Below, piece after piece: positions 1 to 33,071 of a stretch of 33,071 nucleotides of DNA; positions within the stretch are counted from its first letter, which is position 1; every line of letters begins with the position of its first letter. The notes beneath the pieces were generated by a model. It was not told the DNA's origin. It made no database searches and was given only the letters and a program-made list of their open reading frames with translations. The stretch comes from Treponema sp. GTDB lineage: Bacteria > Spirochaetota > Spirochaetia > Treponematales > Breznakiellaceae. The stretch spans positions 1 through 33,071 of the forward strand of contig JAISNI010000204.1 of assembly GCA_031276295.1 (NCBI GenBank). Reading direction: 5' to 3'. The position numbers were made by a program, and so were the translations under genes.

Positions 1-258
1 AAAGAATTACTGAGGATAAGCCGAGACGAGGTAGAACGAGCGCGGCTAATGAGCGAGTACAAGTATGAGGTAGACACGCAGAGCAAGGTAGTACAGGCGA
101 AACGGGAGGGAAGGAAAGAGGGCTTACTGGAAGGGAGGAAGGAGGGCAGACAGGAGGGTATACGGGAAATAGCCCATAATCTAAAGGCAATGGGGGAGCT
201 TCCTGAAAAGATAGCTGCTCTTACCGGTTTATCCCGCGAGGTAATCGAAAGCCTGTAA
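1..258 (+). CDS. C-terminal tail of Rpn/PD-(D/E)XK transposase-like nuclease (5' end outside window)
   Basis: The frame is open from the first base, so this is the end of a gene that begins to the left; the internal ATG at 49 need not be a start. The visible 85 residues are a charged helix with repeated REGRKEG/LEGRKEG/RQEG units, followed by a short helical tail (NLKAMGELPEKIAALTGLSREVIESL). This E-G-x-x-E-G tail followed by a small helix-turn-helix-like end is typical of the Rpn / PDDEXK_2 'transposase-like' family, whose nuclease core would lie upstream. The nuclease motifs are not in the window, so activity cannot be judged. The codon style is purine-rich (GAG, AGG, GGG, ATA), unlike pheT next door, which fits an acquired gene. 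Confidence 0.7.
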   Translation, partial: KELLRISRDEVERARLMSEYKYEVDTQSKVVQAKREGRKEGLLEGRKEGRQEGIREIAHNLKAMGELPEKIAALTGLSREVIESL

Positions 259-413
259 GGGCAAGAAGTATTCCGGCAGGGAAAGGGGGTTGGTTTTACG
301 CCCGTTCGGTCCCCGGCTTCTACGAGCCCTGAACCTACCGAAGGGGTCAAAGCGCAACAGGCTGCTAGACGCTTTCTTCCTGACATACTATAATCCGGTA
401 TAAGGAATAGTAT
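259..413. other. Intergenic region before pheT
   Basis: This gap of 155 bases holds no convincing ORF. Its last 50 bases contain a promoter-like pair and the pheT ribosome binding site. I see no tRNA-like or T-box-like leader in the rest, although T-box control is common for synthetase genes in other phyla. Confidence 0.5.
366..394 (+). promoter_or_regulatory. Candidate sigma-70 promoter for pheT
   Basis: TAGACG (366-371, 4 of 6 to TTGACA) is followed after 17 nt by a perfect TATAAT (389-394). The predicted transcript would start near 401, with the Shine-Dalgarno AAGGA at 402-406 almost at its 5' end. The pattern match is good but untested. Confidence 0.5.
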
Positions 414-2162
414 ATGCCTAAAATCGAAGTCAACGAAGAAGTGTTCTATAGTTTGGCAGGCTGCCACTGGGATACCAGAGAGCAATTTGAAGAAGCCCTT
501 ACCTGCGCCAAGGCGGAATTGGATGAGGATGCGGATAAAAACCTTCCGCCCTCTGAACGGACGCTTAAAATCGAACTGAACGATACAAACCGCCCCGATC
601 TTTGGGGGATGGCTGGCTGTGCGCGGCAGATCCGCGTCTATAACGGCGGGGGGCAGTCTGAATATCCCTTCTTTTCCCGCGCAAACAGTTTCAAAAAGGC
701 TGCCCATAAGGTGCAGGTAGAGGCGTCGGTTAAGAACGTCCGACCTTTTCTCGCAGGTTTTATTGCCGCCGGCAGGCCCATCAGCGATGCCTCGTTGCGT
801 GATATGATCCAGACCCAGGAAAAACTTGCGTGGAATTTCGGGCGTAAACGGCGGACTATCTCTATGGGGCTTTACCGTATTTCCATAATCAAATGGCCCA
901 TTATCTACAAGGCCGTAGACCCCGATTCCGTTTCCTTTGTCCCCCTCCAGTGGGATGTCCCCCTTACCCTGCGGGAGATACTGAAACAGCACCCCAAGGG
1001 CAAGGAATATGCCTTTATTCAGGAACACGAGCCCTTGCACCCGCTCTTAACCGATTCCGGCGGGGCCGTTCTCTCCTATCCCCCGATTATCAACTCCGCG
1101 GATCTCGGAGCGGTACAGGTAGGGGATACGGACCTCTTTGTGGAATTGACCGGTACGGATCAGGTGTCGGTAACGCTGGCAGCCTCGATCATGGCCTGCG
1201 ATCTTGCAGACCAGGGCTTTACCATCGAACCGGTGGAAGTGGAATACGCGTACGATACACCGTTCGGCAGGACGATCACGACGCCTTATTACTTTCAGGA
1301 ACCGGTTTTCTGTTCGCTTGCACGGGTAGAGAGATTCCTGGGGGAAAAGCTCAGCGCGGATGAGTGCACGGCGGCATTGCGGCGTATGGGGGTAGATGCG
1401 GCGCAGGCCGTGTCCCGCGAGCGGGGCGGAAGCGCCGGGAAGCCGGCAGAGGAGGGCGTAACGGCATATCCCCCTCCATACCGGAACGATTTCCTCCACG
1501 CAGCCGATGTGATGGAAGATATTATGATAGGCAGATCCCTTGCCGGCTTTAAGCCGGAACGTCCCCGCGATTTTACGATAGGGCGGCTTGCCCCCATCAC
1601 CATTTTCAGCCGGAAGGTACGGGAGATACTGGTAGGACTGGGCTATCAGGAGATGATCTACAACTACCTGGGTTCCCGCAGAGATTTTGTGGACAATATA
1701 CGCGGAGACGGCGGAAAAATCATCCGCATATCCAACCCCATGACCGAAAACTATGAATATGTACGCGACAGCATACTCGCTTCCCTCTTAATGAGCGAAT
1801 CCGTTTCCAGCCATGCCGCGTATCCCCACCGTATTTTTGAAATCGGTAAAATCGCCTATAAAGATGAAGCTGAAAACTACGGCGTCAGTACACGGCAGTA
1901 TGCGGGCGTACTTATTGCGGATAAAGATGCTGGTTTCAATACCGTTGCCGGCCACCTACAGACCCTTTTCTATTATATTTCCCGTGAATATACCGTAGAG
2001 GAAAGCGAAGACACCCGCTTTATACCGGGCCGCGCGGCGTCAATACTCTATTGCGGGAAAGCAATCGGCGTATTTGGGGAAATTCACCCTGAAGTCCTGG
2101 AAAATTGGGGTATTACCTGTCCCTGTAGTGCTGCGGAGATTGATATAGAAGCATTAATGTAG
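414..2162 (+). CDS. pheT: Phenylalanyl-tRNA synthetase beta subunit, archaeal/spirochaetal type
   Basis: Beta chain of the cytosolic (alpha-beta)2 enzyme that charges tRNA-Phe; the alpha chain (pheS) carries the active site and is not in this window. The protein is 582 aa, whereas ordinary bacterial PheT is about 800 aa and has an N-terminal OB-fold tRNA-binding domain and a C-terminal anticodon-binding domain. The start MPKIEVNEEVFYSLAG, the early NDTNRPDLWGMAGCARQIR segment, the B3/B4 core and the later B5 region (ITTPYYFQEPVF...) match the short archaeal/eukaryal-like form that Borrelia and Treponema are known to carry. The end IFEIGKIAYKDE...AGVLIADKDAGF and GRAASILYCGKAIGVFGEIHPEVLENWGI is the usual catalytic-like module. 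The start is supported by AAGGA seven bases upstream. The next gene begins 9 nt after the stop, so they may be co-transcribed. Confidence 0.93.
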   Translation: MPKIEVNEEVFYSLAGCHWDTREQFEEALTCAKAELDEDADKNLPPSERTLKIELNDTNRPDLWGMAGCARQIRVYNGGGQSEYPFFSRANSFKKAAHKVQVEASVKNVRPFLAGFIAAGRPISDASLRDMIQTQEKLAWNFGRKRRTISMGLYRISIIKWPIIYKAVDPDSVSFVPLQWDVPLTLREILKQHPKGKEYAFIQEHEPLHPLLTDSGGAVLSYPPIINSADLGAVQVGDTDLFVELTGTDQVSVTLAASIMACDLADQGFTIEPVEVEYAYDTPFGRTITTPYYFQEPVFCSLARVERFLGEKLSADECTAALRRMGVDAAQAVSRERGGSAGKPAEEGVTAYPPPYRNDFLHAADVMEDIMIGRSLAGFKPERPRDFTIGRLAPITIFSRKVREILVGLGYQEMIYNYLGSRRDFVDNIRGDGGKIIRISNPMTENYEYVRDSILASLLMSESVSSHAAYPHRIFEIGKIAYKDEAENYGVSTRQYAGVLIADKDAGFNTVAGHLQTLFYYISREYTVEESEDTRFIPGRAASILYCGKAIGVFGEIHPEVLENWGITCPCSAAEIDIEALM

Positions 2163-2171
2163 GGATAAGAC

Positions 2172-3956
2172 ATGAAAAGTTTACGGACAACATTCTTTAT
2201 TTTAATCGTAAGCCTCTGTATTATTGTATCTTTTGGTATGGGGATGTTGATGTATATACAGTATACAAACTATATCAAGCAGAATTATAGGGGCGCCCTC
2301 GAACAAGTAGGCCGGACTGTAGAACATATCTACCCGGTAATCAGGGATAAAGAGGCTCTTATCCAAATCGGCAGCGATCACGCTGACGAATACAATGTAA
2401 TGCTTACAGGCCTGAAGAATATAGCGGAAAATTTTAATATCGCCTATATCTATTTTATTGAAAAGGAAGGCAATGGATACCGGTTTATTTTTGATATTGA
2501 TGATATTGATTTAAGTGAGGAAGAATACGAGGAGGCTTTTCTTGAAAGTTATGACGATCCTCCCGACGAGCTTATCGAGGCATTTGATTCCAAAGTACCG
2601 GTCGTAACCCAAAAGCCCTATACCGATGAATACGGTACCTTTGTTTCAGCTTTTCTCCCTGTCTTTGATGATAAGGGCGGTATAACCGGTATGCTTTGTC
2701 TGGATTACGATATTTCCTATGTGCAGATACTGGAAAGGCAGGCAATTATCAGCTTTATTGTTGGTATGGCAATATCGGCAGGCATTGCCAGCATCTTGTC
2801 GCTCCGTATTGCTATCTCCCTGATAGCGCCGATTAAGGAAGTTACGATTGCGGCAAACGCCTTGGCCGTGATGCGGTTTGACATCAAGACATCATCGGTG
2901 AGGAAGGATGAGATCGGGGAACTACAGAAAGCGCTTTATACCATACGGGACACCTTGAGGCAGACGATGGGGAAGCTGAACAACGAGCAGCTTGGGAAGC
3001 AGCTCAATATCAGCCGGAATCTGAATGCAATTATCAGGCGGTCGGCCGACGAACTGGTGGCGATAACGGGGAACGTCGATTTGGTACAGGGGAAGACGGA
3101 GCATGAGGTGAAGTCGGTGTTGGACACATCGGCGTCGGTGGAAGATATCATTAAAAACATCAATACCCTGAACAACGCGGTGGAGACCCAGTCGGTTAAT
3201 ATAGCGAGTTCGTCGTCAGCCATAGAGAAGATGGTCGACGACATCGGATCGATACGGTCTGTGGTACACGAGGCGAACAGGACGACGGAAAGCCTGGGGA
3301 ACTCGTCGGATTCGGGAAGACAGATGATAGAGCGGCTGACGGGGGAGTTGGCGCGGCTGACCGAGCAGTCGAAGGTACTGGAAGATGCGAACGGGACCAT
3401 ATCGAATATAGCGGCGCAGACGAATATACTGGCGATGAATGCGGCGATAGAAGCGGCTCATGCGGGTGAAGCGGGGAAGGGATTTGCGGTGGTGGCCAGT
3501 GAGGTGAGAAAGCTGGCGGAATTGTCGAACAAGGAATCGGCGTCGATAACCGAAGAGATACGGAAGATGGAAGAAGCGATAGTACAGATGAGGCAGGTAT
3601 CGGTGGAGACGGTCGAGATGATGAACACGATGTTTATAAAGATAGGGGAGATGGGGGATTCGTTTAATACGATAAACAGTGCGATAGAAGCGGAGGCGAA
3701 GAATGGGGTGCAGATACTGGAAGCGTTAAAGACGATGAGGGAGATGATAGAAGAGGTAAAGCGGGGGAGCGGGAAGATACGGCAGGGGAGCGTGGTGATA
3801 CATGGTACATTTGAGGAGTTAAAAGAAGCATCGCGGGAGGTGAACGAAAGTGTAATGGATGTGCAGGCGGTGAGCAAGCATATATCGGAATCTCTTACGA
3901 TGGCCAATAAGATAGTAATGGGTAAGGTGATAATGAAGCCCCAGAATAAAACATAG
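2172..3956 (+). CDS. Methyl-accepting chemotaxis protein
   Basis: Transmembrane chemoreceptor of 594 aa that would signal to CheA/CheW. TM1 lies at about residues 7-29. A periplasmic sensor of Cache-like character spans about 30-190 (it contains [20 protein letters not shown] and [25 protein letters not shown]). TM2 is at about 191-213 and HAMP at about 214-268. The signalling domain holds the conserved hairpin tip at about 411-450 ([28 protein letters not shown] in two halves), which binds CheA/CheW. Methylation-type Glu/Gln helices flank it. The ligand cannot be deduced. A Shine-Dalgarno AGGGATA precedes the ATG. Base use changes sharply near 2890, inside HAMP: the sensor half is mixed, whereas the signalling half is rich in GGG, ATA, GCG and AAG codons. 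This suggests recombination or gene conversion with a paralogous receptor. Confidence 0.95.
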
Positions 3957-3998
3957 TAGCCTGTTGTACTAGAGAAAAAGACTCGAGGAGAAACTATC

Positions 3999-4376
3999 AT
4001 GTTTTTTAGGAAGAAAAAAGAAATTGACGATCAGTTTTCCAGTTATCAGAACCGCGAAACCCTCCGCTATGATACGGATGCGGGTATTACGATTGACGGT
4101 TTTGAAGGGGAAGGTCTTCTGAAAAATATATCCGTTCCGGGCCTCTGCCTTGAGAGTGTTACCTATGTGGAAATTACGCCCAAGGAACGATATAAGATTA
4201 AAATTATCCCTACGCCTTTAGCGCATATTGAGCCTTTCGAGGTAAGGGCTGAGGCAAATTGGATCAAGAGCAGCGAACTCGCTTTTGAAGCAGGATTTTC
4301 TATAATCGAACCTTCCCAGGATAAAACATCCTCTATAAAACGTTATATAGAGTTCCTCAAAGTACACAACCGTTAA
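3999..4376 (+). CDS. PilZ-domain protein (putative c-di-GMP receptor)
   Basis: A 125-aa protein with no signal peptide or membrane segment. It has the PilZ signature: RxxxR (RETLR, residues about 19-23) at the domain start, then, after a strand, NISVPG at about 47-52, matching the [D/N]xSxxG motif. Both motifs bind cyclic di-GMP in known PilZ proteins. Short beta strands follow (YKIKIIPTPL, FEVRAEANWI). A strong GAGGAG (3985-3990) sits 8 nt before the ATG. It lies between a chemoreceptor and a large membrane protein, all on the same strand with short gaps. A role linking c-di-GMP to motility or surface behaviour is an inference. The downstream gene starts 13 nt after the stop. Confidence 0.75.
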   Translation: MFFRKKKEIDDQFSSYQNRETLRYDTDAGITIDGFEGEGLLKNISVPGLCLESVTYVEITPKERYKIKIIPTPLAHIEPFEVRAEANWIKSSELAFEAGFSIIEPSQDKTSSIKRYIEFLKVHNR

Positions 4377-4389
4377 GGTTGGTGTTTAT

Positions 4390-7300
4390 ATGCAGTTTGA
4401 GTATGTTTTTCCAAATAAAATTTTACGCTTAAAGGCGGCCGTCTCCGGCGGTTTGCCGCAAGCCTCCCTCCCCCCGCCGTTTGGCAAGCAAGGCGCCTCT
4501 CTTATCTTCCGTTCGCTGGCTTTATGTATTATCCTCTATCAATTCCGGCTTTTGGCAAACGATCTGGCCGATACTCCGGTTTTTATCGTCAATCTGCTTG
4601 CGGCTTTTATTATCCCGCTCGTTATTGCAAAGCTAAGCCTGCATCCTTTTTCGGCGGTACTTGTCATAGCCCTGATCCCCTGGTGTGTACGCCTCTTTAT
4701 TGCCTTTCCCCGTTACTTTATTTCCGGTATTGCCCTGGAGTTGGATTCGCTGCTCCTCAACCTGGACAGGAACAATTTTGTCTCCCTGCTTCCCTACTAT
4801 TGGGCGGCCGTCTCCACCTTTTTTTCTCTGCGTTCGCGGAAGTTCCTGCGCGCCGATATTATTGCATCCGATATGCTGCTGCTCACGATTTTCAGCATCA
4901 CTTCTACGGCAAACATGGCGGCATACCGCTGGCCTATCCTGATGATAGGGATCTTCACTGCGGTACTCTTCCTGCAACTCGTATCGGTAATCCTCTCTAT
5001 ACCGCCGGAATTACGGCTGCGTAAGGCCGAAGGTGCAATGGCCGCTTTAAGCGTTCTGCTACTGGTTATCCTGGGAGGTATACTCTTTATACGTCCTTCC
5101 CAGGAAGGGGCCGTAGACCGGGGCGGCGGCCTTCTTGAGCCCAAACTTTTCCAGTTCGATTTTTCCCAGGTTCTCAAGTTGGAAAGCGAAATCAGCATGA
5201 ACGACGACCTTGTGCTTATCGTCAAGAAAGATAGCGATGATGAGCATATCCTGCTCCGCCGTTACGTGCTTTCAGGCTACAATAAAAAACAGGGCTTTTT
5301 CCGCACCGAAACCTGGGACGAGACCGCCCATCCCGGAAAGCTGCCGGAACGGAAAACGGCGCTGGAGGCCGAGCCTATCAGTTCGGGCCGTATCACGAAC
5401 CAGGAATACTACATTGTTAATTTTGACGGTTCGGCTTTTATCGGTATGAATGCGCCTCTTTCCGTTACGCCGTTTGAAACCTGGGACGCATCCTCTTTCC
5501 GTTCGGCCTATGCGGTTGAAAGCCTTACAAGCGAAGCTATCCCCATAGACCTTATCCGAATAGTACAGGAAGAACCGGGGCCGGAGGCTTTGGGCCTAAG
5601 CCCTGAAGAATATGCCCTGTATACCGAATATAACCATGATGAGAAGATAGAGGCCCTTGCCGGGGAGATAACTCAAGGCATGGACAATTACTGGGAAAAG
5701 GTGCAGGCGATCTACGAATATTTAAAATTCGGCGACTATTTTTACAGTCTCAAACCGGGAATCGCCGCGGATGGGGATCAACTTAGTTATTTTCTGTTTG
5801 AATCTAAAAAAGGGTACTGTTCATACTATGCCTTTGCCTTTACCCTGCTTGTCCGCTCTCTGGGTATACCTGCCCGGGTAGCCGCGGGTTTTTTTCTTGA
5901 CCCTGAAACCAATACGTTTGACTATTATCCGGTACGCAGCGATATGGCCCACGCCTGGACAGAGGTGTACTATCCTGAATACGGTTGGATTGAGTATGAC
6001 CCGACCTCGCAGGAACTTGCCGCCGGCGAAGAATTCCGTATTTCTTCCGGCGTGCCGCCGGAACTCTTTGAACGTCTTATGAAGGAAATACTCGAAAATC
6101 ATTCACGGCTTAAAGAAAAGGAAGGTTTAGAGGAAGAAGACGATCCCAATAGGCTGCTGAAAAATTTACAGAGAAGGGCCCTTGTCTTTATCCGCCGGGT
6201 TTGGCTTCCATTTATTATCATCGTTATAGGCCTGCTATTTGTGCTGTTCCGTACAGGAAACCTTATGCTGGCCGGACTAAGCTCTGAGCCGCGGAAGAAG
6301 AGCCGCCGCCTTTGGCGCCATATACAGCGGCGTTTTAATCTGGCAGGTTATAAACGGGATGCGTCCCTGTCCGAAGCGGAATGGGCAAAGAAACAGGATG
6401 CCAAATGCCGTATCAAGATATACCATCTTTACGAACTCTACGCTGCCGCGCGTTTTGCCCCCGAATACCGGCAGCAGGACTGGGTCCTTATGCAGGATCA
6501 GTACCGTGTTTTCTCGGAGGCCTATAGGGTGAACGTACCGGCGTGGAGGCGTTTCCTTGCCTGGGTGCTGCCGCCGTTGGTTAGTATCATGGGGCCTTCA
6601 GGCGGCGGGCCCCGTAAACCGAACAATCTTGTCCGCGGTATAGTCCTGCTGCTCACGACCGGCCTGATCCTCTCCCTGGCTGGGGAAGCGGAAGCTCAGA
6701 TGCAGCCGCCCGATGCCGATGCCGTCTACCGTGCGGCTGAGGACGCTCAGGATGCGGAATTCTGGGAACGGGCCATAGAGCTTTATACGCAAGGGGAAGA
6801 ACTTTTCCCCTATGACGCCAGGTTCCCGTGGGCGCTGGGTAATCTCTATTTTTACCGCGAACTATACCGCCTTGCCTGGGACGAGTACCGCAAAGCGGAA
6901 AGCCTTGGCCCGAATAATACCGAATTGCTCTACCGGCTTTCCCGGACAGCCGGTTACCTGAACGAAAACCAGGTCTCGGCTGAATACCTGGAAAAGCTCC
7001 TTGCCATCGATCCCGATAACCGTGACGCAATCGGCAATCTGGGCTGGATGTACTACAAGATACACCGTCTAAATGACGGTGAACGGTTGCTGCTATCGGC
7101 AATAGAACGATTCGGCATCGATTCGGACTTTTCTATGACCTTGGGAACCGTTTATTCGGATCTGTTTGAGTATGACGAGGGGAAAAAATGGTATCTGTCC
7201 GCTATTAACGAGGCGGAAATGGTAAACGACAAGCTCTTTGCGGCTGTAGCCCACTATAACCTTTCCATATTGGAATCGCGCTTTTATCAGTACGATTTGG

Positions 7301-8466
7301 CCCTCAATGAAACAAAGGCATCGCTCTCGTCCTTAAACCGTGCATCCGGGCATCTTGCCCTGGGCGAACTCTATGTCCGCCAGCTTGAGATTGCCGCGGG
7401 GCTTGCGGAATACCAGCAGGCCTACGAAATGGATACGTCCCCGCTTTCCAAGGTGAACCTTGCGCAGACCTACCAGATTGCGGGCCGTCTTGAAGAAGCC
7501 GTGCTTTATGCGGAAGAATGCCTGCGCGCCGGCGATCTCTCCTGGATGCTGAACTACGGCATTGATCCGGTCCGGTACAAGCGGGATATTCACTCGATCC
7601 TCTATCAGACCTACAACGGCCTTGAAAAAACAGAAGAACAGACCCCCGGAACCGTGGGGGAAAGAGTACGGAGCCTTTTCCGCCGGATTGGCTGCTGGTT
7701 TAAGGCTTCGGTACACCGGTATCTCTACCGGAAGTACAGCCTGGAGGCGGCAGACGCGTATGCGGCGGAGAACAATACGGAGGGCCAGCATCTGGATGCC
7801 CTGATCCAGTACTACAACGCTTTTGAAGCCTACCCCAACCGGGCATTGACTTACCTGAATAAGATCCGTGTTATCGAAGTTTCCCTTATCCCGCAGTCGG
7901 AGGCTTCCTACGATCTTGAGGAAGGGAAATTAATGCGGAATACGGACCTTTTGCGAGAGGCAATTTACCGGTTTGAGCCGATCTGGCAACGGGATGTAAT
8001 TGCGGAAGCCTATACCGAACTGGCCCGGAATACAATACGCCGGGGCTGGAAGGCTGAAGCCTACGATGCCGCGGAACGGCTCTTTGCCCTTAACCGGGGT
8101 GCGCTCCGTCAGGCAGGCATTAAGCTGCCGGTAACCCTCGAGATAGGCTTTTCTGAAACGGCGGGGACCGGCGGAAATAGAGACAAAACGGAAAGGCACA
8201 TACGGAAGGCCGTTGCCCAGGCCGGTTTTGAGCCGGTAAATACAGGCGGTTCGCTGTTTGAATCTTTGTTCGGCGGGATGAACTGGGAAGCCCGTTTTAG
8301 ACTTACCGTCAACTTTGACGGGCAGGAAACGTACTGCGAACTCTATGACGGCAACCGCGGAATCAGCCTGGTCAGACGGAACATACCTCTTCCCTCGTTA
8401 TCGGGAGCAGACATTGCAGCCTTTGCGCGGAATTTAGGCAATGAAATATTGATCAATACAAGGTGA
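4390..8466 (+). CDS. Fusion of TgpA-like transmembrane transglutaminase-like protein with TPR protein
   Basis: An unusually long single reading frame of 1358 aa. Residues about 38-235 hold several membrane helices, like the TgpA/DUF3488 N-terminus. A transglutaminase-like domain follows at about 440-545, with the triad visible as Cys477 (KKGYCSYYA), His521 (AHAWTEVYY) and Asp537 (WIEYDPTS); the fold should lie outside the membrane. Another helix at about 601-621 leads into a DUF4129-like cytoplasmic part. A hydrophobic stretch at about 747-768 ends in LAGEAEA and looks like a built-in signal peptide or TM. TPR repeats run from about 775 to 1130 and a C-terminal part of unknown kind ends the protein. 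TgpA-type and TPR proteins are normally separate genes, so this seems to be a stop-loss fusion. The function is probably in envelope protein or peptide crosslinking or assembly. No stop or frameshift is seen across the join. The start has only a weak AAGG upstream. Confidence 0.8.
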   Translation: MQFEYVFPNKILRLKAAVSGGLPQASLPPPFGKQGASLIFRSLALCIILYQFRLLANDLADTPVFIVNLLAAFIIPLVIAKLSLHPFSAVLVIALIPWCVRLFIAFPRYFISGIALELDSLLLNLDRNNFVSLLPYYWAAVSTFFSLRSRKFLRADIIASDMLLLTIFSITSTANMAAYRWPILMIGIFTAVLFLQLVSVILSIPPELRLRKAEGAMAALSVLLLVILGGILFIRPSQEGAVDRGGGLLEPKLFQFDFSQVLKLESEISMNDDLVLIVKKDSDDEHILLRRYVLSGYNKKQGFFRTETWDETAHPGKLPERKTALEAEPISSGRITNQEYYIVNFDGSAFIGMNAPLSVTPFETWDASSFRSAYAVESLTSEAIPIDLIRIVQEEPGPEALGLSPEEYALYTEYNHDEKIEALAGEITQGMDNYWEKVQAIYEYLKFGDYFYSLKPGIAADGDQLSYFLFESKKGYCSYYAFAFTLLVRSLGIPARVAAGFFLDPETNTFDYYPVRSDMAHAWTEVYYPEYGWIEYDPTSQELAAGEEFRISSGVPPELFERLMKEILENHSRLKEKEGLEEEDDPNRLLKNLQRRALVFIRRVWLPFIIIVIGLLFVLFRTGNLMLAGLSSEPRKKSRRLWRHIQRRFNLAGYKRDASLSEAEWAKKQDAKCRIKIYHLYELYAAARFAPEYRQQDWVLMQDQYRVFSEAYRVNVPAWRRFLAWVLPPLVSIMGPSGGGPRKPNNLVRGIVLLLTTGLILSLAGEAEAQMQPPDADAVYRAAEDAQDAEFWERAIELYTQGEELFPYDARFPWALGNLYFYRELYRLAWDEYRKAESLGPNNTELLYRLSRTAGYLNENQVSAEYLEKLLAIDPDNRDAIGNLGWMYYKIHRLNDGERLLLSAIERFGIDSDFSMTLGTVYSDLFEYDEGKKWYLSAINEAEMVNDKLFAAVAHYNLSILESRFYQYDLALNETKASLSSLNRASGHLALGELYVRQLEIAAGLAEYQQAYEMDTSPLSKVNLAQTYQIAGRLEEAVLYAEECLRAGDLSWMLNYGIDPVRYKRDIHSILYQTYNGLEKTEEQTPGTVGERVRSLFRRIGCWFKASVHRYLYRKYSLEAADAYAAENNTEGQHLDALIQYYNAFEAYPNRALTYLNKIRVIEVSLIPQSEASYDLEEGKLMRNTDLLREAIYRFEPIWQRDVIAEAYTELARNTIRRGWKAEAYDAAERLFALNRGALRQAGIKLPVTLEIGFSETAGTGGNRDKTERHIRKAVAQAGFEPVNTGGSLFESLFGGMNWEARFRLTVNFDGQETYCELYDGNRGISLVRRNIPLPSLSGADIAAFARNLGNEILINTR

Positions 8467-8472
8467 CAAGGT

Positions 8473-8505
8473 GAAAAAAATACGGGGGCTCAACGTTGGC
8501 CCCCG
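8473..8505 (-). terminator. Rho-independent terminator of the DHH phosphoesterase gene
   Basis: A CGGGGGC/GCCCCCG stem (8483-8489 and 8499-8505) encloses a loop that itself contains CAACGTTG. Read on the minus strand it is followed by TATTTTTTTC, a clear U-tract. It lies between two convergent genes. Read on the plus strand it has the stem but no U-tract, so it mainly serves the minus strand. Confidence 0.8.
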
Positions 8506-8561
8506 CAGGTACAATACATTCTATCCATCCAAGATACCGTAGCGTGCTGCTCGGCGGAGGC

Positions 8562-9470
8562 TTATCCCTTACACTTTTCTACTATCTCTTGTATAACTCT
8601 ATCCGCATCGGCATAATCGATTTGACAGGTTCCTACCTGGCGGTGCCCGCCGCCGCCATATTTAAGCAGCAGACTTCCCACATCGACTGTTGCGGTACGG
8701 TTGATAATACTGTAACCCACGGTAACTGCGGCGTTTGTTTTGTTACGGCCGTCTATCACCCATACGGAGATATTCTGTTCAGGAAAAAGCGTATAGATAA
8801 GGAAGCGGTTGCCGGCATAGATGGGGTCGACCCCCCTCAAATCGCTAAAAATAACATTCTTATCAATTCTTGAGTACTTACGGAGCATTTCTTTGAACAG
8901 ACCGTCCTGTTCAAAGTATACATCAAGCCTTTCCTTTACATGCGGTATCGTGAGAATCTCATCGATATTCTTTTCGATACATGCCTTGGCAAGCAGTTCC
9001 ATAAGTTCGTAATTACTGATGGTAAAATTTCTGAAGCGGCCCAGTCCGGTGCGGGGATCCATTATAAATCCCAGCAGTATCCAACCCTTGGGGTCGACTA
9101 TCTCATCGGCGGTAAGGTTACCGGAATCCACTTTGTCCACATATTCAATCATACGGGCAAAACGGCCTAGTTTTGCGTCCCCACCGTAATAATCGTATAT
9201 AACACGGGCACAACTCGGCGCTTCACGGGAAACCCCTTCAAAATACGTTCTAGTACCAAGCCGTTCAGTTTCGCTGGAATGATGATCAAACCATAGCTTG
9301 CACCCTCGGACATAAGGAATATTGGCAAGTATATCATTATCCGTCGCCTGTACCTTTCCATCCTGAATATCTTTTGGATGCACAAATTTCCATTCGGTAA
9401 TCAATCCCAGATATTCCAATAGCACTCCGCAGGCCAAACCGTCAAAATCGGATCGGGTTAACAATCTCAT
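8562..9470 (-). CDS. DHH/DHHA1 family phosphoesterase (exopolyphosphatase-like)
   Basis: A 302-aa cytoplasmic metal-dependent phosphoesterase. The N-terminal DHH domain shows SDFDG (residues 7-11) and the name-giving DHH at 62-64 (LWFDHHSSE), both ligands for Mn/Mg. The C-terminal DHHA1 domain ends with the substrate-binding loop GGGGHRQVGTC. Family members cleave short nucleic acids (NrnA), cyclic dinucleotides (GdpP-type) or polyphosphate. There is no membrane or PAS/GGDEF part here, and sequence alone does not choose between these substrates. The start has a strong AAGGAAGG upstream on the minus strand. It is monocistronic, divergent from the M16 gene and followed by its own terminator. 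Confidence 0.85.
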   Translation of the reverse strand: MRLLTRSDFDGLACGVLLEYLGLITEWKFVHPKDIQDGKVQATDNDILANIPYVRGCKLWFDHHSSETERLGTRTYFEGVSREAPSCARVIYDYYGGDAKLGRFARMIEYVDKVDSGNLTADEIVDPKGWILLGFIMDPRTGLGRFRNFTISNYELMELLAKACIEKNIDEILTIPHVKERLDVYFEQDGLFKEMLRKYSRIDKNVIFSDLRGVDPIYAGNRFLIYTLFPEQNISVWVIDGRNKTNAAVTVGYSIINRTATVDVGSLLLKYGGGGHRQVGTCQIDYADADRVIQEIVEKCKG

Positions 9471-9679
9471 AAGATACCTTCCTTCTATATTATCTTTACT
9501 AAATAAATATTATTGAAAAAAGACATTTAAGCAAGAGGTCTGTAAAAGATTTCGGCCGATTAGGGTAAGATTTCCGCGTAAGCCTCAAGTAGCTGAGAAT
9601 GAAGAACGAAAATGAAGAAATTCGTATATAATCGGCCGCGCAGTTACATAAATTTTATATTATTAGTATATTTAAAAAC
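9471..9679. promoter_or_regulatory. AT-rich divergent promoter region between DHH gene and M16 gene
   Basis: This spacer of 209 bases separates two divergent genes. Toward the DHH gene, TTCAAT-17-GATAAT can be read on the minus strand (weak -35). Toward the M16 gene, TTACAT (9644-9649), 17 nt, TATATT (9667-9672) ends 7 nt before the ATG. Two inverted copies of CGGCCGAT lie at 9553-9560 and 9631-9638; they could be an operator pair, but each half is nearly self-palindromic, so chance is possible. Confidence 0.4.
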
Positions 9680-12574
9680 ATGAATATTAACCATTCTATA
9701 AAGCATTGTACTTTAAAGATTTTAGCCGTTATAAGCCTGTGCGTATTTTTATTTTCCTGTGCCGGCGCCGCAAAACCACAGGATTCTACGGCAGTGCAGA
9801 AGACGGATTTCGGCGGACTCGGTCAAAGCTCCGATCCTGTACCTCTTATGTCAAAGCTCATACGCGGAACCCTCCCCAGCGGTTTACGGTATTTCATTCT
9901 GGAAAACACAAAACCGGAAAACAGGGCATACCTAACCCTTGCGGTAAACGCGGGATCGGTTCTGGAAACCGAGGAAGAACGGGGGTTAGCCCACTTTGTA
10001 GAACACATGGCCTTTAACGGTACCAGCCGTTTCCCCAAGATGGGGCTTATCAACTACCTCCGTTCACTGGGTATGCGCTTCGGCGCGGATGCCAATGCCT
10101 ATACCTCTTTTGACGAAACGGTCTACGGCATAGAAGTTCCGGTGGAGCAGCAGGACGGCCGTAAGAGAATCCCCGACAAAGCCCTGGCTATTATTGACGA
10201 CTGGACCCATGCCATTACCTTTGATCCGCAGGATATTGATGGGGAGCGGAAGGTTATTATGGAAGAGTACCGTACCGGGCTTGGCGCTATGGATCGTGTA
10301 AGCAAGATACTCTTACCGGTCATCTTTCGGGGGTCTCCCTATGCCCAGCGCGATCCTATAGGTCTGCGGGAGGTTATCGAAAACGCTCCAAAGGAAACCC
10401 TGGTAAATTTCTACCGGAAGTGGTATCAGGCAGATAATATGGCCCTTATCTTTGTGGGCGATTTTGACGGAAAAGCTCTGGAAGCGGAGTTAAAAGATCA
10501 TTTTACGATACCCGCGCCAAAACAGCCTACAAACCGGCCTCAATACCCGCTTCCTCCGCCTCAAAAGGGTAATTTTCATGTTGAAGTGATAACCGACCCT
10601 GAATTGACCTTTACCAGCTTTAACATCTATTACAAACGCACGAACGAAACCGCCCAAGCTACCCTGGGAACTTACCGGCAGGGTGTGATCGACAACCTTA
10701 TCGATACTATGCTGAGCCTGCGTTTCAGCGAAGCCGCCTCACGCCCGGAAACTTCCTATGTAGAGTCCGGGGGCGGCACCTGGAATTTCGGGAGCGCCGC
10801 CCGGTTTTATGTCCTGGGAACCCAGGCTAAAACAGGGCTTGCTGAAAATTCCCTCAGAGAACTGCTTCTGGAAAAGGAATCCGTAGTCCGTTACGGATTT
10901 ACCGATTCCGAACTGGAATATGCCAAACTAAACCTCGTCTCAATGCTGGAAAGGATGGCTTCTGAAAAGGACCGGCAGGAATCCCGCTCCTATGTCCATA
11001 GATTTATGGCTCATTTTCTTAACGGGGAGAGTATAACGGATATTGAGTGGGAACTGGACGCGGTTTCGCGCCTGCTCCCCGGTATAGGCGCAGCGGAAAT
11101 TGCCGCCGCCGTAAAGGATTATTTTGTAGACGATGACTGTACGGTCTTCGTTATCGCCCCCGACGCGGAGGCCGCAAGCCTGCCCTCCAAAGAGCGTGTT
11201 CGGGAGATTTTTACCGAGGCGGCCAAAGCCGATATCAGTCCCCGCGAGTCCGCCGCGCTGAGCGGAGAACTGCTTGAAGCGGAGCCCCCAAAGGGGAGCG
11301 TGATTTCAGAAACCCGCGATGCGGAGACCGGCGCAACCATCTGGCAGTTAAGCAACGGGGCAAAAATTATCCTTAAAGAGACCCGGAACCGGAATAATGA
11401 GATCGTTTTTTATGCAATGGCCCGGGGAGGAACCACAAGCGTACCGGAAAGTGAGGATATTTCAGCAAAACTTGCCTCGGAAATGCTTACCGCATCCGGG
11501 CTTGGTCCCTATTCACAGCCTGAACTTGTTAAAAAACTTGCCGGTAAACAGGTTTCTTTTACCTTCTGGAACGCAAACTACTACCGGGGTTTTCAAGGCG
11601 CAGCTACAACCAGAGACATAAAGACCCTTTTTGAAATGCTCTACCTTGAATTTACCCAGCCCAAAATCGATGCCGATACGGCAAAGGCCTTGCTGGATCA
11701 GTACCGGACCAACCTTGCCTGGCAGGAAGAAGACCCCGAAGCGGTTTTTAACCGTGAAATAACCAGCGTTATGTATGATAATCACCCCCGGTTTAAACAG
11801 AGAGAACTTGCAGATATTGATCGGGTTTCTGTAGAACAGGCAATGCGTTATATCAAAACCTGTATGAACCCTGCCGATTATACCTTTGTTTTTACCGGCA
11901 ATATCAACCTTGAAGAGATGAAGGAGTTGGCGCAGACCTATCTGGCATCTATCCCCCGCGCTACAACATGGAATACCTGGACGGATCTGCAGGAAGGCCG
12001 TCCGGGCAGGATAGAAAAGCGTATATATAAAGGCAAGGAAGAGCAGGGCATGGTTTTTATGGGCTGGTTCGGCCGGGCGGAATACAGCGAAGAAAAGAGC
12101 CAGGCCGCGGCCGTTCTTTCAGAGTATCTGGATATTATTATGACGGAGGAAATACGCGAAACACTCGGCGGCGTTTATTCGATAGGCGTTCAGGCATCCA
12201 TTTCTCCTATCCCCAGGGGGGAACAGAACCTTTCCGTGTACTTTTACTGCGATCCCCAGCGGGTGCAGGAACTCAGCACGGCGGTACAGCAGCAACTGGC
12301 CGATCTTGCAGATAAGGGGGTTGACCAGGATGTCTTTGATAAATCCGTGGAAGCTCTTCTAAAAGAGTACGAAAATTCCATGCAGAGCAATATGTATATA
12401 GCCCAGAGCTACGCTAATTCATCGGTCTTGTTTGAGGTATCCCTTAACCGGCTCAACAAGCGGCCTGAGATAATCAGGGCGGTAAGGCCGGCTGATATTC
12501 AGGCTATGTGCCGTGAGCTCTTGAAAACTGGCCCCGCACAGGTTATCCTCTATCCTGAAGGATGGAACGATTAG
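9680..12574 (+). CDS. M16 family zinc metallopeptidase, exported (probable lipoprotein)
   Basis: A 964-aa pitrilysin/insulinase-type peptidase. The N-terminus has a hydrophobic signal (residues 11-26) ending LFSC at Cys27, a plausible spirochaetal lipobox, so the enzyme probably sits on the periplasmic face. The inverted zinc motif HFVEH is at 105-109 (His105, Glu108, His109), and the third ligand is likely Glu189 (GERKVIMEE), about 80 residues on as in the family. The rest comprises the four-domain M16/M16_C arrangement of full-length (about 950 aa) members, whose second half is catalytically inactive. Such enzymes degrade peptides in a closed chamber. No Shine-Dalgarno precedes the ATG; a -10-like TATATT ends 7 nt upstream. 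The MATE gene follows after 1 nt, so the two are surely co-transcribed. Confidence 0.93.
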   Translation: MNINHSIKHCTLKILAVISLCVFLFSCAGAAKPQDSTAVQKTDFGGLGQSSDPVPLMSKLIRGTLPSGLRYFILENTKPENRAYLTLAVNAGSVLETEEERGLAHFVEHMAFNGTSRFPKMGLINYLRSLGMRFGADANAYTSFDETVYGIEVPVEQQDGRKRIPDKALAIIDDWTHAITFDPQDIDGERKVIMEEYRTGLGAMDRVSKILLPVIFRGSPYAQRDPIGLREVIENAPKETLVNFYRKWYQADNMALIFVGDFDGKALEAELKDHFTIPAPKQPTNRPQYPLPPPQKGNFHVEVITDPELTFTSFNIYYKRTNETAQATLGTYRQGVIDNLIDTMLSLRFSEAASRPETSYVESGGGTWNFGSAARFYVLGTQAKTGLAENSLRELLLEKESVVRYGFTDSELEYAKLNLVSMLERMASEKDRQESRSYVHRFMAHFLNGESITDIEWELDAVSRLLPGIGAAEIAAAVKDYFVDDDCTVFVIAPDAEAASLPSKERVREIFTEAAKADISPRESAALSGELLEAEPPKGSVISETRDAETGATIWQLSNGAKIILKETRNRNNEIVFYAMARGGTTSVPESEDISAKLASEMLTASGLGPYSQPELVKKLAGKQVSFTFWNANYYRGFQGAATTRDIKTLFEMLYLEFTQPKIDADTAKALLDQYRTNLAWQEEDPEAVFNREITSVMYDNHPRFKQRELADIDRVSVEQAMRYIKTCMNPADYTFVFTGNINLEEMKELAQTYLASIPRATTWNTWTDLQEGRPGRIEKRIYKGKEEQGMVFMGWFGRAEYSEEKSQAAAVLSEYLDIIMTEEIRETLGGVYSIGVQASISPIPRGEQNLSVYFYCDPQRVQELSTAVQQQLADLADKGVDQDVFDKSVEALLKEYENSMQSNMYIAQSYANSSVLFEVSLNRLNKRPEIIRAVRPADIQAMCRELLKTGPAQVILYPEGWND

Positions 12575-12575
12575 T

Positions 12576-13928
12576 GTGATTCGCGACAGGAATTTTTACC
12601 GTACCTTAGCGGCCCTTGCCGTGCCTTTGGCCGCTCAGAATCTTATTACCTACGGGATTGGGCTTGCGGATAATTTTATGGTCGGGTCCCTGGGGGATGT
12701 AGCCCTTTCGGGTGTGTTTATTTCAAACCAGGTACAGTGGCTGCTCTATATGCTTACGGTAGGGATAAGCGCCGCCCTGGTTATTCTTGCCGCCCAGTAT
12801 ATAGGCAAAAAGGATATTACCAACGCCAAGGCGGTAATATCCATTGCCCTCAAGATTGGCCTGGCGGTCGGTATATTTTTTACTGTTCTTGTTATCCTGC
12901 TGCCCGCCCGGATTCTGCGGCTCTTTACCGGTGAGGAAGCCGTTATAGCCGAAGGTATGCGCTATATCGGAATAGTCTGTTTTTCCTACATGTTTTTCTG
13001 CGCCAATACCGTTCTCCTTGCGTCCATGCGCTGTGTGCAGAATACGAGGATAGGCTTGTATAGTTCCCTTACCGGTTTCTGTGTGAATGTATTCCTTAAC
13101 TGGGTTCTTATCTTTGGTCATTTCGGCTTTCCTGCCCTGGGCGTCCGGGGCGCCGCTATCGCAACCGTGATTGCGCGTTTGAGCGAGATGGCGGTTACTG
13201 TGCACTTTGTCCGGTTTAAGGATACGGCCCTGAAATTCAGGGTAAAAGACTTGGGCCTGTATAATGCCGGTATTCTCAAAGATTTTTTCAAATACGGCAT
13301 TCCGGTTATTCTGGGGGACATTCTCTGGGGAATTGCCGGCAACGCCCAGATAGCTATTTTAGGCCGTCTGGGTACCGAAGTGCTTGCGGCCAACACCATA
13401 GCGGCAAACCTGCACCAGCTTTTAGGCGTTATGGTCTACGCTATCGCCAATGCTTCGGGGGTGATTATAGGGCGTACCGTTGGTTCGGGGGACCGGGAAC
13501 TGGTAAAGCTCTATGCAAAAACCCTCCAGCTTATATTCCTGGCCGTGGGCCTTTTTACCGGCCTTGCCATCTTTCTCTCCAAGGATCTTATCCTGGCTTT
13601 GGGTTTTCCTCATATATCCGGCGAGGCCCACAGGTACGCGCTGCAATTTCTCGCGGTTTTTTCTGTTACCATAGTCGGCACGGCCTATCAGATGTCCGTC
13701 CTTACCGGCATCGTCAGGGCCGGAGGCGCAACCGCCTTTGTCCTTATAAACGACCTTATTCACGTCTGGTTAATCGTCATCCCGTCGGCACTGCTTTCGG
13801 CCTTTGTGTTTCACTTCCCTCCGGTGGTGGTCTTTGCCTGCCTAAAATGCGATCAGATTCTTAAATGCGCGGTTGCGGTGGTAAAGCTCAACAAGTGGAA
13901 CTGGATGAAGAAGCTGACGCGCGGTTAG
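12576..13928 (+). CDS. MATE family efflux transporter
   Basis: A 450-aa inner-membrane protein with about 12 hydrophobic helices in two related halves, the multidrug and toxic compound extrusion fold. The opening segment (RTLAALAVPLAAQNLITYGIGLADNFMVG in pieces) and the central GIPVILGDILWG and NTIAANLHQLLGVMVYAIANASGVIIGR are typical of the NorM/DinF-like group. It would export cationic drugs or metabolites using Na+ or H+. The start is GTG at 12576, one base after the M16 stop, with the Shine-Dalgarno GAAGGA inside the end of the M16 gene, so translation is probably coupled. The substrate is unknown; the pairing with a peptidase could hint at peptide handling, but this is only a guess. Confidence 0.92.
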   Translation: MIRDRNFYRTLAALAVPLAAQNLITYGIGLADNFMVGSLGDVALSGVFISNQVQWLLYMLTVGISAALVILAAQYIGKKDITNAKAVISIALKIGLAVGIFFTVLVILLPARILRLFTGEEAVIAEGMRYIGIVCFSYMFFCANTVLLASMRCVQNTRIGLYSSLTGFCVNVFLNWVLIFGHFGFPALGVRGAAIATVIARLSEMAVTVHFVRFKDTALKFRVKDLGLYNAGILKDFFKYGIPVILGDILWGIAGNAQIAILGRLGTEVLAANTIAANLHQLLGVMVYAIANASGVIIGRTVGSGDRELVKLYAKTLQLIFLAVGLFTGLAIFLSKDLILALGFPHISGEAHRYALQFLAVFSVTIVGTAYQMSVLTGIVRAGGATAFVLINDLIHVWLIVIPSALLSAFVFHFPPVVVFACLKCDQILKCAVAVVKLNKWNWMKKLTRG

Positions 13929-13966
13929 GGAGATGGGCTTTTCAATCAAATTACCGAAGTCTTTAA

Positions 13967-13992
13967 AGGGGAGCCGTGCAAGGTGTTCCCCT
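13967..13992. terminator. Possible hairpin between convergent MATE and galactokinase genes
   Basis: AGGGGA (13967-13972) pairs with TCCCCT (13987-13992) across a 14-nt loop. No clear U-tract follows on either strand (TTTAAAG on the minus strand is the best), so it is a weak candidate placed where a bidirectional terminator would be expected. Confidence 0.3.
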
Positions 13993-13997
13993 GCTTC

Positions 13998-15362
13998 CTA
14001 AAATAAAAGTTCAGCGGTCCCCACGGGACGTATGCGGAGGGGGGTAACGCAGCCCGGACCGAATACCGCCGTCATGGTATCCCGATACGAGGTATATGAA
14101 AGAAGCGGGATATAGGCCTGAATGGTACCCGCAAAACCGCCGCCGTGAACCCGGCAGGCTCCCTTGTCCTTCAGAAATTGCCGGGTTAAGGTAAGGGCAA
14201 GGCTCAGGCCCTGTTCCGCGGGACGCTGGGGGGAATAGATGTTTTGGAGGATTTCCCATGAAGATCGGCCTGATTCATTGACCATTTTGAGAAACTGGTC
14301 AAACGTTTCCTCTTTTTTCCGCGTGTCTGAGAGCGCCTGCACGGATTTAAGAATATCCATCATATCATCTACCCGCCGGTTTTCATCAAAGAAATGGAAC
14401 GCTCTTAGAATAGCCCTGTCCCCTAAAGCTGCGCGCATCTCTCCAAGCTGCCGGATCAACTGTTGGGGGGCCACTTCCCGAAGTACGGATTTACCGAAAA
14501 ATGCCGCCGCCGCCTTCATTTCCTGCGGTATGGCGGCATAATCGGGGGTAAGATCGGCATGGCTTCCGTGCGTATCAACGATGCACAGCGTGTAGCCCGT
14601 GGCGGTTACGTCAAATTCAACCTGTTGCACTAAAGGTTTATCTTTATCGGCAAAATCTATGGCAACCGCCCCCCCAAACGCGGCGGCGGTCTGATCCATT
14701 AAGCCGCACGGTTTACCGAAGTAATTATTTTCAGCTTTTTGTCCTATTTGGGCAAGTTCCAGAGCGCCGCTTTTGCCGTCATTGTAAAACGAATCAAAGA
14801 TTTTTCCTAAAAGCACCTCCACCGCGGCGGAGGAGGAGAGCCCCGATCCGGAAAGCACCGTGGAATCGGCATTGGCGGTAAAACCTTTGACCGCTACGCC
14901 CCGCCTTTCAAATTCGGCGGCGATCCCGCGTACCAGGGCTTCGGTAGCGCCTTTTTCTTCCGGCCTTGGCTCAAGGCTGCCAAGGTCCACAATCACGTCC
15001 GGATAACCGGTTGAACGGTAAAAAACCCATTTGTCCTTACGGGGGGCGGCAACAGCGGCCTGATCCATCTGGATGGAAGCGGCCAGCACTTTGCCCCGGT
15101 TATGATCCGTGTGATTCCCCCCCAGTTCGGTACGGCCTGCCGCGGTAAAGATACGGAGATCCCCGCGGGCTTCGGGGAATTCCCAGGGGAAACCTGAGGC
15201 TGTATCCCTGGGCCCGGCGGATACGCCTAAATTCAGCATACCTTCAAGCAGCGTGCGGTACCGTTCCCGGGCAGGGGAAACCCCATCCGTACCGTAAAGC
15301 GGCTGCAAAACCGTCTCCGCATGAGCGTGGGTAAAGGCATTCAATAGTTCTTTTCCGGTCAT
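13998..15362 (-). CDS. galK: Galactokinase
   Basis: GHMP-superfamily kinase that phosphorylates galactose at C1, the entry to the Leloir pathway. The sugar-binding signature appears as GRTELGGNHTDHNRG (about residues 76-90), the variant of GR-N-IGEHTDYN seen in clostridial and spirochaetal galactokinases. The phosphate loop GSGLSSSAAVEV and the GLMDQTAAAFGG segment with the catalytic Asp follow. I chose the ATG at 15362 (454 aa): it has AGAGGAAGA just upstream, and an in-frame extension to 15533 would run through a terminator hairpin and into the neighbouring gene. At 454 aa it is longer than the usual 390 or so. Neither galT nor galE lies nearby. Confidence 0.92.
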   Translation of the reverse strand: MTGKELLNAFTHAHAETVLQPLYGTDGVSPARERYRTLLEGMLNLGVSAGPRDTASGFPWEFPEARGDLRIFTAAGRTELGGNHTDHNRGKVLAASIQMDQAAVAAPRKDKWVFYRSTGYPDVIVDLGSLEPRPEEKGATEALVRGIAAEFERRGVAVKGFTANADSTVLSGSGLSSSAAVEVLLGKIFDSFYNDGKSGALELAQIGQKAENNYFGKPCGLMDQTAAAFGGAVAIDFADKDKPLVQQVEFDVTATGYTLCIVDTHGSHADLTPDYAAIPQEMKAAAAFFGKSVLREVAPQQLIRQLGEMRAALGDRAILRAFHFFDENRRVDDMMDILKSVQALSDTRKKEETFDQFLKMVNESGRSSWEILQNIYSPQRPAEQGLSLALTLTRQFLKDKGACRVHGGGFAGTIQAYIPLLSYTSYRDTMTAVFGPGCVTPLRIRPVGTAELLF

Positions 15363-15385
15363 GTTCAATCTTCCTCTCGCACTAT

Positions 15386-15414
15386 AGTATATAAAAAGAT
15401 GTTGTTTCATACAA
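15386..15414 (-). promoter_or_regulatory. Promoter of galactokinase
   Basis: On the minus strand TTGTAT (15409-15414), 17 nt, TATACT (15386-15391, 5 of 6 to consensus). It lies directly after the terminator of the upstream gene and 23 nt before the galK ATG, leaving room for the Shine-Dalgarno. The position supports independent transcription of galK. Confidence 0.55.
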
Positions 15415-15458
15415 GTGAGAAAACGAAGAACCCAAGAGTAGGCTCCTGGGTATCTTCG
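15415..15458 (-). terminator. Rho-independent terminator after the Ldh-family dehydrogenase gene
   Basis: A long hairpin at 15424-15458: CGAAGA pairs with TCTTCG, ACCCA with TGGGT, and GAG with CTC around a 4-nt loop, with one bulge and one mismatch. On the minus strand TTTTCTC follows. It sits between the dehydrogenase stop and the galK promoter. Its outer arms, GAAGATACC and GGTTCTTCG, recur in the hairpin at 28594. Confidence 0.7.
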
Positions 15459-15471
15459 TAGGATAGGAAAT

Positions 15472-16542
15472 TTAGACCTTAATATGCAGTTCCCCCGCAA
15501 TGCCTTTGAGCGTCTCCCAGACTCCGTCTTCAAGCCGCACCCCTTCAGTATCGGCGCGCTTATCCGCTTCGTGTTCCTTTAAACCCGCATAATAGACCCG
15601 TTCCGCCGCTTCTACCGGAGGAAGCGCGCTCAGGGCATTCAGCATGTGGGACATATCCTGCTTAAAATCTTCAGGCGGTCTGAAAAGATCGATCCGGAGT
15701 GCCATAAAGAAATGGCAGACCCTGGCTGCCGTAATCTCGGAATCCTGAACATCAGCCCCAAAGGTTCCGCCCGAACAGAGCGCGGTAAGTATATCCACCA
15801 TTACGGCAAGGCCGTAGCCCTTGTAACCGCCGGCAATTTCCCCCTCCCCTCCTAGAGGGAGCAAGCCGCCGCCCCTGCGGTGCAGGGTATCGTCCAGCAA
15901 GCTCACCGGATCGGTAGTTATCCGCCCCTTCGTGTCTACCGCCCACAGAGGCGGCAGTTTTTTTCCTTCACGTTGGTATACCTCAATCTTACCCCGCGTA
16001 ACCGTCGTCGTAGCCATATCCAGGCTGAACATCTGACCGTCCAGACCGGGGGCGGCAAAGGCAATAGGGTTCGTACCGAACACGGCCTTACGCGCAAAGG
16101 TCGGTACGCCCAGAGCAGCGGTATTGGTCATGGATATGCCTATCATATCGCGTTTGGCGGCCATTTCCGCATAGTACGCCGCAATCCCAAAATGATTGGA
16201 ATTGCGTATACTGCATACGCCTACACCGTTTGTTTCAGCCTTGGACATCACCTTTTCCATGGCCCTCTTGCTCAGGGAAAGCCCCATCGCTCCCCGTCCG
16301 TCTAAAACCAGGGAAATAGGCGTTTCCCGGATAGTTTCCGGTTCAATACGCGGCTTGATAAAGCCGGCCCTGATCCCGTCCACATAGCGCTTTATCCGCG
16401 CAACCCCATGACTCCTTATCCCGCGGGCATCAGCGGCAACAAGTATCCTGGCGGAATCCCCCGCTTCTTCTTCTGAAAATCCTAAACTGTAAAAAATACC
16501 GCTACAAAGCCTTTCAAGCTCGTTACGGGGAATGAACACCAT
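15472..16542 (-). CDS. Malate/L-lactate dehydrogenase (Ldh_2) family oxidoreductase
   Basis: A 356-aa NAD(P)-dependent dehydrogenase with the fold unrelated to classical LDH (relatives: YlbC/AllD ureidoglycolate, ComC sulfolactate, YiaK diketogulonate and YbiC hydroxycarboxylate dehydrogenases). Family markers seen are ARGIRSHGVARI near residue 40, RNSNHFGIAAYYAEMA near 112, and MTNTAALGVPTFARKAVFGTNPIAFAAP near 138-165, including the catalytic-type His in SHG and NHFG. Substrate cannot be assigned from sequence. A strong AAGGAGG lies 6 nt before the ATG, and on the minus strand a TATAAT occurs at 16564-16569 with an unclear -35. A terminator follows it, so it is probably monocistronic. Confidence 0.88.
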   Translation of the reverse strand: MVFIPRNELERLCSGIFYSLGFSEEEAGDSARILVAADARGIRSHGVARIKRYVDGIRAGFIKPRIEPETIRETPISLVLDGRGAMGLSLSKRAMEKVMSKAETNGVGVCSIRNSNHFGIAAYYAEMAAKRDMIGISMTNTAALGVPTFARKAVFGTNPIAFAAPGLDGQMFSLDMATTTVTRGKIEVYQREGKKLPPLWAVDTKGRITTDPVSLLDDTLHRRGGGLLPLGGEGEIAGGYKGYGLAVMVDILTALCSGGTFGADVQDSEITAARVCHFFMALRIDLFRPPEDFKQDMSHMLNALSALPPVEAAERVYYAGLKEHEADKRADTEGVRLEDGVWETLKGIAGELHIKV

Positions 16543-16563
16543 GTATGCCTCCTTCTACTATAT

Positions 16564-16569
16564 ATTATA
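16564..16569 (-). promoter_or_regulatory. -10 element for the Ldh-family gene
   Basis: A perfect TATAAT on the minus strand, 21 nt before the start codon. No good -35 hexamer is visible at 16-18 nt, so either an activator or a degenerate -35 must be assumed. Confidence 0.4.
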
Positions 16570-16599
16570 CTATAATTAACTCCCCTAATAATTGCACAA

Positions 16600-17085
16600 T
16601 TGGGATTGACAGTATTACGGCAGGACTTGCAAACGGCCTTGAACGATGCAAAACAGTCGAAGACATCTTTGCGGAACTTGACCGATTTGCACGGGACCTC
16701 GTTGACAAGAATATCAAACTTAGAAACCTGCAACGACCATATCGGCCGGCGGATGCAGGAAAATGATGAGTGGAACGCCGAGCAGCCTGTTGCACTTGTG
16801 GATTTTTTGCATCGGACCTTTGGTCCGCTTTATACAAAAAATCCCGATAATCGGGGTTGCTTATGCAGTTTGTAAGGTATAAAAATTCACTTCCGTGAAT
16901 TTTTATACGATTTTGCGCTGAAGCGCAACAAACTGCGAGCTTCAGGAAGATACTATAAAACTGGAAGCCGAAACCAAAGTAGCGAAAGCACGCGGTTTAC
17001 GGAATATCATTATTGCCGGAATAGGCGGCCTTGCACTGGGACGCCTTATCTGTTTGTTGAATCAACCGAGTTCATTTTTTCTAAG
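16600..17085 (+). pseudogene. Decayed coiled-coil/membrane-anchor gene split by a small insertion element
   Basis: The left part (16600-16782, TTG or no true start) encodes a coiled coil: LTVLRQDLQTALNDAKQ... ending EWNAE. The right part (16940 on) encodes LQEDTIKLEAETKVAKARG, then a membrane helix NIIIAGIGGLALGRLICLL. The two are separated by 153 bp of hairpin-rich DNA plus a 4-bp duplication. Removing 16783-16939 joins GCC GAG to CTT CAG in the same frame. The 5' end is missing, since an in-frame stop lies at 16573-16575 with no good start after it, and the 3' end runs into tRNA-Leu without its own stop. Coiled coil plus C-terminal TM resembles small phage or mobile-element membrane proteins, but I cannot name a family. 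An alternative overlapping frame from 16545 gives a helical peptide ending at 16766 and is judged a shadow. Confidence 0.65.
16783..16935. mobile_element. MITE-like hairpin-rich insertion, 153 bp, with 4-bp target duplication
   Basis: The ends are CAGCCTGTTGCACTT (16783-16797) and, inverted, CAGTTTGTTGCGCTT (16921-16935): 12 of 15 match. CGAG flanks both sides (16779-16782 and 16936-16939). Inside are several perfect hairpins: GGATTTTTTG/CAAAAAATCC (16800-16809, 16835-16844) enclosing CGGACC/GGTCCG (16813-16827); CCCGA/TCGGG (16843-16855); a 14-bp GTATAAAAATTCAC/GTGAATTTTTATAC with a 4-nt loop (16877-16908); and GCGCT/AGCGC (16915-16926). It has no coding capacity. It should be non-autonomous, moved by a transposase elsewhere. 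Confidence 0.7.
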
Positions 17086-17095
17086 GAATTACATA

Positions 17096-17178
17096 TACCG
17101 GCGATCGGACTTGAACCGATATGTCCTCACGGACAGTAGATTTTGAGTCTACCGTGTCTGCCATTTCACCACGCCGGC
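17096..17178 (-). tRNA. tRNA-Leu (anticodon CAA)
   Basis: Read on the minus strand, 83 nt. Acceptor GCCGGCG pairs with CGCCGGT (first pair G-U) and the discriminator is A. The D-arm contains GTGAAATGGCAGAC. The anticodon stem is GTAGA/TCTAC with loop CTCAAAA, giving anticodon CAA (codon UUG). A long class II variable arm TGTCCGTGAGGACA and the T-arm TCGGTTCAAGTCCGA follow. The CCA end is not encoded. The decayed coiled-coil gene abuts its 3' end, the usual side for integration of mobile elements. Confidence 0.93.
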
Positions 17179-17183
17179 AAAGG

Positions 17184-17205
17184 CACCGCATTAAGCGGTG
17201 TTTTA
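17184..17205 (+). terminator. Small hairpin with short T-tract beside the tRNA
   Basis: CACCGC (17184-17189), loop ATTAA, GCGGTG (17195-17200), then TTTTAT on the plus strand. On the minus strand it falls in the 5' leader of the tRNA transcript, where it could be a processing element instead. A second hairpin, GCGCT/AGCGC, is at 17215-17231. Confidence 0.35.
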
Positions 17206-17249
17206 TGAATAAATGCGCTACGCGTCAGCGCCCAACAAATTACATCATA

Positions 17250-17278
17250 ATATTAAAAGAAATCATCTGCTTAGTCAA
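17250..17278 (-). promoter_or_regulatory. Promoter of tRNA-Leu
   Basis: On the minus strand TTGACT (17273-17278, 5 of 6), 17 nt, TAATAT (17250-17255, 4 of 6). It is about 70 nt upstream of the mature tRNA 5' end, leaving a leader with two hairpins. Nothing else in the 183-nt gap to glpK looks coding. Confidence 0.5.
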
Positions 17279-17361
17279 TGCTGTTGGCCCCCGAAACAGG
17301 TAATAGTGTAAAATTACGGTATGGAAAAGGCGGGACGGAACCGTTCTGCCCTCCGGCGCTC

Positions 17362-18843
17362 TTATTCCGCCCAAGCTCTGCTTCTCTCCACCGCCCTGTG
17401 CCATTGCGCGATAAGTTTTTCTTGCCGTGCCTTCTCCATCTGCGGTTCAAAGGTGGTATCGCATTGCCATTTTGCGCGGATCTCGTCCAAGCCGTTCCAT
17501 AGGCCGCAGGCAAGGCCGGCAAGACAGGCCGCTCCCAGCGCGGTAGTCTCGCGTATAACCGGACGGATTATTTTTCCATCCATAATATCGGTCTGAAACT
17601 GCATGAGGAAGCTATCGCGGCTTGCGCCGCCATCTACCTTGAGGGCGGCGATCTTGGTTCCGGTGTCCTTTTCCATGGCCCGTATCAGATCCAGGCTCTG
17701 ATAGGCTATGGATTCCTGGGCGGCGCGTATGATGTGATAACGTTTGGTTCCGCGGGTAATGCCGATTATGCAGCCCCTCGCGTACATGTCCCAGTACGGA
17801 GCACCAAGCCCGGTAAAAGCCGGCACCAGGTAAACCCCGCCCGTATCGGGAACCTTCTGCGCGTAGTACTCCGAATCGGCGCTTTCGGTGATAAGGCGCA
17901 ATTCGTCCCTGAGCCACTGTATCACCGCGCCGCCTACAAACACGCTGCCTTCCAGCGCGTACCGGATTTGTCCCTCAAGGCTTGCGGCGATAGTGGTCAG
18001 AAGCCCGTTCCTGCTCTCCGCAGCTTCGGCGCCGGTATTCATAAGGAGGAAGCAGCCGGTTCCGTAGGTGTTCTTTGCTTCGCCCTTTTCAAAACAACAC
18101 TGGCCGAAGAGGCTTGCCTGCTGATCTCCCGCGTCTCCTGCAATCGGAACCTCGGCGCCCTGTATATTCGTTGTACCGTAGATACAGCTTGAAGGCTTTA
18201 CCTCCGGCAGTATTTCCCGCGGAATGTCCAGGGCTTTAAGTAAGGTTTCATCCCACGAGAGCTTGTGTATATCGTACAGCATGGTACGACCGGCGTTGGT
18301 GTAATCGGTAACATGAACGCCGCCTGAGAGCTTCCAGATAAGCCAGGTATCCACCGTGCCGAAGAGTATCCCGCCTTTCCGCGCCCGTTCCCGCGCGCCT
18401 TCAACCCGGTCAAGTATCCACTTTATCTTTGTGCCCGAAAAATACGCGTCGGGCACAAGGCCGGTCGTCCGCCGTATATAATCGCCCAGCCCCTGCCTTA
18501 CCAGATCGTCCACGATGGCGGATGTCCGCCTGCACTGCCAGACTATGGCATTGTAGATGGGCAGGCCGGTGTTTTTATCCCACAGGATAGTCGTTTCCCG
18601 CTGGTTGGTAATGCCTATGGCGGCAATGTCATGGGCGTCAATGTTGAAGCGGGTAAGAAGCTCCATCATCACCGAGTACTGGGAAGAATAAATCTCCATA
18701 GGGTCATGCTCGACCCAGCCTTCCCTGGGATAAATTTGAGCGAATTCCTTCTGCTCCGTCCCTATAATGTTCTGGTCCCCGTCAAACAGGATGGCCCGCG
18801 AACTCGTGGTCCCCTGATCCAATGCCAAAATATACCTTGCCAT
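17362..18843 (-). CDS. glpK: Glycerol kinase
   Basis: FGGY-family carbohydrate kinase making sn-glycerol 3-phosphate from glycerol and ATP, feeding phospholipid synthesis and glycolysis. Its 493 aa are the normal length. The N-terminus has the phosphate-binding [16 protein letters not shown], then the glycerol-contact regions [10 protein letters not shown] and [16 protein letters not shown]. Later come [26 protein letters not shown], the conserved [12 protein letters not shown], and the FGGY C-terminal motif region with [30 protein letters not shown] lies 6 nt before the ATG. The gene is the last of the minus-strand run behind a GPH-family transporter (33-nt gap). No glpF aquaporin or glpD is nearby, so the transporter may take the role of the facilitator or supply a glycerol-containing compound. 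Confidence 0.97.
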
Positions 18844-18876
18844 TACTACCTCCGTAAATAATTGAAAATCCGGTTA

Positions 18877-20283
18877 TCATACTTTCCCCTTTGCCATAAG
18901 CTCCCGGTAGGTTTTCTCGTCCAGGGGATAAAAGGCGATGAGGATAAGCGCCCCGGTAAGAATAAGCGCGGGGAGGGGCCCCACGATGATCCTGATGGCC
19001 CTGATTGCGCCGCTTGACTGTACCGCGTCGGCAATATAGCCGCCCAGATCGAGGATGAACCCCGAGATAAACACCGCCAGGGATTGTCCGACTTTGGCGA
19101 TAAAGGTCCATATCCCATAATAGGCGCCTTCCTTACGCTCGCCGCTCTTAACCGCATCGTATTCAATGGCATCGGGAACCATAGCAAACGGCGCCACATA
19201 GCTAAAACCCACACCGATACCTGCATAGATCATCACAGCAAGGAAGAAGGCCGGCCCCATAAAATGGCCGACGGCGAATATTAATAAACACGCGCTTGCA
19301 ATAATAACGAAGCATATCTGGTAGGTGCGTTTTTTCCCTATGTATTTTGAAACCAGCACCGATACGGGAATGAAGATCATGGCGGTAAGGAGGAGAAGGA
19401 GCATGGCCGGGGTGGTGATCTGTTCCCGGGCTAAAACGGCGCCGAACAGATTAATCGTTTCTTCCGGTTTAAATATATACTTGGTGTAGTAAACCAGGAT
19501 ACCCTGAAGCAGGGTAATCCCACACAGGTGCAGCGCATAGGTGAGTAGCAGCACGAGATACGGCCGGTTCATGAACACCGCTCTATAGGTAGCGAAGAAT
19601 TTTTCCCTGGGTATGTCCTCTTTTGAATGGGCTTTTTCTTTGGTTCCCAAAAAGGTAAGCAGGGTCGTGATCATCATAAGAGAGCCTAAAATAAAGCCAA
19701 GAACCGAGTATCCGGTACGCTGGGCACTTAGAAACTCCAGGCGGGAAGCGCCTGCGGGCTTGAAAAGGCCGACTATGGGCTGCACCGCCGCCGCGCCGAT
19801 AATCGTACCGAAAACCGCGCAGCCGAAGCGGTATCCGTTCAGGCTGGTTCTCTCGTGGTAATCATCGGTCAGTTCCGGTGTAAGGGACGAGTAGGGGATA
19901 TTGATGACGGTGCTTGCCGTATTGACAAGCATCAGCGTAAGGGATGCCCACACGGTAAGGAGTAGAGGGTTCACAATTCCCGGACTCGTAAAAAAAAACC
20001 ACATGCTCAGGAGCATGGGCGCCGCGCCGAAGAGCAGGTACGGACGCCTCCGCCCCCAGCGCGAGTGTGTGCGGTCGGATATATAGCCCATCACGGGATC
20101 GGTAACCGCGTCCCAGAGCTTGCCTATCATTACCGCGGTTCCAGCAAACGCCGCCGACAGCCCCACGGTATCGGTAAGGTAGTTGAGGCACCAGAACCCC
20201 ATGACGGTAAAGAGCATATTCCCGCCGAGATCGAAAATGCCGAACCCGAGTTTCTGTTTAACCGACAGCTTTTTCCGCGTCAT
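18877..20283 (-). CDS. GPH-family (MelB-like) MFS sugar/cation symporter
   Basis: A 468-aa inner-membrane protein with about 12 helices. The start LSVKQKLGFGIFDLGGNML, the GKLWDAVTDPVMGYISDRTHSRWGRRRP region with the conserved Asp pair used for cation coupling in MelB, and the central loop (TKEKAHSKEDIPREKFFATYRAVFMNRPYLVLL, shown here only for its character) define the glycoside-pentoside-hexuronide:cation symporter group. Typical substrates are melibiose, xylosides and glucuronides. Here it lies between parB (29 nt upstream) and glpK (33 nt downstream), with a strong AAGGGGG before its ATG. Transport of glycerol or a glycerol glycoside is an inference from the neighbour only. Confidence 0.88.
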   Translation of the reverse strand: MTRKKLSVKQKLGFGIFDLGGNMLFTVMGFWCLNYLTDTVGLSAAFAGTAVMIGKLWDAVTDPVMGYISDRTHSRWGRRRPYLLFGAAPMLLSMWFFFTSPGIVNPLLLTVWASLTLMLVNTASTVINIPYSSLTPELTDDYHERTSLNGYRFGCAVFGTIIGAAAVQPIVGLFKPAGASRLEFLSAQRTGYSVLGFILGSLMMITTLLTFLGTKEKAHSKEDIPREKFFATYRAVFMNRPYLVLLLTYALHLCGITLLQGILVYYTKYIFKPEETINLFGAVLAREQITTPAMLLLLLTAMIFIPVSVLVSKYIGKKRTYQICFVIIASACLLIFAVGHFMGPAFFLAVMIYAGIGVGFSYVAPFAMVPDAIEYDAVKSGERKEGAYYGIWTFIAKVGQSLAVFISGFILDLGGYIADAVQSSGAIRAIRIIVGPLPALILTGALILIAFYPLDEKTYRELMAKGKV

Positions 20284-20312
20284 AAAATGCCCCCTTGTAT
20301 GCCGTTCCGTCT

Positions 20313-21299
20313 TTACCGGCCCAGTATCTCGTAGAGCCGCTCCATATCTTCCATAGAATAATACGCAATATGGATAGTCCCCTTGTTGAGATCCCCGTCT
20401 ATCACCACTTTGGTTCCCAGGGCCCGCAGGAACTTTTCTTCCATAGCGTCCAGTTCCGGCGCGCGGCGGCCCTTCGCGTTTGCGGGAACCTTGTCCGATT
20501 CGGCAGGCTTCGCATTTTCCACCTGGTTCATCCTGGCGGCCCGTTTTTCCGCTTCCCTTACGGATATGCTGTGCGCAAGTATATCACGGTAAAGGCTCTC
20601 CTGTTTTCCCGGATCGTTTACCGAAAGGATGGTCCGTGCGTGCCCTGACGAGAGCGCGCCGTTTTCCAGGCTTTCCTGCATGGCGCGGGGCAGTCTGAGC
20701 AGCCGCAGCGCGTTTGCCACCGTAGACCTGTTCTTGCCGACTTTTACGGCAACTTCGTCCTGGGAAAGGCCGGTCATGTCCATAAGGCTGCGGTAGGCGG
20801 AGGCTTCTTCTATGGGGTTAAGATCCTGGCGCTGTATATTCTCGATAAGCGAGACTTCCATGCGTTTCTCATCGCTGTAACTGCGGAGTACGGCCGGAAC
20901 CTCGTTAAGCCCCGCAAGGCGCGCGGCCCGGGTCCGCCTTTCCCCTGCGATGATGATGTAGGAACCGTCCTCCGCTTCCTGGGCAATAATGGGTTCTATG
21001 ACGCCGTGTTCCCGTATGGAGGCGGCAAGTTCGTTCAGGCTTTCCTCATCAAAGGATCTGCGCGGCTGGGTCGGGTTTACCCTGAGCTTTTCCAGGGCTA
21101 TGCGGATCTCCCCCCCGCCCCGGTCTCGACCGGAAGCCACCTTATCCGCGCCGCCCGCCGCTCCGCTGCTTCCGGCCCCGGCATCCGCGGCCTCGATGCT
21201 CTTGCCTTGAGGCGCGTCCGGCGGAGATGCGGTACTTTCTTCGTCATTAATAGGGAGCAGGGCATTAAGCCCCTTTCCAAGTCCGTGTTTAAGCGCCAC
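20313..21299 (-). CDS. parB: Chromosome-partitioning protein ParB/Spo0J
   Basis: A 328-aa CTP-dependent DNA clamp that loads at parS. A short N-terminal KHGLGKGLNALLP helix (the segment that stimulates ParA ATPase) is followed by a Gly/Ala/Ser-rich linker at about 17-60. The ParB/Srx domain runs from about 65 with NPTQPRRSF, GVIEPIIAQ and the CTP/parS box GERRTRAARLAGL. ENIQRQDLNPIEEA follows, then the HTH LSQDEVAVKVGKNRSTVANALRLLRLP. The C-terminal dimerisation domain follows a charged linker. The start is GTG at 21299, overlapping the parA end by 11 nt, with GGAGG inside parA, so translation is coupled. I saw no parS palindrome in the window. Confidence 0.95.
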   Translation of the reverse strand: MALKHGLGKGLNALLPINDEESTASPPDAPQGKSIEAADAGAGSSGAAGGADKVASGRDRGGGEIRIALEKLRVNPTQPRRSFDEESLNELAASIREHGVIEPIIAQEAEDGSYIIIAGERRTRAARLAGLNEVPAVLRSYSDEKRMEVSLIENIQRQDLNPIEEASAYRSLMDMTGLSQDEVAVKVGKNRSTVANALRLLRLPRAMQESLENGALSSGHARTILSVNDPGKQESLYRDILAHSISVREAEKRAARMNQVENAKPAESDKVPANAKGRRAPELDAMEEKFLRALGTKVVIDGDLNKGTIHIAYYSMEDMERLYEILGR

Positions 21300-22047
21300 G
21301 CTGCATTACCTCCATAGCAAGGCTCCTGTACGCCTTTGCCCCGCTGCACTGGGGGTCGTACTGGGAAATCGTCATGCCGTAGGAGGGCGCTTCGGAGAGG
21401 CGTACATTCCGGGGAATTATGGTCGTAAAGACCTTGTCCTTGAAATACGCGCTTACCTCCCTGACTACCTCCTGGGCCAGCCGGGTTCGGGAATCGTACA
21501 TGGTAAAGAATATCCCTTCAATTATGAGGGAAGGATTCAGGTTTTTCTGTATCCGCTTAACGGTTTGCAGGAGCAGGGTGAGACCTTCCATCGCAAAGTA
21601 TTCGCATTGCATAGGGATAAGTACCACATCGGCGGCGCTGAGGCCGTTTAGGGTAAGAACGCCGAGGCTGGGCGGGCAGTCTATAAGAATATAATCGAAA
21701 CGATCCCGCGCCGGTTCCAGCGCTTTCTTGAGGAAAAATTCTCTGCCTTTCTGCTCGATAAGCTCTACCGCGGCGCCCGAAAGATCGATGCTTGCCGGAA
21801 TGACCGACAGGCCGCTCAGCGCGGTCTTCCGCAACACCGAATCAAAACCTGCGCCGCCTGAGATAAGCTCGTAAATACCCGGCTTAAAGGCATTGATCCC
21901 GACCCCGCTTGTAAGATTTGCCTGGGAGTCGAAATCCACAAGAAGCACCGACTTCCCTTCCAGCGCCAAATAAGCGCCTATATTGATGGCCGAGGTGGTC
22001 TTTCCTACACCGCCCTTCTGGTTTACAAACACGAAAATTTTTCCCAT
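21289..22047 (-). CDS. parA: Chromosome-partitioning ATPase ParA/Soj
   Basis: A 252-aa deviant Walker ATPase that binds DNA non-specifically when ATP-bound and is reset by ParB. The P-loop KGGVGKTTSAINIG lies close to the N-terminus, followed by LLVDFDSQANLTSG (Walker A') and YILIDCPPSLGVLTLNGL (Walker B). MQCEYFAMEGLTLLLQTVKRI and VVREVSAYFKDKVFTTIIPRNVRLSEAPSYG are standard Soj features. I prefer the ATG at 22047 (MGKIFVFVN); a GTG at 22062 would add five residues but has a pyrimidine-rich upstream and overlaps a -10-like TATACT. Neither start has a Shine-Dalgarno sequence, so the message may be leaderless. It heads the run parA, parB, GPH transporter, glpK. Confidence 0.95.
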   Translation of the reverse strand: MGKIFVFVNQKGGVGKTTSAINIGAYLALEGKSVLLVDFDSQANLTSGVGINAFKPGIYELISGGAGFDSVLRKTALSGLSVIPASIDLSGAAVELIEQKGREFFLKKALEPARDRFDYILIDCPPSLGVLTLNGLSAADVVLIPMQCEYFAMEGLTLLLQTVKRIQKNLNPSLIIEGIFFTMYDSRTRLAQEVVREVSAYFKDKVFTTIIPRNVRLSEAPSYGMTISQYDPQCSGAKAYRSLAMEVMQRGA

Positions 22048-22053
22048 ACCGAC

Positions 22054-22059
22054 AGTATA
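22054..22059 (-). promoter_or_regulatory. -10-like element immediately before parA
   Basis: TATACT on the minus strand lies 6 nt before the parA ATG; the -35 region is poor (TAGCAT at 17 nt). With this spacing, transcription would start at or next to the A of the ATG. Confidence 0.4.
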
Positions 22060-22121
22060 CACAAGAAGCGATTTATATGCTAGAATTAATTGAAGTGAGG
22101 TTCCGGCGGCAATTAAGAAAA

Positions 22122-22149
22122 TTGTGTGTTGCAGGATATTCTATACAAT
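22122..22149 (+). promoter_or_regulatory. Candidate promoter of the FGE-like gene
   Basis: TTGTGT (22122-22127), 16 nt, TACAAT (22144-22149). The expected transcript start lies just before the ATG at 22165. This is divergent from parA, so about 100 nt serve both directions. Confidence 0.35.
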
Positions 22150-22164
22150 ACAATGGGGATACCA

Positions 22165-23034
22165 ATGAAAATGTATCGAAACGTCTTTTTAATATCGGTT
22201 TTGTTTTTATGTTTCGGTTGTACCGGCCTTCCTGTCGTATCGGCCCAGACGCCTGGAGAGCTGAGCCCTGAAGGTTTTGTGTATATCAGAGGCGGCGTTT
22301 TTATGATGGGCAGCGCCGAAACCGAGGCGGGCAGGCGGGATAACGAGGGGCCCCGGCGCCGTGTAAGGATAGAGCATTTTTATATGAAGATATACGAGGT
22401 AACCCAGGATGAATACCGGGAGGTGATGGGGATCAATCCCGCATATTTCAAGGGCGGCGCGCGGCCGGTGGAACAGGTAAGCTGGTATGATGCAATTGAA
22501 TATTGCAACAGACTGAGCAGGCGGGAATCGCTTACACCTGTCTATACGATAAACGGAGAAACCGTTACTTGGGATAGTTCCGCCGACGGTTACCGTCTTC
22601 CTACCGAAGCCGAGTGGGAATACGCCTGCCGGGCAGGTTCCGCAACGCCTTTCAGTACCGGGACTGCCATTACGACGGTTATGGCCAACTATAACGGTTA
22701 CTTCCCGTATACGGATAACGAAACGGGAATCTACCGGCAGACGACAACCGAAGTCGGCGCTTTTGAGCCTAATTCATTCGGCCTTTACGATATGCACGGG
22801 AATGTCTGGGAATGGTGCTGGGACGAGTACCGGAGTTACGGCGAAAATGACGCGGGCGCGGCCGCCGCTACGGATATTTTTGTCAACGAGTACCGCGTAC
22901 TCCGCGGTGGAAGCTGGTATAACAGCGGCGAGTTCCTCCGTTCAGCCTGCCGTGAAGGTTTCAACCTCTTTGGGCGGGTTACCAATGTGGGTTTCCGCCT
23001 GGTGAGGCCCGTGATAGAGGAAAAAAGGGGTTAG
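22165..23034 (+). CDS. Exported formylglycine-generating-enzyme (SUMF1/FGE-sulfatase) domain protein
   Basis: A 289-aa protein with an N-terminal signal (MKMYRNVFLISVLFLCFGC); either Cys19 is a lipidation site or signal peptidase I cuts after VVSA. Residues about 35-285 form one FGE-sulfatase domain: GGVFMMGS, YEVTQDEYREVMGINPAYF, PVEQVSWYDAIEYCNRLS, YRLPTEAEWEYACRAG, LYDMHGNVWEWCWDEY and VLRGGSWYN...VGFRLV. The true enzyme converts a sulfatase Cys to formylglycine with a Cys pair and copper. Here the late Cys (SACREG) is present, but most exported bacterial members of this kind have no proven catalysis, so an enzymatic role is uncertain. The ATG at 22165 is preferred because the signal peptide starts there; TGGGGAT lies upstream. 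The helicase gene follows after 10 nt. Confidence 0.85.
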   Translation: MKMYRNVFLISVLFLCFGCTGLPVVSAQTPGELSPEGFVYIRGGVFMMGSAETEAGRRDNEGPRRRVRIEHFYMKIYEVTQDEYREVMGINPAYFKGGARPVEQVSWYDAIEYCNRLSRRESLTPVYTINGETVTWDSSADGYRLPTEAEWEYACRAGSATPFSTGTAITTVMANYNGYFPYTDNETGIYRQTTTEVGAFEPNSFGLYDMHGNVWEWCWDEYRSYGENDAGAAAATDIFVNEYRVLRGGSWYNSGEFLRSACREGFNLFGRVTNVGFRLVRPVIEEKRG

Positions 23035-23044
23035 AAAGCGTTCT

Positions 23045-25564
23045 ATGAATACCGGACCTCTTCCCGATTATCTTGCCCTCCTCAATGCCGAACAGCGGGA
23101 GGCGGTGTTCCATACGGGCCGGTTCCTGCTCATCCTTGCGGGCGCCGGTTCCGGTAAGACGCGGGTGATCACCACCAAGATAGCTTACCTTATCAAGGAA
23201 AAGGGTGTGGACCCCAGGTCTATTCTGGCGGTTACCTTTACCAACAAGGCCGCGCGGGAAATGGCCGACCGGGCCAGGCTTATCGACGGCAGGGCCGGCT
23301 TTGCGATGCTGAGAACCTTTCATTCGTTTGGGGCCTGGTTCCTGCGGTACTACGGCAAGAGCGCCAAGTTCAATCCCGGTTTTGTGATCTACGATGACAG
23401 TGATGTTCTTTCCCTTATCTCCATCATTGATCCCGATCTGTCCAAGGCGGACGCCAGGCAGATGGCCTACGGTATCTCCCGCGCCAAAGACTACTTTATC
23501 TCGCCTGAAGACCCTGAACTTGAGCGTATTGATTACCGGAAGCATTTCAGGGAAGTCTATGCTCAATACGAGGAAAGGCTTACCCGGATAGGCAACGTAG
23601 ACTTCGGCGATCTTATCAAGAAACCGGTTGAAGTACTCCGCGGCAATCCCCAACTGAAGGAGCGTATCGCCGACCGTTTCCGGGTTATCATGGTAGATGA
23701 ATACCAGGATGCCAATGTCGCCCAGTTTGAATTACTCAAAGAACTATGCGGCGGCGAAACCCGTGTCTGCGTGGTGGGCGATGATGATCAGTCTATCTAC
23801 CGTTTCCGCGGCGCCGAAGTGAAGAATATCCTTGAATTCCCCGAGCGTTTTCCCGGCGCCCAGGTGATACGCCTCGAGAGAAACTACCGTTCGGTTCTGC
23901 CCATCCTGAATCTGGCCTCGTCGGTGGTCGATCATAACAGTTCGCGGTTAGGCAAGAAACTTATCTCCGAAAGAGGGACGGGCAAGACTCCGGTGCTGGC
24001 CTTCCTTCCCGACCAGGACGAGGAAGCCGCTTACTGCGCGAGCCTTATAGAAAAATCCGTAAGCGCCGGAACAGCCCGGTATGCGGATTGGGCCCTGCTC
24101 TACCGTACCAATGCCCAGTCCCTTGGTTTTGAGACGGAATTCCTGCGCAGGAAAATCCCCTACCGGGTGCTTGGTTCCCTCAAATTTTACGAACGGGAAG
24201 AGGTGAAGGATGCCCTGGCCCTGCTTGCCTTCACGGTGAACCCCCGGGACGAGATCGCGTTCCGCCGTATGGTGAACAAGCCTGCCCGCGGCCTGGGGTC
24301 CGTTACGGTAGACCGCCTGCTTACGGAAGCCGGCGCCGCGTCTTACCCGGATGAATTTCCCGGCAATCCGGCCTTAAACGGTAGTATCATGGCGGCGGGC
24401 CGGCGCATTATGGAAAGCCTTTCCGCCAAAGCCCGGGTCGGCCTCAAGGTCTTTTTTACCGCCATAGAGAACGGCCTGTCCGTACTGGAGCCTGATGATT
24501 CCGGTTCCCCTGATGCGGATGGCGCGGACTTTGAGGATGGCGGAGCGGGCGAAGAAAACGAGGGAAACGGCGGCGCTGAAGCTCAATCCGCCGAATCGGG
24601 CAAGGCCGAACCCGGCGCGGCTGAAAAGACCGGCAAGCCGGACGAAGCCGATCCGGTTCGGGGGAAGCGCTCCCGAAAGGCTTCGGGGAAAAAGCCGCCG
24701 GTAAAGTCCAAAACCGCGCTTGTAAGGGCAGGGCAGGGGCTTTCGTTTTGCGTCGCGCGTCTTATCGAGGATTCCGGCCTCGCCGAATACCACTCGTCCC
24801 ATGATGAGATTACGGCGAATCAGCGTATAGGGAACCTTCAGGAACTGGTCAATGCCGCAAGTCTTTACCCCTTGACGAAGGGCGGCCTGCTGGAATTTCT
24901 TGAACACATAGAACTGGATCGTTCCCTTGAAGAAGCCTCTGCCGCCGGGGAAGCCGATGATGATCGGGTAAGCCTCATCACCCTGCACAACACCAAGGGC
25001 CTTGAATTCAAGCGGGTCATTATGACCGGCGTTGAACAGGGGATTTTCCCCCGCGAGGACAAAAAGGACGATGAGCTTGAGGAGGAACGGCGGCTTTTCT
25101 ATGTCGGAGCTACCCGCGCGATGGATGAACTGTACCTTGTTTCATGCGCCGTCCGCCGTATGTACGGCAGCATTGAGTACATGAACCCCAGCATCTTTCT
25201 TACCGAAATCGATCCTTCCGCGTTACGGGTCATAGGAACGGCACCTTCCGCGTTCAGAGCCCTAAAAAACGCGCCCGGGAAGGATCCCCCCGTGCGGCCC
25301 GGACCGGCGGCCGCGCGATTCGGTAAAGACGCGGGAGCCGTTTACGGTAAAACTTCCGTAAAATCTGGGGTTAAGGTTTCTTCCGACGGCCGCTGGCAGG
25401 TCGGGGAGCGGCTTTTCCATGACGATTACGGTTACGGTGCGGTTACCGGTATACGCGAAACCGGCGAGGGCCCGCTGATCCATGTCCATTTTGATACGGG
25501 GCATGAGATCCGTTTCCCCAGCGCAAGCCAAAGTTCCCTTCTGGTAAAGGTTAAAGATGACTGA
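23045..25564 (+). CDS. pcrA: UvrD/PcrA-type superfamily 1 DNA helicase
   Basis: An 839-aa 3'-5' helicase used in nucleotide-excision and mismatch repair and in clearing replication blocks. The Q-motif LNAEQREAV is followed by Walker A GAGSGKT (33-39), motif Ia TFTNKAAREM, Walker B VDEYQD (217-222), motif III VVGDDDQSIYRFRGA and motif IV RNYRS. Later motifs are SLITLHNTKGLEFKRVIMTGVEQG and RRLFYVGATRAMDELYL. The C-terminus (QVGERLFHDDYGYGAVTGI...) is the PcrA Tudor-like RNA polymerase-contact domain. It is about 100 residues longer than PcrA: residues about 480-558 are a low-complexity acidic then lysine-rich linker inserted in domain 2B. The gene lies between the FGE-like gene (10 nt) and an aminotransferase-like gene that overlaps its end by 8 nt. 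Confidence 0.95.
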   Translation: MNTGPLPDYLALLNAEQREAVFHTGRFLLILAGAGSGKTRVITTKIAYLIKEKGVDPRSILAVTFTNKAAREMADRARLIDGRAGFAMLRTFHSFGAWFLRYYGKSAKFNPGFVIYDDSDVLSLISIIDPDLSKADARQMAYGISRAKDYFISPEDPELERIDYRKHFREVYAQYEERLTRIGNVDFGDLIKKPVEVLRGNPQLKERIADRFRVIMVDEYQDANVAQFELLKELCGGETRVCVVGDDDQSIYRFRGAEVKNILEFPERFPGAQVIRLERNYRSVLPILNLASSVVDHNSSRLGKKLISERGTGKTPVLAFLPDQDEEAAYCASLIEKSVSAGTARYADWALLYRTNAQSLGFETEFLRRKIPYRVLGSLKFYEREEVKDALALLAFTVNPRDEIAFRRMVNKPARGLGSVTVDRLLTEAGAASYPDEFPGNPALNGSIMAAGRRIMESLSAKARVGLKVFFTAIENGLSVLEPDDSGSPDADGADFEDGGAGEENEGNGGAEAQSAESGKAEPGAAEKTGKPDEADPVRGKRSRKASGKKPPVKSKTALVRAGQGLSFCVARLIEDSGLAEYHSSHDEITANQRIGNLQELVNAASLYPLTKGGLLEFLEHIELDRSLEEASAAGEADDDRVSLITLHNTKGLEFKRVIMTGVEQGIFPREDKKDDELEEERRLFYVGATRAMDELYLVSCAVRRMYGSIEYMNPSIFLTEIDPSALRVIGTAPSAFRALKNAPGKDPPVRPGPAAARFGKDAGAVYGKTSVKSGVKVSSDGRWQVGERLFHDDYGYGAVTGIRETGEGPLIHVHFDTGHEIRFPSASQSSLLVKVKDD

Positions 25565-26456
25565 AACGTACCCTTCTTTCGGAGGCGGGGAACTTCTCCG
25601 GCAGATGCCGCCGGTACTGAGGGCGCGCGGTTTCAGGCTTTACCTTGGCGGGAACCCCGGTGCGGACAGGAAGCTATGCCCTAAAAGCAAACGTCTGGTA
25701 GACCTCTGGCAGTGCGGCGGTGAGGCGGTGCTTGGGCATACCCCTTCGCAGGTTCTGCGCGAACTGAAAAATACCGCCGAACGCGGTCTTTTTGCGCCCT
25801 TTCCGCATCCGCAGGAAAGGCGTCTGGCAAAGGCCCTTTCCGTTCTGCTTCCCGGCAGAGCCTTCCGGTTCTATGTGGATGAATTCTCTCTCAGGAACGC
25901 TCTCCTCAAGGCCGGTTATCGGAACGAGGCCGTGAATGCCTTCCCCGATCCCGCCTTTGCGCCTTTTCCCCCGTCCGATATTCCCGTACTGTCTCTCTGG
26001 AGGCCCTTCCTCCGGGAAACGCCTCCCGAAAAAACGCCTCCCCTGCTGGTTCCCGTTCTGCCCCTGCCCCTCGGCCCCAGAGTACTGGCCCCGGAAAGCG
26101 GCCTGGAAAGCGTCTTTCCGCCTTCAAATCTCTCCCCCCCCCTTATCCTTGCCGCCCTTACCCGAAGTATTTACGATCTTATTGCCGCCCGCAACCGGGG
26201 CCGGCCCCATTACAAGCGTATAACCGAAAGTATCTCCCGCGGCGCATGGCGGCGGCGGGGTATCTATTGCATCTACACTGAAAATTTGACGGACGAAAGC
26301 TACGCGCTCCTCTTCCGTCGCTTCCTTGAAGGCGGCTTCCTCCTTCCCCCGGTAAGGGATCAGCCCCTCATACTACCGTCCGGCCTTTCCGCGGGCGAGG
26401 AAGCCCAGCTTGCAAAGCTCCTGGCAGTCCGCGCCGGAATTGAAAGTGAACGGTAA
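25557..26456 (+). CDS. Shortened class III aminotransferase-like protein, catalytic lysine absent
   Basis: A 299-aa protein starting within ATGACTGA, overlapping the helicase stop by 8 nt, so translationally coupled. Residues about 45-110 resemble the N-terminal part of class III PLP aminotransferases (glutamate-1-semialdehyde type): KRLVDLWQCGGEAVLGHTPSQVLRELKNTAERG, then PHPQERRLAKALSVLLPG, then FRFYVDEFSLRNALLKAG where the family has a VNSGTEA-like motif. The large-domain PLP-lysine segment is not present; the middle is instead proline-rich (about 140-190), with a small C-terminal domain-like end. The resemblance is by eye and moderate. It may be a non-catalytic descendant with a structural or regulatory role near the helicase. 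Its stop codon lies in the arm of an inverted repeat. Confidence 0.55.
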   Translation: MTETYPSFGGGELLRQMPPVLRARGFRLYLGGNPGADRKLCPKSKRLVDLWQCGGEAVLGHTPSQVLRELKNTAERGLFAPFPHPQERRLAKALSVLLPGRAFRFYVDEFSLRNALLKAGYRNEAVNAFPDPAFAPFPPSDIPVLSLWRPFLRETPPEKTPPLLVPVLPLPLGPRVLAPESGLESVFPPSNLSPPLILAALTRSIYDLIAARNRGRPHYKRITESISRGAWRRRGIYCIYTENLTDESYALLFRRFLEGGFLLPPVRDQPLILPSGLSAGEEAQLAKLLAVRAGIESER

Positions 26457-26538
26457 CTATTCAGCCGTAGCGTAATTTCAGTACTTTTCTTGTTCTCCAA
26501 TGTTTTAACAAAGGGGTGCCGCCCGCCTGAATAGTTAC
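26453..26538. repeat. Perfect 12-bp inverted repeat pair flanking 62 bp
   Basis: GTAACTATTCAG (26453-26464) and CTGAATAGTTAC (26527-26538) are exact inverses. The left arm contains the TAA stop of the upstream gene and the right arm supplies part of a promoter for the downstream AAA-like gene. The 62 bp between show no ORF. A T-rich stretch (26540-26552) follows, so it could act as a large-loop terminator, or it could be the ends of a small insertion; no clear target duplication is seen. Confidence 0.6.
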
Positions 26539-26560
26539 ATTCTTTGTTTTTTGCTATACT
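26532..26560 (+). promoter_or_regulatory. Candidate promoter of the AAA/PD-(D/E)XK gene
   Basis: TAGTTA (26532-26537, 3 of 6), 17 nt, TATACT (26555-26560, 5 of 6). The -10 ends 6 nt before the ATG and no Shine-Dalgarno is present, so the transcript is likely leaderless. Confidence 0.45.
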
Positions 26561-26566
26561 TAACGT

Positions 26567-28174
26567 ATGACCGCTCGAAAACTACCTATAGGTATTCAGG
26601 ATTTTGCGTGTATCCGCAGGGAAGGCTATATCTATGTGGATAAAACCCTGTTCGTACACCGCATGGTCAGTGAAGGAAAACCCTATTTTCTCAGCCGGCC
26701 CCGGCGTTTCGGGAAAAGCCTTTTGGTTTCGACCCTCAAGTATTATTTTGAGGGGAAGCAGGAGCTTTTCGAGGCTATAGCCGGGAGGGAAAGGCTTGCC
26801 ATTGCTGATTTGGAAAAGGAATGGAAGCCCTATCCCGTTCTCCATTTGGATTTGACCGGGACAAGCTATCAAAGCGTGGAAAGCCTTGATTCCCGGCTCG
26901 CTTCCAATCTGCGTGTTTCTGAAGAGCATTGGGGGAAGGACGCGGCGGAGGACGCCCCGGACGCGCGGTTTTTCGGCCTTATCAGACGGGCCTGTGAACA
27001 GACAAAAAACGCGGCGGTGGTTCTGATAGACGAATACGATAAACCCCTCACCGACACCCTGGAAAAGCCCAAACTGCATAGAGCGATCAGGGAGCGGCTC
27101 CAGGGCTTTTACAGCGTCCTCAAGGCTGCGGATCAGTGGCTGCGTTTTGTGCTGCTTACCGGTGTAACCAAATTTTCCAAAGTAAGTATTTTCAGTACTC
27201 TGAACCAGCTTAGGGACATCAGCGAAGAACCGGCCTTTGCCGGCATCTGCGGGATAACCGAATCGGAACTTGCCGGCAATTTCGGCCCGGAGATTGAAGC
27301 TTTTGCGGAAAAGAAGAAGAAGCCCTCCGCTGAAATAAGAGCCGAAATGCGGAAGCGCTACAACGGCTATCATTTTTCCAAAGGCGAATCCGGCGGGGGT
27401 GAAAATTCCACCGTAAGTGGAGGGGTATATAACCCCTTCAGCGTGCTTAATACCCTCGTGAAACAGGACTTTGCATACTATTGGTATCAAACCGGGACGC
27501 CGGCCTTCCTTGTGGACTTATTGAAACGGAACGATTTTGACCTGCGGCAGTTGAGCGGCGGCATTACGGTTGAGCGGCAGACACTTGACGACTATCGCCC
27601 GGAAGCCCCCTATCCGCCGTCCATCCTCTATCAATCGGGATACCTTACCATTACAGGTTACAACGATAAGTACGATGAGTATACCCTGGGGTTTCCCAAC
27701 GAAGAAGTAAAATACGGTTTTTTGAAGTCCCTGCTTCCCGGCTATGCCCCCCGCCCCCGGGACATTCAGGGGGTGTTTGTAAAAAATTTTATCAAGGATC
27801 TGGATCGGGGTGATACGGAGGCTTTTATGAACCGGCTCAAGGGCTTTTTTGCGGGGATTCCCTACGAACTAAACGATAAAACCGAACGGCATTATCAGAT
27901 GTTGATGTACGTGGTGTTTACCCTGATGGGCGAATTTACCCAGGCGGAAATGCGAAGCGCGGCGGGCCGCGCCGATCTGGTGGTGGCAACCGATACGGCG
28001 GTTTACTGCTTTGAATTCAAGCTGACGGGGAGGGGAACCGCGGAGGAAGCCTTAAAGCAGATAGACGGCAGGGGCTATCTTGTCCCGTTTAGCGCCGCAG
28101 GACGCAAACTGGTCAAGGTGGGGGCGGTGTTCGATCCCGTAACGCGGACCCTGGGGGAGTGGGTGATTGAATAG
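26567..28174 (+). CDS. AAA-ATPase-like protein with C-terminal PD-(D/E)XK nuclease domain
   Basis: A 535-aa protein of the 'AAA-ATPase_like + PDDEXK_9' family (formerly DUF1703). It begins with the family hallmark LPIGIQDFACIRREGYIYVDKTLFV. A modified P-loop RPRRFGKSLL (44-53) follows, then Walker B-like VLIDEYDKPL (about 153-161) and a VTKFSKVSIFSTLNQLRDIS sensor region. The C-terminal nuclease-like part has GRADLVVATDTAVYCFEFKL (about 466-485), with Asp and E-x-K in the usual spacing. Function is not established; such genes occur in many copies in gut spirochaetes and Bacteroidetes and are suspected to be mobile or defence-related. No membrane segment is visible. It stands alone between an inverted repeat and a small hairpin. 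No Shine-Dalgarno precedes the start. Confidence 0.88.
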   Translation: MTARKLPIGIQDFACIRREGYIYVDKTLFVHRMVSEGKPYFLSRPRRFGKSLLVSTLKYYFEGKQELFEAIAGRERLAIADLEKEWKPYPVLHLDLTGTSYQSVESLDSRLASNLRVSEEHWGKDAAEDAPDARFFGLIRRACEQTKNAAVVLIDEYDKPLTDTLEKPKLHRAIRERLQGFYSVLKAADQWLRFVLLTGVTKFSKVSIFSTLNQLRDISEEPAFAGICGITESELAGNFGPEIEAFAEKKKKPSAEIRAEMRKRYNGYHFSKGESGGGENSTVSGGVYNPFSVLNTLVKQDFAYYWYQTGTPAFLVDLLKRNDFDLRQLSGGITVERQTLDDYRPEAPYPPSILYQSGYLTITGYNDKYDEYTLGFPNEEVKYGFLKSLLPGYAPRPRDIQGVFVKNFIKDLDRGDTEAFMNRLKGFFAGIPYELNDKTERHYQMLMYVVFTLMGEFTQAEMRSAAGRADLVVATDTAVYCFEFKLTGRGTAEEALKQIDGRGYLVPFSAAGRKLVKVGAVFDPVTRTLGEWVIE

Positions 28175-28198
28175 AGTTGTTTAACAACTTCAGTTTTT
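28175..28198 (+). terminator. Weak terminator-like hairpin after the AAA/PD-(D/E)XK gene
   Basis: AGTTGTT (28175-28181) and AACAACT (28183-28189) form a near-perfect palindrome (stem AGTTG/CAACT with a 5-nt loop), followed by TCAGTTTTTG. The stem is short and AT-rich, so termination would be weak. Confidence 0.4.
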
Positions 28199-28257
28199 GA
28201 ACAACAAGCGCTGAAAAACAATGATCTGTCCGTTCCTGTAAACTGCCGGGCGACCCC

Positions 28258-28286
28258 TTACAAAATTTACGATAAATGGCGATACT
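28258..28286 (+). promoter_or_regulatory. Candidate promoter of the 99-aa membrane protein gene
   Basis: TTACAA (28258-28263), 17 nt, GATACT (28281-28286), then 6 nt to the ATG. There is no Shine-Dalgarno. This has the same geometry as the elements before parA and the AAA-like gene. Confidence 0.4.
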
Positions 28287-28292
28287 ATCTAT

Positions 28293-28592
28293 ATGGACAG
28301 CGGGGAAATAATCTTTATATCAAGTGGTCTCTTTTTGGGGGCGGTAGCGGCCTTTTTTGCTATTATGCTCTGGTCAAAAACAAGGGATATATCCTGGATG
28401 CTTATGGTGATTGGGACCATTGCGGCGTATATTAATACCGTCTATTCAATACTGAATGAATTTGGTATCATAGAAACCGGTATCATCATGATAGGCAGCC
28501 GTACTTTGGCGTCTATTATGCTTCCCAATCTTCCCAGTGTGTTTTTTATCACTGCATTTTTGATTATGGTGATACGAAAATACCGGCGTTAA
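28293..28592 (+). CDS. Small three-helix membrane protein, unknown function
   Basis: 99 aa with three hydrophobic helices: about residues 6-26 (IIFISSGLFLGAVAAFFAIML), 34-54 (WMLMVIGTIAAYINTVYSIL) and 74-94 (IMLPNLPSVFFITAFLIMVI), ending in a basic tail RKYRR that should face the cytoplasm. I recognise no family. Codon use is ordinary for the window and the protein composition is clearly membrane-like, which supports a real gene despite its size. It has no ribosome binding site; a -10-like GATACT lies 6 nt upstream. A strong hairpin follows its stop. Confidence 0.65.
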   Translation: MDSGEIIFISSGLFLGAVAAFFAIMLWSKTRDISWMLMVIGTIAAYINTVYSILNEFGIIETGIIMIGSRTLASIMLPNLPSVFFITAFLIMVIRKYRR

Positions 28593-28593
28593 T

Positions 28594-28627
28594 GAAGATA
28601 CCGCAGAACAGAATTCTGCGGTTCTTC
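28594..28627 (+). terminator. Strong intergenic hairpin after the 99-aa gene
   Basis: GAAGA (28594-28598), one bulged T, ACCGCAGAA (28600-28608), a 5-nt loop, TTCTGCGGT (28614-28622) and TCTTC (28623-28627): 14 pairs. Only GTTGG follows, so the U-tract is poor. The outer arms GAAGATACC and GGTTCTTCGTT match the terminator at 15424-15458 read on the other strand. Confidence 0.5.
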
Positions 28628-28688
28628 GTTGGAGAGGAAATTTATAACATCGGCGGGGATACCCCCGCCTTCCAAGCTGGAGGACAGT

Positions 28689-28907
28689 ATGAAAGCTTTA
28701 ATTTTTGGTATTTTGATAATGGTTGCCGCCGTTTTTGCGGCTACGCCGTTTGGTTTGGGCTGGTGGAATGACGTACTCATTTTTTTGAGGGGCGCCTTGC
28801 CGGTTATAGCGGTGTTCATAGGCATTATTGCCGTTTTTATAGGCATCGCCGATATTAAAGACAAGGCGGAAGCTAAAAAAGAAGAAGCCGCGGGGGAAAA
28901 GAAGTAG
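28689..28907 (+). CDS. Small two-helix membrane protein, unknown function
   Basis: 72 aa from the ATG at 28689, chosen because TGGAGGA lies 6 nt upstream; an in-frame ATG at 28629 would add 20 hydrophilic residues without a ribosome site. There are two hydrophobic helices (about 2-20 MALIFG-like stretch KALIFGILIMVAAVFAATP, and 37-55 ALPVIAVFIGIIAVFIGIA). A charged cytoplasmic tail rich in Lys and Glu ends EEAAGEKK. The pattern resembles small membrane proteins seen in many Treponema genomes, but I know no assigned function. It is separated from the 99-aa gene by the hairpin at 28594. Confidence 0.65.
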   Translation: MKALIFGILIMVAAVFAATPFGLGWWNDVLIFLRGALPVIAVFIGIIAVFIGIADIKDKAEAKKEEAAGEKK

Positions 28908-28966
28908 CCTCTCTTCACTTATATGTAAATACATGCAGAAAAAGCAGGCGGCGCTTATGCGGCGCC

Positions 28967-29323
28967 TCATCCCTTACCCCTGAAGGAGACGTGTCCCGCG
29001 TCCGTTACCTCAACCCCCTCGGCGCGGAGTAGCGCTATTTGCAGTTCCCGTCCGGCCCCTTCCCGTAAGGCTATGTTGCCGTCGGCTTTGATGATTCTAT
29101 GCCAGGGGAGATGTTGGGATTCGGACATGGAATGGAGTATCCGGACGACTTGCCGCGCGCCGTGGGGAAGTCCGGCGGCCAGCGCTATATCGCGGTAGCT
29201 CGATACCTTGCCCGGCGGCACCGCTTTTACGGCCTGGATGATACGTTTGGTTTCGATAGTCATACTTATCGTTTCGGCTTTTGGCGGCGTTTTTGCAGCC
29301 CGAATAAGGGCTTTGCGCAGCAT
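28967..29323 (-). CDS. Alkyltransferase-like (Atl) DNA-binding protein, MGMT family with PWHR motif
   Basis: 118 aa. The MGMT C-terminal fold runs from TKRIIQAVKAVPPGKVSSYRDIALAAGLPHGARQVVRIL (the last part is the recognition helix with the base-flipping Arg) to LPWHRII and ELQIALLRAEGV. The reactive Cys of methyltransferases (PCHR) is Trp here, which is the hallmark of Atl proteins; they bind O6-alkylguanine and hand it to nucleotide-excision repair. The homology begins at Met21 (29263). The residues before it (LRKALIRAAKTPPKAE) may belong to an extended N-terminus. A much better ribosome site, GGAAGGAAAC, precedes an ATG at 29384 in another frame (MKLSEKAVRRIKEHRG), so either a short leader peptide or a frameshift is possible. 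Confidence 0.8.
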   Translation of the reverse strand: MLRKALIRAAKTPPKAETISMTIETKRIIQAVKAVPPGKVSSYRDIALAAGLPHGARQVVRILHSMSESQHLPWHRIIKADGNIALREGAGRELQIALLRAEGVEVTDAGHVSFRGKG

Positions 29324-29384
29324 CGTACCGAATCGCTCCCCGATGTTCTTTTATTCGCCTGACCGCTTTTTCTGATAGTTTCAT

Positions 29385-29657
29385 GTTTCCTTCCCTCGTG
29401 GGTTCTTTGGCTTTTATTCTATCACGAAAAAGTAAGTGCCGTTGCCCTGAAACCGGCGCGGCTTCTATTACCAAAAACGGCGCTTTCTTCTTATAATGAA
29501 CATGTTGAACGTAAATTGGATGAAAGAATAAGGCCCGCGAATTAACGCTGATTTTATCGAATTATTCACAAAAAATTAGCGTTAATTCGTGTAATTGCGG
29601 ACTTTTCTCTCTGCCGTACCTCACGTTCAACGGATATTTTGGCATTAGGAGGATGAT
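29385..29657. other. Intergenic region with long inverted repeat
   Basis: This stretch of 273 bases between divergent genes has no convincing ORF. Its main content is the inverted repeat at 29536-29591, followed by the AGGAGG ribosome site of the next gene near 29647-29652. No clear promoter for either direction was found. Confidence 0.5.
29536..29591. repeat. Long hairpin, 18-20 bp stem
   Basis: CGAATTAACGCT (29538-29549) is the exact inverse of AGCGTTAATTCG (29578-29589). The pairing continues inward through a G-T pair and ATTTT/AAAAT, and outward by CG/TG, leaving a loop of about 16 nt. It lies about 65 bp upstream of the start of the coiled-coil nuclease-like gene. No U-tract follows, so it looks more like a repeat or recognition hairpin than a terminator. 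Confidence 0.65.
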
Positions 29658-30425
29658 ATGGATGAACAAAATATACCAAGAGTAGTAGAGCATCCGACAT
29701 TTGAAAGCGTTTGGGCTATGTTTCAGGAAACCGACCGGCAAATGAAGCAGACCGATGAGAGGATGCGGGAAACCGCCCGGCAAATGAGGGAAACCGATGA
29801 GAGGATGCAGGAAACCGACCGGAAATGGCGGGAAACCGATGAGAGGATGTGGAAAATCGACCAGATATTACAGGAAACCAATCGGATAGTACAGGAAACC
29901 GCCCGGCAAATGAAGGAGACGGACCGGCAAATGAAGGAAACTGCTCAGCAAATGAAGGAGACGGACAAGGAAATAAAGGAGGCTTCACGTATCGCGGGTA
30001 ATTTGGGGAACAAATTAGGAATAGTCGTTGAACATCTGGTATTGGCTAACATAAACGAGAAATTTAATGCTCTGGGGTATGAATTTTCCAAAACGGGCAT
30101 CGAGGTGCGTATCAAAGACAAAAATAGAAACATTATGACGGAAGTAGACGCACTGCTGGAAAACGGCGAATATGTTCTGGCGATAGAGGTTAAAACGCAG
30201 TTACGAATAGTAGATGTGGATGAACACCTTGAACGGATGGAGAAACTGCGGTGTTATGCCGATGCCCGGGGGGATACGCGCAAATTTTTAGGGGCGGTGG
30301 CGGGAGCGGTGGTTAATGATAACGTGAAGGTATATGCGCAGAAGAAGGGGTTCTACGTGATACTGCAATCGGGGGATACGGTAACGATAGAGAACCCCGC
30401 GGGGTCAAACCCACGGGAATGGTAG
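29658..30425 (+). CDS. Coiled-coil protein with PD-(D/E)XK nuclease-like domain (DUF3782-like)
   Basis: 255 aa. Residues about 22-108 are a regular heptad array built from units such as ETDRQMK, QTDERMR, ETARQMR and ETDERMQ, and encoded by near-identical 21-bp repeats; it should form a long coiled coil. Residues 115-240 have the small PD-(D/E)XK fold: VVEHLV (Glu125), TEVDALL (Asp164) and AIEVKTQL (Glu177, Lys179), the standard E/D/ExK set. Whether it cuts DNA is unknown. Similar Treponema and cyanobacterial proteins are known only as DUF3782-type families. AGGAGG lies 6 nt before the ATG. It is a single gene flanked by a long hairpin upstream and glyA downstream, and the 3' half is purine-rich in the style of the fragment at 1-258. 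Confidence 0.8.
   Translation: MDEQNIPRVVEHPTFESVWAMFQETDRQMKQTDERMRETARQMRETDERMQETDRKWRETDERMWKIDQILQETNRIVQETARQMKETDRQMKETAQQMKETDKEIKEASRIAGNLGNKLGIVVEHLVLANINEKFNALGYEFSKTGIEVRIKDKNRNIMTEVDALLENGEYVLAIEVKTQLRIVDVDEHLERMEKLRCYADARGDTRKFLGAVAGAVVNDNVKVYAQKKGFYVILQSGDTVTIENPAGSNPREW
29722..29979 (+). repeat. Degenerate 21-bp tandem repeats encoding heptads
   Basis: About 12 units related to GAAACCGACCGGCAAATGA, with interchange of GACCGG/GATGAG/GCCCGG and CAAATG/AGGATG. The period is 21 bp, the exact length of one coiled-coil heptad, so copy number can change without breaking frame or helix register. Confidence 0.7.
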
Positions 30426-30432
30426 CCCCTGG

Positions 30433-30479
30433 CCGCTCGACAGGTTCAGGTATCAGAGGATGGAACCTATGGCAAGCGG
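30433..30479 (+). ncRNA. Possible nested stem structure between the DUF3782-like gene and glyA
   Basis: CCGCT (30433-30437) pairs with AGCGG (30475-30479), and inside it AGGTTC (30442-30447) pairs with GAACCT (30463-30468) around a purine-rich 15-nt loop. It lies upstream of the glyA promoter candidate at 30539, so it would belong to the glyA leader only if transcription starts earlier. It does not fit the ZTP, THF-I, glycine or SAM riboswitch patterns that I can recall. Confidence 0.25.
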
Positions 30480-30538
30480 ACTTGGACGCTGTTGAGCCCT
30501 CTATGATTGGGGATAACTGTTAAATCGCCGCATTCCCC

Positions 30539-30568
30539 TTGAATTCCCTGTCTTTCTAAGGGTATGCT
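30539..30568 (+). promoter_or_regulatory. Candidate promoter of glyA
   Basis: TTGAAT (30539-30544, 4 of 6), 18 nt, TATGCT (30563-30568, 4 of 6). The glyA ATG follows after 27 nt with a GGAG Shine-Dalgarno at 30587-30590. Confidence 0.4.
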
Positions 30569-30595
30569 TATCTATATCATCAATTTGGAGTAAAC

Positions 30596-32107
30596 ATGAG
30601 CATAAGCCCTGTGAGAGAATACCTGAGTACCGTTAAGCCTGAAAAAGTGATCCCCGGATTTCTGGCCTATCTTTGTAATTTGGAGGAGGCGGCAAAGGTT
30701 TCTCCTGAAATTTCAGCTTCTATTGTAAGGGAACTTGAGAACCAGCGGAAGCGGATTAAACTTATTGCCAGCGAAAATTACTGTTCCCTGGCTGTTCAGC
30801 TTGCTATGGGAAACCTTTTAACCGATAAATACGCGGAAGGAATGCCGAATCATCGTTTCTATGCGGGGAACGAAAATGTGGATGCAGTTGAATCCCTGGC
30901 TGCGGCGGAAGCGCGGAAGCTCTTTAATGCGGAATACGCCAACGTGCAGCCTCACTGCGGCGCGGATGCGAATGTTCTTGCCTATTGGGCTATTCTTTCC
31001 GCACGGGTCGAGGCGCCGGCTTTGAAGAAATACGGCGAGAGCAACCTTTACAAACTTTCCGATGCCCAGTGGAAGGAACTCAAGGCGGATTTGGGAAAGC
31101 AGCGCCTGCTTGGGCTTGATTACTATTCGGGCGGACACCTTACCCACGGGTACCGCTACAATATTTCAGCCCATATCTTCGATGTCTACAGCTATTCGGT
31201 TTCCCCTGAGACCGGTCTTTTGGATTATGACGATATAGAAAAAAAGACGCTGGAGATAAGGCCCCTCATCCTGCTGGCCGGTTATTCGGCCTATCCCCGT
31301 AAGATTAATTTTGCCAGAATGCGGGAAATTGCCGATAAGGCCGGGGCTGTTTTTATGGTGGACATGGCACACTTTGCGGGACTTGTTGCCGGCAAGGTGT
31401 TTACCGGCGACTACGATCCCGTGCCTCACGCCCATGTCGTTACCAGCACTACCCACAAGACCCTCCGCGGGCCGCGGGCCGGCCTGGTGCTCTCTACCGC
31501 GGAATTTGCCGAAGCCCTGGACAAGGGCTGCCCCCTTACGATGGGCGGCCCCCTGCCGCATGTCATCGCGGCCAAAGCCATCGCATTCAGGGAGGCGGGA
31601 CAACCTGAGTTTCAGGACTATGCTCGGCGTATTGTGGAGAACTGTCAGGCTATGGCCGCTTCCTGCATGAATAACGGCCTTGAGGTGCTTACCGGCGGTA
31701 CGGACAACCACCTGTTCCTGGTGAATGTACGCAATCTGGGGATCACGGGCAGGCAGGCGGAAAGCGCGCTGCTTGAATGTAACATCACCCTTAACCGGAA
31801 CAGCCTGCCCCGCGATCCCAACGGCCCCTGGTATACTTCCGGCCTGCGCATAGGCAGCGCCGCGGTAACAACCCTGGGTATGGGTAAAGATGATGTCGCG
31901 GAAATTGGAAATATAATTTCCCTGGTACTCAGGCATACGGCCCCGGCATCCGATCCAAAGATCCCGTCCAGAAAGAGCAAAGCCCGGTATGTGATTGATC
32001 CGGCGGCAAAGGCCGAAGCTCTGGACCGGGTGGAGAAGCTCCTTTCACGGTATCCGGTATACCCTGAACTGGATTTGGCCCTGCTCAAAAAAGCCTTTGT
32101 ACGGTAG
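30596..32107 (+). CDS. glyA: Serine hydroxymethyltransferase (long spirochaetal form)
   Basis: PLP enzyme that interconverts serine and glycine with tetrahydrofolate, the main source of one-carbon units. At 503 aa it is some 80 residues longer than the usual 415-430. There is an N-terminal extension (1-40), and an insertion at about 136-175 (VEAPALKKYGES...LGKQRLLGL) sits between the first PLP-contact loop and the YYSGGHLTHG substrate region. The core is intact: LIASENYCS, LTDKYAEGMPNHRFYAG, QPHCGADANV, VDMAHFAGLV (Asp256 for the pyridine N) and the Schiff-base STTHKTLRGPRAG with Lys288. The C-terminal GLRIGSAAVTTLGM holds the carboxylate Arg. Such long forms are known in Treponema. It has its own promoter and GGAG site, and an IS remnant begins directly after its stop. 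Confidence 0.95.
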   Translation: MSISPVREYLSTVKPEKVIPGFLAYLCNLEEAAKVSPEISASIVRELENQRKRIKLIASENYCSLAVQLAMGNLLTDKYAEGMPNHRFYAGNENVDAVESLAAAEARKLFNAEYANVQPHCGADANVLAYWAILSARVEAPALKKYGESNLYKLSDAQWKELKADLGKQRLLGLDYYSGGHLTHGYRYNISAHIFDVYSYSVSPETGLLDYDDIEKKTLEIRPLILLAGYSAYPRKINFARMREIADKAGAVFMVDMAHFAGLVAGKVFTGDYDPVPHAHVVTSTTHKTLRGPRAGLVLSTAEFAEALDKGCPLTMGGPLPHVIAAKAIAFREAGQPEFQDYARRIVENCQAMAASCMNNGLEVLTGGTDNHLFLVNVRNLGITGRQAESALLECNITLNRNSLPRDPNGPWYTSGLRIGSAAVTTLGMGKDDVAEIGNIISLVLRHTAPASDPKIPSRKSKARYVIDPAAKAEALDRVEKLLSRYPVYPELDLALLKKAFVR

Positions 32108-32109
32108 GG

Positions 32110-32313
32110 AATATCAGCGTTGCCGGGACGAAGGTACACGCGAACGCGAGCAAGTACCGCGCGATGGGCTATAAGCGGGCGGTAGAGATGATAGAGGAAA
32201 CGGAGAAGGAAGGAGTGGAACTGATAGCGAAGGTGGAGGAAGTGGACAGCCAGCCGTTGGAAGAGGGGCTGACGATACCGGAAGAGATAAAGAGGAGGAG
32301 GAAATTAATTTAC
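32110..32313 (+). pseudogene. Internal fragment of an IS1182-like transposase
   Basis: In one frame (no start needed) the DNA reads NISVAGTKVHANASKYRAMGYKR, then an acidic coiled segment EMIEETEKEGVELIAKVEEVD, then LTIPEEIKRRRKLI. The GTK-ANASK-KAM block followed by a Glu/Lys helix and LPEEI-RR is the middle of IS1182-family DDE transposases. Both ends are lost: the fragment begins right after the glyA stop codon and stops making sense after about 32313. The purine-rich codon style contrasts with glyA. It is a dead remnant and gives no terminal repeats by which to define an element. Confidence 0.65.
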
Positions 32314-32322
32314 CGTGAATGG

Positions 32323-32559
32323 TTACGGCGTACCGCCGCCCGTCCTTCTTTTTCCCCGTGCCGCTGCCAGGCCGTGTATCCGTTCCTTCCACTTCATCCG
32401 CCGCTGTGCGTTCCCGCGCGCGGTCTCCTCCCTTCGCTGTCGTTTGCAGTATGCGTTATATGCTTCGTACAGAGGCTTCAAAAACTGTATACGCTCGTGG
32501 ACTACCGTAAATAAAAAATTATTCGTGTTGAGGGGTTTAATACCCAAGACCCCGCTCAC
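32323..32559 (-). CDS. Doubtful short ORF, possible gene fragment
   Basis: A 78-aa frame from a GTG, extendable by about 15 codons upstream to a stop. It reads VVHERIQFLKPLYEAYNAYCKRQRREETARGN..., a basic helical peptide with a plausible protein composition and the same purine-rich coding style (on the minus strand) as the mobile-gene pieces in this window. I recognise no domain. There is no convincing ribosome site. It faces the IS1182-like fragment and may itself be a remnant of a mobile gene, or chance. Confidence 0.25.
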   Translation of the reverse strand: MSGVLGIKPLNTNNFLFTVVHERIQFLKPLYEAYNAYCKRQRREETARGNAQRRMKWKERIHGLAAARGKRRTGGGTP

Positions 32560-32615
32560 CGGTTCGCGGGGGAGCTTCAGGGCGAATTTGTTGATTTCCC
32601 ATTAACCCCTCTCCC

Positions 32616-33071
32616 TCAAACGAGTACCCCCCGCACTAGGCGGGCAAGCAGCTTCGCCATATCACTGATACCCATGTCCATACCGTTTTTGAGCCATTTC
32701 TGAATAATGGCGATACAACCGTCCCGCATAAAGGCGGAACAGTAATTCAGCGTCTGTTCATCCGGTAGCGTTTTAGACTGGCCGGTATTCCTGAACTGCC
32801 GTATTCGGTCGGTGAGAAATTTGGCAATTTTTCTTTGAAACCCGCTTTCGCCGTTTTCGCTCAGGAACACCTGAATTGAGTGGTAGTTCCCGGCAACATA
32901 GTGCAGAACATCCTCAAGCAGCGCGGTCAATTCCTTTGCCGTCGGCATTGCTCCCGATGGATTGTATTTTTTGATAACCTTGTCTAATTCAATAAACGTT
33001 TCTTCTTCCATCTGTTCCAGAAGTTCGTACTGGTCCTTGTAATACGTATAAAACGTCGAGCGGCTCACCCC
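32616..33071 (-). CDS. TetR/AcrR family transcriptional regulator (N-terminus outside window)
   Basis: The frame remains open to the right edge, where it reads GVSRSTFYTYYKDQYELLEQMEEE: the recognition helix of the TetR HTH with its usual STFYxYYKxK/QxxLL signature. The first helix and most of the DNA-binding domain lie beyond 33071. The remaining 130 residues are the all-helical ligand-binding and dimerisation domain (LLEDVLHYVAGNYHSIQVFLSENGESGFQRKIAKFL, then FMRDGCIAIIQKWLKNGMDMGISDMAKLLARLVRGVL), of the kind seen in TetR proteins with the TetR_C_7/DhaS-like C-terminus. The ligand is unknown. The stop is at 32616, facing the IS remnant region. Confidence 0.82.
   Translation of the reverse strand, partial: GVSRSTFYTYYKDQYELLEQMEEETFIELDKVIKKYNPSGAMPTAKELTALLEDVLHYVAGNYHSIQVFLSENGESGFQRKIAKFLTDRIRQFRNTGQSKTLPDEQTLNYCSAFMRDGCIAIIQKWLKNGMDMGISDMAKLLARLVRGVLV

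Follow-up and report, generated by a model that had tools for sequence, protein, structure and literature searches.

The DNA analysed in our study, called the window below, is a stretch of 33,071 nucleotides from a Treponema sp. (assembly GCA_031276295.1, contig JAISNI010000204.1). It was found to contain a gene remnant, bounded by an Ldh_2 gene start at 16542 and by a tRNA-Leu (about 17095-17179), which is interrupted by a miniature inverted-repeat transposable element (MITE). The features of the locus are as follows.

16600-16782, plus strand: 5' part of the split outer frame, encoding a coiled-coil piece of a spanin-like phage protein; by homologue alignment its upstream portion is missing
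16602-16766, plus strand: fragment of a nested lipoprotein-like frame (IDSITAGLANGLERCKTVEDIFAELDRF...DAGK and stop), the stop lying just 5' of the element
16779-16782: CGAG, left copy of the 4-bp target duplication (family consensus CTAG)
16783-16935, plus strand: MITE copy of 153 bp with the left end CAGCCTGTTGCACTT and the right end CAGTTTGTTGCGCTT, having homologous copies in its own genome
16783-16797, plus strand: left terminal inverted repeat, 15 bp, all of them shared with the left end of a same-genus IS1182-type element of full length
16800-16844: hairpin 1, GGATTTTTTGCAT / ATACAAAAAATCC, with the apical 15-nt palindrome CGGACCTTTGGTCCG at 16813-16827
16865-16936: second folded half, in which a GCAGTTTGT/ACAAACTGC closing stem surrounds two hairpins, one of 14 bp (16877-16908) and a GCGC one near 16914-16929
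16921-16935, minus strand: right terminal inverted repeat, 15 bp, 12/15 identical to the left repeat
16936-16939: CGAG, right copy of the 4-bp target duplication, from flank comparison
16936-17065, plus strand: 3' part of the split frame with a membrane segment; homology stops near 17065 and the C-terminal end is replaced

The inverted ends CAGCCTGTTGCACTT and CAGTTTGTTGCGCTT (window 16783 and 16935) were identical at 12 of 15 positions. When 2.4 million position pairs were scanned across the window's first ~12 kb, no second pair combined inverted ends of at least 12/15 with identical flanks of 4 bp. The element contained a perfect 14-bp stem (16877-16890/16895-16908), a 13-bp stem that was 92% paired (16800-16812/16832-16844), and a perfect 9-bp stem (16865-16873/16928-16936), and the palindrome CGGACC-TTT-GGTCCG occupied 16813-16827. 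The minimum free energy of the 153-bp element was -67.6 kcal/mol (z -6.43), and 0 of 200 shuffles reached the same stability. No transposase gene was present in it; it is short and bounded by terminal inverted repeats, as a MITE is. A preliminary description of this DNA had reported the 15-bp ends with 12/15 identity, the CGAG on both sides, and the internal hairpins including the 14-bp stem, and all of these were recovered when rechecked.

The preliminary description had also proposed a search for further copies, and many were found. The genome that carries the window (3.38 Mb in 247 contigs, 83% complete) contained about 40 scored homologous copies. The end motif gave 259 matches in this genome vs 0 in the reversed control, and a stricter pattern gave 219 (that is, ~220-260 end matches); from these end counts, the total is estimated at about 110-130 copies. 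Enumerated by end pattern, at least 69 complete copies of 30-258 bp were resolved from the fetched loci. The size classes were 30 bp (6 copies), 36-57, 80, 119, 136-141, 149-157, 167-169, and 258 bp, of which 136-141 bp was the commonest (e.g., 138 bp in 15 copies). In short form, the ends of the element read CAGCCTGTTGC.../...GCAACAAACTG.

The 30-bp elements, as at C2:41048-41077, C23:14912-14941, C62:11752-11781, and C83:13416-13445, contained two terminal repeats back to back between CTAG-like flanks; they represent minimal MITEs, the end-products of deletions, or else palindromes that were vacated or serve as targets. Other elements contained only hairpin 1, the right half being missing or replaced (C12:9663, C35:11880, C80:10386, C108:6856, and C154:9106), which suggests breakage between the two folded halves. 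Two isolated ends belonging to this family were also present in the window itself, CTAGCAGCCTGTTGCGCTTTGACCCC at 364 on the minus strand (350-369) and CATAGTAGCCTGTTGTACT at 3957 on the plus strand (3951-3971), which are probably element remnants.

The sole same-genus genome searched contained 379 ends. Matching ends were present in 37 of 99 relatives, all of the same family except for one order-level genome with two matches. In the species-level genome collection, an exact 32-nt left-end query had 92 matching stretches, and the titles listed for these matches were Treponema or Spirochaetaceae MAGs, plus one Prevotellaceae-binned contig. The isolate codes of the matching MAGs point to termite guts as their source. 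The Prevotellaceae-binned contig (L107, JAISRS010000055.1, bin Kf353_bin76) contained an exact element end near the contig edge; it is likely a mis-binned Treponema contig of the same sample, the alternative being a cross-phylum transfer. No Treponema MITE was apparent from the titles and abstract openings of the literature on miniature inverted-repeat transposable elements and Treponema.

The hairpins were compared among the copies with the structure of the window copy as reference, because RNAalifold on the mixed alignment, in which the modules shift, gave few pairs. The stems of the window copy were paired in 93.5% of cells across 37 copies from its own genome and relatives. Two-sided changes were found in 13 of 40 stem pairs, with 44 such cells vs 10.8 in shuffles. 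When the partners were slid, pairing dropped to 35-49%, the reference having a mild advantage over the slid versions as the window copy is itself one of the copies. The 15-nt palindrome CGGACCTTTGGTCCG was present or absent at two places among the copies. It was also considered as an independent mobile hairpin and rejected, since of its 22 copies in the genome nearly all, 21 as judged by eye, lay within elements or element fragments.

A structured-RNA or terminator function had been suggested for the hairpins in the preliminary description. A main role of the element as structured RNA or bidirectional terminator, with its repetition incidental and its hairpins selected as RNA, would agree with the very stable fold, the excess of two-sided stem changes over shuffles, and the loss of pairing on sliding. 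RNA selection on one strand, however, should favour G-U, and the non-Watson-Crick cells were symmetric, with 38 G-U vs 35 A-C; this argues for palindromes kept at the DNA level and against a structured RNA, the comparison being indicative only, as copies of common descent are not independent. Folding was also equally strong on the two strands (-56.6 and -58.1 kcal/mol on average), and the copies of 30-56 bp were devoid of these hairpins. The element was unmatched in Rfam 15 at the gathering score, the sole match in the window being the tRNA at 17096-17178. One weak terminator-like site was found in the element, where ~0.7 were expected by chance in the scanned region. A function as RNA or terminator is thus unlikely, and this suggestion was not upheld.

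The pairing of the stems is better read as that of DNA palindromes, which would be maintained by cruciform or template-switch effects. It is possible, but on balance doubtful, that the internal palindromes are actively maintained at the DNA level as exchangeable modules, through cruciforms or single-strand hairpins or through template-switch homogenisation. Hairpins would then be gained, lost, and paired anew between constant ends as the MITE diversifies, with the 30-bp two-end elements as the lower limit.

The element was said in the preliminary description to split a gene. The frame is indeed interrupted; the host, however, was already a remnant truncated at both ends, as the split "gene" lacked the N-terminal ~60-90 residues and the C-terminal end of its homologues. 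Because only the middle part of the homologue is kept, the host of the MITE is a prophage remnant and not a working gene. The full-length homologues were 172 aa (L087:1462-1993, minus strand) and 199 aa (L089:1237-1836, plus strand) long, and each encloses a nested second frame of ~120 residues with a lipoprotein-signal-like start. These nested frames would correspond to the overlapping i-spanin/o-spanin layout of a prophage lysis cassette. The neighbourhood of L087 contained a YkuD-type L,D-transpeptidase and a weak integrase match (phrog_1), and L089 weakly matched Rz-like spanins (E 0.0078). The joined gene had no match in the phage collection by tblastn. The outer spanin-like protein of these spirochaete prophage genes, L087 and L089, was composed of a coiled coil and a C-terminal membrane segment, with the lipoprotein-like frame nested inside it. 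A C-terminal membrane anchor would be unusual for an i-spanin.

Deletion of the element and one CGAG fused EWNAE in frame to LQEDTIKLEAE, as had been claimed, and the uninterrupted homologues proposed as a check were found. With the joined sequence of 103 residues as query, homologues crossed the junction uninterrupted and without the element sequence in three genomes, at 71% (G141), 71% (G118), and 63% (G028) identity. The protein alignment at the junction was gapless, reading ...(D)(E/Q)WNAE-LQ... with the junction at the hyphen, and the homologues contained EWNAELQ(E/K)(D/E). In the DNA, the homologues contained GCCGAACTC, GCAGAACTC, or GCCGAACTT, where the window contained GCCGAG-element-CGAGCTT. 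The empty site was seen in uninterrupted homologues of the split gene, which belong to other genera rather than to another strain of the species. Judged by this alignment, the insertion at the window locus duplicated 4 bp and no sequence was lost. A second in-gene copy, of 56 bp (C207:16094-16149), was flanked by CCAG on both sides and split a sugar-kinase-type gene. Its joined flanks gave a 404-residue open frame with the Pfam domains SBD_N and NBD_C, and NBD_C (231-391) crosses the junction at residue 298.

The flank consensus of the 69 copies was CTAG on both sides, with the consensus base of each position present in 53-65 copies and no comparable consensus past 4 bp. Identical flanking 4-mers were found in 30 of 69 copies, and identical 5-mers in none. 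The unequal flanks of the other 39 copies fit with age, yet they weaken the duplication test. CTAG could belong to the inverted repeat because it is palindromic, and for the same reason the copies with CTAG on neither flank decide for a direct duplication. There were 13 such copies, 5 of them with identical flanks vs 1.0 expected (P about 0.001), and 4 of those 5 were non-palindromic direct repeats (CTAT twice, CTGG, and CGAG). A permutation test on all 44 copies other than CTAG/CTAG gave no excess of equal flanks (P 0.82), which is what old duplications with a mutation in one of their two copies should give. The flanks of the element are a 4-bp target duplication with the consensus CTAG, for which the window copy used CGAG.

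The same junctions bear on an insertion in the mode of IS1272, in which a target stem-loop would be replaced and no tetranucleotide duplicated. IS1272 is of the same transposase family and replaces inverted repeats (21-38 bp in GN genomes) without duplication (PMC5678879), and the 30-bp two-end palindromes of the present genome could be vacated or target sites. At the window junction, however, the codons of the homologues are contiguous, with nothing missing and 4 bp duplicated, and the sugar-kinase copy also has an exact 4-bp duplication. Neither in-gene site has the form of a replaced inverted repeat, and we regard this mode as very unlikely.

That the element is non-autonomous, MITE-like, and mobilised from elsewhere, as had been proposed, agrees with its copies, its duplication, and the insertion sequences (IS) found to share its ends, for which a search had likewise been advised. 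Two full-length, decayed ISs were found, each with CTAG on both sides. The one from the same genus (L068) was 1762 bp long, its left end identical to that of the MITE at 15 of 15 positions, and the one from the same order (L067) was 1449 bp long with the same ends. They matched the IS1182 transposase profile NF033551 at E 2.6e-55 and 1.8e-41, respectively, under the curated whole-protein cut-off because the genes are broken; DUF772 was over its cut-off. An internally deleted IS1182 element of 610 bp with the same ends (L079:1315-1924, genome G001) was intermediate in size between IS and MITE, and IS1182 fragments in the genome of the window adjoin the same ends (L062 and L078). A further IS1182-type transposase fragment was present in the window at 32095-32310 (plus strand), 74% identical over 39 residues to L062 and apparently without ends nearby.

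No intact transposase with the ends of the MITE was found in 16 genomes, whose assemblies are fragmented, and two intact IS1182 transposases in the family (G079 and G014) had other ends; the mobiliser may have died out or been lost from the assemblies. The viral contigs contained no relatives of the transposase. Beyond the 15-bp ends, the MITE and the ISs had no significant shared sequence, and such lack of likeness outside the ends is usual among prokaryotic MITEs (PMC3852290).

We consider it very probable that an IS1182-type transposase mobilised the element, a MITE, in trans, with a CTAG-like target and a 4-bp duplication, and that the element landed in a decaying prophage remnant. The DDE/DUF772 transposase of an IS1182-type insertion sequence would bind the 15-bp ends (CAGCCTGTTGCRCTT / CAGTTTGTTGCGCTT) in trans, and a 4-bp staggered cut at a CTAG-like tetranucleotide would let the element insert, leaving a 4-bp direct duplication, here CGAG. 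The window copy would thereby have entered a decaying fragment of a prophage lysis gene beside the tRNA-Leu. The internal hairpins, as DNA palindromes, are probably dispensable for mobility, because the copies of 30-56 bp, with little beyond the two ends, also sit between CTAG-like flanks. An origin as a palindromic repeat of the REP/BIME kind, disseminated by a RAYT-type (HUH) transposase, would suit the high copy number and the palindromic modules, but can be virtually dismissed, given the true terminal inverted repeats, the 4-bp target duplication, and the full-length elements with the same ends, which were DDE/IS1182 only. Target duplications are not expected for HUH-mobilised REPs.

The "undescribed type" of the preliminary description was too strong, as the ends match those of IS1182-family ISs and an IS1182-related MITE, MITEPye1 of Paracoccus yeei, has been published (PMC11578231). 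MITEPye1 is likewise short and non-autonomous, with IS1182-like end repeats, flanking direct repeats, and long stem-loops. It differs, however, in having 18-bp ends and only 1-3 copies per chromosome, whereas the Treponema element has ~110-130 copies, other ends, a CTAG preference, modular sizes of 30-258 bp, and a host of a different phylum. The IS1182-family ISs have a 4-bp target duplication and ends of ~15-16 bp, as in ISPse1 (1653 bp, 16/16 ends, 4-bp duplication; PMC3281130), and the NF033551/DUF772 transposase occurs in the full-length relatives of our element, which itself has no transposase gene and has the ends alone in common with them. An IS1182-related MITE with a 4-bp duplication is therefore of a known kind (PMC11578231; PMC3281130), and this one is new and much more abundant. 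IS1272 resembles it in transposase family and palindrome-related biology, but replaces stem-loop targets without duplication (PMC5678879), whereas the window copy duplicated 4 bp and removed nothing.

MITEAba12 of Acinetobacter (PMC6382973) is also a short MITE mobilised by a co-resident IS and inserting in genes. It had recognisable duplications in 40% of copies, similar to the 30/69 in Treponema, but differs in its parent (ISAba12), its 9-bp duplication, and its uniform size of 111-114 bp. The intergenic repeats of Borrelia plasmids (PMC2674063) are spirochaete repeats whose stems stay paired via two-sided changes, and a possible MITE link was raised for them. Unlike the Treponema element, they are short single stem-loops with few copies, for which a target duplication or parent IS is not shown.

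For uncultured Treponema of termite guts, this element provides an abundant repeat family, tied to a named transposase family and to a CTAG target. Many of the copies lie near contig ends and may account for part of the fragmentation in these genome bins. The strand-symmetric covariation makes a natural test of whether RNA function or the maintenance of DNA palindromes underlies the paired changes of bacterial repeats; mixing up the two can yield false structured-RNA calls.
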